Assembly: GCF_000527035.1 (NCBI RefSeq)
Contig: NZ_AZUK01000001.1
Location: forward strand, 2,848,501-2,912,500
Source: Tolumonas lignilytica
GTDB lineage: Bacteria; Pseudomonadota; Gammaproteobacteria; Enterobacterales; Aeromonadaceae
Direction of reading: 5' to 3'
DNA: 64,000 bases
Shown here: in pieces, positions 1-64,000 of the stretch
Position numbering within the stretch: the first letter of the stretch is position 1
Layout of the letters: each line of letters begins with the position of its first letter
Notes under the pieces: generated by a model
The model's input: the letters and a program-made list of their open reading frames with translations, nothing else
The model's database searches: none
Told to the model about the DNA's origin: nothing
Made by a program: the position numbers and the translations under genes

Positions 1-48
1 AACGATAATGTAACTACAGTCCGGTTTTGTCTGGTTTAAATAAATTAA

Positions 49-77
49 AAAGCCAGTATTTTCAAAATACTGGCTTT
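49..77 (-). terminator. Rho-independent terminator of the chemoreceptor gene
   Basis: A perfect inverted repeat (AAGCCAGTATTTT against AAAATACTGGCTT) is followed on the minus strand by a T-rich tract. It lies 25 bases past the chemoreceptor stop codon. Confidence 0.8.
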
Positions 78-101
78 CTACATACTGCAATATCAGCGGT
101 A

Positions 102-1991
102 TTACAGAATAAAATGTGCCACCTTGCCATTCAGGTCGTCAGCCTGACGCTGTAACTGATGCGCGTCATCTTCAGCCTGAATTGCGCCACTGGCAACTTC
201 GTCAGCAACATCTTTAATTGCGGTGACGTTCGTGGTGATTTCACCCGTGACATGGCTTTGTTCTTCAGCCGCAGTCGCGATCTGATTGGCCATATCAGAG
301 ATAGAACTGACTGCCCGCGTGATTTCTTCCAGTGCGCTGGAGGCATCCAAGGCATCCTGCACACTGTGGGCGGCCATCTCACGACTTTTCTCCATCATGC
401 TGACGGCTTTTTGTGTTGTGCGTTGCAGAGTCTCAATCGTGGATTGAATTTCGGTGGTAGAGGCGGCCGTCCGTTGTGATAACACGCGCACTTCATCGGC
501 AACGACCGCAAAGCCACGACCTTGTTCACCGGCGCGCGCGGCTTCAATGGCCGCATTCAGTGCCAGCAGGTTGGTTTGTTCTGCAATCCCCTGGATGGTT
601 GCCAGAATGCCACTAATTTCTTGCGCATGGCGATCCAACTGTGCGATGACATCGGTTGCATCAGAAACCCCGTCTGCCAGATGGCTGATGGATTCCCGTG
701 TTTTGTTGACCAGTGATTTACCAGCTTCGCTGCTTTCAGACGACTGGATGGCGCTGGCCGCGGTCTGCTCTGCGTTATTGGCAATTTCCTGGGTGGCCGA
801 TGCCATTTCTGTTACAGCAGTAGCAACCATCGCAATTTCTTGCTGCTGGCGGCTGAGTTCCTGCACTGAGGTTTTGGTGCGGCGTAAACCTTGCGTTGCT
901 TCATCACCAATGTTTTTCGCTTGCTGACGAACATGGGCGATCAACTGATGCAAACTATCGACAAATTTATTGAAGTTGGCGGCTAATTGCCCCACTTCAT
1001 CCCGGTTGTGTAATGGAATGCGCTGGGTCAGATCGCCGTTACCATCCGCAATTTTGGCCAAAGCCTGAGAAACCACACTGAGAGGGCGGAACAATGCATT
1101 ACACATCAAGGCAAAGCCACTCAGAGAAATCAGCAATACCACCACAAGCACACCGATACTGGTCCACATCTGAGTATATAGCGGGGCGGTGACTTTATCG
1201 TTATCCAGCACCAGTACCAGCAATTGATCTTGTCCACTTACCGGGGTGGCATAAACACGTTCAGTCCGGCCATTGTGTTGTACCAGACGGAATTCATCCG
1301 CTTTCATATTGCTGAGCGTTGCGTAATCCAGACCGGGATATAGTTTACTTATCGGTTGGGATAATTGTTCTTTTTCAGTATGAACCAGAATGATGCCATT
1401 GTTGTTGATTAAAAAGGCACTGCCATCACCCGGTAATTGTACTTTGCGCAACTGATTTAACAGCTCAGTCACCGTCACATCGACACCCAGAATGGCGGAC
1501 GTCTGACCGTTTTGTTGTACGGCTTTACCCAAAGAAACAACAAATTGTCCGGTTGCGGCCGCAATCGACGGCGGTGAAACGTAAACAGCGCCGGGGTTAG
1601 CCTGGGCTTTCTGATACCAATCCCACTTACGGGGATCATCATTGCCAGGAGGGAGCACCACACCATTGGCATTTAGCTGTGTACCATCTGGACGGGCATA
1701 AAATACGTTATCAAATTCACCGGAAACACGGGCCTGCTGTAATGCTTTAACAATATCGCCATTGTTGGTCGGATCAGCCTGAAACGCTTTCATGGCGGCA
1801 CCTTTGCTGTTGAACCAATAGTTCACACTGGCAGCAAATGTGTTGCCGATATTTTTTACTTGCTCGCTCAACTGCGTTTCAAGACGCGACTTGGCTTCGA
1901 AAAAGGTTTCGGTTGTTAAAATCACGCCAACCAGCAATATGGCAGCACTTGCTGCCAGCGAAAGCTTGTTTTTTAGTGACATTGTGTTCAT
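102..1991 (-). CDS. Methyl-accepting chemotaxis protein with dCache sensor
   Basis: Transmembrane chemoreceptor of 629 residues that would signal to CheA/CheW. Visible order: a first membrane helix (about 9-28), a periplasmic double-Cache domain (about 35-270) with the Trp-Tyr ligand region near 121-126, a second membrane helix (about 274-298), HAMP (299-352), and a cytoplasmic signalling coil. The highly conserved hairpin [19 protein letters not shown] starts at residue 471. There is no C-terminal pentapeptide tether for CheR/CheB. dCache receptors usually bind amino acids, organic acids or amines, but the ligand cannot be read from sequence. The gene stands alone and diverges from prfB. Confidence 0.93.
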
Positions 1992-2265
1992 CGTATTTCA
2001 GACCCCAGACAAGTGGTTAATCGTTGTTATTGTTTTGTTTGAATATCAGTAATAGTAGCTTACATTCATAAGCGCTAAACAAAGATTGTGCCGAAATTTA
2101 CGCTAATCTACTAATAAAGCTAGCTGCTGCTGATTCATTCGCTTTTATTTAAACCATTCTCTGTATTGATGCGTGGCATTGATCACATTAACCCTGTTTA
2201 TTCCGCGACCTATCCGTTAAAATAGCGCGTTTTTTATAAATCCTACCTGAGAGAGAATCCCTTCA

Positions 2266-3364
2266 ATGTTTGAAGTGAATCCTGTATTGAATAAACTCAA
2301 GGAGTTGTCTGAACGGACCGAACTCCTGAGGGGGTACCTTTGACTACGACGCTAAGAAAGAGCGTCTGGAAGAAGTAAGTGCCGAATTAGAACAACCTGA
2401 AGTCTGGAATGAACCGGAAAAAGCGCAGGCGCTGGGTAAAGAGCGTGTTGCCCTTGAAGGTGTGGTGAAGACCATCGACGTGCTGACTCAGGGTGCCGAA
2501 GATATCGAATTGCTGGTTTCCATGGCGGTGGAAGGGGAAGACGAAGAGACTTTCCACGAAGCTGAAACAGAGCTGGCCGCGCTGGAGAAAAAGCTGGAAG
2601 ATCTGGAATTCCGCCGTATGTTCTCCGGAGATCACGATGCTTCCGATTGCTATATGGATATCCAATCCGGCTCCGGTGGTACCGAAGCGCAAGATTGGGC
2701 CAATATGGTCTTGCGTATGTACCTGCGTTGGGGTGAAGCTCATGGCTTCAAACCTGAATTGATCGAATGCTCCGAAGGTGAAGTTGCCGGTATCAAATCT
2801 GCCACCATCAAGTTCACTGGCGAATATGCGTTTGGCTGGCTGCGTACTGAAACGGGCGTACATCGTCTGGTGCGTAAATCGCCGTTTGACTCAGGCGGTC
2901 GTCGTCATACCTCTTTCTGTTCTGCATTCGTTTATCCGGAAATTGATGACGATTTTGAAATCGACATTAATCCAGCGGATCTGCGTATCGACGTTTACCG
3001 TGCATCCGGTGCCGGTGGCCAGCACGTTAACCGTACAGAATCTGCGGTGCGTATTACCCACATTCCAACGAATACCGTTGTGCAGTGTCAGAACGATCGT
3101 TCCCAGCATAAGAACAAAGATCAGGCGATGAAGCAGTTGAAAGCGAAACTGTATGAGCTTGAAATTCAGAAACAGAATGCGGAAAAACAGGCGCTGGAAG
3201 AGACGAAATCAGACATCGGCTGGGGCAGTCAGATCCGTTCTTATGTATTAGACGATTCGCGCATTAAAGATTTGCGTACTGGTGTTGAAACCCGTAACAC
3301 GCAATCAGTACTCGATGGCGATCTGGACAAATTTATTGAAGCCAGCCTGAAATCCGGGCTGTAA
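2266..3364 (+). CDS. prfB: Peptide chain release factor 2 (programmed +1 frameshift)
   Basis: RF2 recognises UGA and UAA stop codons and triggers peptide release. The gene starts at ATG 2266 and reaches an in-frame TGA at 2341-2343 after 25 codons. A Shine-Dalgarno-like AGGGGG and the slippery CTT TGA C precede it, the classic autoregulatory frameshift. After a +1 shift, reading continues from GAC at 2342 to the stop at 3364, giving 365 residues, the same as E. coli. The codon-recognition tripeptide SPF is at 205-207 and the catalytic GGQ at 250-252. Residue 246 is Ala, as in most bacteria, rather than the Thr of E. coli K-12. lysS follows after 17 bases, an arrangement shared with E. coli. 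Confidence 0.97.
2326..2345 (+). promoter_or_regulatory. prfB programmed +1 frameshift site
   Basis: The stretch AGG GGG TAC CTT TGA C holds an internal Shine-Dalgarno-like element, the CTT slippery codon and the UGA stop at 2341. Low RF2 stalls termination and favours the shift, so RF2 controls its own synthesis. Only the TAC codon differs from the common TAT. Confidence 0.95.
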
Positions 3365-3381
3365 TCCAAGCAGGAATCATC

Positions 3382-4926
3382 ATGTCAGAACAAAACCAAA
3401 CTACTGAAAACGAACTGGACGTTCAGGAATTTAATAATGAAATGACGCAGCGCCGTGCCAAACTGGCTGAACTGCGTACCAAGGGTAATCCGTTCCCGAA
3501 CGATTTCCGTCGTGATCAGATTTCCAGCGATTTGCACGCGGCTTTTGACAACAAGACTCAGGAAGAACTGGAAGCTGGCAAACATTATGTGAAGATCGCC
3601 GGTCGTATCATGACTCGCCGTATCATGGGTAAGGCTGCTTTCGCTACCCTGCAAGATATGGGCGGCAAGATCCAGATTTACGTGACTCGTGATGACCTGC
3701 CAGAAGGTTTTTACAACGAACAGTTCAAAAAATGGGACTTGGGCGACATCGTTGGCGTGGAAGGCTACATGTTCCGTACCAATACTGGCGAGCTGTCTGT
3801 GCACACCACCAGCATTCGTCTGCTGACCAAGGCACTGCGCCCGCTGCCAGAAAAACATAAAGGCCTGACCGATCAGGAAGCGCGCTGCCGTCAGCGTTAC
3901 CTGGATCTGATCGCTAATGAAGATTCCCGCCGTACCTTCCAGATCCGTAATCAGGTGATCAACGGTATCCGTAACTTCCTGAACAACAAACAGTTCATGG
4001 AAGTAGAAACTCCGATGATGCAAGTCATTCCTGGCGGTGCGTCTGCGCGTCCGTTCATCACGCACCACAATGCGCTGGATATCGACATGTATCTGCGTAT
4101 TGCACCAGAGCTGTATCTGAAACGTCTGGTGGTCGGTGGTTTCGAGCGTGTCTATGAAATCAACCGTAACTTCCGTAACGAAGGTATCTCTGTTCGTCAT
4201 AACCCAGAATTCACCATGCTGGAATTCTATATGGCGTATGCAGACTACAACGATCTGATGGATCTGACCGAAGAGATGCTGCGCACACTGGCACAGGATA
4301 TCCACGGCACCACTAAAGTTCGTTACGCGAAAGACGGCGAAGAAGGTATCGAAATCGACTTCGGTCAGCCATTTGCGCGCATGACTATGGTTGAATCTAT
4401 CCTGAAATATGCCAACGACGTGAAAGCGGAAGAGCTGACTACGCTGGAAGGCGCAATTGCGGTAGCAAAACGTCACCACATCGAGCTGATGAAAAGCTGG
4501 GAACTGGGCCATGTGATCACGGCAATTTTCGAAGAAACCGCAGAACACATGCTGCATCAGCCAACTTTCATCACCGAATACCCAGCGGCTGTATCACCTC
4601 TGGCGCGTCGTAATGATGAGAACCCAGAAGTCACTGACCGCTTTGAATTCTTCATCGGTGGTCGTGAAATCGCCAACGGTTTCTCTGAGCTGAACGATGC
4701 AGAAGATCAGGCTGAACGCTTCCAGGCACAGGTTGCCCAGAAAGAAGCGGGTGATGACGAAGCAATGTTCTACGATGCAGACTTCGTCACCGCGCTGGAA
4801 CACGGTTTGCCACCAACAGCCGGTCAGGGTATCGGTATCGACCGTCTGGTGATGTTGTTCACCAACAGCCACACTATCCGCGATGTGATCCTGTTCCCGG
4901 CATTACGCCCGAACAACAACAAGTAA
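3382..4926 (+). CDS. lysS: Lysyl-tRNA synthetase, class II
   Basis: Charges tRNA-Lys in the cytoplasm. The 514-residue protein has an N-terminal OB-fold anticodon-binding domain (about 65-155) and a class II catalytic core. Motif 2 is seen as [18 protein letters not shown] and motif 3 as [11 protein letters not shown] near the C-terminus. Length is close to the usual 505. It follows prfB by 17 bases and is probably co-transcribed. The start at 3382 has only a weak upstream GGA. A terminator follows at 4943. Confidence 0.97.
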
Positions 4927-4942
4927 TCCGGAAGAATATAGG

Positions 4943-4970
4943 CGGCTCCGGTTTCGGGGCCGTTTTTTTA
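4943..4970 (+). terminator. Terminator of prfB-lysS
   Basis: An 8-bp stem (CGGCTCCG with CGGGGCCG, one G-U pair) with a GTTT loop is followed by a run of seven T. Confidence 0.85.
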
Positions 4971-4983
4971 TAAGGTAATTAAA

Positions 4984-6576
4984 GTGCTTAGTACCAATAA
5001 CATCACAATGCAGTTCGGCTCTAAGCCACTGTTTGAAAATATCTCTGTCAAATTTGGCGGTGGTAATCGTTACGGCCTGATCGGTGCCAATGGTTGTGGT
5101 AAATCCACCTTCATGAAAATCATGGGTGGCGATCTGGAACCGACCGCCGGCAATGTCGCGCTCGATCCGAATGAACGTATCGGTAAGCTGCGTCAGGATC
5201 AGTTTGCGTATGAAGATAAGCGCGTCCTGGACGTGGTCATGATGGGACACACCGAACTGTGGGCGGCCATTCATGAGCGCGATAGCATTTATGCGAATCC
5301 GGAAGCGACCGATGATGACTATATGCACGCGGCTGAGCTGGAAGCCAAAGTAGCAGAATATGACGGCTATACTGCCGAAGCACGCGCTGGCGAACTGTTG
5401 CTGGGTGTCGGTATTCCGGTAGAACAGCACAACGGTCTGATGAGCGAAGTGGCTCCGGGCTGGAAACTGCGTGTGCTGCTGGCGCAGGCGCTGTTTTCCA
5501 ATCCAGATATTCTGTTGCTCGACGAACCAACCAACAACTTGGATATCAATACCATCCGCTGGCTGGAAGAGACACTGAACGCGCGTGAAAGTACCATGGT
5601 TATCATCTCGCATGACCGTCACTTCCTGAACATGGTTTGTACCCATATGGCGGATCTGGATTACGGCGAACTGCGTGTTTATCCGGGCAACTATGACGAA
5701 TACATGACCGCAGCGACGCAGGCGCGGGAACGTCTGCTGGCCGACAACGCGAAGAAGAAAGCGCAGATTGCTGATCTGCAATCATTCGTTTCTCGTTTCA
5801 GTGCCAATGCATCCAAATCCCGTCAGGCAACATCACGTCTGAAACAGATCGATAAGATCAAGATTGAAGAAGTGAAAGCCTCCAGCCGTCAGAACCCGTT
5901 CATCCGTTTTGAACAGGATAAGAAGCTGTATCGCAACATTCTGGAAATCGAAAACCTGAGCAAAGGCTATGACAATGGCCCGCTGTTCAAAGGTTTCAAC
6001 ATGATGATGGAAGTAGGCGAAAAGGTGGCGGTCATCGGTACCAACGGCATCGGTAAATCCACGCTGATCAAGACGCTGGTGGGCGAACTGACACCGGATA
6101 GCGGTTCGATCAAATGGTCGGAAAATGCCAAGATCGGCTATTACGCGCAGGATCATGCGGAAGACTTCGACACCGACCTGACCGTGTTTGACTGGATGTG
6201 CCAGTGGAAACAGGAAGGCGATGATGAGCAGGCGGTGCGCAGCATACTGGGGCGTTTGCTGTTCGGTCAGGACGACATCAAGAAGAAAGTCAAAGTGCTG
6301 TCTGGTGGTGAAAAGGGCCGTATGTTGTTCGGTAAACTGATGATGGAAAAACCGAACATCCTGATCATGGACGAACCAACCAACCACTTGGATATGGAAT
6401 CGATCGAATCGCTGAATATGGCGCTGGAGATGTATCAGGGCACACTGATTTTCGTCTCGCACGACCGTGAATTCGTAAGCTCACTGGCGGGTCGTATTCT
6501 GGAAATCACTCCTGAGAAGATCATCGACTTCGGTGGCAACTACGAAGATTATCTGCGTAGTCAGGGTATTGAATAG
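4984..6576 (+). CDS. ybiT: ABC-F family ATPase YbiT
   Basis: Soluble tandem-ATPase ABC-F protein, a family that binds the ribosomal E site; the exact role of YbiT is not settled. The 530-residue sequence carries two nucleotide-binding domains with Walker A motifs GANGCGKST and GTNGIGKST, Walker B segments ending [11 protein letters not shown] and [11 protein letters not shown], and a linker (about 235-310) rich in Lys/Arg. Near identity with E. coli YbiT, including the C-terminus [12 protein letters not shown], supports the name. It starts with GTG at 4984, after a TAAGG element, and has no membrane domain partner. It is monocistronic with its own terminator. Confidence 0.93.
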
Positions 6577-6600
6577 TCCAGATTAGTAAATGTGCTCATG

Positions 6601-6633
6601 AACCCGGCCCAGTATCTTGGCCGGGTTTTTTTA
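6601..6633 (+). terminator. Terminator of ybiT
   Basis: A 9-bp perfect stem (AACCCGGCC with GGCCGGGTT) with a 9-base loop is followed by seven T. Confidence 0.9.
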
Positions 6634-6681
6634 TGCCTTAAATCTGTGCGTAATGTCACATTTGTCATGTTTTAGTGGTGG

Positions 6682-6703
6682 TTGTGCAACAAAATGCATA
6701 TCC
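6682..6703. promoter_or_regulatory. Dyad element, copy 1, upstream of modA
   Basis: The element reads TTGTGCA, six variable bases, then TGCATA and C. It is an imperfect palindrome (TGTGCA against TATGCA). A second copy with 17 or more matching positions lies 172 bp downstream. It is probably one of a pair of regulator sites; the factor is unknown. Confidence 0.5.
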
Positions 6704-6853
6704 AGTTTGTGTGTTTTGTTCATGCATCAAGAGAACACAAGAAAATCGAATTTAGTAAAAACTCTTTATTTTATATATACATATAATAATTTATCTCTGT
6801 TTTTGGTTTGTTTTGCTTTTGGCTGGATTGTCTCATTTCATTTTTGGTAGGAA

Positions 6854-6875
6854 TTGTGCATCAGTATGCATAACG
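6854..6875. promoter_or_regulatory. Dyad element, copy 2, upstream of modA
   Basis: Second copy of the TGTGCA-N6-TGCATA dyad, 27 bp before the modA start codon and therefore near or downstream of the promoter. This position would suit a repressor operator. Confidence 0.5.
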
Positions 6876-6901
6876 CAAAGTAGATACTCAGGGAGAAACT
6901 T

Positions 6902-7657
6902 ATGCTGCCATCACCGAAACATCCACTCACACTGGCCTTATTAGTATTACTGCCAAGTTTAAGCATGGCTGACGAAGTTAAAGTCGCCGTTGCCGCCAAT
7001 TTTCAGCAACCGTTGGAAGAGATTGCCAAATCATTCAAGCAAGATACGGGCAATACCTTACTGATATCTGCGGGTTCCACCGGTAAATTATTTACCCAGA
7101 TTCAGAATGGGGCACCTTTTGAAGTCATGATCAGTGCTGACAGCAAAACCCCCAAAAAACTGGTGAAGTCGGAACTGGCGCTGGCTGATACCCAATTCAC
7201 CTACGCCAAAGGACAACTGGTGTTATGGTCTGCCGATTCGACAAAAGTGGATGCAGCGGGTGCGGTCTTGAAAAGCGCAAGTTATAGCCATTTGGCAGTT
7301 GGTAACCCAAAAACTGCACCGTATGGCGCTGCTGCCTTTGAGGCGTTGGATAAACTGGGATTGACATCAACAGTGAGTGCCAAATTGGTTCAGGGCGAAA
7401 ACATTATGCAGGTACAACAATTTGTTGAGAGTGGTAATGCTGAACTGGGTTTTGTTGCGTTGTCACAGGTTTATAAAGACGGGAAAATCACAAAAGGATC
7501 TGCTTGGATTGTTCCAGCTTCATTATATAGCCCGTTAACACAAGATGCTGTGTTACTGAAAAAGGGTGAAGATAATCCAGCGGCTACCGCCTTGCTAAAT
7601 TACCTCAAGGGTAATAAAGCAAAATCTATTATGCATAGTTATGGTTATCTTGATTAA
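6902..7657 (+). CDS. modA: Periplasmic molybdate-type ABC substrate-binding protein
   Basis: ModA-family oxyanion-binding protein of 251 residues. It has a signal peptide (cleavage after SLSMA, about residue 23) followed by the family signature VAVAANFQQPLEEIAKSF, the Ser-containing oxyanion loop ISAGSTGKL, FEVMISADS and AVGNPKTAPYG. An AGGGAGAAACTT ribosome site precedes the ATG. No modB or modC lies next to it, so its permease must be elsewhere or it has another role. A porin follows after about 96 AT-rich bases without a terminator, suggesting an outer-membrane plus periplasm pair. The substrate could be molybdate, tungstate or another oxyanion. Confidence 0.85.
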   Translation: MLPSPKHPLTLALLVLLPSLSMADEVKVAVAANFQQPLEEIAKSFKQDTGNTLLISAGSTGKLFTQIQNGAPFEVMISADSKTPKKLVKSELALADTQFTYAKGQLVLWSADSTKVDAAGAVLKSASYSHLAVGNPKTAPYGAAAFEALDKLGLTSTVSAKLVQGENIMQVQQFVESGNAELGFVALSQVYKDGKITKGSAWIVPASLYSPLTQDAVLLKKGEDNPAATALLNYLKGNKAKSIMHSYGYLD

Positions 7658-7753
7658 TTAAAACAAATAATCGTTATTTTTTAATTTAATTAAAAATATT
7701 TTTAAGTGAGCATTCTGTTCAAAGGGTGCTTTTTATCTGAAATAAGGATTTTG

Positions 7754-8932
7754 ATGATGAAAAGATTAATTTTGACATCTGTTGGTTTATTTGTGGCAAC
7801 CCAGGCGAATGCCGTTTCTTTAGTTAATAACGAATATGGCGCTATTGATATGTCTGGCCGCGCTTATGCGGGGCATATATTTGGCGATGCCCGTGACAGC
7901 GAATTATATGGCTCCAATACCTTTATGCGGTTGGGTTTAAAAGGTAAAACCAAGATTGATGAAAAAAATACAGCAATAGGTGCCTATGAAGGTCAGTTGA
8001 ATGTCGGTGACAAGGCTACACCTTCCACCGTTCCCACAAACGATACCGAGAAAAATGACAGTGTAGCGACTCGTCTGGCCTATGGTGGTGTAAGTAACAG
8101 CGATTTTGGTGTGGTCACATTTGGGCGCCAGAATGGGGCTGCGAATCTGGTGACATCATGGACCGATGTCGCCCTGACAGATGGTTATGGCAACCATGGG
8201 CTGGGAGTTGGCGTCGATAAGTTTGCGACCAAACGGGCGACGGACGTGCTGAAATACTCCGGCACGTTCGGCAATCTGCAGTTTGATGCGGATTATAAAT
8301 TCCGCAATGCGCAGGATACCTGTGCCGATGCGCCTTGCACGGGTGGCAGCTCGGAGACTGTAACAGATAAAAATAATGCAGCGTATGGAGCGGCAGCAGC
8401 CTATAAAATGACTTCACTCATCAGTGCCGGTGCTTCCTATACCGTTGGTAAGCAGGGTGCTCTGGATGATGCATCACTGTGGACTGCCGGTCTGAAATTC
8501 GATGATAAAGCATGGTATGCCGCATTTAATTTTGGCAAGGGTAACAACTGGGTTTTCAAATCGACATCGACCACGACAACAACCGCCAATCTGACCACCG
8601 GCAAAGTAACCAGTAGCACGACAACGGCCACGACACTTTATGACCATACTGGTTATGAAGCCGCGTTAGGATATAGTTTTCTGAATGGGGTTGGATTAAT
8701 GTCTACCTGGAATAAACAGGTTGCTGAAAACAGTGCGGGAGTGAAAGAAGATACCGTTAATTATTATACCTTGGGTACCAGCTATAAATTTAATCGCCGT
8801 TTAATGATTATGGCGGAATACCGAATTAATAATAAAGAAGCTACGTCTTTTTTACCCGTTAAAGATCCTGTAACGGGATCGGCTGTTGATGCAGCGAATG
8901 ATTTCCAACTAGCAATGAAATATGATTTTTAA
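7754..8932 (+). CDS. Outer-membrane general porin
   Basis: Trimeric beta-barrel porin of the Gram-negative OmpC/OmpF-like class. The start is set at 7754 or 7757, where AAGGA lies 5-8 bases upstream; a longer reading from 7706 lacks a good site. A signal peptide (MKRLILTSVGLFVATQANA) precedes the mature VSLVNNEYG. The body shows alternating strand pattern, a Thr/Ser-rich external loop (about residues 270-300 of the longest reading) and the C-terminal Phe of BAM substrates (LAMKYDF). It follows modA and may be co-expressed with it. Pore specificity is unknown. Confidence 0.9.
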   Translation: MMKRLILTSVGLFVATQANAVSLVNNEYGAIDMSGRAYAGHIFGDARDSELYGSNTFMRLGLKGKTKIDEKNTAIGAYEGQLNVGDKATPSTVPTNDTEKNDSVATRLAYGGVSNSDFGVVTFGRQNGAANLVTSWTDVALTDGYGNHGLGVGVDKFATKRATDVLKYSGTFGNLQFDADYKFRNAQDTCADAPCTGGSSETVTDKNNAAYGAAAAYKMTSLISAGASYTVGKQGALDDASLWTAGLKFDDKAWYAAFNFGKGNNWVFKSTSTTTTTANLTTGKVTSSTTTATTLYDHTGYEAALGYSFLNGVGLMSTWNKQVAENSAGVKEDTVNYYTLGTSYKFNRRLMIMAEYRINNKEATSFLPVKDPVTGSAVDAANDFQLAMKYDF

Positions 8933-8947
8933 AAAATAATTAAAATA

Positions 8948-8975
8948 AAGGCCGGTATTATGCCGGCCTTATTTA
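8948..8975. terminator. Bidirectional terminator between porin and rimO
   Basis: An 8-bp stem (AAGGCCGG with CCGGCCTT) is flanked by AT-rich tracts on both sides and lies between two convergent genes. Confidence 0.85.
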
Positions 8976-8989
8976 TTTCTGGCGTATCA

Positions 8990-10321
8990 TTAACGAATAA
9001 CAGAACCCCACAGATCATATTCGTCAGCATTTTCTATTTTAACTCTGACAATATCACCTAGTTTCAGTGACGTTTCATCGTTTAAATAAACGACACCATC
9101 AATTTCTGGCGCATCGGCAAAACTACGGCCAATTGCACCTTCTTCGTCAACTTCATCAATGATGACATCCAACTCACGTCCGATCTTGGCGGCCAGACGG
9201 CGGGCTGAGATCTTCTGTTGCAGTTCCATGAAGCGGTGGAAGCGTTCTTCCTTAATTTCCTCAGGCACTGGATCTGGCAATTCGTTGGCTTTAGCACCAT
9301 CAACCGGGCTGTATTTGAAGCAACCAACACGGTCCAGTTCCGCTTTCTCGAGGAAATCGAGCAGCATCTGGAAGTCTTCTTCTGTTTCCCCTGGGAAACC
9401 GACGATGAAAGTTGAACGCAGAGTCAGATCCGGGCAGATACGACGCCATTCCTGAATTCGTTCCAGCGTGCGCTCCACGGCGCCCGGACGTTTCATCAGC
9501 TTCAGAATACGCGGGCTGGCATGTTGCAGCGGAATATCCAGATACGGCAGGATCTTGCCTTCAGCCATCAGGGGGATCACATCATCCACATGCGGATAAG
9601 GGTAGACATAATGCAGACGCACCCACATGCCCATCTTGGACAACTCTTCGCATAAACCGAGCATGCTGGTTTTGACTGGTGAGCCTTCATAGAAACCGGT
9701 ACGGTGTTTAATATCAGCACCGTAGGCCGAGGTATCTTGCGAAATCACCAGAATCTCTTTGACGCCGGCATTTTTTAGGCGCTTAGCTTCACCCAATACA
9801 TCACCGATGGTGCGGCTGTCGAGATCGCCACGCATCGATGGAATGATGCAGAAGGTACAACGGTGATTACACCCTTCGGAAATTTTCAGATAGGCGTAGT
9901 GTTTTGGTGTCAGTTTGACACCTTGCTCCGGCACCAGGCTCAGGAACGGATTATGTTCAGGTTTCGGTGCGTATTTATGAACATGACCTAATACCTGCTC
10001 ATAGGCGTGCGGGCCGGAAATTTCCAGCACCTTGGGGTGCACTTCGCGGATTTGATCTTCTTTCGCACCCAGACAGCCAGTCACGATCACTTTGCCGTTT
10101 TCCTGCAATGCTTCACCGATCGCTTCCAGTGATTCTTGTACTGCGCTGTCAATAAAGCCGCAGGTGTTAACAATGACCAGTTCGGCGTTGTCGTAATTGT
10201 TTACAACGTCATAACCTTCAGTACGCAGTTGCGTCAAAATGCGTTCCGCATCGACAAGATTTTTAGGGCAGCCCAAGCTGATTACACCAACCCGAGGCGC
10301 GTGAGTATTTTTCATATTCAT
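8990..10321 (-). CDS. rimO: Ribosomal protein S12 methylthiotransferase RimO
   Basis: Radical-SAM enzyme that adds a methylthio group to an Asp of ribosomal protein S12. Domains: N-terminal MTTase domain with cysteines in SLGCPKN, NTCGF and TGCLG for one 4Fe-4S cluster, a radical-SAM core with CNHRCTFC for the second, and a C-terminal TRAM domain (about 375-443). At 443 residues it matches the E. coli protein (441). ATG 10321 is chosen; a longer TTG-initiated reading and a shorter ATG at 10315 are possible. Confidence 0.96.
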
Positions 10322-10713
10322 AGTGTTCAAATATTGCTCAATTTCTACTGTTGAGAAAACCGGCGGATCATACCTTTTTTAACAAAATGAATACATGATT
10401 TTTAGACGCAATCATTAGATGTGTTGTACTAGTCCGGGGCAAGGAAGTACGTAACGGCACTACAAAATGCGAAATGCCATAGAACGCTTTTGGAAAATTT
10501 TCGTGTTAGCGCAAACTATGAACAAGGATAGCCTGACATAAGAAAAAGTATGTCCAAACCTCTGAAATTCGTTATGTCACCTGGTCTGGTATTGGAACTC
10601 ACCATTCACTAGGTAGTGGTAGAAGTTTGTCAGTTCAATGGCCACTCACAGATAATTAAAGGGATAAGCCAACCAGTTATATCTCCTTATACCAGCCATG
10701 GAACAATGAGTTT
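10322..10713. other. Gene-free interval between rimO and a LysR gene
   Basis: I see no coding frame or RNA gene here. The only structure noted is a short 6-bp inverted repeat (GACATA/TATGTC, 10535-10554). It probably holds the rimO promoter and the 3' end of the LysR transcript. Confidence 0.5.
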
Positions 10714-11673
10714 TTATTCCTGATACGCAAAATTTGCCAGTTTTTCCAATGGAATGTGTAGGGTTGTGTCATTTTCAAAGTGCTTAAGCAAATGATCTAC
10801 AGTTGCTTTAACTCTAGGGGCAATGAAAGAACGATGCGGGTACTGGATCACCATTTCGTAATTGCCTGGATCGTATTGTCCCCAAAGAACTGTATTTAAT
10901 TTTCCTTGTTCAAGAAGCGGATAAGCAATACGAACACCCACTTGAGCGATCCCTAAACCTGCTTCTGCTGCTTGTAGCAACGCTTCTGGCGAGGATATTT
11001 TTAATACGGCTGGTTCTGGATCGAGAAGAGACAAGCTACCGTCTTCACTTTTGAATCCCCATGGGCTTACTCGTCCCCCTAAAAAACGGCGCACGAGCAA
11101 ACGATGTTCTTTTAAATCGTCCGGGCATTGAGGAACACCATGTTGGGATAAATATGCTGGCGCGGCAACAAGCACCGTATTGAGTTGACAGACTGGCCGC
11201 GTGATCAATGAGGAGTCAACAATGCGTCCACCTCGGATCGCAATGTCATACCCATCACGAACCAAATCGACGACACGATCATCAAAATCGGCCTCTATCA
11301 ATAAATGCGGATATTGAGCCATTAACCCAGGAAGTGCCGGAAGAAGTTGCTCTTTGCCAAAAGAAGCGCTGGTTGAAATTTTGACATGACCACTCATTTC
11401 CATTTTTCTGGCCACAATATTGTCTACGGCCGTTTCTAAGGCTTCCAGTGCAATTCGTGACTGGGCCAGAAATGCTTCGCCATCCTCAGTGAGATTTATT
11501 TTTCGAGTGGTTCGGTTCATTAACCGAACACCGAGTACTTGTTCCAATCCTGCAATATTTTTACTAACCGCGGCTGGGCTGATACCAAGCTTTCTGGCGG
11601 CTGCTGTAAAGCTATTTAAATCGGCAGCTTCGACAAATGAGAGTATCGCTCTGACATGCTGTGAAACTTCCAT
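10714..11673 (-). CDS. LysR-family transcriptional regulator
   Basis: LTTR of 319 residues with an N-terminal winged helix-turn-helix (about 5-65, FTAAARKLGISPAAVSKNIAGLE) and a periplasmic-binding-protein-like effector domain (about 90-300) of the CrgA/AaeR type. ATG 11673 is chosen because a GAGGA element lies upstream. It diverges from the DUF1330-quinone reductase-aldo/keto reductase genes, and a LysR-type T-N11-A box sits between them, so it probably controls that operon. The inducer is unknown; neighbours suggest quinones or reactive carbonyls. Confidence 0.9.
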   Translation of the reverse strand: MEVSQHVRAILSFVEAADLNSFTAAARKLGISPAAVSKNIAGLEQVLGVRLMNRTTRKINLTEDGEAFLAQSRIALEALETAVDNIVARKMEMSGHVKISTSASFGKEQLLPALPGLMAQYPHLLIEADFDDRVVDLVRDGYDIAIRGGRIVDSSLITRPVCQLNTVLVAAPAYLSQHGVPQCPDDLKEHRLLVRRFLGGRVSPWGFKSEDGSLSLLDPEPAVLKISSPEALLQAAEAGLGIAQVGVRIAYPLLEQGKLNTVLWGQYDPGNYEMVIQYPHRSFIAPRVKATVDHLLKHFENDTTLHIPLEKLANFAYQE

Positions 11674-11719
11674 ACGCAATCCTCATTGCTGGTGTGGTTC
11701 AAAATGCGCACTTCAATTA

Positions 11720-11734
11720 TTAACTATGGGTTAA
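11720..11734. promoter_or_regulatory. LysR-type box between divergent genes
   Basis: TTAAC-TATGG-GTTAA is a perfect 5-bp dyad containing a T-N11-A core (11721-11733), in the intergenic space between the LysR gene and the operon starting at 11824. Confidence 0.55.
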
Positions 11735-11823
11735 ATATTCTTCAACCATACATGCCATTAAAGTTATAAATAGTTTGACTCATACTGCGTCACACAAGTT
11801 GAGAGTGACTAACTGAGGCATCT

Positions 11824-12141
11824 GTGAATTCAATGGAAAAACCAAATCCTGCGTATTTTATTTTCGATGTAAAAATCCACAACTTAGACGGCATGAAAGT
11901 CTATAGAGAAACGGTGGAGTCCACTTACAAACGTTACGGTGGTAAACGAATTGCACTTGGTGGTGATGTGATCACGATAGAAGGCCTGCCACCGCAGGGG
12001 CATGTCGTAATGCTCCAATTCGACAGCATGGAAAAAGCTAAGGCATGGCACGATTCGCCAGAATATCAGGAAATTTTCCGTGACCGTGTTGCGTGTGCTG
12101 ACTCAAATGTGTGGCTCGTTGAAGGCGTAGCCGCTGATTAG
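11824..12141 (+). CDS. DUF1330 family protein
   Basis: Small 105-residue protein of the dimeric alpha/beta-barrel-like DUF1330 family; no biochemical role is established. Typical features include the N-terminal PAYFIFDVKIHNLDGMKVYRE strand-helix, GG(D)VITIEG, and the late segment MEKAKAWHDSPEYQEI. GTG 11824 is preferred because GAGG lies five bases upstream; ATG 11833 is the alternative. It is the first gene of an apparent three-gene unit with a flavodoxin-fold reductase and an aldo/keto reductase, suggesting a role in redox or carbonyl stress. Confidence 0.82.
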   Translation: MNSMEKPNPAYFIFDVKIHNLDGMKVYRETVESTYKRYGGKRIALGGDVITIEGLPPQGHVVMLQFDSMEKAKAWHDSPEYQEIFRDRVACADSNVWLVEGVAAD

Positions 12142-12175
12142 GCATAAACCTTTTTCTTACATTTTGGAGATAAAA

Positions 12176-12700
12176 ATGAAAACTCTTGTGATTGTGTCAC
12201 ACCCTTATCCTGACCGTTCAAATGCAATTAAGTCGCTGGAAAACATAGTTCAGGGCTTACCAGGTGTCACCGTAAGAAATCTGGAATCCTTGTACGGTGA
12301 TGATATGACCCAATTTGATGTGGCTGCTGAGCAAGCCGCATATGAGGGTGTTGAGCGCGTGATCTTTATGTTCCCAATTCACTGGTTCAATTTAACGCCG
12401 ATGCTGAAAGCTTACTTAAATGCCGTCTGGAGTTATGGCTGGGCATTCGGACCAGAAGGCATTGCATTAAAAAACAAAGAAATGCTGGTCATCACTACAG
12501 CAGGGGCAACTCAGTTCACCTACTCAAAGGATGGGCTTATCAATAGCACCATAGATGAGGTTTTGACGCCGATGAAGTCCAGTGCTTTATATGTAGGAAT
12601 GACCTATGCCGAACCGATTGCGTTTTATGAAGCGATGGCTCCTTCTGTCGAAAAGCTGAATAAATTCAAGCAAGTTATTCATGAAAGGCTGGCTGATTAG
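12176..12700 (+). CDS. NAD(P)H:quinone oxidoreductase, flavodoxin-like fold
   Basis: Flavodoxin_2-type FMN protein of 174 residues, similar in length and pattern to KefF/YwrO/MdaB-like quinone reductases that carry out two-electron reduction of quinones. Visible motifs: the N-terminal phosphate-binding VIVSHPYPDRSNA, and FMFPIHWFNLTPMLKAYLNAVW in the middle, then VITTAGATQF. ATG 12176 has GGAGA upstream; a TTG 12 bases earlier is rejected. It lies 34 bases after the DUF1330 gene. KefF itself partners a KefC channel, which is absent here. Confidence 0.88.
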   Translation: MKTLVIVSHPYPDRSNAIKSLENIVQGLPGVTVRNLESLYGDDMTQFDVAAEQAAYEGVERVIFMFPIHWFNLTPMLKAYLNAVWSYGWAFGPEGIALKNKEMLVITTAGATQFTYSKDGLINSTIDEVLTPMKSSALYVGMTYAEPIAFYEAMAPSVEKLNKFKQVIHERLAD

Positions 12701-12746
12701 AACGCGTTAGGTCGTTGTCATACGCATAATTTAGATAGGTATGCTC

Positions 12747-13751
12747 ATGGAATATACAAAATTAGGGAATACAGAGTTGAATGTTTCCCGGATCTGTATG
12801 GGATGTATGGGGTTCGGAGACCCCACTAATGGAATGCATAGCTGGACACTTGATTATCAGTATTCTCTGGAAATCATTAAACGAGGTCTTGAACTTGGCA
12901 TCAATTTTTTTGATACCGCAATCAGCTATCAGAATGGTACAAGTGAGCAATATCTTGGTCAGGCATTAAAAGCGTTAGCGCCTCGTCATGATGTCGTCGT
13001 CGCAACAAAATTTATGCCTCGAACACCAGAACAACTTAACCAAATCTCCACGCAAAACCACATTGAAACGATGCTCAATAGGAGTCTATCCAATCTCGGG
13101 ATGGAGTATATCGATTTATACATTCTTCATATGTGGGATCACCGTAGCAATCTGTATGATGTGATGGAAGGTCTCAATAATGCGGTAAAGGCGGGTAAGG
13201 TTCGTCATATTGGCGTCTCGAATTGTTTTGCTTGGCAACTTGCTGAAGCAAATGCGCTGGCTGAGCGGGAAGGGTTTGCCAAATTTGTCTCTGTTCAAGG
13301 TCACTACAATCTGATTTACCGTGAAGAAGAACGGGAAATGAAACCATATTGTGATTTAAAAAACATAGCACTTACCCCATACAGCGTCTTAGCCAGTGGT
13401 CGTTTGGCCAAAAGATCTGATGAAATCTCGAAGCGTTTGTCAGAGGATGCATTTGCTAAGTTTAAATACGATGCAACTGCGGAGCAGGATAGATTGGTCA
13501 TTCAAAGAGTGGTTGCACTGGCTGAAAAATATGCGGTATCCATGACAGAAATATCCCTTGCCTGGTTGCTCACCAAAGTGACATCTCCAGTTGTGGGTAC
13601 AACTAAAATCAGCAATATCGAAACAGCAGTGAAAGCAACTGATCTTGCGTTCTCTGAAATTGATATTTCTTATCTGGAAGAGTTATATACACCTCACCAT
13701 CTGGCTGGGATCATGGCACAAAATACACCTAAAAATCATGTCACCTACTGA
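12747..13751 (+). CDS. Aldo/keto reductase
   Basis: NADPH-dependent aldo/keto reductase with a TIM-barrel fold, 334 residues. The catalytic tetrad can be placed: Asp and Tyr in FFDTAISYQNG, Lys in VVVATKF and His in LYILHMWD. It resembles YajO/Tas-like members that reduce aldehydes or ketones; the substrate is unknown. ATG 12747 is preferred over 12741 because the AGGT element would be too close to the latter. It lies 46 bases after the quinone reductase and ends before a convergent MFS gene. Confidence 0.9.
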   Translation: MEYTKLGNTELNVSRICMGCMGFGDPTNGMHSWTLDYQYSLEIIKRGLELGINFFDTAISYQNGTSEQYLGQALKALAPRHDVVVATKFMPRTPEQLNQISTQNHIETMLNRSLSNLGMEYIDLYILHMWDHRSNLYDVMEGLNNAVKAGKVRHIGVSNCFAWQLAEANALAEREGFAKFVSVQGHYNLIYREEEREMKPYCDLKNIALTPYSVLASGRLAKRSDEISKRLSEDAFAKFKYDATAEQDRLVIQRVVALAEKYAVSMTEISLAWLLTKVTSPVVGTTKISNIETAVKATDLAFSEIDISYLEELYTPHHLAGIMAQNTPKNHVTY

Positions 13752-13846
13752 GGTCTGGGACATGACCATATAAATGATGTCGGCTGCTCAATTATTTGCA
13801 TTTCAGACTTTTTAATCTTTGAGCAAGTTTGCCATATCATCGCACT

Positions 13847-15256
13847 TTATTTTTTAATCCGACTAATACTGAATAAAATGGCTAAAAATACTGAGCCAGA
13901 AGCAAACCACAACCCTTGGTGAACAGTATTTTCAGAATAGATAAATGTGTGTCCAGAACCCATAGCATCAGATCGGGAGAGCATAATACCAATCAGCGTG
14001 GTGCCAAGGCATTGGCCAAACGTTCTCATCATTGCCAGTACGCCAGAAGCATAACTGCTAAAATTTGTCGCCACATTTGCCATCATTTCCCGGTTATTTG
14101 GGCTTTGGAACAAACCAAAACCAATACCACAGACCAAACTTCGTAAGACAATATCTGTGACTGAGGGCGTTTGTGGTAAACCGATCAATAGGATTAACCC
14201 GATACAAAAGACGACCAGACCAAACGTTGAAATCATCGCCGGATTTTTCTTATCAGCTAACCGCCCCGCATGTGGGGCCGCCAGAATAATCCCTATCGGC
14301 CAGGGAAGAAAAAGCAGGGCTGATATTAAAGGGCTATAGCCATAAACACTTTCGTATAAGAATGGTAGTGCGATAAAAGTAATGCCCTGAGCGATAAAAG
14401 AAACGAAGGACGTAATTGCCGATAAAGAAAACCGTCGATTCGCAAATATTTCTAAAGGCAGCAAGGGCGCAATGGCTTTGCGCTGGCGGTAAATGAATGC
14501 CATTCCGCTCACTAAGATGGCTATCGCATAAAGTGCAGCAAGATTTTTGTTATTTCCGGAAATATGTTTAGAAAACGTGTTCGCACACAAAATGGTGCTG
14601 CCCAACATGATCACAGAAAATAGTGCGCCTAGTTTATCTAACGGCCGGGTATCAAGCTGCGCAGGTTTGGGTAGAAATTGTTTAGAAAAAATGACTGCGC
14701 TCATTCCTAACGGAATGTTGATCAAAAATAGCCATGACCAGTTTAACGTCGCTAACAAAGTGCCACTAACCAAGGGGGCGACTGCAGTACATGATGCAAT
14801 TAATAATGCATTTATTCCTAAAATCCGCCCAAGTAATCGAGTTGGGAAAATAGTCCTGAGGAGTGCGGGAGCAATACTGAGCGTTGCTGCGCCACCAATT
14901 CCCTGAATAAAACGCATCATTACGAGTACGGATAATGACGATGACAAAGCACAGCCAGCAGAAGACAAGGTAAAAACAATCAATCCACCAATAAACTGTG
15001 TACGAAAACCCACTCGTGTTGCCAATGCTGAAAAAATAGCAAGAGACATCGTAACAGAGAGTAAGTAGCTATTGGCAATCCACACCGCATCAGAAGCAGC
15101 AACACCCAATGATGTTGCCATTTGAGGTAATGCGATATTAATCATCGAACCGTCGAAAACATTCATTGTGGTCGTGACCATGATCGCCAGCATTGCAAAT
15201 AATCGTTCTTTACCTGGCAACCCATCATCACCGGGTTGATTCATGAATAGTGTCAT
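13847..15256 (-). CDS. MFS efflux transporter, DHA2 (EmrB/QacA) type
   Basis: Drug:H+ antiporter family protein of 469 residues, long enough for 14 membrane helices. Conserved motifs include NIALPQMATSLG after helix 1, VWIANSYLL in helix 2, RFIQGIGGA (motif B region) and a GTLLATLNWSWLFLINIPLG motif C region. No membrane-fusion partner gene is next to it. ATG 15256 has GAGGTAA upstream. A divergent LysR regulator and an inverted repeat at 15340 suggest local control. Substrates are unknown. Confidence 0.9.
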   Translation of the reverse strand: MTLFMNQPGDDGLPGKERLFAMLAIMVTTTMNVFDGSMINIALPQMATSLGVAASDAVWIANSYLLSVTMSLAIFSALATRVGFRTQFIGGLIVFTLSSAGCALSSSLSVLVMMRFIQGIGGAATLSIAPALLRTIFPTRLLGRILGINALLIASCTAVAPLVSGTLLATLNWSWLFLINIPLGMSAVIFSKQFLPKPAQLDTRPLDKLGALFSVIMLGSTILCANTFSKHISGNNKNLAALYAIAILVSGMAFIYRQRKAIAPLLPLEIFANRRFSLSAITSFVSFIAQGITFIALPFLYESVYGYSPLISALLFLPWPIGIILAAPHAGRLADKKNPAMISTFGLVVFCIGLILLIGLPQTPSVTDIVLRSLVCGIGFGLFQSPNNREMMANVATNFSSYASGVLAMMRTFGQCLGTTLIGIMLSRSDAMGSGHTFIYSENTVHQGLWFASGSVFLAILFSISRIKK

Positions 15257-15339
15257 CTATGTTTACCTCGCTCCTTTGAACGATTAGCAATATAAATTGC
15301 CTGTACATATGGCGGAAGAAGCATAAAGTTAATTTTATA

Positions 15340-15371
15340 GTTGCATGAAACGCCCTATCTTTTAATGCAAC
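15340..15371. promoter_or_regulatory. Inverted repeat between MFS and LysR genes
   Basis: GTTGCAT and ATGCAAC form perfect 7-bp arms separated by 18 bp, in the 137-bp divergent intergenic region. This is probably the binding site of the adjacent LysR protein. Confidence 0.55.
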
Positions 15372-15393
15372 AAAACGTTGAGTAAGGAAACTG

Positions 15394-16323
15394 ATGACGA
15401 TCCCTGATATGAACCTGCTCACTGCACTGGATGTTTTACTTGCGGAGAAAAGCGTCGCGGGTGCAGCTTACCAGTTAGGTTTAAGTGCCTCAGCGACGAG
15501 CCGGACATTGACTCGTTTGCGTTTAATTACGGGTGACCCATTGCTTGTCCGTGCCGGACGAAAAATGGTTCTAACTCCTTATGCGGAGTCTATTCAGGAG
15601 CGGACTCGACTCGCGGTGCGTGATGTATTAGATATTCTGCAACCGAATATCCAACCACTTGATTTAGCCTCACTTGAACGGACTTTTACCATCAGAGCAA
15701 ACGAAGGATTTGTTGAAACATTTGCCCCTACACTCATCAATCATTTTGCAAAACAAGCGCCAAGAGTTCGTTTACGATTCATGCCAAAACAACAAAAAAG
15801 CCCAGAGGCGCTTCGGGAAGGAAAGGTAGATTTAGAAATTGGCGTGATTAAAAATATGGGGCCTGAGATCCGGGTAAAAGCTTTGTTTTATGATCGCTTT
15901 GTCAGCGTGGTCAGAAAAGGACATCCGCTTGATCAGTGTAAAGTAGTTTCAACCCAAGAATATTGCCAATTTAGCCATATCATTGCTTCTCGAAGCGGTG
16001 ATTTTTCAGGACCAGTCGATGAAGAGCTCAAAGCACAATATGTAACACGGCATATCGCAGCTACCGTACCCAGTTTTCCGGCAGCACTTGAGGTAGCCAG
16101 AAATTCAGATTTGATCGCTTTAGTGCCAGCTTCATTTTTGCTGAATGAACCATTGAATTCTGACAGCTCTAGTTTGTGGGCATTTGAGCTGCCAGTTCGT
16201 ACCAAAGATATTACGATTTCGATGATGTGGCACCCCCGCTTGCAATTAGATTCAGCGCATATTTGGTTAAGAGAACAAGTAGACAAAGTTTGTCAGGATG
16301 CATTGAAAAATCGTTGGTTTTGA
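15394..16323 (+). CDS. LysR-family transcriptional regulator
   Basis: LTTR of 309 residues with an N-terminal HTH (MNLLTALDVLLAEKSVAGAA; recognition region LSASATSRTLTRLR) and a NodD/LinR-like effector domain. The start has AAGGA six bases upstream. It is transcribed away from the MFS exporter and probably regulates it. The ligand is unknown. Confidence 0.9.
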   Translation: MTIPDMNLLTALDVLLAEKSVAGAAYQLGLSASATSRTLTRLRLITGDPLLVRAGRKMVLTPYAESIQERTRLAVRDVLDILQPNIQPLDLASLERTFTIRANEGFVETFAPTLINHFAKQAPRVRLRFMPKQQKSPEALREGKVDLEIGVIKNMGPEIRVKALFYDRFVSVVRKGHPLDQCKVVSTQEYCQFSHIIASRSGDFSGPVDEELKAQYVTRHIAATVPSFPAALEVARNSDLIALVPASFLLNEPLNSDSSSLWAFELPVRTKDITISMMWHPRLQLDSAHIWLREQVDKVCQDALKNRWF

Positions 16324-16364
16324 ATAAACAGTGCAATCAAAATTAACTGATAATAATTGGCTGT

Positions 16365-16913
16365 TTAATCTGCTTTGTTATTCTGAATACCTGTAGCCAT
16401 TCGCATTAATCCATCAAAAGCTCTGTCAGAGAGTATTTTTCGCATGAACAGTAATGGCTTTGCACCAAATCCAACGGCATAGCGAGTTTTTGGGCGTTTG
16501 CTGGTTACTGCTTTTGCGATGGTGTCGGCAATCAATTCCGGCGGCGATGTCGGCCCATTCTGTTTTAATGCCGCCTGGTTCAATAACTACGACATGAATA
16601 CCAAAGGGCTGAAGTTCCAGGCGTAAACAATCACTGATAGCTTCGAGAGCAAATTTTGTTCCGTGATACCAGGCTCCCAGTGGTGTATGCAATTTTCCAC
16701 CCATGGATGTGATATTGATGATACGGCCAGCACCTTGAGAACGCATAGAGGCCTCATCCGTGACATCCATTGATCTGCCTGTGTCAGTGCACTCATGCGT
16801 TCTACTCTTCGGGCAGCCGCATAGACCGTGTAGCCAAGCGATTTTAATTTTAGTGCCATAGCTTCACCAATGCCTGATGATGCTCCTGTTACCAACGCAA
16901 CTTTCGTATTCAT
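16365..16913 (-). pseudogene. Decayed short-chain dehydrogenase/reductase
   Basis: Three fragments of one SDR lie in different frames. From 16913 there is a Rossmann start (MNTKVALVTGASSGIGEA) to about 16788. MDVTDEASM at 16770 follows in another frame and jumps directly to the RSQGAGRIINITSMGG segment, losing about 65 codons including the NNAG region. After the active-site YHGTKFA and IEPGGIKTEWADIA, a further deletion and frame change leads to PPELIADTIAKAVTSKRP and the C-terminus at 16365. An intact homologue would be about 270 residues. It should be inactive. Confidence 0.85.
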
Positions 16914-17047
16914 AACGCAACTCCTCAATCTGTACCAATGATGCGAGTCATGTTGAGCCGCATTTCTTGGTATTCAGTTTATGTGGATCATTGCGTTATG
17001 ACGCTAGCCGTATATGCCAATAGACTTGCAAACGATGACATCTCACC

Positions 17048-17719
17048 TCAGTTAAACCAGCCAATTTGAGACAACATCTGTGAATTAAGCACCATCGTAC
17101 CTTGGGTTGAAGGCAGAGTTTTGACTAATGCTTGCGCAACCGATATCGCATGGACAGGTTTGTAGTTGGTGGGAAGAAGCGGTGAGAGCAATTTTGCAAT
17201 CGGGATCGAAATCTTTTCTCCCAGCCTCAACGGCTGTTTCAGTGCATCTCGGTCTCCTAGCAAAATTGATGGCCGAGCAATGACCAAAGCAGAGAGTGGT
17301 AAGGTATTGAGTGCATCTTCCAGTTCACCCTTTACGCGATTGTAGAACACTGTCGAATGCGAGTTTGCACCAGCCGCACTGACCAGCGCTAACCGTGTAG
17401 CGCCGGAAGCCACCGCTGCTTTGGCGACAGCAAGATTAGCCTCCAGATCTACCGCCCGAAATGCCTGCTGACTGCCAGCCACCCGTATGGTTGTTCCAAG
17501 TGCCAGATACACCTCATCGATGGCAGGTAAAACGGGCAAAGCGCTGAAATTCACAATATGGGTTATGATTTTCGAATGATCAAATGACAGTGGCCTGCGG
17601 CTCAATACATGTATTTCAGACACGCCTTCATCCTCGACTAAGGCATTGAGGATTTGAGAACCGACGAGCCCCGTTGCACCTGCAAGCAGCACTCGTCTTG
17701 AATTCGCTGAATCAGACAT
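17048..17719 (-). CDS. NAD(P)-binding oxidoreductase, YraR/HTATIP2-like
   Basis: Atypical SDR of 223 residues with the Rossmann motif LLAGATGLVGSQIL near the N-terminus, a LALGTTIRVAGSQQAF segment, and SAAGANSHSTVFYNRVKGELE carrying the Tyr-x3-Lys pair. This pattern fits E. coli YraR and the HTATIP2 group; substrate unknown. ATG 17719 is set by AAGGAG upstream; a longer reading overlapping the AraC gene is rejected. It starts 10 bases after the AraC-type gene and is probably co-transcribed with it. Confidence 0.82.
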   Translation of the reverse strand: MSDSANSRRVLLAGATGLVGSQILNALVEDEGVSEIHVLSRRPLSFDHSKIITHIVNFSALPVLPAIDEVYLALGTTIRVAGSQQAFRAVDLEANLAVAKAAVASGATRLALVSAAGANSHSTVFYNRVKGELEDALNTLPLSALVIARPSILLGDRDALKQPLRLGEKISIPIAKLLSPLLPTNYKPVHAISVAQALVKTLPSTQGTMVLNSQMLSQIGWFN

Positions 17720-17729
17720 CAGAATCTCC

Positions 17730-18239
17730 TTAATTGAGATGAATATTGTGCCGCGTATGCTCAGGTGTCTGCCCAGTCCAATCCTGAAAGGCGCGATAAA
17801 AAGAGTTGGGATCTTCGAATCCGAGTAGAAAGGCAATTTTGCCACCCGACAACGATGTTTCTTTCAGATAGTGACGCGCTAATTTTTCCCGCGTTTCATT
17901 CAATAAAGCCCGAAAATTTTCACCTTCATTTTCCAGGCGGCGCTGCAATGTTCTTTTACTCATAGCAAGGCGGTCTGCGACTTCATCAATCGTTGCAATA
18001 TTGCTGGGGATTAATTCCAACAACAGCGCCTGTACTCGCTGCGTCGTTGTTGCTGTTGCATCAAGCTCATTCAAACGGCGACGCAAATCAGGTTCGAATA
18101 CCTGCCACATGCTTTCGTTCACCGTCAGAAAAGGGCGTAAAGCATCAATGGCTGAAAAGCTAATTTGGGGATTCACACCTAGCTGTACGGGTGTCCCAAA
18201 AAACTCGGTATAGCGTCGGGCATGAGATTGGTGCTGCAT
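17730..18239 (-). pseudogene. N-terminally truncated AraC-family regulator
   Basis: The 169 residues hold only the end of an arabinose-binding-like effector domain (RRYTEFFGTPVQLG) and an intact AraC DNA-binding domain (about 75-165: IDEVADRLAMSKRTLQRRLENEG, then GFEDPNSFYRAFQDWTGQTP). Full-length relatives have about 330-340 residues. Upstream the frame is closed by TAA eight codons before the ATG, and no N-terminal remnant is recognisable. It may be a remnant or a short constitutive DNA-binding protein. It is followed at once by the oxidoreductase gene. Confidence 0.65.
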
Positions 18240-18439
18240 AAGGCGGCAAAAGTTGTTGTGTTATCTTGAGTTAAAAGTATGGTGGAGCCTCATGTTTTCA
18301 AATGGCCAAACACGCCAGTTTAAATGCAATCGGCGCCAGTATTTGTAATTGAATCCGCCCTATATACGATGCTAAGGAACGAGTACGTAGACGTTTCTCA
18401 TTTATGTCATGCATTATTTATATTTGGTTTTTATTTGTC

Positions 18440-18730
18440 TTACACTTCAATGAGGTAGTTTTCAAAATCCAGCGACAGAACTTCAGCCAGCTCAGTGAGA
18501 GTCCAATTCTTTTCAGAATATGCAACTTCATCAAATAAGATGACAAAGGGTTCTTCAGTTGCATCGGGGCAACAAATTAATTTTTGCTCAGTGAGCCAGT
18601 GCAGACTACGCGTGATTTCCTGTTGTGAAAACTCATCCAATAAACCTTCGCAGACAAGGTTATCGATACTGACCTGATGTTCCTTTTTGAACCAATGGAT
18701 AATTGATGAAACACAATTATTAAGTCGCAT
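18440..18730 (-). CDS. Hypothetical protein, 96 residues
   Basis: I do not recognise this protein. It is acidic, with predicted helices and the pattern of a small winged-helix-like fold (VCEGLLDEFSQQEITRSLHWLTEQKLI), no signal peptide and no membrane segment. ATG 18730 has GGATG seven bases upstream; a longer reading from 18778 is less likely. It stands alone, divergent from the exported-protein operon. Confidence 0.55.
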   Translation of the reverse strand: MRLNNCVSSIIHWFKKEHQVSIDNLVCEGLLDEFSQQEITRSLHWLTEQKLICCPDATEEPFVILFDEVAYSEKNWTLTELAEVLSLDFENYLIEV

Positions 18731-18896
18731 AAAAACATCCAATGTTACAAACATGCAGCATATGAAGCCTACACCCATAATGGGTGAAAACCAACCGCCT
18801 AAATGAGCATTTTCTATCGAATCCCCTTTGATTTGTTTCCCTAATTTGATGTGTTTTTCCTTTTTTTTTATCTATGCTAACAATGTGCTTAAACCA

Positions 18897-18916
18897 AGTT
18901 TTACACCGGTAAAACT
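18897..18916. promoter_or_regulatory. 20-bp palindrome before the exported-protein operon
   Basis: AGTTTTAC-ACCG-GTAAAACT has perfect 8-bp arms. It ends 24 bp before the start codon and 12 bp before the ribosome site, so it could be an operator or, if transcribed, a hairpin just ahead of the ribosome site. Confidence 0.6.
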
Positions 18917-18940
18917 GTGACGTTGTATGGGGAAGTATCT

Positions 18941-19525
18941 ATGAAATATTCGACACTCTTGAAAAACACATTGGTCGGATGTGTTTATATCGGCGTATTT
19001 GCGTTCGCACCGCTCTCTTTTAATTCTGATGATGGACTTCTCAGCTACCATGCGGTCTATGCGAAAGGTGGCAACGGCGGTGGCAACAGTAACAGTAGTG
19101 GAAAATCGAGTGACAGTGCGGGTGTGAGCGCAAAATTGAATGGCAATCCATATGGTTACGCAAATGATGGGCTAGGCTCAACAAGAGGATCATTCGCAAG
19201 TGAGTTAGGACGCTTGAATGCTGCCCATGCGTCAGAGAATGCGCTGGCCCATGCGTCTGCAAATTCGGTTGTTGGAGCGTTGGCTCAATATAAAACAGCG
19301 GCTCAGACCACTATTCAATTGACTCAAGAATTACAGGCTTATGAAGCGAATATCGCAGATTTAAATCATCTTACGCCTGAACAGCAAGCTACAGTGGATC
19401 AATATAACGCTAATATTGAGGCATCAATGCAAAAAGAAGCTGACACTCTGGCGACGGCAGCGAATAAACAAGTGACTGATGAAGTCGTTACTGCAACCAG
19501 AAGTTTATTAGATATTCAGGAATAA
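18941..19525 (+). CDS. Exported Gly/Ser-rich protein with Ala-rich helical C-terminus
   Basis: Unknown 194-residue exported protein. A long hydrophobic N-terminus (residues 10-45, ending HAVYA) looks like a signal peptide, followed by a Gly/Asn/Ser-rich linker (KGGNGGGNSNSSGKSSDS). Then comes the recognisable pattern ASELGRLNAAHASENALAHAS followed by NSVVGALAQYK, seen in a widespread uncharacterised family, and a helical C-terminus. ATG 18941 has GGGGAAG upstream. The Sel1 lipoprotein gene starts 20 bases after its stop, suggesting a two-gene envelope module. Confidence 0.75.
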   Translation: MKYSTLLKNTLVGCVYIGVFAFAPLSFNSDDGLLSYHAVYAKGGNGGGNSNSSGKSSDSAGVSAKLNGNPYGYANDGLGSTRGSFASELGRLNAAHASENALAHASANSVVGALAQYKTAAQTTIQLTQELQAYEANIADLNHLTPEQQATVDQYNANIEASMQKEADTLATAANKQVTDEVVTATRSLLDIQE

Positions 19526-19545
19526 TCGGTGAAGGGCGCATCTAT

Positions 19546-20190
19546 ATGAGTTTCTTGCGTGGCAACCCATTTGGCATTTTATTGATTGCACTACTCATGC
19601 TGAGTGGATGTGTTACGACGGTGTCAAAAAGCACCTCACAGATCATGACAAAGGCCGAACAAGGTGATGTTCAGGCCCAATATCAACTGGGCTTAAATTA
19701 CACCAATGGTTTAGGTGTAAGTCAGGATTATACGAAAGGCGCGCAGTGGTTTTTAAAGGCAGCGCAGCAAGGGAAAGCGGACGCTCAGTTTATGACAGGT
19801 GCTGCCTATGCTGCGGGACGTGGGGTTCCTCGTGACGAAAGGATGGCCTATGAATGGTTTGATAAAGCTGCGAACCAAGGCCACCCTGCTGCGTTGTATC
19901 AAAAAGCAGATGCCTTAGCCAATGGCCGAGGTGTGGCGAAAGATGTTGCAGCCAGCCGAAAGTTCTATGAAAAGGCTGCGCGATTAGGGCACCTGGAGTC
20001 TAAATATTCTCTCGGTGTCTTGTTGCTAACCGGACGTGGCGGAAAATCAGATAAAATCATGGGGAATGCATGGATTCTGGCTGCCGCGAACAAAGGGCAC
20101 AAGGAAGCTCTAACGTTATTTGAGACGACCAGCAAAAAGTTGTCGTCAAAACAATTAAGCAAAGTGAAAACGCTAGCGAAGAAGTTATAA
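19546..20190 (+). CDS. Sel1-repeat lipoprotein
   Basis: Predicted lipoprotein of 214 residues: signal peptide with lipobox LLMLSGC (Cys22 lipidated). About four Sel1 repeats follow (first A-E-Q-G-D-V-Q-A-Q-Y-Q-L-G, then AAQQGKADAQF, AANQGHPAALY, AARLGHLESKYSLG). Sel1 solenoids mediate protein contacts, often in envelope stress or cell-surface assembly. It is co-oriented and 20 bases after the Gly/Ser-rich exported protein, its likely partner. A strong terminator follows. Confidence 0.88.
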   Translation: MSFLRGNPFGILLIALLMLSGCVTTVSKSTSQIMTKAEQGDVQAQYQLGLNYTNGLGVSQDYTKGAQWFLKAAQQGKADAQFMTGAAYAAGRGVPRDERMAYEWFDKAANQGHPAALYQKADALANGRGVAKDVAASRKFYEKAARLGHLESKYSLGVLLLTGRGGKSDKIMGNAWILAAANKGHKEALTLFETTSKKLSSKQLSKVKTLAKKL

Positions 20191-20216
20191 ACCACTTTGC
20201 ATGGATCTGATTATGG

Positions 20217-20255
20217 CAGGAAGCCCGATCTATAGGCCGGGCTTCCTGATTTTAC
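20217..20255 (+). terminator. Terminator of the exported protein-Sel1 operon
   Basis: An 11-bp perfect stem (CAGGAAGCCCG with CGGGCTTCCTG) is followed by ATTTTACT. Confidence 0.8.
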
Positions 20256-20372
20256 TCCATCGTCTGAAAGTCAGGCTCTAAGAGGAGATGAAATCCAAGC
20301 GGTGAAAAACCTTCCTTAAGACGTCTTATTATATGCATGTCAGGGAACTCCACGCTTGGCTATGTTTAAAAA

Positions 20373-20780
20373 TCAGTAAGTAATAGGAGCTATATTTTCT
20401 GTATTTATTGTTCCCAGGTGTTGAGCTATTTCTGTGATTTTATTTAACAAAATATTGGCTTCATCTAAATCAAAGTCAGTGCGGAGACGTTTTTTCACCC
20501 CGAAAGAGTTCAATAAAATATGTTGTGTTGGCTTTATATCATGCATAGCTAGACAATTTTTAACACATTCTAGGGGGCAGCCATCAAGTGCAATAATTGG
20601 TCGTCCAGAGCAGGCGGTGCGAACCAACTGCTTCACGTTCCCGCCAACTCCGGCAATGCATGACATTTCCGCATCGCCTTGTCTATCTAGTTGAATAGCT
20701 AAATAGTTAGCCATTTGTGCGGCACTTGAACAACCCGAACATGAATATACTAATGGTAAAACTTGATTATGCTTGCTCAT
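20373..20780 (-). CDS. DGC-domain putative zinc-binding protein
   Basis: Small 135-residue protein with the DGC family motifs: an N-terminal YSCSGCSSAAQMAN cysteine cluster, CIAGVGG, and the signature ALDGCPLECVKNCL. Six or more conserved cysteines suggest metal binding (the family is annotated as zinc-binding), but no function is established. It stands alone in an AT-rich stretch, between two convergent or separately controlled units. Confidence 0.82.
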   Translation of the reverse strand: MSKHNQVLPLVYSCSGCSSAAQMANYLAIQLDRQGDAEMSCIAGVGGNVKQLVRTACSGRPIIALDGCPLECVKNCLAMHDIKPTQHILLNSFGVKKRLRTDFDLDEANILLNKITEIAQHLGTINTENIAPITY

Positions 20781-20985
20781 ATATGGCCTCTTCAGTGACG
20801 AAAAATAGCCTTAAATATTTAATTACTACTATTTACTCTTTTCATATCTAAATATTAAAAATAGTATTTGGTAAGTGGATGTAGCTAATTCAATACATGT
20901 GTAAAGAAACGCTAATCAACTACCAATGGTATACATATATGATTATGGTTTTTGAAGTAAATAATATTTAAAGCTGGCGCTTAAA

Positions 20986-21573
20986 CTAATTATCAAACCG
21001 GAAGTTCCTTCCTATGCTTTTTGTAATTCCATGATAACTTCTGAAATTATTAATCAATGGTTTCCACACATTAGCATCAAGAATATCACCATTTTTGAGA
21101 AGAGACTCCTCCGCATGAATATAGCTTGCTTTTAATTCCACAATGGCGTGTTTATCTCGTTTAATAATATTTTCTACCAAACATTCAACTTGAATAGCGC
21201 ATTCCTGAATACGGAGTGGTCGAACTGTCAGGGATTGTTGTGCGGTGAATTCACCGGAAAGAAACTTGTCTTCGCAATAACTAAAACCTGAATTCAATTT
21301 TTCCGGCGGAACGGGTTGCTTACCCGTATATTTGGCAATCGATTCAATTTTGTCCGCAAGGTTTTCTGATGCTATGTTAAGCACTACTTCTGGACAGAAT
21401 TCAATATTTTCAACCGCTTTTATATTTAAGCTAAGTCCAATTACGATGTTATTCGATAGCGCCCAACTTGATGAAATAGGCGTGATGTTAGTTGAACCTG
21501 CTTCATCTATAGTATTCAATAGAATTACAGTATTTCCCCAGTAAAGCGATTTAGGGTGAATTTGCTTATGCAT
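20986..21573 (-). CDS. Flavin reductase-like (DIM6/NTAB) FMN-binding protein
   Basis: FMN-binding split-barrel protein of 195 residues, similar to flavoredoxin-like members: SLYWGNTVILLNTIDEAGSTNITPISSSW holds the flavin-binding loops, followed by VLNIAS and a C-terminal YRS-containing segment. Partner and substrate are unknown. ATG 21573 is chosen because MHKQIHPKSLYW matches the family start; the longer reading overlaps the divergent MarR gene and its operator. It is divergent from that MarR regulator, which probably represses it. Confidence 0.8.
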   Translation of the reverse strand: MHKQIHPKSLYWGNTVILLNTIDEAGSTNITPISSSWALSNNIVIGLSLNIKAVENIEFCPEVVLNIASENLADKIESIAKYTGKQPVPPEKLNSGFSYCEDKFLSGEFTAQQSLTVRPLRIQECAIQVECLVENIIKRDKHAIVELKASYIHAEESLLKNGDILDANVWKPLINNFRSYHGITKSIGRNFRFDN

Positions 21574-21611
21574 CGATAACTCCTGTGTTATGGGCGACAT
21601 AATACATAATG

Positions 21612-21626
21612 TATCACATTGTGATA
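21612..21626. promoter_or_regulatory. Palindromic operator between flavin reductase and MarR genes
   Basis: TATCACA-T-TGTGATA is a perfect 15-bp palindrome in the 101-bp divergent intergenic region. Size and symmetry fit a MarR-family dimer site controlling both genes. Confidence 0.7.
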
Positions 21627-21674
21627 TAATTAATGTAAGGTTCTTCTGTAAAAATTTCAACCAAAGAGTGTGTA

Positions 21675-22097
21675 ATGCTGACAAAAAAACAATTTGAGGC
21701 TCTCTCTGAATTCCGTTATCAATTGAAGCGTTTTCTTCACTTTAGTGAAACTGCCGCAAAGGAGCAGGGATTAACACCTTTACAATATTTGTTACTCTTG
21801 CATATTCGGGGATATCCAGGACGTAACTGGGCTACAGTAGGAGAACTTGCTGAAAGGCTTCAAATGAACCACAACGCAACAGTTGCTTTACTTACACGAT
21901 GTGAAGAATTAGGGCTGGTAGATCGTATAAAAAATGAACATGACCGACGTAAAGTTGAAATACATTTAACTGTTAAAGGTGATTCATACTTACAAAAATT
22001 AGCTCAACAGCATAAAACAGAGTTGCAATCGCTTCAGAAAACGTTTCAGGTGGCGCAGATAACGGCATTTAATGAGGATCAAGAGTCAACGATTTAA
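21675..22097 (+). CDS. MarR-family transcriptional regulator
   Basis: Winged-helix repressor of 140 residues: ALSEFRYQLKRFLHFSE helix, LTPLQYLLLLHI, DNA-recognition region VGELAERLQMNHNATVALLTRCEELGLV, and wing DRRKVEIHLTVKG. It probably binds the palindrome at 21612 and represses itself and the divergent FMN-binding protein. The signal may be phenolic or oxidative, as is common in the family; this is inferred only. Confidence 0.9.
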   Translation: MLTKKQFEALSEFRYQLKRFLHFSETAAKEQGLTPLQYLLLLHIRGYPGRNWATVGELAERLQMNHNATVALLTRCEELGLVDRIKNEHDRRKVEIHLTVKGDSYLQKLAQQHKTELQSLQKTFQVAQITAFNEDQESTI

Positions 22098-22283
22098 CAT
22101 GATCTTGGCCTGAATGAAGCACTCATTTTTCTGGTTCTATCCAGGTTGATTTGAAATCAAACCAGCCTAATGGTGTCATTCCGCCAGTTTGTCATCCACG
22201 ACTCCAATAACGAAAGATCGCCACCGTACTCCTGTTGATGTCATAAGGGTTTGCTGAGCTTTCATTTAGTTACGGTGTAGCTA

Positions 22284-22322
22284 AAAAGAGAATTACTGTA
22301 AAAGGTAATTCTCTTTTGTTTT
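22284..22322 (+). terminator. Strong hairpin with U-tract upstream of the DUF1543 gene
   Basis: A 13-bp perfect stem (AAAAGAGAATTAC with GTAATTCTCTTTT) and an 8-base loop precede GTTTTG. It could end the MarR transcript, 187 bases after that stop, or act as an attenuator for the next gene. The interval 22098-22283 also holds a near-palindrome at 22144-22163 and no gene. Confidence 0.65.
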
Positions 22323-22383
22323 GATAAAATGGTCAGCCAGCTAATCATCAAGCTTTGAAAGCCATCAATACAGGAAAACACAC

Positions 22384-22890
22384 ATGGAATTATTTGTCTT
22401 CGCACTGGGTGGTAACGCCGGAAAATCAAATATCGAAGTGCATGATATTCAGTTTGTGATCGCAGAAAACCCGGAAGAGGCATGGCCAACACTTCGGAAA
22501 AACTGGTTTGGGGATCAGGATAAAATTCACATTGATGGATATGGCCGCTTGCGTTGGGTCAATGGCTATAACGTGTCTGTATCCAAAACACCACCGAAGT
22601 CGCAGTCTCCGAAACTCTTTTTCGTCAATGTCGGGGCGTATAGCAAAACAGAATTGATGGAATTACATGCGTTCGATTTTTATGTTGCGGAAAATGCGGC
22701 TGAAGCCAAACAACAGGCACTCGCAGTATTGCTGACCGATAAAGATCAGCAGCATAAAGACAACCTAAAGGATGTGGATGGCTGCAAATTGCTCAGTCAG
22801 ATAGGTGAATATTACCTGCATCTGGAACCGCAGACTGACGGCATCCCTTTCACCCCGGAATGGCAAGGTTATCAGCCTATCGGCGTATAA
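22384..22890 (+). CDS. DUF1543 family protein
   Basis: Cytoplasmic protein of 168 residues with two tandem related halves: LFVFALGGNAGKSNIEVHDIQFVIAEN and the second LFFVNVGAYSKTELMELHAFDF, each followed by a region on item length and amphipathic helix (EEAWPTLRKNWF; AEAKQQALAVLL). No function is known for the family. It is a stand-alone gene between the MarR unit and the ugp operon. Confidence 0.8.
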   Translation: MELFVFALGGNAGKSNIEVHDIQFVIAENPEEAWPTLRKNWFGDQDKIHIDGYGRLRWVNGYNVSVSKTPPKSQSPKLFFVNVGAYSKTELMELHAFDFYVAENAAEAKQQALAVLLTDKDQQHKDNLKDVDGCKLLSQIGEYYLHLEPQTDGIPFTPEWQGYQPIGV

Positions 22891-22947
22891 TCAGAATCCC
22901 ATATTTTTCGCATCGAACATAGTAATCCTATCGAGGGCTTTAACAAA

Positions 22948-22976
22948 CGATCACAAAGTTGTAACAAAACGGTCAA
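22948..22976 (+). promoter_or_regulatory. Pho-box-like repeats upstream of ugpB
   Basis: Successive 11-bp units CGATCACAAAG, TTGTAACAAAA and CGGTCAA resemble the PhoB 7-4 repeat (consensus CTGTCAT plus 4). A weak -10 (TAGCGT) lies 10 bp downstream. PhoB control of ugp is established in E. coli. Confidence 0.7.
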
Positions 22977-23022
22977 AACTATGAACTAGCGTATTCGAAT
23001 TCCAACATTACTGGGTTCATAT

Positions 23023-24333
23023 ATGCGCGTTTTTAAATCATCCTCTCTAGCATTACTGGTTCTGGGTTCGTTATGCGCGAATGCGCAAGCAGCGGTGGAA
23101 ATTCAATGGTGGCACGCCATGACGGGCCCGCTGAATGACAAAGTGAATCAGTTGGCGAACGAATTCAACGCTTCGCAAACCGATTACAAAATTGTTCCTG
23201 TCTTCAAAGGTGAGTATGACGAAACCCTGTCCGCGGGCATCGCTGCGTTTCGTGCTGGTAATGCACCAGCGATTCTTCAGGTATATGAAGTGGGTACGGC
23301 AACCATGATGCATGCCAAGGGGGCGATCAAGCCGGTTGCCGAATTGATGAAAGAAGAGGGTGAGCCCTTTAATGCCGCTTCTTACATTCCGGCAGTGGCG
23401 GGTTATTACACCGCCTCAAATGGCGACATGATGTCATTCCCGTTTAACAGCTCCACCACGGTGATGTATTACAACAAAGACGCCTTCAAAAAAGCGGGTT
23501 TGGATGCGGAAAAACCGCCTGTAACCTGGCCGGAATTGATGGCTGATGCCAAAAAACTGAAAGCTGCTGGTGAGGGTTGTGCCTTCACAACCGATTGGCA
23601 GTCATGGGTGCAATTAGAGAGTTTCTCGGCCTGGCACAACGTACCTTTCGCCACCAAGAACAATGGTTTCGACGGTTTAGATGCACGTCTGGTCTTTAAT
23701 AGCCCGTTGCATGTTCGTCATATCACCAATCTGCGTGACATGATGAAAGCGGGTGAGTTCAGCTACGGTGGCCGCAAGAGTGAGTCACAGGCCAAATTCT
23801 ATTCTGGCGAATGTGATATGTTCATGGGCTCATCTTCTTCACTGGCGAGCATTCGCAAAAGTGCCAAATTCAACTTCGGTGTCGCGACGCTGCCATATTA
23901 CCCTGACGTGAAAGGCGCACCGCAAAACACCATCATTGGTGGCGCATCCCTGTGGGTGATGAATGGTCACAAGGAGGCTGAATACAAAGGTGTGGCGAAA
24001 TTCTTTACCTTCCTGTCGAAACCTGAAGTGCAGGCGGACTGGCATCAGTCGACCGGTTATCTGCCAATCACGATGGCTGCGTATGATCTGACGAAAAAAT
24101 CGGGTTTCTATGAGAAAAATCCGGGGGCCGATGTCTCTGTCAAACAGATGGTGGTGAAAACGACCGATAAATCACGAGGCCTGCGTTTAGGCAACATGCC
24201 GCAGATCCGGACTGTGATTGACGAAGAGCTGGAAAATGTCTGGTCTGGTAAGAAAGAACCACAACAAGCGCTGAATGATGCCGTCAAACGTGGCAACGAA
24301 TTGTTGCTACGTTTTGAACAAACCGCGAAGTAA
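23023..24333 (+). CDS. ugpB: sn-glycerol-3-phosphate-binding periplasmic protein
   Basis: Binds glycerol-3-phosphate and glycerophosphodiesters in the periplasm for the UgpAEC importer. It has 436 residues (E. coli 438), a signal peptide ending CANAQA, and a mature start [18 protein letters not shown] typical of UgpB. Other conserved segments are [20 protein letters not shown] and [12 protein letters not shown]. First gene of ugpBAECQ, preceded by Pho-box-like repeats. A stem-loop follows the stop codon. Confidence 0.96.
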
Positions 24334-24346
24334 TTTTCTTTGATAT

Positions 24347-24365
24347 TGGCGGTCGTTGACCGCCA
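24347..24365 (+). promoter_or_regulatory. Stem-loop between ugpB and ugpA
   Basis: TGGCGGTC-GTT-GACCGCCA forms a perfect 8-bp stem without a U-tract. Such hairpins after a binding-protein gene usually stabilise the upstream mRNA and lower expression of the permease genes. Confidence 0.65.
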
Positions 24366-24385
24366 TCTTTCCGTTGGTTCAATTC

Positions 24386-25267
24386 ATGGATAAAAAAGTT
24401 GTTTTCCATTCCCGGTGGTTGCCTTATTTGCTGTTGGCACCGCAATTGGCGATCACCGTTATTTTCTTTTTCCTCCCGGCAGGTGAAGCCCTGTATCAAT
24501 CGCTGTATTTGCAAGATGCCTTTGGTCTGGGGATGCAGTTCGTCGGTTTTGATAACTTTACTCGATTGTTTACCGATCCCTTATATCTGAGCAGCTTTCA
24601 GATCACCGGTTTCTTTGCAGTAGGGGTGGCAATCTTGGGCTTAACATCAGCATTGCTGCTGGCCTATTTTGCTGATCGCGTGTTACGCATGGCCTCGTTT
24701 TTCAAAACCCTGCTAATTTGGCCTTACGCGGTCGCACCGGCGGTGGCTGGCGTGTTGTGGCTTTTTCTGTTTAATCCAAGCATAGGGCTGATTGCTTACT
24801 GGCTCAAAATGATGGGCGTGAGCTGGAACTATCTGCTCAATAGTGAGCAGGCGATGGGGCTTGTGATCTTAATCGCTGCCTGGAAGCAGATCAGTTACAA
24901 CTTTCTGTTCTTTCTGGCCGGATTACAAAGTATTCCCAAATCGTTACTCGAAGCGGCCTCCATTGATGGTGCCGGACCCTGGAAACGATTCTGGTCCATT
25001 ACCTTTCCGTTGCTGTCACCCACCACGTTTTTCCTGCTGGTGGTGAACGTGGTGTATGCCTTCTTCGATACCTTCGCCATCATTGATGCCGTGACACAGG
25101 GCGGCCCCGGTAAATCGACCGAAATTCTGGTGTTTAAGGTGTATCAGGATGGATTTAAAGGCTTGGATATCGGTGGTTCTGCCGCACAATCCGTCGTACT
25201 GATGGCGATTGTGGTGGGGCTGACAATTGTGCAATTTCGTTATGTCGAACGAAAAGTGGAGTACTAA
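24386..25267 (+). CDS. ugpA: Glycerol-3-phosphate ABC transporter permease UgpA
   Basis: Inner-membrane permease of 293 residues (E. coli 295), six membrane helices, with the EAA loop [22 protein letters not shown] that docks UgpC. ATG 24386 gives the family start ([16 protein letters not shown]). It pairs with UgpE, which starts two bases after its stop. Confidence 0.95.
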
Positions 25268-25268
25268 G

Positions 25269-26117
25269 ATGCTGGAACGTCGTCCTTATCTCGATCTGCT
25301 GACGTACACCGTTTTGACTTTGGGTGTCATCATCATTGCGTTTCCGGTGTATCTGACCGTCGTTGCCTCCACCATGTCAGCCGAGCAGATATTGGCTGTG
25401 CCAATGCCGGTGTTACCGGGCGGTCATTTCATCGAAAACATTCGCACCGTGTTAGGCCGTGGCGTCGGTGAAAGCGCCAATCCGGTCGGCACCATGATGT
25501 GGAACAGTTTTATCATGGCCATGGGAATTGCGGTGGGCAAAATTTCGATTTCAATTCTGTCTGCGTTCGCGGTGGTCTATTTCCGTTTTCCATTCCGTCG
25601 TCTTTGTTTCTGGATGATTTTTATCACCCTGATGTTGCCGATTGAAGTGCGGATCATGCCGACTTATCAAGTGGTCTCTGATCTGGGCATGTTAAACAGC
25701 TATGGTGGGCTGATTATTCCGATCATCGCTTCTGCCACCGCGACGTTCTTATTTCGCCAATTCTTTATGACGGTGCCGGATGAACTAACGGAAGCCGCCC
25801 GCATTGATGGGGCTGGTCCGCTGCGTTTCTTCAAAGACATTTTATTACCGCTGTCACGTACGACGATTGCGGCACTGTTTGTCATCCAATTTATTTATGG
25901 CTGGAACCAGTATCTCTGGCCGCTGTTGATCACCACCGATAAGTCATTGTCGCCGGTGGTCGTGGGTGTGACGCAAATGATCTCCCGTTCGGGGGATGCG
26001 GCGACAGATTGGAATTTGGTTATGACTGCGGCGACGCTGGCGATGTTGCCTCCGGCGCTGGTGGTGTTGCTGATGCAGCGCTGGTTTGTCAAAGGTCTGG
26101 TTGATTCAGAAAAATAA
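25269..26117 (+). CDS. ugpE: Glycerol-3-phosphate ABC transporter permease UgpE
   Basis: Second permease of 282 residues (E. coli 281) with the start MLERRPYLD, six helices and the EAA loop LTEAARIDGAGPLRFFKDILLP. The C-terminus FVKGLVDSEK matches E. coli UgpE. Tight spacing with ugpA implies translational coupling. Confidence 0.95.
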   Translation: MLERRPYLDLLTYTVLTLGVIIIAFPVYLTVVASTMSAEQILAVPMPVLPGGHFIENIRTVLGRGVGESANPVGTMMWNSFIMAMGIAVGKISISILSAFAVVYFRFPFRRLCFWMIFITLMLPIEVRIMPTYQVVSDLGMLNSYGGLIIPIIASATATFLFRQFFMTVPDELTEAARIDGAGPLRFFKDILLPLSRTTIAALFVIQFIYGWNQYLWPLLITTDKSLSPVVVGVTQMISRSGDAATDWNLVMTAATLAMLPPALVVLLMQRWFVKGLVDSEK

Positions 26118-26128
26118 GAGAATTCATC

Positions 26129-27205
26129 ATGGGACAATTAAGCTTACAACAAGTTGCAAAAACCTATGGCAAACATGCCGTGTTGCACGATATTTCGATG
26201 GATATTCAAGACGGCGAATTTGTCGTGATCGTCGGGCCTTCCGGCTGTGGCAAATCTTCTTTGCTGCGCATGGTGGCAGGGCTGGAAACGATTAGTGATG
26301 GCCAGGTCTCGATTGCTGGCCGCACCGTGAATGAACTGGAACCATCGGATCGTGATATCGCGATGGTATTTCAGAACTATGCGCTCTATCCGCATATGAC
26401 CGTTCGCGAAAATATGTCATATGGGTTGAAGATCCGTGGTATCGGGAAAAAAGAGATCAGCCAACGCGTCGATGAAGTTGCGGCCACGTTGGAGTTAGCG
26501 CATCTGCTGGAGCGAAAACCACGGGAACTTTCTGGTGGACAGCGTCAGCGCGTCGCCATCGGTCGTGCCATCGTGCGAGAACCATCGGTGTTCCTGTTCG
26601 ATGAACCATTGTCGAATTTGGATGCCAAACTTCGTGTCCAGATGCGCTTAGAACTGGAGTTATTGCATCGCCGTCTGAAAACCACCAGTCTCTATGTGAC
26701 ACATGATCAGGTAGAAGCGATGACACTGGCGGATCGGATGATGGTATTGAATGTCGGTCGAATTGAGCAGATTGGTACGCCCTATGAGGTCTATCATCAA
26801 CCCGCCTCGACGTTTGTCGCCGGATTTATCGGATCGCCCGCGATGAATTTATTACCGGTTGATGTGGTTTCAGGGGCGGTGAAGCTGCGCCCGGCCAAGC
26901 CAGGTCTGGAACCGAAAGCATTGGCGTTGCGCGCGCCCGACATGGTGCAAGGTGAGGCCACGCTTGGGTTTCGCCCGGAGCATCTATCGATTGTGACACC
27001 AGAAGCGGCTTTTGCCATGATCCAGGTTGATGTGATTGAGGCGTTAGGCGCAGAATCATTTGCATACGGTTCATTGTGCGGCCACGACGTTACCGTTCGC
27101 CTGCATGCTGAAACCAACATTCAGGCTGGCGATCAGTTGCCCGTGAGTGTGCCAGCACAATATTGCCACTGGTTTGATCAGCAAGGCCGGAGAATTTCAG
27201 TATGA
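26129..27205 (+). CDS. ugpC: Glycerol-3-phosphate ABC transporter ATPase UgpC
   Basis: MalK-type ATPase of 358 residues. Walker A GPSGCGKSS, signature LSGGQRQRVA, Walker B VFLFDEPLSNLDAKLR, and a C-terminal TOBE regulatory domain (about 240-355; LGFRPEHLSI). It energises UgpAE. In E. coli this subunit is inhibited by cytoplasmic phosphate; whether that holds here is not visible. It overlaps ugpQ by four bases (ATGA). Confidence 0.95.
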   Translation: MGQLSLQQVAKTYGKHAVLHDISMDIQDGEFVVIVGPSGCGKSSLLRMVAGLETISDGQVSIAGRTVNELEPSDRDIAMVFQNYALYPHMTVRENMSYGLKIRGIGKKEISQRVDEVAATLELAHLLERKPRELSGGQRQRVAIGRAIVREPSVFLFDEPLSNLDAKLRVQMRLELELLHRRLKTTSLYVTHDQVEAMTLADRMMVLNVGRIEQIGTPYEVYHQPASTFVAGFIGSPAMNLLPVDVVSGAVKLRPAKPGLEPKALALRAPDMVQGEATLGFRPEHLSIVTPEAAFAMIQVDVIEALGAESFAYGSLCGHDVTVRLHAETNIQAGDQLPVSVPAQYCHWFDQQGRRISV

Positions 27206-27951
27206 GTTCATTACCAACATGGCCCTATCCACGTTATTGGGCGCATCGTGGCGCGGGTAAACAAGCGCCGGAAAATACGTTAGCCGCTTTTCGTTTAGGT
27301 GCCGCTTTGGGTTATCGGGCGTTTGAATGTGATGCCAAATTGAGCGCCGATGGCAAAGCATTTTTGCTGCATGATGATACGTTGAATCGTACCTCAGACG
27401 GTAAAGGCCGCGCCGATCAATTTACGCTGGGTGAGTTAGCGCAATTAGATGCCGGCAGTTGGCATAGTATGGAATATGCTGGTGAACCGCTGCCATCGCT
27501 TAAATCGATTTTGCAATTTGTGAATGCCAATCAATTGATGATCAATGTTGAAATCAAACCAACCACAGGGCGCGAATATGAAACGGGTGCTGCGATAGCG
27601 TTGGATCTGGCGAATCAATGGCAGGGCGATTTACCACCTCTGCTTTCTTCTTTTTCAGAAACGGCATTGATAGGGGCCAAAGCGGCAGTGCCGGCGCTGC
27701 CACGGGCCTGGCTGGTCGATGTATTGCCGGACGATTGGTTAGCGCGCTTACAGCAATTAGATTGTGTTGCGTTCGATTCGGATCATCGGTTACTGACACC
27801 TGAAATCATTCAAACCGCCAAGCAGCATGGTTTTCGCGTACTTTGTTATACCGTCAACGATGCAGAGCGCGCCAAGCAGTTGCTGGCATGGGGAGTTGAT
27901 AGTGTGATCACCGATGAAGTACATCGCATCAAGCCGGAAGACGAAAACTGA
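27202..27951 (+). CDS. ugpQ: Cytoplasmic glycerophosphodiester phosphodiesterase
   Basis: GDPD-family TIM-barrel enzyme of 249 residues hydrolysing glycerophosphodiesters to glycerol-3-phosphate and an alcohol. Catalytic and metal residues lie in AHRGAGKQAPENTL, ECDAKLSADGKAFLLHD and VEIKP. It has no signal peptide, as expected for UgpQ (GlpQ is periplasmic). The ATGA overlap couples it to ugpC, and it completes the ugpBAECQ phosphodiester-scavenging operon. Confidence 0.95.
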   Translation: MSSLPTWPYPRYWAHRGAGKQAPENTLAAFRLGAALGYRAFECDAKLSADGKAFLLHDDTLNRTSDGKGRADQFTLGELAQLDAGSWHSMEYAGEPLPSLKSILQFVNANQLMINVEIKPTTGREYETGAAIALDLANQWQGDLPPLLSSFSETALIGAKAAVPALPRAWLVDVLPDDWLARLQQLDCVAFDSDHRLLTPEIIQTAKQHGFRVLCYTVNDAERAKQLLAWGVDSVITDEVHRIKPEDEN

Positions 27952-28051
27952 GCGATCATTCAGATCAATAATTCGGGTTGGGAAAAACTATCTGTGTGAT
28001 GACTGTCATGTTTTGAACAGATGGATGCGATGTGAAGCGAAACAGCCTGTT

Positions 28052-28085
28052 TTGTAACAGCATTGTAACAAGCTGGGATTAGTTT
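28052..28085 (+). promoter_or_regulatory. Pho-box-like promoter of the 65-residue gene
   Basis: TTGTAAC-AGCA-TTGTAAC gives two identical 7-mers exactly 11 bp apart (28052-28069), the same 7-mer as in the ugpB box. A TAGTTT -10-like hexamer follows 10 bp later. An isolated CTGTCAT also lies at 28003. Confidence 0.6.
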
Positions 28086-28120
28086 GATTGGACATTCACG
28101 ATTGATGAGGAGTTGACATC

Positions 28121-28318
28121 ATGGAACCACATTTGACTGAAATTAATAATGCTCATCTTTTTATGGAGTATTTACGTAGTTCTGGCGTGAAATCGCCAAA
28201 ATCTCGCAGCGATGAATGGGAATATATTGAAAAAGAACGTGTTGTGGCCAGAATAAAAAAAGATCATGAGGGTAAGGCTAAATTTTTTATTTGTGCAGCT
28301 ATGCTTGGGCGTAAATAA
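28121..28318 (+). CDS. Small basic orphan protein, 65 residues (copy 1)
   Basis: I do not recognise this family. The protein is small and basic, cytoplasmic by appearance, with the order HLTEI-NAHLF-EYL, GVKSPKSRS, VVARIKKDHEG and a C-terminal AKFFICAAMLGRK. A paralogue of identical length at 48094 shares 48 of 65 residues with no gaps, strong evidence that both are translated. GAGGAG lies eight bases upstream of the ATG. It follows the ugp operon by 169 bases and has its own Pho-box-like promoter. A nucleic-acid-binding or small regulatory role is only a guess. Confidence 0.75.
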   Translation: MEPHLTEINNAHLFMEYLRSSGVKSPKSRSDEWEYIEKERVVARIKKDHEGKAKFFICAAMLGRK

Positions 28319-28882
28319 CCAAGATTAGGCTGAATGCGAATGCTCTATCTCTTCTATAAAATGCCATCTATATATTTATAATATAGGTGGCAATCAATTA
28401 TATCGACATTCCTCAATGTTTGTGTTCCTTCCTTATCAGGTCAATTAAGATTTGCTGATTGAGTCTTGTTGTCTTTCACTTCTTTTTTATAAGTTTTTTA
28501 TACCGGTTGTTAAAATATTTATCTGTTATTTATGTGCTTCATTTTATGCTTAAGGTGCTGAAAAATCTGTTTGTATAAAACAGAACAACCTCAAAACAGG
28601 CTTTTTTGTTTGGATTTTAAAGGATTCAAGTGAGGTGGATCTGGTGCCGCAACTGATAAGGTTGCTCAGTTTGCACCGCAATTTGAAGAAATTTTTTGAA
28701 AAAAATTGCCAGCGAGGAAAAAGAATTTACTATTCCAAACATTGAATGAGACCCCATACTTATGGAGATGCTTATTCAGCTAGATATAGCTCCGATTGGA
28801 ACCTTATGTTGCGATAGCCAGATAAATTATCATTTTTCGCCATTTTATACGTTTTATTGAACAGGCCGGGCGGTAACACATC
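28319..28882. other. Long gene-free interval before the KdpE-type gene
   Basis: AT-rich 564-base interval. It contains a 12-bp stem hairpin at 28362-28392 (TGCCATCTATAT with ATATAGGTGGCA, one G-U pair) that may end the small-gene transcript but lacks a U-tract, and a 7-bp hairpin at 28566-28584 (TCTGTTT-GTATA-AAACAGA). No convincing coding frame is visible. Confidence 0.5.
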
Positions 28883-29578
28883 GTGAGTGAGCATGTAGCC
28901 AGTATCCTTATTGTTGAAGATGAACAGCAGATCCGTCGTTTTCTTGGCACTGCCTTGCAGTCTGAGGGCTTTCGCGTGATTGATGCAGACACCCTGCAAC
29001 GAGGCCTCATAGAAACAGCGACCCGCAAACCTGATTTGGTGATCCTTGATTTAGGGCTACCCGATGGCGATGGCACACAGTTTATTGAAGAAGTTCGCCA
29101 ATGGAGCCAGTTGCCCATTATTGTTTTATCGGCGCGCAGTGATGAACTCGACAAAGTTCAGGCTCTGAATGCTGGTGCCGATGACTATCTGTGTAAGCCG
29201 TTTGGTATGGCTGAATTGTTAGCCCGGGTTCGAGCCAGTTTGCGTCGTCGTATTGGCGAGCGAGAACAAGAATCACCGGAAATTATTTTTGGTGATGTTC
29301 GGGTCGATCGGGTTAACCGGCATGTGTATCGAAATGATAATAAAATTCACCTGACGCAATTGGAATATCGCTTATTACTTGCATTATTGGCTCAGCCTGG
29401 GCGGGTATTGACACACCGACAATTATTAAATTCTGTCTGGGGGCCATCTTATACAGAACAAACGCAATATATTCGCATATATATGGGGCATCTACGGCAG
29501 AAACTTGAGAATGATGCAACCAGACCTCGTTATTTACAGACTGAAACAGGCATCGGTTATCGTTTCATGCCTGATTAG
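28883..29578 (+). CDS. kdpE: KdpE-type response regulator (orphan)
   Basis: OmpR/PhoB-class regulator of 231 residues. The receiver domain has acidic residues EDE at 12-14, phospho-acceptor Asp56 (VILDLGLPDGDG) and Lys in CKPF. A winged-helix DNA-binding domain follows (about 130-228; LTQLEYRLLLALLAQPGRVLTHRQLL). Similarity is strongest to KdpE. It starts with GTG at 28883. No kdpD sensor or kdpFABC pump is present; instead the Kup potassium transporter follows 36 bases later, so the pair probably controls potassium uptake with a distant kinase. Confidence 0.85.
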   Translation: MSEHVASILIVEDEQQIRRFLGTALQSEGFRVIDADTLQRGLIETATRKPDLVILDLGLPDGDGTQFIEEVRQWSQLPIIVLSARSDELDKVQALNAGADDYLCKPFGMAELLARVRASLRRRIGEREQESPEIIFGDVRVDRVNRHVYRNDNKIHLTQLEYRLLLALLAQPGRVLTHRQLLNSVWGPSYTEQTQYIRIYMGHLRQKLENDATRPRYLQTETGIGYRFMPD

Positions 29579-29614
29579 ATAATTATTGAATTAAAATCAT
29601 ACGGATTTACAACG

Positions 29615-31486
29615 ATGGATAATCATCATAATAGCCAAAGTATTCGGCAGCTCACGGTAGCAGCGATTGGTGTTGTATATGGCGATATCGGTACAAGCCC
29701 TCTTTATACTGTCCAAACCTGCTTTTCGTCTGAGTTGGGGTTTAAGCCGACCCCGGATGTCATTTTTGGTTTTTTGTCTTTAATTTTTTGGGCGCAAGTG
29801 CTTGTTGTTTCAGTTAAATATCTGGCTTTCGTATTAAGGGCCGATAATAAAGGGGAAGGTGGTATTTTAACGCTGATGTCGTTGGCAGGGCGCAATACCA
29901 GTTTTCGGACCACCACTGTTTTGCTGATTCTGGGGCTGATTGGTGGGGGGTTGTTTTATGGCGACAGTATTATTACACCCGCCATGTCTGTGCTTTCTGC
30001 CTTAGAAGGCGTACAGGTGATTGCACCTAATTTAAAATCATTCATTGTTCCTGTTTCATTAATCGTTTTATTTTTTCTTTTTCATATCCAAAAACATGGT
30101 ACCGCATCGGTTGGAAAATTTTTTGGGCCAATCATGATTGTGTGGTTTTTGGTATTAGCCATTCTGGGTGCAAAACAGATTTTAAATAATCCGTCTGTTC
30201 TTCAGGCGATACATCCCAAATGGGCCATTCATTTCTTTGTCACTTATAAAGCGGCCTCTTTTTTATCATTAGGCGCAGTTGTGTTGTCCATCACCGGAGG
30301 CGAAGCGTTGTATGCTGATATGGGGCATTTCGGCAAACGACCGATCCGACTGGCCTGGTTTTCTTTTGTGTCACCGGCACTTATTCTGAATTATTTTGGT
30401 CAGGGTGCCCTGATATTGTCTGACAAATCGACAATAGACAATCCATTCTATAAATTGGCACCCGAATGGGCTGTTGTTCCTTTAGTTATCCTAGCAACAC
30501 TGGCCACCATTATTGCTTCGCAAGCGGTCATCTCTGGGGCTTTTTCGATGACCCGTCAAGCGGTGCGGATGGGCTATTTTCCTAACATGACGATCATGCA
30601 TACCTCAAAATATGAAGCCGGGCAGATTTATATGCCGTTTGTGAACTGGATATTATTTTGGTGCATCCTGATCGTCGTTGTTTTATTCCGGGAATCAAGC
30701 AAACTCGCTTCCGCCTATGGTATTGCCGTGACAGGGACAATGGCGATTACGACCATTCTGGCGTGTTATGCAGCGATATATAATTGGGATTGGAATAAGA
30801 AACTGGTTCAATATATTGGTGCAGCACTGCTGATTATTGATATTCCCTTTTTCTCATCCAATCTGATTAAGGTGGTCGATGGAGGCTGGTTGCCATTAAG
30901 CGTTGGTATCTTAACCTTTACCGTCATGGCTATCTGGAAATGGGAGCGATTTCTTTTGCTTCGTCAGCTCAGCCGGATGAGTATGCCCTTGGATCAGTTC
31001 GTGAACCTTGTCGAGAAGAATGCGCCTCAAAAAGTGCCGGGAACCGCGGTTTATCTGTCGCGTACCCCGCAGGGAATTCCGCATGCATTGATACATAATC
31101 TCAATCACAACCATGTATTACATGAGCGTATTGTGTTGATGACGATCCGGACGCAAGACGTTCCGTATGTTGACTGGGATAAACACATTGAACTCACCGA
31201 ACTGGCCCCTAATATCTGGCGGCTATCGGCGACCTATGGATTCCATGAAACGCCGGATGTTGACGATCTGTTCCGTAATTCCGCTCGCATGGGGATGACG
31301 TTCAACCTGCAAACGACCACCTTCTTTTTATCCCGTGAAACGTTGCTGCCGACACAGCGGTCGATCTTTGCTGAGTGGCGGGCGAAACTATTTATATTGT
31401 TGAGCAAGAACTCGTTACGTACGAATGACTTCATTCATGTACCGGCAGATCGAGTGGTGGAAATGGGGATTCAGGTCAGCGTATAA
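29615..31486 (+). CDS. kup: Low-affinity potassium:proton symporter Kup
   Basis: KUP/HAK/KT-family transporter of 623 residues (E. coli 622) with about 12 membrane helices (residues 15-440) and a cytoplasmic C-terminal domain. Family motifs seen: VVYGDIGTSPLYT near the N-terminus, ADNKGEGGILTLMSLAGR, and ITGGEALYADMGHFGKRPI. It follows the KdpE-type regulator and is likely co-transcribed. A short stem-loop without a U-tract lies at 31538-31555. Confidence 0.95.
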   Translation: MDNHHNSQSIRQLTVAAIGVVYGDIGTSPLYTVQTCFSSELGFKPTPDVIFGFLSLIFWAQVLVVSVKYLAFVLRADNKGEGGILTLMSLAGRNTSFRTTTVLLILGLIGGGLFYGDSIITPAMSVLSALEGVQVIAPNLKSFIVPVSLIVLFFLFHIQKHGTASVGKFFGPIMIVWFLVLAILGAKQILNNPSVLQAIHPKWAIHFFVTYKAASFLSLGAVVLSITGGEALYADMGHFGKRPIRLAWFSFVSPALILNYFGQGALILSDKSTIDNPFYKLAPEWAVVPLVILATLATIIASQAVISGAFSMTRQAVRMGYFPNMTIMHTSKYEAGQIYMPFVNWILFWCILIVVVLFRESSKLASAYGIAVTGTMAITTILACYAAIYNWDWNKKLVQYIGAALLIIDIPFFSSNLIKVVDGGWLPLSVGILTFTVMAIWKWERFLLLRQLSRMSMPLDQFVNLVEKNAPQKVPGTAVYLSRTPQGIPHALIHNLNHNHVLHERIVLMTIRTQDVPYVDWDKHIELTELAPNIWRLSATYGFHETPDVDDLFRNSARMGMTFNLQTTTFFLSRETLLPTQRSIFAEWRAKLFILLSKNSLRTNDFIHVPADRVVEMGIQVSV

Positions 31487-31585
31487 CGTTGGTTGAGGCC
31501 TATTTTTCAGGCTTACGCTGTTTTCGTGACGCCCATGCAGACCTTTTTGGGTCTGTGTGAGCGGTGATATAAATATTTATACAAT

Positions 31586-31620
31586 CTGTAACTGTTATGT
31601 CATTAAATTTGTGGTAAATT
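31586..31620 (+). promoter_or_regulatory. Pho-box-like promoter of the ABC transporter operon
   Basis: CTGTAAC-TGTT-ATGTCAT (31586-31603) matches the PhoB 7-4-7 layout. TAAATT (31615-31620) lies 11 bp downstream, the spacing seen at E. coli pho promoters. It predicts transcription from about 31627. Confidence 0.55.
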
Positions 31621-31626
31621 CCGCGC

Positions 31627-31894
31627 AGTTTTTAAGTTGGAGATTTTAAATCTGTGGATAGTTCCAGTAGTCGATTATGCATCGGCCACACACTGGTAAG
31701 GTAACCATAGGTTCCACCTATCGCTACCTTGCCTGACGGCGGGTAGTTCTGAGTAATCAGTTAGCAAACTGAATCCTCATTCCTCCCTTGTTAACAGTAT
31801 TGCGTTATTGATGTCAGCGACTGCTGATTAACTGCGTGCGTATTTTACGGCGCGGATGATCTGTGTTTGCTGCAATTTTGTAATCAAGGTCATC
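31627..31894 (+). promoter_or_regulatory. Hairpin-rich 268-nt 5' leader, candidate riboswitch or attenuator
   Basis: The leader contains AGATTT/AAATCT (31641-31653), GTCGAT-TATGC-ATCGGC (31670-31686), and a two-tier hairpin: GGTAAGGTA with TACCTTGCC (31695-31703/31725-31733) enclosing ATAGGT-TCC-ACCTAT. Further on, TCAG at 31757-31760 can pair with CTGA (31749) or, as TCAGTT, with AACTGA (31767), so these two folds exclude each other. TCAGC-GACT-GCTGA follows at 31814-31827. A 19-codon frame (ATG 31677 to TGA 31734) without a clear ribosome site spans the main hairpin. It does not match the riboswitch consensus sequences I can recall. Confidence 0.5.
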
Positions 31895-33625
31895 ATGTTT
31901 GAGTTGTTTAATCCGCGTCATCGCGATCAGGAAATGCTGGACTCCGCATCCAACCGCTGGAGTTGGGTGCTGTTGCCATTAATTTTGGTGCTGTTGGTTT
32001 TACTCGCCTATGCTGCGATGCAGATGAGCCGACCGTTTGTCGTCGGCGAAGCGCTGGATATTTCGCTGGATCCGCTATATCTGCCTTATTATCTGCTGCG
32101 TACGATCTTGCGCATGTTTATGGCATTGGGCTGCTCGCTGATCTTCAGTTTTATCTTTGCGGCGATTGCCGCCAAATATCGGATCGCAGAGAAATTCATG
32201 ATCCCGATGCTGGATATTCTGCAGTCGGTACCGATCCTTGGGTTTCAGGCTATCGCCGTGGCCCCTTTTATTGCGTTATTCCCGGGCAATTTGATGGGTG
32301 TTGAATGTGCGGCCATTTTTGCGATTTTTACCTCACAAGCCTGGAACATGGCGTTCAGTCTGTATCAGTCATTTCGTACTATCCCGGCGGAATTAAATGA
32401 AGCCGCCAGCATCTTCCGGCTTTCCGGCTGGCAACGCTTCTGGCGTCTGGAGTTGCCGTTTGCGATCCCGGGATTGTTATGGAACATGATGATGTCCATG
32501 TCAGGAGGCTGGTTCTTTTTGGTCGCCGCCGAAGCTATTTCTGTGGCCGGGCAGGATATCAAATTACCCGGTATTGGCTCTTATATCGCTGTGGCCATCG
32601 AAGCCAGAAACGTGGGGGCGATTGCTTGGGCGATTGCGGCGATGCTGACAGGGATCTTGCTTTACGATCAGGTCTTTTTCCGGCCATTGCTGGCGTGGGC
32701 CGATCGCTTCCGCTTTGAGGAGTCACAAGGGGAAACCGCACAACGCTCCTGGCTACTGGACATGGTGCGCGGCAATGCACTCACCCATGCGTTCTCCAAG
32801 TTTTTCTGGACGCAACTACGTCGTGCGCTGAGCTGGTTTCCCCGTCGTTATGACGGCACTTCCGTCAAGGCGAAACCGGCCACCTATACACGGAACTGGC
32901 TGCGGATCTGGGATGTACTGTTGCTATCTGCTGCGGTCGCCGCTTTTGCAAAACTGACACTGTTCATCCAAAGTGATGTGGGGGGGTATGAGGCACTCCA
33001 TGTGGTCTGGCTGGGGGCGATCACCTTGTTCCGTGTGATGGTGCTGATTGGCATTGCCTCCTTAATCTGGGTGCCGATTGCGATCTGGATTGGCCTGAAC
33101 CCTCGTTATTCGCAGCGGGTGCAGGCGGTGGCGCAATTTCTGGCGGCGTTTCCGGTGAACCTGATGTTCCCGCTGGTGGTCTTTGCACTGGCATCCCTGA
33201 AATTAAATCCGAACATCTGGCTGAGCCCGTTGATGGTGTTTGGCACACAGTGGTACATCCTGTTTAACGTGGTTGCCGGGGCCTCGGCGATCCCAACCGA
33301 ATTGCGACTGGCGGCGGCCAATCTGGGCGTCACCGGCTGGCTGAAGTGGAAGCGGATCTATTTGCCTGCCATTTTCCCGGCTTATGTCACCGGGGCGATT
33401 ACCGCCAGTGGCGGTTCATGGAACGCCAGTATCGTGGCGGAGTACGTGACCTGGGGTAAAACCACCCTGATGGCCAACGGCTTGGGCAGTTATATCAAAC
33501 AGATGACCGATTTGGGGGATTTCCATCGTATCGCATTGGGGATCGGCGTCATGTGTTTGTTTGTTATGTTTCTGAACCGTTTTTTCTGGCGCAAATTATA
33601 TTTGTTGGCTGAAGGCAGTCGTTGA
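31895..33625 (+). CDS. ABC transporter permease, fused double NitT/TauT-type domains
   Basis: Inner-membrane protein of 576 residues made of two tandem binding-protein-dependent permease domains. Each has an EAA loop: LNEAASIFRLSGWQRFWRLELP near 170 and LRLAAANLGVTGWLKWKRIYLP near 480, joined by a cytoplasmic linker (about 270-340). ATG 31895 has AAGG upstream. The ATPase gene follows 11 bases after the stop. No substrate-binding protein is encoded nearby, as is usual for this fused subfamily. Substrate unknown; the Pho-box-like promoter hints at a link with phosphate limitation. Confidence 0.85.
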   Translation: MFELFNPRHRDQEMLDSASNRWSWVLLPLILVLLVLLAYAAMQMSRPFVVGEALDISLDPLYLPYYLLRTILRMFMALGCSLIFSFIFAAIAAKYRIAEKFMIPMLDILQSVPILGFQAIAVAPFIALFPGNLMGVECAAIFAIFTSQAWNMAFSLYQSFRTIPAELNEAASIFRLSGWQRFWRLELPFAIPGLLWNMMMSMSGGWFFLVAAEAISVAGQDIKLPGIGSYIAVAIEARNVGAIAWAIAAMLTGILLYDQVFFRPLLAWADRFRFEESQGETAQRSWLLDMVRGNALTHAFSKFFWTQLRRALSWFPRRYDGTSVKAKPATYTRNWLRIWDVLLLSAAVAAFAKLTLFIQSDVGGYEALHVVWLGAITLFRVMVLIGIASLIWVPIAIWIGLNPRYSQRVQAVAQFLAAFPVNLMFPLVVFALASLKLNPNIWLSPLMVFGTQWYILFNVVAGASAIPTELRLAAANLGVTGWLKWKRIYLPAIFPAYVTGAITASGGSWNASIVAEYVTWGKTTLMANGLGSYIKQMTDLGDFHRIALGIGVMCLFVMFLNRFFWRKLYLLAEGSR

Positions 33626-33636
33626 GGAGAGAACTC

Positions 33637-34932
33637 ATGAGCCAATCTGCATTAATTAATCTGAAAGGTGTTTCTAAATCTTTCCGCACGTCTGATGGAA
33701 CAGCCCGCAGTGTTTTGGATAATGTCAATTTCACGCTACAGGAAGGGGAAATTGTCGCCTTGCTGGGCAAATCGGGCTCAGGCAAATCAACGTTGTTGCG
33801 GATCATCGCCGGGCTGATTGCTGCCGATCAAGGGCAGGTCAATTACCGTGGCAATAACATTTTTGGCCCGGTCTCCGGTATTGCGATGGTCTTTCAGTCA
33901 TTTGCATTGTTTCCGTGGCTAACAGTACAGCAAAACGTCGAGTTGGGGCTGGAAGCACAGGGTGTACCTGCCGCAGAACGAGAAGTACGAGCCGATGCCG
34001 TATTGGAATTGATTGGTCTGGCGGGGTTCGGTGGCGCTTTGCCGCGTGAGCTGTCCGGCGGGATGCGTCAACGTGTCGGGATCGCGCGGGCGTTGGTCAC
34101 CAACCCTGACATTCTGCTGATGGATGAAGCCTTCTCTGCGTTGGATGTTCTGACCGGTGAAACCCTGCGCAATGACATGCTGGAGTTGTGGCAGGAAAAA
34201 CGCATTTCTACGAAAGGCATTCTGATCGTTTCGCACAACATCGAAGAAGCGGTGATGATGGCTGACCGCATCCTGATTTTATCGAGTGATCCTGGGCGAA
34301 TTCGCAGCGAAGTGAAAATTGATTTACCACAGCCAAGAAACGTTGATTCCCCTGAGGTCCGTGCGCTGATCGACGAGGTTTATGCCATGATGACCATGCG
34401 TCCAACTCAGATGGGTATTACGGGCCTCGTGACTGGTCTGAATATGGGCTATCGCCTGCCGCCAACCGACGTGGCGCGTATGGAAGGCTTGTTGGAGTTG
34501 CTCAATGATGCGCCGTTTAACGGTCATGCCGACTTGCCGCAATTGGCTGAAGAAGCCGAATTATCCGATGTGGAATTATTCCCGACCTACGAGGCATTGG
34601 GCTTATTAGGCTTGGCGCAGGTTGATAAAGGGGATATTACCCTCACGCGATTGGGCCGCCGTTATATTGAGGGTGAACAAGCGCTCCGGCAGGAAATTTT
34701 TGGACGTCAGTTACTGATGCAGGTGCCGCTCGCGGCGCAAATCAGAAAGAGTCTGGAGGCAGAATCCGGTGGCGCATTGCCAGAGAAGCAATTCCTGGAG
34801 CTGCTCGAAGAACATATGAAGCCGGACGAAGCGGAACGTGTACTCGGTGTTGCCATTGAGTGGGGACGCTACGGCGAAGTGTATGAGTATGACTTCCATA
34901 CCGGGAAGTTATTGCTCCCTAGTGCGGAATAA
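33637..34932 (+). CDS. ABC transporter ATPase with C-terminal AAA-associated domain
   Basis: NrtD/SsuB-like ATPase of 431 residues. Walker A GKSGSGKST, signature LSGGMRQRVGIARAL, Walker B ILLMDEAFSALD, H-loop VSHNIEEA. Residues about 285-431 form an extra AAA-associated C-terminal domain, a putative winged-helix-like module that may sense a ligand or regulate the ATPase. ATG 33637 has GAGGAG upstream. It forms an operon with the fused permease. Confidence 0.88.
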   Translation: MSQSALINLKGVSKSFRTSDGTARSVLDNVNFTLQEGEIVALLGKSGSGKSTLLRIIAGLIAADQGQVNYRGNNIFGPVSGIAMVFQSFALFPWLTVQQNVELGLEAQGVPAAEREVRADAVLELIGLAGFGGALPRELSGGMRQRVGIARALVTNPDILLMDEAFSALDVLTGETLRNDMLELWQEKRISTKGILIVSHNIEEAVMMADRILILSSDPGRIRSEVKIDLPQPRNVDSPEVRALIDEVYAMMTMRPTQMGITGLVTGLNMGYRLPPTDVARMEGLLELLNDAPFNGHADLPQLAEEAELSDVELFPTYEALGLLGLAQVDKGDITLTRLGRRYIEGEQALRQEIFGRQLLMQVPLAAQIRKSLEAESGGALPEKQFLELLEEHMKPDEAERVLGVAIEWGRYGEVYEYDFHTGKLLLPSAE

Positions 34933-34965
34933 AATCGGGCAGAATAAAGTCCGTTCTGAATAGAG

Positions 34966-34992
34966 ACAGGGTCGAAATCGACCCTGTTTAAA
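34966..34992. terminator. Hairpin between convergent ABC and VTT-reductase genes
   Basis: A 10-bp perfect stem (ACAGGGTCGA with TCGACCCTGT) with an AA loop lies between convergent stop codons. U-tracts are short on both strands. Confidence 0.65.
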
Positions 34993-35002
34993 CCGATTTG
35001 AT

Positions 35003-37159
35003 TCAGCTCTTTCCCCGCCGCCACTGATGATAACGTGCCAGCCAGCGCAATATGCGTTCGGGCGCGTGCTGGCGTTTCCATTCGCCGGCGACATATTTGT
35101 TGGCTTCCGATAATGTCGGGTAAATATGAATGGTCGCCAGGAGTTTATTCAGCCCGATGCCATGTTTCATGGCGAGGGTAAACTCGGCCAGTAAATCGGC
35201 GGCGTGTTCCCCGACAATGGTCACACCGAGGATGTGATCCTTACCCGGTAAGGTGAGCACTTTAATGAAACCGGGGGTGGCGCTGTCGGCAATGGCGCGA
35301 TCCAGATCCTGCAAGTGGAACGTGGTGACTTCGCAGGCAATATTTTGTGCTTTGGCATCCTGTTCGTTTAATCCGACCCGCGCTATTTCAGGATCAATAA
35401 AGGTAGCCCAGGGGATCACGGAATAATCGACTTTGAATTTTTTGAACTGGCCAAAGAGGGCATTGACCGCCGCATACCAAGCCTGATGTCCGGCTGTATG
35501 CGTGAACTGATACGGGCCCGCGACATCTCCTGCAGCATAAATATTCGGATATAAGGTTTCCAGATAGGCATTGGTGATCACGGTGCGCTGTGTTGGGATA
35601 CCTAACTCTTCCAGTCCGAATCCACTCAGTCGGGCAACCCGGCCAACGGCACAAATCAGTTCGTCAAATTCAAGTTCCCGCTCGTTGCCCTGTTGATCGA
35701 TGACCATGATTTTTCGATGCCCACGGCGTTCACAGCGCAGCGGTTTGCTAGCGGTGAGAACGGTGACGCCATCCCGGGTCAGATGTTCTTGCGCAAGCAG
35801 AGAAACCTCTTCATCTTCGCGTGACAAGATCCGCGGCCCCATTTCAATTTGTGTCACCTGCGCACCGAGTCGGGCCAGACATTGAGACAATTCGCAGCCG
35901 ATCGGGCCGCCCCCCAAAATGAGCAAGCGGGCAGGAAGCGAGTCTCTCGCGGAAAAGGCACTCCACAAAGTATCACTGGTGAGATAGCCGACCTCCTCTA
36001 ATCCCGGGAGGGCCGGAATAAAGGGCTGTGCGCCGGTGGCGATAACTATGCTTCGGGTTGTCAGTCGCTGCGGCGGGCCATCGTGGGGTTGAATTTCAAT
36101 CGTCCAGGGATCCACGATCCGGGCATAACCGTGCAACACCTCAACCCCGAGTTTGGTGTAACGTTCCGCACTGTCGTGGGGTTCGATCTGGCGGATAATG
36201 GCATTCACGCGTGCCATGACGTTCTTAAAGCTGAACTCGGGGGATTGGTTGTTCAGCCCATAATTTTCGCCATGACGCATCTGATGGGCGAGTTTTGCGC
36301 TCTTGATCAGAGCCTTGCTGGGCACGCAACCATAGTTGAGACAATCGCCGCCCATTTTATGCGTCTCAATCAAGGTGACTTTGGCTTTTACCGCCGCTGC
36401 AATATAGGCTGTGACTAAACCTGCGGCACCACCGCCGATCACGATCAGATTGCGATCAAAGCTGGCCGGACGTTGCCATTTCGCGTAGACACGACGATGT
36501 TGCAAGATGCTCAGCAGTTGTTTGGTCAGGTAGGGAAAGAGCCCCAGCAACGTGAATGAGGCCAACATGGCTGGCGATAAAATACCGGACAATCCCGTTA
36601 ACCGGGCCAGTTGTGTGCCGGCATTGACATACACCAGCGTGCCCGCCAGCATTCCGACCTGACTCACCCAATAAAATTTCCTGATAGAAATTGGCGTTAA
36701 ACCGGCCAGTAGATTCACCAGAAAAAAAGGAAATACAGGGACGAGTCGCAAGGTGAACAGATAAAACATGCCGTCACGCGCAATGCCTTCATTCACGGTT
36801 TTCAGCCTTGTACGGAAGTGAGTTTGTACCAGTTCCCGGAATAAATAGCGTGAGGTTAAAAATGCCAGTGTGGCGCCGAGTGTGGACGCAAAAGACGCGA
36901 TAACCGTCCCCCAGAACAAGCCAAATAAGGCACCTGCGGCAATGGTCATGATGGCTGCACCCGGCAGAGAAAAGCCGGCGATGACAACGTATAACCCAAA
37001 AAAGAGCACGCTAACCAGAAAAGGGGATTGCTGATACCAGAGATTAAAACGATCGGTGCTCTGTTTCAGCCCATCCAGTGTCAGATAGGTATTCAGGTCA
37101 AACACAAAGAAGGCAGAGATGAAAATCAGGAGGGTGCCAATCAGCGCAATTTTTTTCAT
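35003..37159 (-). CDS. VTT-domain membrane protein fused to flavin disulfide reductase
   Basis: Fusion of 718 residues. The N-terminal part (1-225) is a TVP38/TMEM64-type VTT (YdjX/YdjZ, DedA-related) membrane domain. The C-terminal part is a class I pyridine nucleotide-disulfide oxidoreductase: FAD motif VIGGGAAGLVTAY near 240, redox pair Cys273/Cys278 (GGDCLNYGCVPSK), NAD motif LILGGGPIGCELSQ, and AAGDVAGPYQFTH. At the C-terminus IYPTLSE has Tyr680 where lipoamide dehydrogenases have the catalytic His, as in mercuric-reductase-like proteins, but the MerA C-terminal Cys pair is absent. It diverges from ynjB; in E. coli ydjXYZ also adjoins ynjA-F. Substrate unknown. Confidence 0.9.
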   Translation of the reverse strand: MKKIALIGTLLIFISAFFVFDLNTYLTLDGLKQSTDRFNLWYQQSPFLVSVLFFGLYVVIAGFSLPGAAIMTIAAGALFGLFWGTVIASFASTLGATLAFLTSRYLFRELVQTHFRTRLKTVNEGIARDGMFYLFTLRLVPVFPFFLVNLLAGLTPISIRKFYWVSQVGMLAGTLVYVNAGTQLARLTGLSGILSPAMLASFTLLGLFPYLTKQLLSILQHRRVYAKWQRPASFDRNLIVIGGGAAGLVTAYIAAAVKAKVTLIETHKMGGDCLNYGCVPSKALIKSAKLAHQMRHGENYGLNNQSPEFSFKNVMARVNAIIRQIEPHDSAERYTKLGVEVLHGYARIVDPWTIEIQPHDGPPQRLTTRSIVIATGAQPFIPALPGLEEVGYLTSDTLWSAFSARDSLPARLLILGGGPIGCELSQCLARLGAQVTQIEMGPRILSREDEEVSLLAQEHLTRDGVTVLTASKPLRCERRGHRKIMVIDQQGNERELEFDELICAVGRVARLSGFGLEELGIPTQRTVITNAYLETLYPNIYAAGDVAGPYQFTHTAGHQAWYAAVNALFGQFKKFKVDYSVIPWATFIDPEIARVGLNEQDAKAQNIACEVTTFHLQDLDRAIADSATPGFIKVLTLPGKDHILGVTIVGEHAADLLAEFTLAMKHGIGLNKLLATIHIYPTLSEANKYVAGEWKRQHAPERILRWLARYHQWRRGKS

Positions 37160-37212
37160 TTGGGCTCTCGCTTGAGGAATATACAGCTATAGTCGAAATA
37201 GAGATGAGGTTC

Positions 37213-37230
37213 CTTACACGCGAGTGTAAG
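37213..37230. promoter_or_regulatory. 18-bp palindrome between VTT-reductase and ynjB
   Basis: CTTACAC-GCGA-GTGTAAG has perfect 7-bp arms in the 128-bp divergent intergenic region and could control both genes. No candidate regulator gene is adjacent. Confidence 0.6.
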
Positions 37231-37287
37231 AAAATTCGCTGATACCCGACTTAACCATAGCAAGAATTCAAAAGTTTGGAGGGGTCA

Positions 37288-38499
37288 ATGAAACTAAGTT
37301 TGCTTTCAGGCATTGGTGCCTGTCTGTGCATGGCGTCGGTAATGGCGAATGAACCGGCCAGTTTGGAAAAAAATAGGGCAGAAAGTTGGGCAACAGTGGA
37401 AGCAACCGCGAAAGGCCAGACTGTTTATTTTAATGCTTGGGGCGGCAGTAATGCGACAAACCAGTATATCGACTGGGCGGCGGCCGAAGTGAAGCAACGT
37501 TATGATCTCACGGTCAAACAGGTCAAAGTGACGGATACCGCCGAAATCGTCAAACGTATCGAAACAGAGGTGGCTGCCGGGCGAAAAAAAGATGAGGGCT
37601 CGGTCGATTTATTATGGGTGAACGGCGAAAACTTCAAACGGCTGAAACAGGAACAGTTACTTTATGGCCCTTGGGCGGAACAACTTCCCAATTGGAAATA
37701 TGTGGATCTGAAAAAGCCGGTTCAGGTCGATTTTTCCGAACCGACGGCAGGGTTGGAAAGCCCGTGGGGAACAGCACAATTAACCTTTATTGCTGATAGC
37801 GCATTAACACCACAGCCTCCACATTCAGCGTCTGAGCTGTTTACTTTTGCCAAGAACAATCCCGGCCAAGTGACTTACCCCAAACCACCCGATTTTCATG
37901 GCACAACGTTTCTGAAGCAGTTGCTATTGGAGCTGGCACCCGATCCTTCGGTCTTACAAAAGCCGGTGACGCTCGAGGTCTTTAACACTGTAACGCAGCC
38001 ATTGTGGGCGTATCTCGATCAGTTACATCCTTATCTTTGGCGGCAGGGGAAGGCTTTTCCGGCCAGTGCTGAAGAAATGCACCGGATGCTGGCCGATAAA
38101 GAACTGAAACTGTCACTGACGTTTAATCCGAATGAAGCGGCCAATCTGATTGCAAACCGGCAATTACCGCCAACCGCCTATAGTTTCGGTTTCACCAAAG
38201 GCACCATTGGGAATGTGCATTTTCTGGCGATCCCGGTGAATGCCCACGCGAAGGCGGGCGCTATGGTCTTTGCGAATTTCCTGTTATCACCACAGGCTCA
38301 GGCCCGAAAGGCTGACATCAAAATCTGGGGGGATGGCAGTGTGCTGGATGTAAGCAAACTGCCTAAAGCACTGCAACCGCAGTTTGTGCCATCGGCGTTG
38401 GGCAGTTTAACCGAGAAAGTCCCGGTTCTTGCTGAACCCCATGCCAGTTGGATGAGTGCACTGGAGGCAGAGTGGCTAAAACGTTACGGCTCTCATTGA
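37288..38499 (+). CDS. ynjB: YnjB-type ABC substrate-binding protein
   Basis: Periplasmic binding protein of 403 residues (E. coli YnjB 388) with a signal peptide ending SVMA, then WATVEATAKGQTVYFNAWGGSNATNQYIDW, a hallmark of YnjB. GGAGGGG precedes the ATG at 37288. It starts the ynjBCDF unit. The transported solute of this system is unknown in any organism I can cite. Confidence 0.9.
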   Translation: MKLSLLSGIGACLCMASVMANEPASLEKNRAESWATVEATAKGQTVYFNAWGGSNATNQYIDWAAAEVKQRYDLTVKQVKVTDTAEIVKRIETEVAAGRKKDEGSVDLLWVNGENFKRLKQEQLLYGPWAEQLPNWKYVDLKKPVQVDFSEPTAGLESPWGTAQLTFIADSALTPQPPHSASELFTFAKNNPGQVTYPKPPDFHGTTFLKQLLLELAPDPSVLQKPVTLEVFNTVTQPLWAYLDQLHPYLWRQGKAFPASAEEMHRMLADKELKLSLTFNPNEAANLIANRQLPPTAYSFGFTKGTIGNVHFLAIPVNAHAKAGAMVFANFLLSPQAQARKADIKIWGDGSVLDVSKLPKALQPQFVPSALGSLTEKVPVLAEPHASWMSALEAEWLKRYGSH

Positions 38500-40130
38500 G
38501 GTCAGTGCGATCTGGTGGCCAGCCGCAGACTCCGGTGGCGATGTCTTACGTGGCTATCTTGCTGGTCATGTTGGTATTTATGCTACTGCTACCCGGATTG
38601 TTTTGGGCTATGCGACCGATATGGAACGCTGCGGTATGGCGGGCTTTATGGCTGGATCCGCAATTACCACTCGCATTTCAGACCACACTGGTCTCTGCAT
38701 TGCTGGGTAGTTTGCTGGCGCTGTCGCTGGCACTGATCATTGCTTTGCAATGTTATCCGGGGCGAAGCTGGTGGCAGGTGCAACGCCAGTTACCGCTGTT
38801 TCTGGCGATCCCCCATGCGGCGTTTGCGATTGGCATTGTGTTCCTGTTCGCCCCATCAGGGTGGATTGTCCGGGTGATGGCGCTGCTGACGGGGTGGCTG
38901 TCGCCGCCAGCATGGATCACGATTCATGATGATTATGGCTTCACGCTGGCACTGGCGCTGGCGGTGAAGGAGAGTGGTTTTATGCTGTGGGTGCTGTTTG
39001 CTGTGCTGGGGGAACAAGCCATTTCACGACAGATGACGCTGGCCAGAACCATGGGTTATCGCCCGTTTCAGATCTGGTGGTTTATTCTGTTGCCGCAGCT
39101 CATGCCGCGACTGGCCTGGTCTTTGGTTGCGGTGGTGGCCTACGGGTTATCGGTGGTCGATATGGCCCTGATCCTGGGGCCGACGAATCCACCCACTGTT
39201 GCGGTGTTGATTTCACAGTGGTTAACCGATCCTTCACCGATGCTTCAGGCGCAAGGTGAAGCCACATCGCTGCTGTTGCTGTTTTTACTGGGGGTGCTGG
39301 TAATTTTCGGGCGATCATTATGGCGCTGCCGGGGCATTTTTCTGGCGTATCCGGCGGGGTTCCGTCATCGGGTTCATCACTGGTCAATGCCCAAACTGCA
39401 TCCGTTTATTTTCCTGCTCTGTTATGGCGTGATGCTTTCGCTCACGCTCTGGTCTGTTGCGGGGGCCTGGTTTTTTCCGCAGTTATGGCCTAGTACGTTC
39501 ACCGGGATGAACTGGTTACAAGCTGACTTCACGCCAGCATTTACGGCGCTGTGGCTCGGTATTCTGAGTTGTCTCTTTTGTTTGCCAATCGCTTTATGCT
39601 GGCTGGAATGGGGGCCACAGCACTATAACGCGTTGCTGTATCTGCCGCTGATTATTCCCACGCTGCCTCTGATCGCGGCACAATATTCCGTGCTCTTGCA
39701 ACTGCGACTGGATGGAACGGTGAGCGGCGTGGTCTGGAGTCATCTGGTTTGGGTGTTGCCTTATATGATCTTAACCTTGTCCGGGCCATACCGGGCGTGT
39801 GATCCCCGTGTGCTCGTGACAGCCAGAGCACTGGGTTTTTCACGATTCACGGCGTGTCTGACCGTCAAATGGCCGATGCTGTTACGACCCATTATGGCGG
39901 CAGTGGCGATCGGCTTTTCAGTCAGTATCGCGCAATATTTGCCGACCCTATTTGCGGGAGGCGGACGATTCGATACCGTCACCACAGAAGCGGTCGCCCT
40001 CAGTGCCGGGGGCGAGCGACAGGTGCAGGCGGTACAAGCCTTGTTGCAGATCATGTTGCCGCTGGTGGTGTTTATGCTTGCAGCCCGATTGCCACTTTGG
40101 TTAACCCGCAACAGAAAAGGGTTACGCTGA
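38472..40130 (+). CDS. ynjC: YnjC-type ABC permease, fused double domain
   Basis: Inner-membrane permease with two fused permease domains and about 12 helices, 552 residues (E. coli 511). EAA-like loops are seen at RTMGYRPFQIWWFILLPQLMP and ARALGFSRFTACLTVKWPMLL. The start is uncertain: GTG 38472 has GGAGG four bases upstream and overlaps ynjB by 28 bases; an internal ATG (MSYVAI) about 24 codons later is possible. ynjD starts two bases after the stop. Confidence 0.88.
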   Translation: MAKTLRLSLRSVRSGGQPQTPVAMSYVAILLVMLVFMLLLPGLFWAMRPIWNAAVWRALWLDPQLPLAFQTTLVSALLGSLLALSLALIIALQCYPGRSWWQVQRQLPLFLAIPHAAFAIGIVFLFAPSGWIVRVMALLTGWLSPPAWITIHDDYGFTLALALAVKESGFMLWVLFAVLGEQAISRQMTLARTMGYRPFQIWWFILLPQLMPRLAWSLVAVVAYGLSVVDMALILGPTNPPTVAVLISQWLTDPSPMLQAQGEATSLLLLFLLGVLVIFGRSLWRCRGIFLAYPAGFRHRVHHWSMPKLHPFIFLLCYGVMLSLTLWSVAGAWFFPQLWPSTFTGMNWLQADFTPAFTALWLGILSCLFCLPIALCWLEWGPQHYNALLYLPLIIPTLPLIAAQYSVLLQLRLDGTVSGVVWSHLVWVLPYMILTLSGPYRACDPRVLVTARALGFSRFTACLTVKWPMLLRPIMAAVAIGFSVSIAQYLPTLFAGGGRFDTVTTEAVALSAGGERQVQAVQALLQIMLPLVVFMLAARLPLWLTRNRKGLR

Positions 40131-40131
40131 C

Positions 40132-40797
40132 ATGGAAAACGCAGTGGCTATGTTCGAAATTAAAGATCTGGCGATCTCGATAGATTCGGACGTCATTTTG
40201 AGCCAGTTCAATTTACAGATTCCCGCGGGCGAGATCGTGACCGTGATGGGCGGATCGGGCTCTGGTAAATCTACCTTGCTAAACTGGCTGATTGGTGATC
40301 TGCCGCCAGTATTTCGTGCCAGTGGCGAACTCTGGCTGAATGGTATGCGGCGTGACCAATGGCTCATCGAAGCGCGGCACATCGGCATCCTTTTTCAAGA
40401 TGACCTGCTGTTTCCGCATCTGAGTGTCGGACAAAATCTGGCCTATGCGTTACCCGCCCGTTTCACTGGTCGCGCGGCACGCCGGGCTCGAATTGAAACG
40501 GTGCTCTCTGAAGTTGGGCTGGCCGGATATCATGATCGCGATCCGGCGACCTTATCCGGTGGTCAAAAAGCACGCGTCAGTTTATTACGCGCCTTACTGG
40601 CAGAGCCTGACGCACTGCTATTGGATGAACCCTTTTCCAAGCTGGATGCCAAATTGCGGGAACAATTCCGAACCTTTGTGTATGAACAGATCAACCGGTT
40701 ACAGATCCCGACGTTACTGGTGACTCACGATCCTGCGGATATCCCGCCGTCAGGCCGGGTGATTGAAATAGGTAACAGGAGAACCAGCGATGTTTGA
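40132..40797 (+). CDS. ynjD: YnjD-type ABC ATPase
   Basis: ATPase of 221 residues (E. coli 217): Walker A GGSGSGKST, Q-loop FQDDLLFPHL, signature LSGGQKARVSLLRALL, Walker B ALLLDEPFSKLDAKLR, H-loop VTHDPADIP. It energises YnjBC. It overlaps ynjF by eight bases. Confidence 0.92.
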   Translation: MENAVAMFEIKDLAISIDSDVILSQFNLQIPAGEIVTVMGGSGSGKSTLLNWLIGDLPPVFRASGELWLNGMRRDQWLIEARHIGILFQDDLLFPHLSVGQNLAYALPARFTGRAARRARIETVLSEVGLAGYHDRDPATLSGGQKARVSLLRALLAEPDALLLDEPFSKLDAKLREQFRTFVYEQINRLQIPTLLVTHDPADIPPSGRVIEIGNRRTSDV

Positions 40798-41401
40798 CCG
40801 TTCTCTAATTGCGATATTACGCAAACCACTGCAAAAAATAGCCGCTATTTTGGTATCACACCGTGTGACGGCGGATCAGATGACGGTGGTGGGTTTTCTG
40901 ATCGGCCTGACCGCGGTACCGCTGATCATCAAAGGAGCGTGGATGTGGGCGGTGTTCAGTATTCTGTTGAATCGTCTGGCCGATGGTCTGGATGGCAGTA
41001 TGGCCCGTTTAACTCACCCGACCGATCGGGGTGCTTTTCTGGATATTGTCCTCGATTTCCTGTTTTATTCCGCTATCCCGCTCGCATTTGCACTGGCTAA
41101 CCCGCCAGAGAATGCCTTGGCAGCGGCCGTACTGATTTATAGTTTTATTGGTACGGGGTGTTCATTTCTGGCCTTTGCGGTATTGGCGGCCAAGAGAGGG
41201 ATCGCCAGTACCGAATATCCGAATAAAGGGTTCTACTATCTGGGTGGCTTTACCGAAGCGACAGAAACCATCGTGCTGTTTATCGCGATGTGTCTGTTTC
41301 CCGTCTGGTTTTCGCCACTGGCTTATGGTTTTGCTGCACTATGCCTGCTGACAACCCTGTCACGGATCGCAGCAGGCATACAGATGTTCACAGTCAAATG
41401 A
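40790..41401 (+). CDS. ynjF: YnjF-type CDP-alcohol phosphatidyltransferase
   Basis: Integral membrane enzyme of 203 residues with the full CDP-alcohol phosphotransferase motif D-x2-DG-x2-AR-x8-G-x3-D-x3-D, seen from DGLDGSMARL to FLDIVLD, and about six helices. The family makes phospholipid head-group linkages from CDP-diacylglycerol; YnjF is PgsA-like but its alcohol is unknown. The overlap with ynjD shows a functional tie between an ABC importer and a lipid head-group enzyme, conserved with E. coli, although ynjE (rhodanese) is missing here. Confidence 0.9.
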   Translation: MFDRSLIAILRKPLQKIAAILVSHRVTADQMTVVGFLIGLTAVPLIIKGAWMWAVFSILLNRLADGLDGSMARLTHPTDRGAFLDIVLDFLFYSAIPLAFALANPPENALAAAVLIYSFIGTGCSFLAFAVLAAKRGIASTEYPNKGFYYLGGFTEATETIVLFIAMCLFPVWFSPLAYGFAALCLLTTLSRIAAGIQMFTVK

Positions 41402-41406
41402 CGCTA

Positions 41407-42483
41407 TTACTTAAAGAGCGTTGCATATTCGCCGTAGCCCGCTTTGGTCAGTTGATCTGCCGGAATGAAACGCAGCGCGGCAGAGTTCATACAGTAACGT
41501 AATCCGGTCGGTGCCGGGCCATCAGGAAACACATGTCCCAGATGGGAATCTCCCAGTTTGCTGCGCACTTCGGTGCGGGTGGTAAATAACGTATTGTCTT
41601 CGATTTCTACAATGTTTGATGCAACCAACGGGCGCGTGAAGCTAGGCCAGCCGGTTCCTGAATCATATTTATCAATCGAGCTGAATAACGGCTCACCCGA
41701 GACAATATCCACATAAATGCCCGGTTTTTTGTTGTTCCAGTAGGCATTATCAAAGGGCGGTTCAGTGCCGCTTTGTTGCGTGACTTTATATTGCAGCGGA
41801 GTCAGTTGTGTTTTCAGATCGACCTTAGGACGAGTCCCCGTAGGGTCAAACCAGATGCCGTCCCAGGTCTTGTGCAGGAAATCATCGCGACCTGAACGTG
41901 AGCGATAATACTCATACCGGATCGGGTTTTTCTTGTAATAATCCTGATGATATTCCTCTGCCGGCCAGAAGGCGGGCGCTTTCAGGATCTCGGTGACAAT
42001 GGGTTTATCGAAAATACCGCTTTTCGATAGATTGTCTTTAGAGCGCTGGGCTAGTTGTTGCTGCTCGTCGTTATAAACATAAATGGCAGAGATATATTCA
42101 TGGCCTCGATCGACAAATTGACCATCACCATCGGTAGGGTCGATCTGATGCCAGAAGGTATTCAGCAACTGATTATAAGTAATTACTTTGGGATCATAGG
42201 TCACCTGAACCACTTCTGTGTGACCACCCTGCCCATAATCGTGATAGGTGGGATGCTCTGTCGTACCGCCGGCATAGCCTGATACGACAGAAATAACACC
42301 ATCTAATTTTTCAAACGGAGGTGTCATACACCAAAAGCAGCCCCCGGCAAACAGTGCTTTTTCTGTTTGCGGTGGTTGTTCGGCGGTGTTCATCGACATT
42401 GGCTGTTTTGCATCAGCTAGTGCTAATCCAAACAGACACAGGCAAGCCAAAAACAGGCTGACTGCTTTCATGATGAGTCTCAT
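41407..42483 (-). CDS. msrAB: Exported MsrA-MsrB fusion, methionine sulfoxide reductase
   Basis: Bifunctional repair enzyme of 358 residues. A signal peptide ([17 protein letters not shown]) is followed by MsrA (about 45-200; catalytic Cys in AGGCFWCM) and MsrB (about 225-350; [11 protein letters not shown], then [11 protein letters not shown] with the catalytic Cys). The MsrB half lacks the four zinc cysteines. It reduces S- and R-methionine sulfoxides of envelope proteins and needs an electron donor not found here. GGAGG lies four bases upstream of the ATG. It converges on ynjF with a five-base gap. Confidence 0.94.
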
Positions 42484-42567
42484 ATTACCTCCAGTCTTTC
42501 TACGACGTCTTGTTTGATATACGCAGAAATAGTCGGTAGAGACTGCTTATTTCTTACATGGCAACAG

Positions 42568-42593
42568 AAAATAAACGCTGTATGCAGGCAGCG
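42568..42593 (-). terminator. Probable terminator of the GGDEF-EAL gene
   Basis: On the minus strand CGCTG-N8-CAGCG is followed by TTTATTTT, nine bases after the stop codon. The stem is short. Confidence 0.45.
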
Positions 42594-42601
42594 GTTGCGA
42601 A

Positions 42602-44857
42602 TTAGATGAGGCGCTGGTTGTAAAATTCAATAAATTGCTCGGCTGGTAAGGGGCGGCTAAATAAATAACCCTGTATTTCGTCGATGCCGTATTCTTTTAA
42701 CAGAGCGAGCTGCTCCTTTGTTTCAACGCCTTCTGCAATCACATCCAGATCCAGGGTATGCCCTAACTGAATGATCGCTTTGACGATTGCCGCATCACCA
42801 TAGTCACTGACCATGTCATGCACGAACGATTGATCCACTTTTAACTTATCGACTTCCAATTGTTTCAAATAAGCCAGACTAGAATAGCCGGTACCAAAAT
42901 CATCGATAGAAAGACGAACCCCCATAGTTGTCAGTTGATGGAGGATCTTTCTGACTTCATTCATGTCATGCAGAAGAATGGATTCGGTGAGTTCCAGTTC
43001 CAGATTTTCAGGGGGTAACCCGGATTTTTCGAGCGCCTGAGTAATGGTTTTAACCAGATTGCCGCGTTTAAATTGCAATGCCGAGAGATTAACGGCAACG
43101 ATCAGTGCTGGTTCATGGCACTGGTTCCGCCAGCGTTGAGTTTGCTGACATGCTTCATTTAAAACCCATTCGCCAATAGGGATAATTAATCCACTCTGTT
43201 CCGCGCTGGGAATAAATGTCGCGGGCGAGATCATGCCATGTTGAGGATGTTCCCACCGGAGTAAGGCTTCAACGCCTTTAATTCGCTGTGTGACGGCATC
43301 AAGCTGGGGCTGGTAATGCAGGCGCAGTTCATTGTTTTGCAAGGCATGATGCAGATCGGTTTGTAACTGCATATAGGCCATTGCCTGGCTGTTCATCTTT
43401 TCATCGAAAAAGCGATAGGTATTCCGCCCGGCATGTTTGGCATGATAAAGGGCGGTGTCTGCTTGTGTCAGTAATGTATCAAAGGTTCGTTCATCCTGAG
43501 GATATAAGCTGATCCCAATGCTGCAGGACATATTCAGGGTGTAAGAGTCGATACTAAAAGGCGTACTGAACGCGGAAAGTATGTTCTGGATGATTGTCTC
43601 AATGAGACTGATATTTCCGCCAATATCGGTCAGCAGGATGACAAATTCATCTCCGCTTTGGCGGCTCAGCGTGTCGGTTTTACCAATACAGGTTTGTAAT
43701 CGTTCCGCCACTTGGATCAAGAGTTGATCGCCACAGGCATGGCCCAAACTGTCATTGATATTAGTGAAGTTATCTAAATCAAGGTAGAAAAGGGCAACGG
43801 CAGTCTGTGTCTGATCGGCCACTACTACAGCCTGATTAAATCGATCTCTCAGCAGCGTTCGGTTGGGTAGATGCGTCAACGGGTCAAAATGTGCCAGAAA
43901 GGCAAGTTTCTTTTCTGCAGCATCATGCAAATGGCGGGTGCGCAGTGTGTTGATCCCAAACGCCAGATCAGAGGCCAGTTCTTCCAACAACGTCACTTCT
44001 TCAGAGCCGAAGGCATCAGGTTCGGCAGCATAAATGCTTAATACACCGATAATCTGATTTTGGTTCTTTAGCGGAAGCGCAATACTTGAGTAAAAATGCC
44101 GGGGGAATTCGGTATCAAACCAGGGGGCTAACGTAGGGTTTGTAAGCGTATTCGCATTAACTACAGTTTTTCCGGTTCTGATCGCTGTACCGGTTGGGCC
44201 TCGTCCATGTGGAATATCATCCCACGAGATCGCAAGCGAGTTCAAAAAGTCTTCGTCATAACCTGATTGGGCGATGGGGCGTACACTTTTGGCAATATCC
44301 TGTTCAGGATAACCCACCCACGCGAGTTGATATCCGCCCACATCTACCGTTAAACGGCAAATATCAGCTAGCAAACTCATTTCATTTTCAGCATGAATAA
44401 GGGCGGCATTGCATTTGCTGATCAGTTTAAGTGCTCTGGTCAGTTGTCGCTCCATTTCTTCTGCGTGTTTGCGTGCAGTAATGTCTTCATAAATACCCAA
44501 GATACCGATGATATTTTGGTCGGCATCCCTTAAGGGCACTTTTGACGTTCGCAGATAAATAATATTGCCGGAAAATGTGGTCAGTTTTTCTTCATAATTT
44601 AATTTGGCTTCGCCAGAATCCATGACGAGCCGATCATCATCACGGTATCCGGCTGCCTGTTCGTGCCAGACCAGATCAAAATCAGTTTTTCCGATGATAT
44701 CTTGTGGCGAGGTAAACCCGGCATCTTTTGCAAAGAGGGAGTTACATCCTAAAAACTGAGAGTTGATATCCTTCCAAAACACACGAATAGGGATGCCTTC
44801 TACGACTTCCTGAAGCAGTGAGGTATAAGCGGTTGCAAGAAAAACTTTACCTATCAA
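42602..44857 (-). CDS. PAS-GAF-GGDEF-EAL cyclic-di-GMP signalling protein
   Basis: Cytoplasmic 751-residue sensor. Domains: PAS (about 12-130), GAF (about 150-305), GGDEF (about 320-480) and EAL (about 500-745). The GGDEF signature reads SGDEF (401-405), so diguanylate cyclase activity is uncertain, whereas the EAL motif VEALLRWEHP and DDFGTGYSSLAYL look complete, favouring phosphodiesterase. It starts at TTG 44857, supported by AGGA seven bases upstream and the absence of an earlier ATG. It stands alone. Confidence 0.9.
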   Translation of the reverse strand: MIGKVFLATAYTSLLQEVVEGIPIRVFWKDINSQFLGCNSLFAKDAGFTSPQDIIGKTDFDLVWHEQAAGYRDDDRLVMDSGEAKLNYEEKLTTFSGNIIYLRTSKVPLRDADQNIIGILGIYEDITARKHAEEMERQLTRALKLISKCNAALIHAENEMSLLADICRLTVDVGGYQLAWVGYPEQDIAKSVRPIAQSGYDEDFLNSLAISWDDIPHGRGPTGTAIRTGKTVVNANTLTNPTLAPWFDTEFPRHFYSSIALPLKNQNQIIGVLSIYAAEPDAFGSEEVTLLEELASDLAFGINTLRTRHLHDAAEKKLAFLAHFDPLTHLPNRTLLRDRFNQAVVVADQTQTAVALFYLDLDNFTNINDSLGHACGDQLLIQVAERLQTCIGKTDTLSRQSGDEFVILLTDIGGNISLIETIIQNILSAFSTPFSIDSYTLNMSCSIGISLYPQDERTFDTLLTQADTALYHAKHAGRNTYRFFDEKMNSQAMAYMQLQTDLHHALQNNELRLHYQPQLDAVTQRIKGVEALLRWEHPQHGMISPATFIPSAEQSGLIIPIGEWVLNEACQQTQRWRNQCHEPALIVAVNLSALQFKRGNLVKTITQALEKSGLPPENLELELTESILLHDMNEVRKILHQLTTMGVRLSIDDFGTGYSSLAYLKQLEVDKLKVDQSFVHDMVSDYGDAAIVKAIIQLGHTLDLDVIAEGVETKEQLALLKEYGIDEIQGYLFSRPLPAEQFIEFYNQRLI

Positions 44858-45006
44858 GCGATATTCCTGTGCAGTATTTGTAATTATTAAGAATTGTCAC
44901 TTACTGAAATAACTATATAGCTTTTAGTGAAGATTGAGCAATTCAACGACATAGAATTTTCCATTTCCGGATGTCATAGCCCATTTTTCTCCTTCATTTA
45001 TGAGGT

Positions 45007-45390
45007 TTAGGCGGTCAGGTGAGGAATAAAAATCAGAAGCGCAAGAATGAAAGCGCCGATTGCACTCAACAGCACCGCTCCAGCAGCCACATCTTTCGAT
45101 TTCTTGACTAAGGGATGGAAATCAGGGGATGCAACATCACACAACAATTCAAATGCGGTATTCAATGCCTCTGCGACCCACACAGACACAATCGCCAGAA
45201 TCAACAAACACCATTCAGTGGATGTAACGTGAAGCAATAGCCCGAGCAAAATCACGCAGATTGTTGAAAATAAGTGTACCCAGGCGTTGTGTTCGCTTTT
45301 TAGCATTTCGGTGATGCCACAAACCGCATGTTCAATACTCTTAATTCTTTGTGCGATTGAAAACGATGGTTTCTCTGTAATATTCGGCAT
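45007..45390 (-). CDS. dgkA: DgkA-family lipid kinase
   Basis: Small integral-membrane kinase of 127 residues with three helices and the family signature EALNTAFELLCD followed by KKSKDVAAGAVLL. It phosphorylates diacylglycerol or undecaprenol; the sequence looks closer to the broader DgkA/UdpK group than to E. coli DgkA, so the substrate is open. It follows the DedA-PAP2-LssY gene by 18 bases on the same strand, which suggests a lipid-phosphate salvage pair. Confidence 0.88.
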   Translation of the reverse strand: MPNITEKPSFSIAQRIKSIEHAVCGITEMLKSEHNAWVHLFSTICVILLGLLLHVTSTEWCLLILAIVSVWVAEALNTAFELLCDVASPDFHPLVKKSKDVAAGAVLLSAIGAFILALLIFIPHLTA

Positions 45391-45408
45391 ATCGGCTCCA
45401 AAAGATAA

Positions 45409-47424
45409 CTACGGATGTAATGAAATGACATGGATATCATCATGACTGGCAAAAGGAATATCTGGCAAGTTACGCGTGTTTATGGTGTTTTTTGTATTTG
45501 CATTGTCATCATTGGATGGAGCATATAATCCGACAAATATATTTTTACCATCAGTGGAGATATATGACGTCTGCCATATCTTGAGATAATAAACAGATAA
45601 CGGTGTATTTCTGTCCACTTGTTTTCTAAAAGTCAGATCCTGCATTTTAAAATTCCAAAATGCCGGATAAGCGGGTGCGGAAAGGTTGGCTGATCGAGTA
45701 ATAAATGATTTCATGGCATGAATGAGAGTTGGGATATTAGCGGTATCTGTTTGTATCCAACCTGCTTTTGTCAGTGCTGTCATCAGCGTGGTTCTATTTT
45801 TGGTAATGAAAATGAAGTTGATATTTTGCGGTTTTGTTCCTATCAAATTCTCAGACTGTTTTAACTGAGGGGATGTGAATATATCGGAAACGTTTGTTAT
45901 AACTATACTCTTATGAGGCTGTTTTGGCGCAGGTAATGGCTGATAGTTTAATGAGAAAATAATATAAAAAAGAAAAGCTGAACCCGATACCAAGCCAGTT
46001 GTCCATCGTTTGACAGATAAACTTAGCATGAGCGTAGGCGTTATGCTTTTAAACTGGAGCCATTCCGAAAGGGCTATGGCAATAATTAACCAGATGCCGC
46101 CTACCAAGTAACCACACCAGATATCACTGATGTAGTGCACACCAAGATACACGCGGCTTAGACCAATTAGACATGCCATCGCCACGGTAATGAAAAAGAT
46201 ATTTACTTTATTTGACCAGTCATGAGCAAAGCGGATCAGCAGATAACCCATAAAACCATAAATAGCGACTGAAATGGCTGTGTGGCCACTAGGGAAAGAA
46301 AATGAATTTTCCTGATAGATCGCAAATTCAGGGCGGGCGCGCTGGAACGTGAGTTTGCCAATATAAGTAAAAGAGAGGCTACCTAAGGCGGAAATCAATA
46401 ATGGCAAAATAAAAACTTTTTTTTGCCACAACCAGAGAATGATAGACGCTGCAAATAACAAAACTGAAATAACTTCTAATTTACCCAGAAGGGTTATCCA
46501 TAAAAACAGATGCGTTAATGATTGGCTTCTGAAAATGTAAAAAACATTTGATATTTTAATGTCAAAAGTAACAATCGAATCAGACGTGATGAAATCTTCT
46601 ATAATTCCAGCGAAGAGTGCTACTACATAGAATAAAGCAAATAGGATTATTGTTAATGGCCTTCCGGCGAAGGTTTTACTGTCCATTCTCGCATTTACAA
46701 ATATAGTTAATTTTGGATAGTTATCATTCCAATAAAAAATATATTTGTTGTTTAAGAGAAAGTGTGTAATGACTTGAAACATGGTGTTAAGAAAGAAAAT
46801 GATTTTTTTCCCGGTTTTGATGGTTAGCCATTTTAAAAACAAAAGGCATAGCAAAAACATTATAATACCACTGAGCAGTAACCCCGCTTGTGATGACCAT
46901 AAAGTTGCTACATTCAGATATCGTGATAGAAAATAGCCTAAAAATAGATAAGTCAGAGCCCATCCTGTCACACCCAATAAATCACAGATAAAAAAAGCAT
47001 CCTTGCTTATCTTGAGATGGCCAGCCATGAGTGGCATCAATTCTTTTCTCCGGTGTATAAATCGCTCAAAACAGATATTCAACACACCAAATTGTGTGAA
47101 AGCATGACCTTGGTTTTTTATCTCATCATTGTGCCAAAGCCTGAATTTTGAGTTCAAACGGCTAAAACCGTATTTTAGTCCGAAATAATAGTTGCAGTTA
47201 TCTCCGAGCAAGGCCCCTGCGATAGCAAAAACAAGCAGCGGTAAGGCATCGACGTGACCTGATTGACAGAGCACGCCCGATATAACCATGATGGTTGAGC
47301 CTGGTATCAGGCGGCTAATCCAAAATGTGGTGTCTAAGAATGCAATGAGAAACACAATCCAATAGCCGTCAGCCACAAGTGTGCAGAAGTAGGACAATAT
47401 GTCACTGATAACCTCAGTACCCAT
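45409..47424 (-). CDS. DedA-PAP2-LssY_C fusion membrane protein
   Basis: Fusion of 671 residues. Residues 1-195 form a DedA/VTT domain (IPGSTIMVISG, RFIHRRKELMPLMAGH). About 250-460 form a PAP2 phosphatase with all three motifs: KLTFQRARP, FPSGHTA and SRVYLGVHYISD. The C-terminal 180 residues are an LssY-type domain. DedA proteins include undecaprenyl-phosphate flippases, and PAP2 enzymes remove phosphate from lipid pyrophosphates, so one polypeptide may dephosphorylate and recycle a carrier lipid; this is inferred. ATG 47424 has AAGG eight bases upstream. Confidence 0.9.
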   Translation of the reverse strand: MGTEVISDILSYFCTLVADGYWIVFLIAFLDTTFWISRLIPGSTIMVISGVLCQSGHVDALPLLVFAIAGALLGDNCNYYFGLKYGFSRLNSKFRLWHNDEIKNQGHAFTQFGVLNICFERFIHRRKELMPLMAGHLKISKDAFFICDLLGVTGWALTYLFLGYFLSRYLNVATLWSSQAGLLLSGIIMFLLCLLFLKWLTIKTGKKIIFFLNTMFQVITHFLLNNKYIFYWNDNYPKLTIFVNARMDSKTFAGRPLTIILFALFYVVALFAGIIEDFITSDSIVTFDIKISNVFYIFRSQSLTHLFLWITLLGKLEVISVLLFAASIILWLWQKKVFILPLLISALGSLSFTYIGKLTFQRARPEFAIYQENSFSFPSGHTAISVAIYGFMGYLLIRFAHDWSNKVNIFFITVAMACLIGLSRVYLGVHYISDIWCGYLVGGIWLIIAIALSEWLQFKSITPTLMLSLSVKRWTTGLVSGSAFLFYIIFSLNYQPLPAPKQPHKSIVITNVSDIFTSPQLKQSENLIGTKPQNINFIFITKNRTTLMTALTKAGWIQTDTANIPTLIHAMKSFITRSANLSAPAYPAFWNFKMQDLTFRKQVDRNTPLSVYYLKIWQTSYISTDGKNIFVGLYAPSNDDNANTKNTINTRNLPDIPFASHDDIHVISLHP

Positions 47425-48093
47425 TACGTGCCTTCTGGATGACATCCTTTCTACGTTGATTATAGTGTCGCTTTAGTTTGCTGCAGGAACTCAGCCTACA
47501 TTGTCGAACAATGCTCGGCCAATCAAAACGAGTGGCGGCTCTGATTTGTCACTGATTTATTTCTATTTCCGAAAATATATTGATATCAAGATAAATTATG
47601 AGAATGTCCGTATGACTTGTGTTGAATTAAAAATAGTGGGCAAGTGGACTCTGCTATTTCAAAGGCAATAAACCGAATCATTTGCTTATTTTTAGTATCG
47701 ATCTGTTAATTGATGTTGATTTATATGTGGTTATGCCTTTTTAGGGAAATTAATGAAATTTTAAATTATTAGACATGCAGAAATATTGTATGTTAATGAA
47801 ACCGCTTTCTGTTGTTTTGTTTTTGAACACCTCTTATTGATATATTTAATTTGCATTTAAAATGGTGTTTGTTTTAATAAAATTTGATACTGTTCACTTA
47901 AGTTTATATTTGTGACAGACATACCGAATCGAAAGATATCTCTTTCAGATAAAAGCGCGGGCTGTGTAAACTCATTTCACCACCTAGAAAAATAGGTTTT
48001 AACTCGAGAGTGCTAGCAATCTTTAGGGGTGATTGACGGGCTCTAGAGGGTGCATTCATTGTTTTTCCACTTATGATACGGAGTTCAACGGGT
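47425..48093. other. Long AT-rich gene-free interval
   Basis: The interval between divergent genes holds promoters for the DedA fusion and the second 65-residue gene. Noted structures: CATTGT-CGA-ACAATG palindrome (47499-47513), GAAAGA-TATC-TCTTTC hairpin (47931-47946), and ACCTA-GAAAAA-TAGGT followed by TTT (47982-47999). I see no coding frame. Confidence 0.5.
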
Positions 48094-48291
48094 ATGGATT
48101 TTCATTTAACTGAAATAAAAAATGCGCATCTTTTTATCGAATACCTTATGTGTTCGGGCATTAAATCTCCCCGTTCACGTAGTGAAGATTGGGAGTTGGT
48201 TGAAAAGGATCGCGTGATTGCTAGAATAAAAAAAGATCATAACGGCATTGCAAAATTCTTTATTTGCGCAGCCTTATTGGGCCGTAAATAA
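48094..48291 (+). CDS. Small basic orphan protein, 65 residues (copy 2)
   Basis: Paralogue of the protein at 28121: same length, 48 of 65 residues identical, no gaps. The invariant blocks are HLTEI, NAHLF, KSP-SRS, ARIKKDH, AKFFICAA and the C-terminal LGRK. ATG 48094 is chosen to match copy 1; a GGAG lies about 14 bases upstream. Function unknown. No convincing Pho box precedes it, so the two copies may be regulated differently. A strong terminator follows. Confidence 0.75.
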   Translation: MDFHLTEIKNAHLFIEYLMCSGIKSPRSRSEDWELVEKDRVIARIKKDHNGIAKFFICAALLGRK

Positions 48292-48313
48292 CTGTTTTAT
48301 AAAAGTGTTTTAA

Positions 48314-48346
48314 AAAAGAGACTTCGATGTAAGTCTCTTTTTTTTC
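48314..48346 (+). terminator. Terminator of the second 65-residue gene
   Basis: An 11-bp stem (AAAAGAGACTT with AAGTCTCTTTT) with a 6-base loop runs into eight T. Confidence 0.9.
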
Positions 48347-48355
48347 GTTAAGGAT

Positions 48356-48427
48356 ATTTGCCGAATATATTCAGTGAATTAATTTGCCGAATATATTCAC
48401 TGAGTGAGTTAATTTATATTCACTCAG
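48356..48427. repeat. Short tandem repeats with GAATATATTC palindromes
   Basis: Two copies of ATTTGCCGAATATATTCA (48356 and 48382, period 26 bp) are followed by a partial third ATTTATATTCACT at 48412. Each copy contains the palindrome GAATATATTC. CTGAGTGA (48400) and TCACTCAG (48420) form a further inverted repeat. Confidence 0.7.
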
Positions 48428-48463
48428 TTTCTATTTTTTATGATGTCTTCAATCAGATAGAAC

Positions 48464-48495
48464 AGCCTGGATCGGTTTGTAACGCAATCCAGGCT
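48464..48495 (-). terminator. Terminator of the fructokinase gene
   Basis: A 9-bp perfect stem (AGCCTGGAT with ATCCAGGCT) lies just after the stop codon on the minus strand; the U-tract is weak. Confidence 0.6.
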
Positions 48496-48502
48496 TGTGT
48501 CG

Positions 48503-49441
48503 TTATTGTACGGCAGGCTCTGCAAGATAATGCTGTAATTGTTTTTTGGTTGGTAAGGCAGTCATTGCGCCTTTGGCAGTGGTTGCTAATGCTCCGCAGG
48601 CATTGGCCTGACGAATAATATTCAGCAACTGTTCATTGTCATGCCAGTTATCACAAACCACCAGACCGGCCAGCAAACCACCAACAAATGCATCACCAGC
48701 ACCCGTGGTATCAACCGGATCAACAGGTTTCCCTTTGACAAATTGCTGTTCGTGATTGTGAACCACTAACGCACCTTTTTTACCCTGCGTGATGATAACC
48801 AGAGGGAGTTGATACTGTTTTTGTAACCAATCCAATGCAGCCTGCAAGTCGGCTTGTTCAGTCAGAAAGAGCAATTCATCGTCTGAAAATTTAACTACAT
48901 CAGCGAGAGCGACAGCTTGCAGCACCACAGGCTTTAGATCAGTCGGATTCGACCAGACCTCTTCACGTAAATTGGGATCAAAAGAGACATATCCTCCCGC
49001 GGCTTTGATCGCTTTCATGGCGGCGAGGGTAGTTGAACGCGAAGGTTCATTGGCCAGCGCGATAGAGCAGACATGCAGCCATTCACCTTTTTGAAAAACA
49101 GGAACATCCGCAGGTTGCAGGAACTGATCTGCACTTGGTTTTACCATAAAAGTAAAACTGCGTTCTCCTTGGGCATCCAGATCGACAATCACGGTGGATG
49201 TCCGGTGTACTTCATCCAACAGCATGTATTGGGTATCAACCCCTTCATCTTTGAGCACTTGTTTCATGAAGCGGCCCAGCGGATCCTGACCTACGCGGCC
49301 AAAAAACGCACTGTTGCCTCCGAGTCTTGAAATAGCCACCGCCACATTGGCAGGTGCGCCACCCGGACATTTCAGATAATTGGTTTCGCCATTCGGGATC
49401 AAGTCAACCACCGCATCACCAGTAACCCATACTCTTGCCAT
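48503..49441 (-). CDS. scrK: Fructokinase, PfkB family
   Basis: Cytoplasmic ATP-dependent sugar kinase of 312 residues. PfkB signatures: GGAPANVAVAISRLGG near the N-terminus and DTTGAGDAFVGGLLAG near residue 250 with the catalytic Asp. VWVTGDAVVDLIPNGE matches ScrK/CscK starts. ATG 49441 is chosen over a start nine codons earlier. It would phosphorylate fructose released from sucrose by the GH32 enzyme. It is divergent from the transporter genes, with an operator at 49468. Confidence 0.9.
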   Translation of the reverse strand: MARVWVTGDAVVDLIPNGETNYLKCPGGAPANVAVAISRLGGNSAFFGRVGQDPLGRFMKQVLKDEGVDTQYMLLDEVHRTSTVIVDLDAQGERSFTFMVKPSADQFLQPADVPVFQKGEWLHVCSIALANEPSRSTTLAAMKAIKAAGGYVSFDPNLREEVWSNPTDLKPVVLQAVALADVVKFSDDELLFLTEQADLQAALDWLQKQYQLPLVIITQGKKGALVVHNHEQQFVKGKPVDPVDTTGAGDAFVGGLLAGLVVCDNWHDNEQLLNIIRQANACGALATTAKGAMTALPTKKQLQHYLAEPAVQ

Positions 49442-49467
49442 CTCAATTAACTCCATTGTGAAATGCA

Positions 49468-49489
49468 ATGTAACGAAATTTTGTTACAT
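49468..49489. promoter_or_regulatory. LacI-type operator 1
   Basis: TGTAACGAAATTTTGTTACA with one more base on each side is a 22-bp palindrome with a single mismatch, 27 bp before the fructokinase start. The likely binder is the LacI-family protein at 55859. Confidence 0.7.
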
Positions 49490-49753
49490 CTGTTTTATAG
49501 GAAAATGCCAATGCTGAAATATAAGTTAAAAAAACAGACAAAGAGTAATGAATTATCGAAGCATGTTTTATTTCTGCCGGAGCCCGCAAATTTTTCACCC
49601 GTCATCTGATTCTTGAATGTGCTTGCGGCAGCACTGGTCAGTCTGGAACTCAGTTATCTGACGGATGGTTCATGATACCGAAATGTCATGTGTTCATTTT
49701 CATTGGGAATATCGACGAGGTGGTTTTATTTTCTGTCGATGTCGCGGATATCT

Positions 49754-49778
49754 GGGTAACAAATTTTTTGCGTTACCC
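49754..49778. promoter_or_regulatory. LacI-type operator 2
   Basis: GGGTAAC-N11-GTTACCC shares the GTAACAAA...GTTAC core with operator 1 and lies 226 bp before the binding-protein gene. Two sites 285 bp apart could allow repression by looping. Confidence 0.6.
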
Positions 49779-49931
49779 TTGTGTTTTATTTGTTTTTTTG
49801 GCTTTGTTAACCATTTTATGTGATTTTGATCGTTATTTTTGCCGTTGCGCCCTCGTATATTGCTGCCAGCTCAATAAGTGTCTTGTTGTTACATTTATTT
49901 TGAGTTTTGTTTCTTTGGTGTTGAGTAAACA

Positions 49932-49971
49932 ATCACCATTGACACTCTATTTTGTGGTCACCAATGGTGAT
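49932..49971 (+). promoter_or_regulatory. Stem-loop in the leader of the binding-protein gene
   Basis: ATCACCATTG and CAATGGTGAT form a perfect 10-bp stem with a 20-base loop, 33 bases before the start codon and 17 bases before the AGGGAAGGG ribosome site. It may stabilise the mRNA or control translation. Confidence 0.55.
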
Positions 49972-50003
49972 CGGATTATTGTCAGCAAAGGGAAGGGAAT
50001 AGC

Positions 50004-51269
50004 ATGAAAAAATCCTTACTTGGATTGTGTGTTGCCAGTGTGTTTGCAGCACAAACAAGTTATGCACTGGAACTGAAAGCATGGGTTATCGATGGTGATT
50101 CTGAAAAACCGTTTTTCCAGCAACTGGAAAAAAACTTTAATGCCAAATACAAAGATCAGAATTTAACCGTCAATGTTGTTCCTATTCCCGGTTACAACAA
50201 TGCAATTCAAGCGGCAGCACTGTCTGGTGATTTGCCGGATGTGATCATGGTGGATGGTCCAAACATGGCCAACTATGTTTGGACGAAAATGCTACAGCCG
50301 CTAGATGGCTTGGTGGACAAATCGATTGTGGCGGATTTACTCCCTTCGGTAAAAGAACAAGGCATATACGGTCCTGATAAAAAAATTTATATGCTCAGTC
50401 CTTATGACTCCTCCGTGTTGTTGTGGGGTAATAAAAAATATTTACAAGAAGCAGGTGTCCGTATTCCAACCAGCATTAAAGATGCGTGGGACGACAAAGA
50501 ATTCGCGGATGCCCTGGCAAAACTGGCCAAAGTCAAAGGTGTGCAGTGGCCACTTGATATGAAACTGAATTATGACGGTGAATGGTTTACTTATGGATTT
50601 GCCCCATTTATTCAGTCTCGCGGTGCGGATCTGATTGATCGTAAAACATGGAAAGCAGAAGGCACGCTTGATTCCCCACCGGCTATTGCTGCACTGACTG
50701 AACTTCAGACCTGGTCAAAAAATGGATGGATAGTACCCGCTACGGCAGGGGATAACCGTTTTTATGGCGATAAAACGGCAGCATTGGCTTGGGTTGGCAA
50801 CTGGATGTGGCGGGCTCATAAAACGGGGTTAGGTCATGATCTGGTGTTGATTCCTGCCCCTAAACTTGCGGGAAAATCGGTGTCGCCAAACGGTGGTTGG
50901 GGTTGGGCTGTGCCTGCAAAAACAAAACATACGGCGGAGGTTTCAAAATTCCTGAATTTTGCCCTCTCAACCGAACAAGTCGCCAAGTACGCCGATATCA
51001 CGGGCTATATTCCAGCGCGTAAATCGTCGGTCGCATTGTCAGAGATTTATCGTCCGGGTGGAGAGGGGGCGTTATTTGTAGAACAAGCCCAGACTGCAGC
51101 GGTTGTGCGTCCGGTTCACCCTGCCTATCCGGTGATTTCCAGCGCATTTGGAAAAGCGGTACAGCATATTCTGCAAGGATCGGATGTGAAGGATGAATTG
51201 CAGAAAGCGGCAAAAACCATTGATGAAGATATCGAAGATAACAGTGGTTACCCTCCGTTTGATAAGTAA
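50004..51269 (+). CDS. Sugar ABC transporter substrate-binding protein
   Basis: Periplasmic carbohydrate-binding protein (family 1) of 421 residues with a signal peptide ending TSYA and mature start LELKAWVIDGDSEKPFFQQ. Segments such as GDLPDVIMVDGPNMANYVW and NGGWGWAVPAKTKHTAEVSKFL are typical. Neighbouring GH32 and fructokinase genes make sucrose, or a related fructoside, the likely ligand. AGGGAAGGG lies upstream. A hairpin follows the gene. Confidence 0.88.
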   Translation: MKKSLLGLCVASVFAAQTSYALELKAWVIDGDSEKPFFQQLEKNFNAKYKDQNLTVNVVPIPGYNNAIQAAALSGDLPDVIMVDGPNMANYVWTKMLQPLDGLVDKSIVADLLPSVKEQGIYGPDKKIYMLSPYDSSVLLWGNKKYLQEAGVRIPTSIKDAWDDKEFADALAKLAKVKGVQWPLDMKLNYDGEWFTYGFAPFIQSRGADLIDRKTWKAEGTLDSPPAIAALTELQTWSKNGWIVPATAGDNRFYGDKTAALAWVGNWMWRAHKTGLGHDLVLIPAPKLAGKSVSPNGGWGWAVPAKTKHTAEVSKFLNFALSTEQVAKYADITGYIPARKSSVALSEIYRPGGEGALFVEQAQTAAVVRPVHPAYPVISSAFGKAVQHILQGSDVKDELQKAAKTIDEDIEDNSGYPPFDK

Positions 51270-51285
51270 TCAGTAAGCCAACGTC

Positions 51286-51305
51286 GCGCCTGTCTTGGCA
51301 GGCGC
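51286..51305 (+). promoter_or_regulatory. Stem-loop between binding-protein and permease genes
   Basis: GCGCCTG-TCTTGG-CAGGCGC forms a 7-bp GC-rich stem without a U-tract, likely to stabilise the upstream message, as between ugpB and ugpA. Confidence 0.6.
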
Positions 51306-51351
51306 AGACCTCCTTTTCTCATTCGCTTAATCAGGTTATGCAGGAGTTATT

Positions 51352-52227
51352 ATGCGCCAGTTGAAGAAACTGATGCCTGAATTGGTCATGCTGATGCCCG
51401 CCATGTTGCTGTTAATGCTCTTCGTGGTTGTGCCATTTTTCATGTCAGGCTATTTATCTTTCACGAATGAAAAACTGATTGCCCGTCCAATTGCCACCGC
51501 ATGGGTTGGATGGCGTAATTATGAGAAGCTTTTTACGGATCCCGCTTTTTGGCAGGCGGTAAAAAATACGTTTTATTTTGCACTGCTGGTGACACCGTTC
51601 CAGCTTGCTATCTCGCTGGGCTCTGCATTGCTATTAAACAGCAGACTGCCATTTCGTTCGCTATTTCGTAGCATAGCTCTATTGCCATTACTGACACCGA
51701 TCACCGTGATTGTCGCGATCTGGGCCGTGTTATACAAAATACCGGATGGACTGTTTAATCACCTCTACCAGTTATTATTTTCCACATCGCACTATATCGA
51801 CTGGCTGGGTAATGTGGATATGGCCATGCCAGCCATTGTGTTGCTGTCTGCCTGGGCCACTTTCCCTTTCCAGATGCTGATCTATCTGGCAGGGCTGCAG
51901 GAGATACCCAAGGATCTTTATGAAGCGGCAGAACTTGATGGTGCAAAACCGTTCCAACAATTCTTGCATGTGACGCTGCCCTGTCTGCGTAATACCAATA
52001 TTTTCGTCATCATTGTCACCACCATCGGTGCGTTAAAGCTGTTCACGCAGGTCAATATCCTTACCCATGGGGGCCCGAATGGCGCAACCAATACCATTAT
52101 TCATTACATGTATGAAAACGGGTTTGTGGCACAAAAAATTGGGTATGCCTCTGCTGTATCGGTCACTTTTTTCCTCACTGTAACGGCTATTGCCTTGCTG
52201 CAACGTTTTCTGATGAAAAATGAATAG
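51352..52227 (+). CDS. Sugar ABC transporter permease, MalF/UgpA-like
   Basis: Inner-membrane permease of 291 residues with six helices and the EAA loop LYEAAELDGAKPFQQFLHVTLP. It starts after AGGAG and is followed eight bases after its stop by the second permease. Confidence 0.9.
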   Translation: MRQLKKLMPELVMLMPAMLLLMLFVVVPFFMSGYLSFTNEKLIARPIATAWVGWRNYEKLFTDPAFWQAVKNTFYFALLVTPFQLAISLGSALLLNSRLPFRSLFRSIALLPLLTPITVIVAIWAVLYKIPDGLFNHLYQLLFSTSHYIDWLGNVDMAMPAIVLLSAWATFPFQMLIYLAGLQEIPKDLYEAAELDGAKPFQQFLHVTLPCLRNTNIFVIIVTTIGALKLFTQVNILTHGGPNGATNTIIHYMYENGFVAQKIGYASAVSVTFFLTVTAIALLQRFLMKNE

Positions 52228-52235
52228 AGGTCACT

Positions 52236-53147
52236 ATGAAGTCTGATTCAGTCCAATTGGTATCTGTCATTGACGATACAACTGAACGCAAAGGAATGCC
52301 GATAATGCAATTTCTGGCGACGCTGAAAAATATACGCATCTGGTGTGCTTTATTGCTTGCCGTTTGTGTGATGGCACCCTTGATGATGATGGTTACTATC
52401 AGTCTTAATCCTGATGAAGAACAAATCATGATCTCAATGGGGACGATCAAGGCATTTATTCCTCATGTCCTATCGCTGGAAAACTACCGTCAGATTTGGG
52501 GCGATCCGAATCAACCCTTTGCCCGATATCTGTTCAATACGCTGTTTATTGTGTTTACGACGGTATTTTTATCGATTGTTGTCAATTCCTCGGCCGCTTT
52601 CGCGCTGGCATGGGGCGAAGGTCGATATCGCAAAATCGTGATTGGTGGGGTCGTCGCCTTACTTGCTATTCCGGGTGAAAGTCTGGCTCTGCCACAACTT
52701 TTGATGGTGAGCAAGATGGGCATCATCGACAGCTATGAAGTACAAATTCTGCCGTTTATTGGTAATGCAATGGCACTGTTTTTGTTCTATCAGTTTTTTA
52801 CCAAGATCCCCAAAGATTTGATCGATGCTGCCAAGGTAGACGGTGTCAATCTGTTCAAAACCTACCTGTATATCGGTTTGCCTATCTCTAAACCGGTGAT
52901 TGCCACCGTCGCTATTTTGCAATTTCTGGAATTCTGGAATAGCTACCTCTGGCCGGTCATGGTGACCCGAGGACCGGAATATCGCCCTCTTTCGGTGGCT
53001 ATGTCTGCTTATTTCGGCAGTAACCAGGCGTATTGGGGCAACATCATGGCGTTTGCTGTCTCAATGGCTGTCCCTGTCATCATTTTCTTCTTATTCATCC
53101 AGCGGCATTTCGTCCAGAGCATCACGGGCAGTGCGGTGAAAGGTTAA
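52236..53147 (+). CDS. Sugar ABC transporter permease, MalG/UgpE-like
   Basis: Second permease, 303 residues, six helices, EAA loop LIDAAKVDGVNLFKTYLYIGLP. ATG 52236 has GAGG five bases upstream, giving a longer hydrophilic N-terminus than usual; an internal Met at residue 24 is the alternative. Confidence 0.9.
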   Translation: MKSDSVQLVSVIDDTTERKGMPIMQFLATLKNIRIWCALLLAVCVMAPLMMMVTISLNPDEEQIMISMGTIKAFIPHVLSLENYRQIWGDPNQPFARYLFNTLFIVFTTVFLSIVVNSSAAFALAWGEGRYRKIVIGGVVALLAIPGESLALPQLLMVSKMGIIDSYEVQILPFIGNAMALFLFYQFFTKIPKDLIDAAKVDGVNLFKTYLYIGLPISKPVIATVAILQFLEFWNSYLWPVMVTRGPEYRPLSVAMSAYFGSNQAYWGNIMAFAVSMAVPVIIFFLFIQRHFVQSITGSAVKG

Positions 53148-53166
53148 GTCTTTAACAGGAGTTGTT

Positions 53167-54621
53167 ATGTTAGCGGAAAAATATTATCGCCCACTGGTTC
53201 ATTTTACGCCGCCTTATGGTTGGCTGAACGACCCGAATGGTCTGGTTTATAAAGACGGTGAATATCATCTGTTTTATCAATTTCACCCGTTTGACAGTGT
53301 GTGGGGCCCAATGCACTGGGGGCATGCCGTCAGCACAGATTTATTGTCATGGACGCATCTGCCCATTGCGCTGGCACCTGACAAGCTGGGGGTCTGCTTT
53401 TCGGGTACTGCTGTCGTTGACCGTAGTAATCATTCGGGTTTTTTTGCCGGAACAGAGGGACTGTTGGCCTACTATACGATTACAGGCGATAACGCTCCGT
53501 TTAATCAAAGCCAAGGGTTAGCATACAGTCATGATAATGGTCGCCATTGGACAAAATATGCAGGTAATCCAGTAGTTGCCAATCCTGGATTGGAAGACTT
53601 CCGTGACCCTAAAGTGTTCTGGCATGAGCTGAGTCAGGCCTGGATCATGCTGGTAACCACCGGTCAGCAAATCGCCATATATCGCTCTTCCGATGCAATA
53701 AGTTGGCAGTTCAGCTCTTTCTTTGGTGAGAATTATGGCGCGCATGATGAGCGTGCATGGGAATGCCCTGATCTATTTGAAATTAATATCCGCGACAGTC
53801 AGGAAACTCGTTGGGTGCTGATTGTTGGTGTACAACGGGGCGCGTATGCCGGCGGATCTGGGACACAATATTTCATCGGCCATTTTGATGGTGAGAAATT
53901 TATACCGGAAAATCCTCCGGAAACAGTGCTGTGGCTGGATTATGGGCGTGATTTCTATGCCACGCAGACATGGTCCGATATCCCGACAGCCGATGGGCGG
54001 CGAATTGCAATCAGCTGGATGAGCTGTTGGCCTTATGCCAATCAGATCCCGACACAAAGCTGGCGTTCCGCCATGACGATGCCGCAAGAGTTGTCTCTTA
54101 AAAAAACAACGGATGGATTACGTTTGTGTCACGCTTTTATCCGTGAGTTAAACGAACGGTGTCGAAATCCGGTATTGGTAGTGGATAAAGCGCTGGATCG
54201 GTCTGGCATGGCCTTTGTGTTTGACTGGTCGGCAGCAAACCGGCTGCAATTCTCACTCGAGTTGGCAGATAACAGTTCATTATTTTTACAACCATTCAGC
54301 GATCTCACGTTCACTTTCACTGTGTTGCAAGGGCGACTGACCCTGCGTTGCCAGCGTCTCGGTCAAATCGGGGTGGCGGAATATGATGAACATTTTCCTC
54401 ATGATTTTTCGATTGCTTTAGGGGATAACAGACCTTTGAACATTGATTTGTTATTGGACCGTTCATCCGCGGAGTTATTGCTGGATGATGGACAATATTC
54501 CATTACAAATCTGGTATTTAGTAAGGAAGGGCCTGTGCAAAAATGCCTTGCGGTGCTCGTTTCCGGTGAGGTGGCAATTCGCAATTTTCACAGACATGAA
54601 CTGCACAATGTGATGGCATAA
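53167..54621 (+). CDS. GH32 beta-fructofuranosidase (sucrose hydrolase)
   Basis: Cytoplasmic invertase of 484 residues without a signal peptide. GH32 motifs: WLNDPNG (19-25, nucleophile Asp22), FRDPKVFW (transition-state Asp147) and ECPDLF (acid/base Glu199), with a C-terminal beta-sandwich. ScrB and CscA enzymes share these motifs. Since uptake here is by ABC transport, the substrate reaching the cell is unphosphorylated, so free sucrose rather than sucrose-6-phosphate is expected. Sits between permease and ATPase genes. Confidence 0.9.
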   Translation: MLAEKYYRPLVHFTPPYGWLNDPNGLVYKDGEYHLFYQFHPFDSVWGPMHWGHAVSTDLLSWTHLPIALAPDKLGVCFSGTAVVDRSNHSGFFAGTEGLLAYYTITGDNAPFNQSQGLAYSHDNGRHWTKYAGNPVVANPGLEDFRDPKVFWHELSQAWIMLVTTGQQIAIYRSSDAISWQFSSFFGENYGAHDERAWECPDLFEINIRDSQETRWVLIVGVQRGAYAGGSGTQYFIGHFDGEKFIPENPPETVLWLDYGRDFYATQTWSDIPTADGRRIAISWMSCWPYANQIPTQSWRSAMTMPQELSLKKTTDGLRLCHAFIRELNERCRNPVLVVDKALDRSGMAFVFDWSAANRLQFSLELADNSSLFLQPFSDLTFTFTVLQGRLTLRCQRLGQIGVAEYDEHFPHDFSIALGDNRPLNIDLLLDRSSAELLLDDGQYSITNLVFSKEGPVQKCLAVLVSGEVAIRNFHRHELHNVMA

Positions 54622-54631
54622 GGAGCTTGAA

Positions 54632-55759
54632 ATGGCTGATTTAAAACTGAATAAGGTAATTAAACGATTTGGCGATGTGCAGACCATTCATGGTGTAGAT
54701 CTGGATATTAAACACGGCGAATTTGTTGTGTTTGTTGGCCCTTCCGGTTGTGGTAAATCCACATTGCTGCGCATGATCGCAGGGCTAGAAACGATTACTG
54801 ATGGTGCGGTGATTATTGATGATCAGATTGTCAATGATGTGTTGCCCTCGGATCGTGGTATCGCCATGGTGTTCCAGTCTTATGCTCTTTATCCGCATAT
54901 GACGGTGCGCGAAAATATGAGTTTTGGTTTACGGCTGGCGAAAAAAAGTAAAACAGAGATTGAACAACGGGTTGGCGAAGCGTCCCGCATTCTAAAATTA
55001 GATCACCTTCTGGATCGTTTACCTAAGCAACTGTCAGGTGGACAGCGTCAGCGGGTTGCTATTGGGCGAACGATTGTCCGCAACCCGAAAGTCTTTTTGT
55101 TTGATGAACCACTATCGAATTTAGATGCTGAATTACGTGTTCAGATGCGAGTGGAAATTGCCAAGTTGCATGAACAACTGGGCAATACCATGGTCTATGT
55201 GACACATGATCAGGTCGAGGCCATGACGATGGCTGACAAAATAGTGGTCTTGCGTGATGGTCGGGTTGAACAGGTCGGTGCACCCTTAGCTCTTTATCAT
55301 AATCCCCATAATCAGTTCGTTGCGGGGTTTATTGGTTCGCCCCGCATGAATTTTCTTAATGCCACGGTGGTGCAAACTAAAAATAACGAAGCCTGGCTGA
55401 AATTGACGGGCGGGGAAGAGTTTCAAGTACAGATTGATCGTCCGGTGACCGTCGGTGATGTGCTGTTATTAGGAATTCGGCCTGAACATTTGCAAGTTGA
55501 TACCACTGGCGATGTCCGTGTTTCAGTGAAGGTGGATGTCGTCGAAGCGCTGGGCGGAACCACATTCGCGTATACGCAATATGCAGATGAAGATCAGGTG
55601 GTGGTTGTGACCGATGGGAGGCATATTATCCCACGAGGCAAAACAATGCAGGTCAGTTTCAGCATGGAACATATTCATTTGTTTGACACTAAATCCGGTG
55701 TCAGTCTTTTACAGCAACAAAAGCGTGCGCGTGTAGAACAACTGCTGGCCACAATGTGA
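54632..55759 (+). CDS. Sugar ABC transporter ATPase, MalK/MsmK-like
   Basis: ATPase of 375 residues: Walker A GPSGCGKST, signature LSGGQRQRVAIGRTIV, Walker B VFLFDEPLSNLDAELR, H-loop VTHDQVEAMT, and a TOBE domain (about 240-360, LLGIRPEHLQV). It completes the importer encoded from 50004. It lies 10 bases after the hydrolase gene. Confidence 0.93.
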   Translation: MADLKLNKVIKRFGDVQTIHGVDLDIKHGEFVVFVGPSGCGKSTLLRMIAGLETITDGAVIIDDQIVNDVLPSDRGIAMVFQSYALYPHMTVRENMSFGLRLAKKSKTEIEQRVGEASRILKLDHLLDRLPKQLSGGQRQRVAIGRTIVRNPKVFLFDEPLSNLDAELRVQMRVEIAKLHEQLGNTMVYVTHDQVEAMTMADKIVVLRDGRVEQVGAPLALYHNPHNQFVAGFIGSPRMNFLNATVVQTKNNEAWLKLTGGEEFQVQIDRPVTVGDVLLLGIRPEHLQVDTTGDVRVSVKVDVVEALGGTTFAYTQYADEDQVVVVTDGRHIIPRGKTMQVSFSMEHIHLFDTKSGVSLLQQQKRARVEQLLATM

Positions 55760-55767
55760 TCGTGCAA

Positions 55768-55823
55768 TACGTAATATGCTGAACAATATAGAAATCAGTG
55801 ATGTTGCTTTGGCATATTACGTA
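55768..55823. promoter_or_regulatory. 12-bp inverted repeat upstream of the LacI-type gene
   Basis: TACGTAATATGC (55768-55779) and GCATATTACGTA (55812-55823) are perfect 12-bp arms 32 bp apart, filling most of the space before the regulator gene. They could be two sites for a dimeric regulator or a long stem-loop. Confidence 0.6.
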
Positions 55824-55858
55824 CCATCTGAAAAAAATGGCAATGGTTGAAATTGATT

Positions 55859-56875
55859 ATGACAACGATAAGAGATGTAGCAGAACTAGCAGGGGTATCT
55901 ATCGCCACCATTTCCCGCGTGATGAACAATAAAGGAAAGGTTTCGGAAGAAACGGCAGAACGGGTACGGGCGATAGTAAAAGAACTGGGGTATGTTGATG
56001 CGAAACAACCGCTGAAACGTCGTCAGGCTGCCCCTAAGCTGCAGGGGGTATTTGCTATTATTTTGCCTACGTTGTCCAACCCGTATTTTGCTGAATTACT
56101 GGATATTGTTGAGCAGGAAATTCAGTACATGGGCCGGTCGCTGCTGGTTTATAACTCCCGAGGGGATATACAGCGGGAACTGGGTCTGCTGAATATCTGC
56201 AAACAACAGAAAATAGATGGTTTGTTTATTGTCCCAAGCTCGAACAAACCTGAACATATCATGACACTGAATCAGCAACCTTTCCCGGTCGTTTCATTGA
56301 CCCAGTTACATGCAGAATTGACCAGTGTTGCAGTTGATCATGCTGAGGGTGGCGCGCAAGTAGCGGAACATCTGACCAGCATGGGGCATACGCAAATCGG
56401 TTATCTTGGCCCGGCAGACGAAAATGAACAGAAATTTACCGGATTTCGCAACAAACTGGCTGAATTGCGTATTTTATTGCCGGTGGAACGCATCATCGAT
56501 ACCCCCGATGTTTCAGCACCGGAATTATCAGCACGATTTAATGCTTATCTTGATCAGCATTCCGTTTTGCCATTTTCTGCAATTTTTGTCTTTAATGATG
56601 TTTCGGCACAACTGGTAATTGAAACGCTGCATGCGCGCGGCTATCGCGTGCCTGAGGATGTATTGGTTGTCGGGTTTGATAACACCCTCATTGCTCAAGT
56701 CATGAATATCAGCAGTGTTGCTCAGCCTATCAGAGAAATTGGCCGGTTAGGTTTTCAGGAAATGATGCGCTTAATTGAACAACGTGGCACAGAGAGCGAT
56801 ATTCACCATCTGATATTGTCGCCAAGGTTGGTTTTGCGGAATAGCTCAGTCAGAGTCCTTAAGAAAATATTGTGA
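55859..56875 (+). CDS. LacI-family repressor of the sugar cluster
   Basis: LacI/GalR repressor of 338 residues: N-terminal HTH (TIRDVAELAGVSIATISRVMNN), hinge, and a periplasmic-binding-like sugar domain (about 62-335). It is the last gene of the cluster and probably binds the GTAAC-GTTAC operators at 49468 and 49754; the inducer may be sucrose or a fructose derivative. ATG 55859 is used; a TTG four codons earlier is possible. The ribosome site is weak. Confidence 0.9.
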   Translation: MTTIRDVAELAGVSIATISRVMNNKGKVSEETAERVRAIVKELGYVDAKQPLKRRQAAPKLQGVFAIILPTLSNPYFAELLDIVEQEIQYMGRSLLVYNSRGDIQRELGLLNICKQQKIDGLFIVPSSNKPEHIMTLNQQPFPVVSLTQLHAELTSVAVDHAEGGAQVAEHLTSMGHTQIGYLGPADENEQKFTGFRNKLAELRILLPVERIIDTPDVSAPELSARFNAYLDQHSVLPFSAIFVFNDVSAQLVIETLHARGYRVPEDVLVVGFDNTLIAQVMNISSVAQPIREIGRLGFQEMMRLIEQRGTESDIHHLILSPRLVLRNSSVRVLKKIL

Positions 56876-56884
56876 TCTCCAATG

Positions 56885-56905
56885 CCGGAGTACTGCGGAT
56901 TTTTT
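56885..56905 (+). terminator. Probable terminator of the sugar cluster
   Basis: CCGGAGTACTGCGG folds as an imperfect stem and is followed by ATTTTTT. Confidence 0.5.
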
Positions 56906-57043
56906 GGTGTTTAAATTTTGAGCTGCCACAAAAAATTATCCAAATGGGGCTATGATTATAATTGAGTTATGTCTGTATAGGCATGACTTAACGAGGAGAA
57001 TAAATCGACAACGTATATTTAAAAATAATTTGAGAGCATTGCC

Positions 57044-58300
57044 ATGAGTCAGGAATTTAAGTTGCAAGACATCATCATTTCATTGGCTCATTCCATCGAT
57101 ATGGTCAGTTCATTTGTTCATCAGCACCACTTGAGAGTTGCATCATTAGCTGAGTCGCTTGCTGAGGAAGCCGGATGGAGTGAGGAACAAAAAAAACGGT
57201 TAATTCTTGCTGCAGTACTTCATGATATTGGTGCAGTTTCATCTTCTGATAAGGCCGAACTGGTTCGGATGGATGTGAAAGAAGATCATGCTCATGCCGC
57301 ATTAGGGGCAGGAATGCTGCAAAGTTTTGCTTATTTCGCTGATATTGTTCCCGTGATCCGCTACCACCATCATCATTGGCACAATGGGGCTGGAAGCAAA
57401 ATTCATGGTGAAAATGTACCGGAAGAAAGTTTCTTATTACATCTGGCAGATCGGATTGAAATTTTAATTGATCCTAATTTGTGGGTTTTGGATCAAGTCG
57501 AAAAGGTCAAAAAAACAATTCAAACGCTATCAGGAGCCGTTTTTAAACCTGATCTGGTCGATGTTTTTCTGAGAGCTTCTGCGAACGATGCGTTTTGGTT
57601 ACGAATTGACGGCTGCTCGATGGAAACAGTACTTCACCGGACATTAGCGCACGAGCTACCCATCCCTGTTGATATTGATATGCTGGAATCGCTAGCACAA
57701 ACATTCTCGCATGTTATTGATTTCAGAAGCCGTTTTACTGCGACACATTCTGCCGGTGTCGCTTCGGTCGCTTATGCGTTGGCCAGATTAAAACACTTTC
57801 CCGATGAGAAATGTCGACAACTCCGAGTTGCGGGATATTTGCATGATATTGGCAAGATTGCTGTACCGAGTGAGATTTTAAACAAACCTGAAAAACTGAC
57901 GCCTCAGGAATTTAACCGTATGAAGGCGCATGCTTTTTACACCCATGAAATTTTGAGCGAATTGGGTGTACTGGGCGATATTTGCGATTGGGCAAGTAAT
58001 CATCACGAGAGAGCGGATGGTACCGGTTATTCATTTGGACTCGACCGCCGTGCTCTTTCTGAGGAGTCGCGGATCATGACCTATGCAGATGTATTAACGG
58101 CCTTGCGGGAAGATCGACCCTACAGAAAACCGATGCCGCTTCACGAGGCAATAAGGTCGATAGAGATCATGCTGCAACCACAAAAGGATGATCCTATCTA
58201 TCAGTTGCTTAATCAGCATCTGGCAGATATTGATAACGTGCGGATGCTGGCACAACAGCAAGCGAGAGCAACCTATCAGCAGATCGTGAGGCCGAACTAA
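57044..58300 (+). CDS. Tandem HD / HD-GYP-type phosphodiesterase
   Basis: Cytoplasmic 418-residue protein with two HD domains. The first (about 20-150) has His60-Asp61 and a HHHHWH cluster at 108-113. The second (about 225-400) has HDIGK at 267, then HHERADGTGYS at 320-330, an HD-GYP motif with Ser replacing Pro. HD-GYP enzymes degrade cyclic-di-GMP; the double arrangement without a separate sensor domain suggests the first HD is regulatory or degenerate. It stands alone, with a terminator shared with pykA. Confidence 0.88.
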   Translation: MSQEFKLQDIIISLAHSIDMVSSFVHQHHLRVASLAESLAEEAGWSEEQKKRLILAAVLHDIGAVSSSDKAELVRMDVKEDHAHAALGAGMLQSFAYFADIVPVIRYHHHHWHNGAGSKIHGENVPEESFLLHLADRIEILIDPNLWVLDQVEKVKKTIQTLSGAVFKPDLVDVFLRASANDAFWLRIDGCSMETVLHRTLAHELPIPVDIDMLESLAQTFSHVIDFRSRFTATHSAGVASVAYALARLKHFPDEKCRQLRVAGYLHDIGKIAVPSEILNKPEKLTPQEFNRMKAHAFYTHEILSELGVLGDICDWASNHHERADGTGYSFGLDRRALSEESRIMTYADVLTALREDRPYRKPMPLHEAIRSIEIMLQPQKDDPIYQLLNQHLADIDNVRMLAQQQARATYQQIVRPN

Positions 58301-58302
58301 AT

Positions 58303-58331
58303 AAAAATGCCGACATTGTGTCGGCATTTTT
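58303..58331. terminator. Bidirectional terminator between the HD-GYP gene and pykA
   Basis: AAAAATGCCGACA-TTG-TGTCGGCATTTTT is a perfect 13-bp stem with A and T runs on both sides, between convergent genes. Confidence 0.92.
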
Positions 58332-58347
58332 GATTTCTGAATAATCG

Positions 58348-59787
58348 TTATTCCACGATCATCATCTTACAGGTATTGGTGCCACCAATGGTTTCAATCT
58401 TGTCACCGTAGGTCATCAGGATCAAATCGCCGGATTTCAGATAACCGCGGTTTTTTAACTCTGACAGTGCATCACGGCAATTTTGAATGACTGGTTGTGT
58501 TTCATCGGCATCAAAAAAGACCGGTGTGACACCACGATACAGCGAACACCAGTTCAGGGTTTGCTGGTGGCGGGACAACGCAAAAATCGGTAGCCCAGAG
58601 CTTAAACGTGACATCAGCAGTGGCGTGGTGCCTGATTCGGTCATTGCGACAATCCCTTTAACACCCTGCATGTGGTTAGCCGCATACATGGTGCTCATGG
58701 CGACGGTTTCTTCGATCGAGTTGAAGGTATAGGTCATGCGGTGATTGGACACGTTGACGCTCGGGTGTTTTTCCGCACCCAGACAGACGCTGGCCATCGC
58801 AGTCACGGTTTCAATCGGGAAGTCACCCGCTGCTGTTTCAGCAGATAGCATCACCGCATCGGTACCATCCAGTACGGCGTTCGCTACGTCCATGACTTCC
58901 GCACGGGTTGGCATCGGTGCTTTGATCATCGATTCCATCATTTGGGTGGCAGTAATGACAACGCGGTTCAGCTTACGTGCGGTGCGGATCAGTTTTTTCT
59001 GTACGCCCATCAGCTCAGAGTCACCGATTTCGACACCCAGATCACCACGCGCTACCATCACGACATCCGAAGCCAGAATGATGTCTTCCATGGCTTCATC
59101 GGTGGCTACCGTTTCAGCGCGTTCGACTTTGGCGACGATTTTGGCGTTGCAACCGGCTTCGCGCGCCAGTTCACGGGCGTAATTCAGGTCTGCGCCGTTA
59201 CGCGGGAAGGAAACGGCCAGATAATCAACCTGCATCAGCGCAGCAGTTTTGATATCGGCTTTGTCTTTGTCGGTCAGTGCCGGAGCAGACAGGCCGCCGC
59301 CTTTCTTGTTAATGCCTTTGTTGTTTGACAACGGGCCACCGACGGTCACAGTGGTGAAAATTTTACTGCCCGTTACGCTTTCGACTTTCAACTGCACACG
59401 ACCGTCGTCGAGCAGCAGAATGTCGCCCGTGACCACATCTTCCGGCAGTTTTTTATAATCGATCCCGACTTGTTCCTGCGTGCCTTCGCCTTTGCCCAAT
59501 TCGGCATCTAACAGGAATTTATCACCGACTTTCAGTTGGATCTTGTTGTCTTTAAAGGTAGAGACACGAATTTTGGGGCCCTGCAAATCACCGAGGATGG
59601 CCACGGATTTGCCAAGACGGGCGGCCAGTTCGCGGATTTCTTTGGCGCGGGCAATATGATCTTCGGCGGTGCCATGGGAAAAGTTCATACGAACCATGTT
59701 GGCACCGGCCTGGAGGATCCCTTCCAGCACGCCTTCACGATCAGTGGCCGGACCTAGGGTGGTCACAATTTTCGTTCTTCTTAACAT
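58348..59787 (-). CDS. pykA: Pyruvate kinase, PykA type
   Basis: Converts phosphoenolpyruvate and ADP to pyruvate and ATP. The 479-residue protein (E. coli PykA 480) shows the N-terminal [21 protein letters not shown], the [11 protein letters not shown] active-site strand, and [12 protein letters not shown]. It lacks the fructose-bisphosphate-regulated PykF features in overall similarity and reads as PykA. ATG 59787 has GGAG six bases upstream. Upstream lie a HexR-like site and four 10-bp phased repeats. Confidence 0.95.
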
Positions 59788-59878
59788 CTTCAGCTCCATG
59801 AGTTAGTTATAAACTGTGAATAACAAAAACAGAATTCGATATGAAAGCGACCTGCAATAAACATGCGAGAATGTAAGA

Positions 59879-59893
59879 TGTAGGAACATTACA
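59879..59893. promoter_or_regulatory. HexR-like site upstream of pykA
   Basis: TGTAGGAACATTACA matches the gammaproteobacterial HexR palindrome (TGTAA-N5-TTACA type) with few changes, 92 bp before the pykA start. Confidence 0.6.
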
Positions 59894-59924
59894 GGTCTGA
59901 TGTGTCATTTTTGCGACGATTCAG

Positions 59925-59964
59925 TGATACACAATGATACGCAAAGATGCACTCTGATACAAAC
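59925..59964. repeat. Four 10-bp phased repeats upstream of pykA
   Basis: Units TGATACACAA, TGATACGCAA, AGATGCACTC and TGATACAAAC follow one another at an exact 10-bp period, one helical turn each, about 140-175 bp before pykA. Confidence 0.65.
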
Positions 59965-59995
59965 AGGAGAGGTGATGCGGTTAAGGTAAACGATT

Positions 59996-60847
59996 TCACT
60001 GATGCAGTGATTCAAAACGCGAATCTTTTATTCCTTCTTTGACCTTCTTCAAATTTTCACGGAACTTAGCACCACGACGAAGTGTGAAGCCAGTCGCAAG
60101 AACATCAATTAGTGCAAGTTGTGCAATCCGGGATGCCATCGGTAGATAAACATCTGTATCTTCAGGTACATCCATGGAAAGAACCAGATTGCATTGTTTT
60201 GCCAGAGGTGAGTCTTGTGCGGTAATACCGATCACAGTTGCATCATTATGGCGAGCCAGTGCTGCAATTTCGACTAAGGCTTTGGTTCTGCCCGTGTGAG
60301 AAATGACAACGACCACATCACCATCGCTGCTGTTAATACAACTCATACGCATCATGACGATGTCATCAAAGCAAACTACGGGAATATTGAAACGGAAGAA
60401 TTTGTTCAATGCATCATGCGCCACCGCTGACGATGCCCCCAGCCCAAAAAATGAAATCTTCTTGGCTTGTGTCAGTAAGTCGACACAACGGTTAACAGCC
60501 GTCGAATCTAAACTGTTTTTGGCGACTTCCAGACAGGCAATAGTGGATTCAAAGATCTTGGCGGTGTATTCATCCGGCGTATCATTTTCTTCCACATGCA
60601 AATTTACATAGGGGGTACCATTCGCCAGACTTTGTGCCAGATGCAATTTGAAATCCGGAAACCCTTTGGTGTCTAACCGGCGGCAAAAACGATTGACCGT
60701 TGGCTCACTGACATCCGCCATTTTCGCCAGTGCAGCAATGCTGGAGTGAATCGCAACCTGCGGTGAACTCAGAATGACCTCAGCAACTTTACGTTCTGAT
60801 TTACTGAAATGTTCCAGGTGTTTAGTGATTTTTTCCAGAGTATTCAT
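59996..60847 (-). CDS. hexR: Hexose-metabolism regulator HexR
   Basis: RpiR-family regulator of 283 residues: N-terminal HTH (about 1-77, MADVSEPTVNRFCRRLDTKGF) and a SIS sugar-phosphate-binding domain (about 125-255, FFGLGASSAVAHDALNKF). HexR senses 2-keto-3-deoxy-6-phosphogluconate in relatives and controls central carbon genes. It is divergent from glk across a strong dyad and lies upstream of pykA. No zwf gene is adjacent in this window. Confidence 0.94.
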   Translation of the reverse strand: MNTLEKITKHLEHFSKSERKVAEVILSSPQVAIHSSIAALAKMADVSEPTVNRFCRRLDTKGFPDFKLHLAQSLANGTPYVNLHVEENDTPDEYTAKIFESTIACLEVAKNSLDSTAVNRCVDLLTQAKKISFFGLGASSAVAHDALNKFFRFNIPVVCFDDIVMMRMSCINSSDGDVVVVISHTGRTKALVEIAALARHNDATVIGITAQDSPLAKQCNLVLSMDVPEDTDVYLPMASRIAQLALIDVLATGFTLRRGAKFRENLKKVKEGIKDSRFESLHQ

Positions 60848-60931
60848 GCTTAGTGATCCAGCTCGCAGCGAAGAATGTTGGTTAGTTGTTATTAATGTTA
60901 AAGGTAACAGAATAAATAATCAGAGGCAGCA

Positions 60932-60955
60932 AAATGTAGGAAAAAAACTACATTT
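60932..60955. promoter_or_regulatory. HexR-like dyad between hexR and glk
   Basis: AAATGTAG-N8-CTACATTT has perfect 8-bp arms in the divergent region, 85 bp from hexR and 137 bp from glk. It shares the TGTAG/CTACA core with the pykA site. Confidence 0.65.
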
Positions 60956-61091
60956 GTTGATCAAAACACGGATGCTGTGATCTGTCTGGCGTTTTCTCAG
61001 TCTGACAATAGGTAGACTGTTCGTTATTGAAAGTAAATTAGTGTAAGTCTATCTGTATTCTGAATTAGATGATTTTTTTGGGAGACTATAA

Positions 61092-62057
61092 ATGGCTGAA
61101 CAGGTTCTGGTGGGCGATGTTGGTGGTACAAATGCTCGTCTGGCGTTATGTAGTTTGCAAGATGGTAGCTTATCGCACATCAAAAACTATTCTGGTGCGG
61201 ATTACCCATCGCTTGAAGCTGTAATTCGGGTTTATTTGGAAGAAACAGCCACTAAAGTTGCTAGTGCATGTATAGCGATTGCTTGCCCTATTACGGGGGA
61301 TTGGGTTGCGATGACGAACCACACCTGGGCATTTTCTCAAAGTGAAATGCAACAGAATCTGGGCTTGGATCATCTTTCCATTATCAATGACTTCACCGCT
61401 ATTTCAATGGCGATTCCGGCTTTGAAAGCGGAAAACAAAATTCAGTTCGGCGGTGAGGCTGCGCAGGCAGGAAAACCAATCGCGGTATACGGTGCGGGTA
61501 CCGGGTTAGGGGTTGCCCATCTGGTACACACGGGTGAAGCCTGGATGAGTTTGCCAGGTGAAGGTGGACATGTTGATTTTGCGCCAAACAGCACAGAAGA
61601 GGTTATGGTGCTAGAGGCGTTACGTGAAGAATTAGGTCACGTATCGGCAGAGCGTTTACTGTCAGGGCCGGGGCTGGTCAATATCTACCGTGGTTTGGTG
61701 ATGGCGGATGAACGTGTACCAGAAAACTTACAGCCGAAAGATGTTACCGCACGTGCTTTGGCCGATGAAGATACTGATTGCCGTCGTGCATTGAGCCTGT
61801 TCTGTGTGTTGATGGGGCGCTTTGGCGGTAATCTGGCTCTGAATTTGGGCACTTTTGGCGGGGTATATATCGCGGGTGGTATCGTGCCGCGTTTCCTCGA
61901 CTTCTTTAAAGCCTCTGGTTTCCGTGTGGCGTTTGAAGATAAGGGGCGTTTCCATTCTTATCTGGAACCTATTCCCGTCTTTTTGATTACTCATGAACAG
62001 CCAGGCTTATTGGGTTCTGGTGCTTTCTTACGTCAAAAGCTGGGTTATAAGCTCTGA
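61092..62057 (+). CDS. glk: Glucokinase
   Basis: ATP-dependent glucokinase of 321 residues (E. coli 321). ATP loop [14 protein letters not shown] at the N-terminus, sugar-binding IINDFTA with the catalytic Asp, GAGTGLGVA and [11 protein letters not shown]. It would phosphorylate free glucose, including that released from sucrose by the GH32 enzyme. GGGAG precedes the ATG. It is divergent from hexR and probably HexR-controlled. Confidence 0.96.
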
Positions 62058-62076
62058 TCACAGTGACGAGAATAAT

Positions 62077-62105
62077 AAAACGCCCCACATGTGGGGCGTT
62101 TTATT
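62077..62105. terminator. Bidirectional terminator between glk and olsF
   Basis: AAAACGCCCCAC-AT-GTGGGGCGTTTT is a perfect 12-bp stem flanked by A and T runs between convergent genes. Confidence 0.92.
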
Positions 62106-62126
62106 TGAGCAATCGTAAAAAGGTTG

Positions 62127-63854
62127 TTAAGCACTGGCCGTTGTGGTTTCTTCTTGTGGAAGGTGACAGCTAATGTAACGCTGGCGTTTATTCGGTTTCA
62201 TTTTATGCACATCCACCAACACTAATCCATCTACGCAGTTTCCGAAGTCTGGATCTATGCCAAAGTCCAGAAACTGTACCCCTCCAGGTTCACACAATTC
62301 AGAATACTGCTTATATAAAGTAGGAATGCCGCATCCCAAGTTATCCAGCATCGATTTTAGGATGGCCAAATCCTGATGGTAATCTTGCCCAATAAACTGA
62401 TTGGCTATATCAAGCGAACCAGTGGTATAAGGTTGGCGAGAGCGGGCGAGGGGCCAGCGTGGGCTAAAGTGCAGTTTGTAAAATGCAACGAGCAGATCGC
62501 GAGCCGGAGCCGGTAAACTTGCTGACATAGATACCGGACCAAACAGATAGCGATATTGTGGATTTTGCGCGAGGAAAGCACCAATGCCTTGCCACAGATA
62601 GTCTAGACTGCGTTTACCCCAGTAACGGGGTTGAATAAAGCTGCGGCCCAGTTCGATGCCTTGTTCCAGAATATGACTCATTGCGATGTCATAATGAAAC
62701 AAACCATAGCTATATAATCCGGAATGACCTTTGCGTGCCAGTTGTTCCCGCGTAGGCATCAGGCGATATGCACCCACAATTTCCAGCTCTTTATGATCCC
62801 ACAACAATAAATGATAGTAATCATCATCAAAGCTATCGAGATCCCGGCGCTGGCCTGTTCCTTCTCCGACGGCACGAAACGCGATTTCCCGTAAGCGGCC
62901 TAATTCTTTTAAGATCACTGAGGAAGGCGCTTGTTCCCGACGATAGAGATAGATCTGTTTGCCATCGGGGGTTGCGCCTAACGGCTTGCAACTTTCTACG
63001 GCTTTTTTCAGTTTGACCCGATCTTCTGCCAGTGCAATCGGGGCCTCGGTCGTCAAGATCCCTTTTTTCCCTTTTCCTAAGCGATAGAGGTGCTTGCGGA
63101 AGAGTTTGGCGAGCGCTTTACCAGTGACGGGTAATTTGGACCATTCATTAAATGGGATCTTGGCGCCGATTCTGATTTTGATGTTCCCTTTGCGCTGGTA
63201 CAACATTTCACGTACCAGCAATAAGGTGGAAAGAGGCTTAAATAAAAGTGAAGAACCATAAAACAGCCATGAGTTATGACCCGTGATATGGATCGGTACA
63301 ATCGGCGCTCTGTGCTGGCTGGCTAATCGTAAGAAGCCATGGTTCCAACTGCCGTCGTGAACTCCGTGCAAATGTAATCGAGAAACTTCGCCAGCCGGAA
63401 ATACGATCAAGGCACCGCCTTTGCCAAGATGTTCATGAATAGCGGAAATTTGCTGACGTTGCGTATTCCCGTTCATGTTATCTACGGGCAACAACAGATT
63501 TTCCAATGGCTTAATCTGATTGAGCAACTGATTGGCAATGATTTTGACGTCGCTGCGGACCCGAGAAATAATTTGTAGTAGTGCCAGTCCGTCGAGAGAA
63601 CCGATAGGGTGATTGGCAACAATCACAACGGGTCCTTGTGCGGGAATATGCTCCAGCTCATCCTCACAGACATCACAGGCAAAAGACAAATAGCGCAATG
63701 CTTGTTCAATAAAATCCAGCCCGTGTAAATTCGGATAGAGTTTGCCAAATTGCTGAAACTCTTTCTCACACAGCAGATAACGTAGAAAAGGCTTGTACCA
63801 CCGGGGTACGGGCTTAGAAATATGGGTCGAGAGTAGCTCGTCGACAGTAAACAT
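62127..63854 (-). CDS. olsF: Bifunctional ornithine lipid synthase, OlsF type
   Basis: Two-domain acyltransferase of 575 residues. The N-terminal half (about 55-270) is a PlsC/OlsA-like O-acyltransferase with NHPIGSLDG (His82, Asp88) and FPAGEVSR (152-159). The C-terminal half (about 290-480) is an OlsB-like GNAT N-acyltransferase (EIAFRAVGEGTG, DSFDDDYYHLLLWD, IVGAYRLMP). In Serratia such a fusion makes ornithine lipids, phosphorus-free membrane lipids induced by phosphate limitation. A Pho-box-like repeat upstream fits that role. A hemolysin-like acyltransferase of other specificity remains possible. Confidence 0.85.
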   Translation of the reverse strand: MFTVDELLSTHISKPVPRWYKPFLRYLLCEKEFQQFGKLYPNLHGLDFIEQALRYLSFACDVCEDELEHIPAQGPVVIVANHPIGSLDGLALLQIISRVRSDVKIIANQLLNQIKPLENLLLPVDNMNGNTQRQQISAIHEHLGKGGALIVFPAGEVSRLHLHGVHDGSWNHGFLRLASQHRAPIVPIHITGHNSWLFYGSSLLFKPLSTLLLVREMLYQRKGNIKIRIGAKIPFNEWSKLPVTGKALAKLFRKHLYRLGKGKKGILTTEAPIALAEDRVKLKKAVESCKPLGATPDGKQIYLYRREQAPSSVILKELGRLREIAFRAVGEGTGQRRDLDSFDDDYYHLLLWDHKELEIVGAYRLMPTREQLARKGHSGLYSYGLFHYDIAMSHILEQGIELGRSFIQPRYWGKRSLDYLWQGIGAFLAQNPQYRYLFGPVSMSASLPAPARDLLVAFYKLHFSPRWPLARSRQPYTTGSLDIANQFIGQDYHQDLAILKSMLDNLGCGIPTLYKQYSELCEPGGVQFLDFGIDPDFGNCVDGLVLVDVHKMKPNKRQRYISCHLPQEETTTASA

Positions 63855-63923
63855 CTGGCAAACTCCATTTAATCCGGACTACCTCATTGTTTCCAGATGC
63901 AGTGAAGTTTCTGTGTCGCTCAG

Positions 63924-63941
63924 TTGACGTTTTGGTGACAG
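63924..63941 (-). promoter_or_regulatory. Pho-box-like repeat upstream of olsF
   Basis: On the minus strand CTGTCAC-CAAA-ACGTCAA gives the PhoB 7-4-7 layout about 70 bp before the start codon. No good -10 is visible at the expected distance. Confidence 0.55.
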
Positions 63942-64000
63942 TTCGGTTCGCGTGTAACGATCTTTGAATGGCACAGCAGGAGGGGTGTTGTGTTATAGCG

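Follow-up and report, generated by a model that had tools for sequence, protein, structure and literature searches.

A probable leader-peptide attenuator ahead of a fused ABC permease gene in Tolumonas lignilytica, shared with magnesium-transport genes of related bacteria

The window, by which we mean the whole stretch of 64,000 nucleotides analysed here (Tolumonas lignilytica, contig NZ_AZUK01000001.1, positions 2,848,501 to 2,912,500 of the forward strand), contains the two genes of an orphan ABC transporter, a fused permease and an ATPase, preceded by a long leader. Upstream of the leader are genes for Kup and a KdpE-type regulator. The features of the leader and the two genes, numbered from the first base of the window, are as follows.

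31586–31603, + strand: Pho-like box CTGTAAC-TGTT-ATGTCAT, in which 11/14 positions agree with a pair of CTGTCAT half-sites set 11 bases apart
31615–31620, + strand: -10-like TAAATT, from the sequence
31639–31642, + strand: Shine-Dalgarno motif GGAG of the leader ORF, from the sequence and the strict Shine-Dalgarno-plus-ORF rule applied across elements
31654–31704, + strand: predicted leader ORF of 16 codons, GTG start, TAA stop (31702–31704), MDSSSSRLCIGHTLVR
31653–31690, + strand: P1 (31653–31656 with 31687–31690, and 31670–31675 with 31681–31686), overlapping the leader ORF, from covariation
31695–31703, + strand: arm a of P2, overlapping the 3' end of the leader ORF up to the second base of the stop codon, from covariation and sequence
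31707–31721, + strand: P2b, inner hairpin (31707–31712 with 31716–31721), from the 50-leader model alignment
31723–31733, + strand: arm b, which pairs with a (P2, 31725–31733) or with c (PA), from P2 and PA covariation
31738–31747, + strand: arm c, which pairs with b (PA) or with d (P3), from PA covariation with c aligned separately
31741–31787, + strand: P3 hairpin (c:d) with a U-poor tail in the window, from folding
31895–33625, + strand: fused permease gene with two BPD_transp_1 stretches (PF00528)
33637–34932, + strand: ABC ATPase gene (PF00005) with a C-terminal AAA-associated domain (AAA_assoc_C, PF09821)

The repeat at 31586–31603, which is Pho-like by its similarity to the Pho consensus, is separated by 11 bases from TAAATT, and a -10-like box lies at a comparable distance in many of 50 relatives (judged by eye). 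An earlier, sequence-only reading of this DNA had combined the two into a promoter; both parts are present, but a plain consensus scan of positions 31400–32000 returned no sigma-70 promoter-like site, TAAATT included. A transcription start near 31627 is plausible from the sequence. The resulting leader of 268 nt has a predicted folding energy of −83.4 kcal/mol, compared with −67.6 ± 4.8 kcal/mol for dinucleotide shuffles (z −3.3), and none of 200 shuffles folded as well. The two-tier hairpin described in the same reading is found at 31695–31703/31725–31733, enclosing 31707–31712/31716–31721, and the further motifs that it listed also exist: TCAGTT/AACTGA at 31757–31762/31767–31772, as well as CCAGT and ACTGG. 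At the downstream end of the leader (31856–31897), an in-frame ATG at 31856 would, if used, make the permease 13 residues longer, and in the predicted fold GATGATC can pair with GGTCATC across the ribosome site.

Of 480 loci encoding a relative of the fused permease, we collected the best 80. On inspection, a common element is located upstream of the permease in records of Tolumonas, Undibacterium, Iodobacter, Herminiimonas, Noviherbaspirillum and Massilia. Covariance models were built from 19 leaders (R1) and, subsequently, from 50 leaders (R2). R1 matched 38 of 81 sources (the window and the 80 loci) on the strand of the gene with E < 1e-4, including 19 that had not been used in building it; the other 43, some of which have little upstream DNA, gave no plus-strand match at E < 1e-3. 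In eight sources (L079, L082, L060, L074, L049–L051 and L039) the match stands farther upstream, approximately 1.5 kb from the permease, and each of the eight has a porin gene in the interval. A ninth porin locus, L058, has a weak element (24.1 bits with R2, E 0.0024).

Counted by genome, R1 found the element in 6 of 41 among the window's kin (the window's own included), 23 of 28 that had supplied the collected loci, 1 of 37 in the genus of G013, and 12 of 41 in the family of the Iodobacter genome G412. R2 found sites in 29 of 300 genomes in the order of G410. From this order scan 26 loci were examined; four loci of the scan (L089, L096, L098 and L127) repeat earlier ones, and two sites (G661 contig 1 and G594 contig 59) have no locus. 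Wide class scans with R1 and then R2, in which 11 candidates per genome were scored, returned 1 of 369 genomes, the window's own, which is weak evidence of absence. The window's genome has one element, and four other Tolumonas-type sites (L084–L087) also lie ahead of the permease. The Noviherbaspirillum autotrophicum genome (G417, source of L049–L051) has four elements (L110, L112, L114 and L115), of which three, equal in score, precede a porin gene and the fourth precedes the permease. In genome G526 (contig C308), an MgtA gene is flanked by a pair of elements (L170 and L192) that are equal in score, point towards each other and are separated by 3.7 kb; this may be an inverted duplication or an artefact of the assembly.

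A short ORF occupies the first half of the element. By a loose rule this ORF is present in 73 of 74 elements, that of L113 being a non-homologous frame; the strict rule, which demands a Shine-Dalgarno motif and a start and stop within narrow ranges, was satisfied by 61 of the 74, compared with 2.0% of 1480 shuffles. L173, which is the site already given by L121, and L192, the inverted copy next to L170, had been dropped from this set, and L189, probably a false match with no ORF and no known gene, was retained. The ratio of synonymous to expected single-base codon differences is 1.62 in frame and, out of frame, 0.72 and 0.95 (72 ORFs, L113 left out; the counts are pairwise and non-independent), and 1.59 versus 0.77 and 0.90 for 46 thinned ORFs. 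The two other frames of the 72 ORFs hold 15 and 82 stops, and the ORF frame remains open despite length differences between the elements. The weak-match elements L148, L149, L166 and L058 likewise contain the ORF. Across the elements, the ORF terminates within arm a or shortly upstream of it. We predict that the window leader, which had been described as untranslated, is one that carries a translated-type ORF (31654–31704), with its own Shine-Dalgarno motif and a coding signature.

The encoded peptides fall into two types, MDS[YSP]S[CS]RS... and MGTCSSDSC[CS][RQ]..., which differ in the position of the start codon: in the MGTCSSDSC type it is upstream of P1, in the window type the GTG start is inside the 5' arm of P1. 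Ser and Cys are abundant in the peptides, an Arg is nearly constant (R at one column in 63 of 73), and prolines are few. Residue 2 is D or E in 46 of 72 peptides, and an acidic residue occurs anywhere within the first eight in 62 of 72 (L113 left out of both counts). In L113, the homologous reading frame runs for three codons before a stop closes it. At this locus (L113:538–1176) the broken leader frame is followed by end-pieces of a Mg2+ P-type ATPase gene and then by mgtC, as if the element and the pump had decayed together.

The helices P1 and P2 are supported by covariation. In a MAFFT alignment of the 19 leaders (A2), which was not fitted to any structure, both sides changed in 14 of 25 pairs, a count reached by 6 of 500 shuffles; there were 32 cells with changes on both sides compared with 13.9 ± 3.0 in shuffles, and 79.1% of cells were paired versus 30–50% for slid partners. 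Further pair types were not above shuffles on this unfitted alignment (32 versus 30.5; 161/500). In the model-made alignment of 50 leaders (A3), which leans to the structure, was drawn from loci already matched and includes the 19 sequences that built R1, both sides changed in 21 of 25 pairs, with 84.8% of cells paired and 140 both-side-change cells compared with 49.7 ± 7.3. The covariation check on homologous leaders proposed in the sequence-only reading was thus positive, with compensatory changes in both the 19 and the 50 leaders.

When arm b was folded with the bases downstream of it, a rival hairpin, PA, was seen on inspection in 50 of 50 leaders. In the window it pairs GCTACCTTGCC (31723–31733) with GGCGGGTAGT (31738–31747). 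With arm c aligned separately, 91.7% of 533 PA cells are paired, compared with 84.6 ± 0.7 after shuffling (0/500), 49 cells have changes on both sides (15.2 ± 3.0 in shuffles), and 8 of 11 pairs vary on both sides. The covariation score of PA is 0.409, and every slid version scores lower (0.255 for the +3 slide). Because arm b is common to both, P2 and PA cannot coexist, and from comparison of the sequences the mutually exclusive helices a:b and b:c are both conserved by compensatory change, as in an attenuator. The leader is probably a regulatory RNA with competing folds. The earlier proposal of competing pairings survives in that exclusive helices covary in relatives, although a pair named at the time, CCAGT/ACTGG, is kept in only 6 of 50 leaders (the window, three Tolumonas-type and two Herminiimonas) and is for that reason not the shared switch, while PA, which is shared, had not been listed.

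The third helix, P3, is less distinctive. A P3 hairpin of −12 kcal/mol or lower is found in 46 of 50 leaders versus 76% of controls, which by itself is little above chance. When at least five U in the next eight bases are required as well, the count is 26 of 50 versus 21% of 200 controls, with the clearest terminator-like examples in L118–L120. The 24 leaders that miss the U-tract rule include the window, three other Tolumonas-type leaders, and the Massilia and porin types, and a terminator scan of 31400–32000 did not flag the P3 of the window. About half of the 50 leaders thus have a P3 that resembles an intrinsic terminator; in the window the resemblance is not clear.

In relatives, the same element lies ahead of magnesium-transport genes. 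Among 14 sites in the family of G412, nine (L118 and L120–L127) precede a Mg2+-type P-type ATPase gene, three (L113, L117 and L119) mgtC, and two (L102 and L128) the permease; in L088 of G013 the element is followed by a small ORF and then by mgtC. TIGR01524 (magnesium P-type ATPase) was the top NCBIfam match for all five tested ORFs, which are cut by the ends of the loci, and the whole genes adjoining nine MgtA-type elements exceed the cut-off of that family; with Pfam, three of three tested ORFs are MgtC. The 26 loci from the R2 order scan comprise 17 with MgtA downstream in the same orientation, one (L192) with MgtA in the opposite orientation, four with a porin, two with the permease, and two (L185 and L189) with none of the five query proteins. 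An extra ORF separates the element from MgtA in L178, L180, L187 and L188. Conversely, 12 of 30 MgtA-type loci have an upstream R2 match with E < 1e-3, three of these 12 matches being weak (L148, L149 and L166); no R2 match was found at the remaining MgtA loci, including those in Undibacterium and Massilia genomes that carry the element before the permease.

We considered two further arrangements. MgtA and the permease are not strict alternatives: of the 28 genomes with the element before a permease or porin gene (5 from the window's kin and 23 from the fetched loci), 17 lack an MgtA above the family cut-off and 11 have one. In the window's genome no MgtA above the family cut-off was found (best 185 versus 610.75 bits). 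Placement of MgtC or MgtA within the permease operon was likewise rejected, with MgtC in 1 of 80 loci (L039) and MgtA in none of the 80. The single case (L039:6063–6527) is an MgtC-like stretch of 33% identity behind the ATPase gene of a porin-permease-ATPase operon.

Some smaller observations concern the neighbourhoods of these genes. A small ORF of about 110–200 aa behind the element in L185, L187 and L188 resembles, by eye, the ORF that precedes mgtC in L088, and the same three loci have a Mn2+ riboswitch on the opposite strand. Two permease loci without the element also carry a Mn2+ riboswitch (RF00080) on the minus strand (L029:1250–1421 and L042:1251–1422). In L008, L025, L034 and L064 a short ORF, seen by eye, ends over the permease start (CATGTTTGA or GTGTTTAA), which suggests translational coupling.

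Regulation through the Pho-like box was rejected as something that the elements have in common, the signal in element-bearing leaders being weak. At least 10 of 14 matches were found in 6 of 43 permease or porin leaders (shuffles 5.7%) and in 3 of 29 leaders of mgtA or mgtC (shuffles 4.7%). Such repeats are enriched in the promoters of permease loci without the element (19 of 41 within L004–L080, at least 10/14, versus 8.9% in shuffles; stretches of 130 and 200 bases were used, the 41 include many close relatives, and L058 was counted despite its weak element). This hints at phosphate control of the same transporter in loci without the element.

Since the same device stands ahead of magnesium-pump genes in relatives, it is probably a gene switch for magnesium starvation, which suggests that the orphan ABC transporter of the window would serve Mg2+ supply. 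The link to Mg2+ is drawn from the association of genes, and the Kup and KdpE-like genes next to the window's leader count against it.

The predicted effect of a ribosome on the leader was examined by folding with the bases under the ribosome masked. With the stop codon in the A site, PA was obtained in 49 of 49 model folds (L113 left out). In the window, a ribosome on codons 1–9 gave P2, and one with its P site at codon 10 or beyond gave PA; switching on should accordingly require that the ribosome be held towards the end of the ORF. When no ribosome is present, PA is favoured by the nascent fold in 34 of 49 leaders, mostly outside the window's kin, and by the fold extended to arm d in 22 of 50; in those leaders the OFF state would have to rely on the order of folding.

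We consider it probable that the leader is a leader-peptide transcription attenuator of magnesium-stress operons. When arm a is free of ribosomes, P2 would form, leaving c available for P3, and transcription would stop, intrinsically where a U tract follows P3 and otherwise perhaps via Rho. A ribosome that is slow at the last codons or at the stop codon would cover a, so that b pairs with c in an antiterminator; P3 would then be blocked, and the transporter genes would be transcribed. Judging from the genes, low Mg2+ may be what delays or arrests the ribosome, and in the window the device would switch the ABC transporter.

The sequence-only reading had seen in the competing pairings the mark of a riboswitch or an attenuator. 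Its regulatory leader is supported by the covariation, and an attenuator fits better than a riboswitch, because a short ORF with a coding signature makes up the conserved 5' half of the element; a purely riboswitch reading was abandoned once this ORF had been recognised. It is unlikely, nevertheless worth weighing, that the element is a direct Mg2+ riboswitch of a third class, in which Mg2+ would stabilise P1 and P2 and so free c for P3, the ORF being secondary. P1 and P2 do covary, the downstream genes are Mg2+ genes, and with the GTG start of the window type inside the 5' arm of P1, folding of P1 could gate translation. However, the conserved 5' loop of P1 is coding sequence for DSxS[CS]R, with a synonymous signature in one frame only, and the start codon of the MGTCSSDSC type is upstream of P1.

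The abundance of Ser and Cys in the peptides and the R found at one column in most of them could also be the trace of a classical amino-acid attenuator, which would sense charged tRNA for Ser, Cys or Arg and control uptake genes; mgtP of Salmonella responds to proline-charged tRNA, according to PMC3641672. We regard such a mechanism as improbable, because the downstream genes that were identified encode transport proteins or MgtC rather than biosynthetic enzymes, and because stalling at the Ser and Arg codons of the window (residues 3–7) leaves arm a free. It would surprise us still more if the leader were inert, or served to stabilise the mRNA, with pairings that have no switching role: the modest excess of P3 over chance would suit this explanation, but two exclusive helices kept by compensatory change and an ORF with a coding signature speak against it.

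Leader-peptide control of Mg2+ genes is already known in enteric bacteria (mgtL and mgtM/P), and the attenuator proposed here for Burkholderiales-type genomes, Iodobacter and Tolumonas would work on the same principle through another peptide and another RNA. We speculate, with considerable reserve, that the elements form a non-enteric family of Mg2+-sensing leader peptides, driving mgtA, mgtC and a fused NitT/TauT-like importer of Mg2+ or a Mg2+ complex through one antiterminator; the DSxS[CS]R or GTCSSDSC peptide would then confer Mg2+ sensitivity on the ribosome as it nears the end of the ORF. If true, the ribosome has come to serve bacteria as a gauge of magnesium on more than one occasion, dozens of natural variants are available for working out the rule, and the orphan ABC transporter family (fused permease plus AAA_assoc_C ATPase) gains a testable substrate.

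The sequence-only reading had assigned the leader to no known class, which agrees with the Rfam covariance models: no family reached its gathering score anywhere in the window, nor on the element in 34 element-bearing loci (14 + 20), and the five weak matches in the window leader (31400–32000) have E values of 0.12 to 7.2, far below gathering scores. Neither the Mg2+-I riboswitch model (ykoK, M-box) nor the Mg2+-II (Mg_sensor) model matched in the window or in the 34 loci, and R1 and R2 found nothing in the mgtA region of E. coli K-12 (L116). A literature search for such a leader outside the enterics gave nothing relevant among the full-text matches listed, most subscription papers being out of its scope.

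A trp-type attenuator combines a leader ORF with a chain of 1:2, 2:3 and 3:4 helices. The present element has both in common with it, and differs in controlling uptake genes and in the extra hairpin P1 inside the ORF. Two classes of Mg2+ riboswitch are named in PMC7266159, where ykoK (M-box) is likewise associated with Mg2+ transporter genes; in contrast, the present element is about half the size and has an ORF. In the mgtCBR leader of Salmonella, mgtC is under an attenuator with short ORFs, and the tandem mgtM and mgtP, within a long leader, steer stem-loops (PMC3641672). The present element shares the short ORF, but it has only one, which is not proline-rich; it also occurs before mgtA and an ABC operon, and in other lineages.

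A close likeness may be sought in the mgtL leader of Salmonella and E. coli mgtA (the 'Mg2+-II' or Mg_sensor leader), in which a leader ORF also precedes a Mg2+ transporter gene, with mutually exclusive folds and premature termination. Here too a leader ORF, recognised by comparison, precedes MgtA, and the early acidic residues of the present peptides recall mgtL, where a stretch of acidic residues and prolines destabilises the ribosome at low Mg2+, although prolines are few: the peptide is Ser/Cys-rich instead of the EPDP type (PMC11282234). As described in PMC11552253 and PMC11282234, efficient translation of mgtL at high Mg2+ leads to repression, and inefficient translation at low Mg2+ to expression. 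An mgtL-like drop-off model, unless modified, does not fit the window, because a ribosome that is held early or lost leaves P2 in place. The present element differs from mgtL in its P3, which in about half of the leaders resembles a terminator and has a U tract, and in its ON state, which seems to need a ribosome held late rather than one that drops off early.
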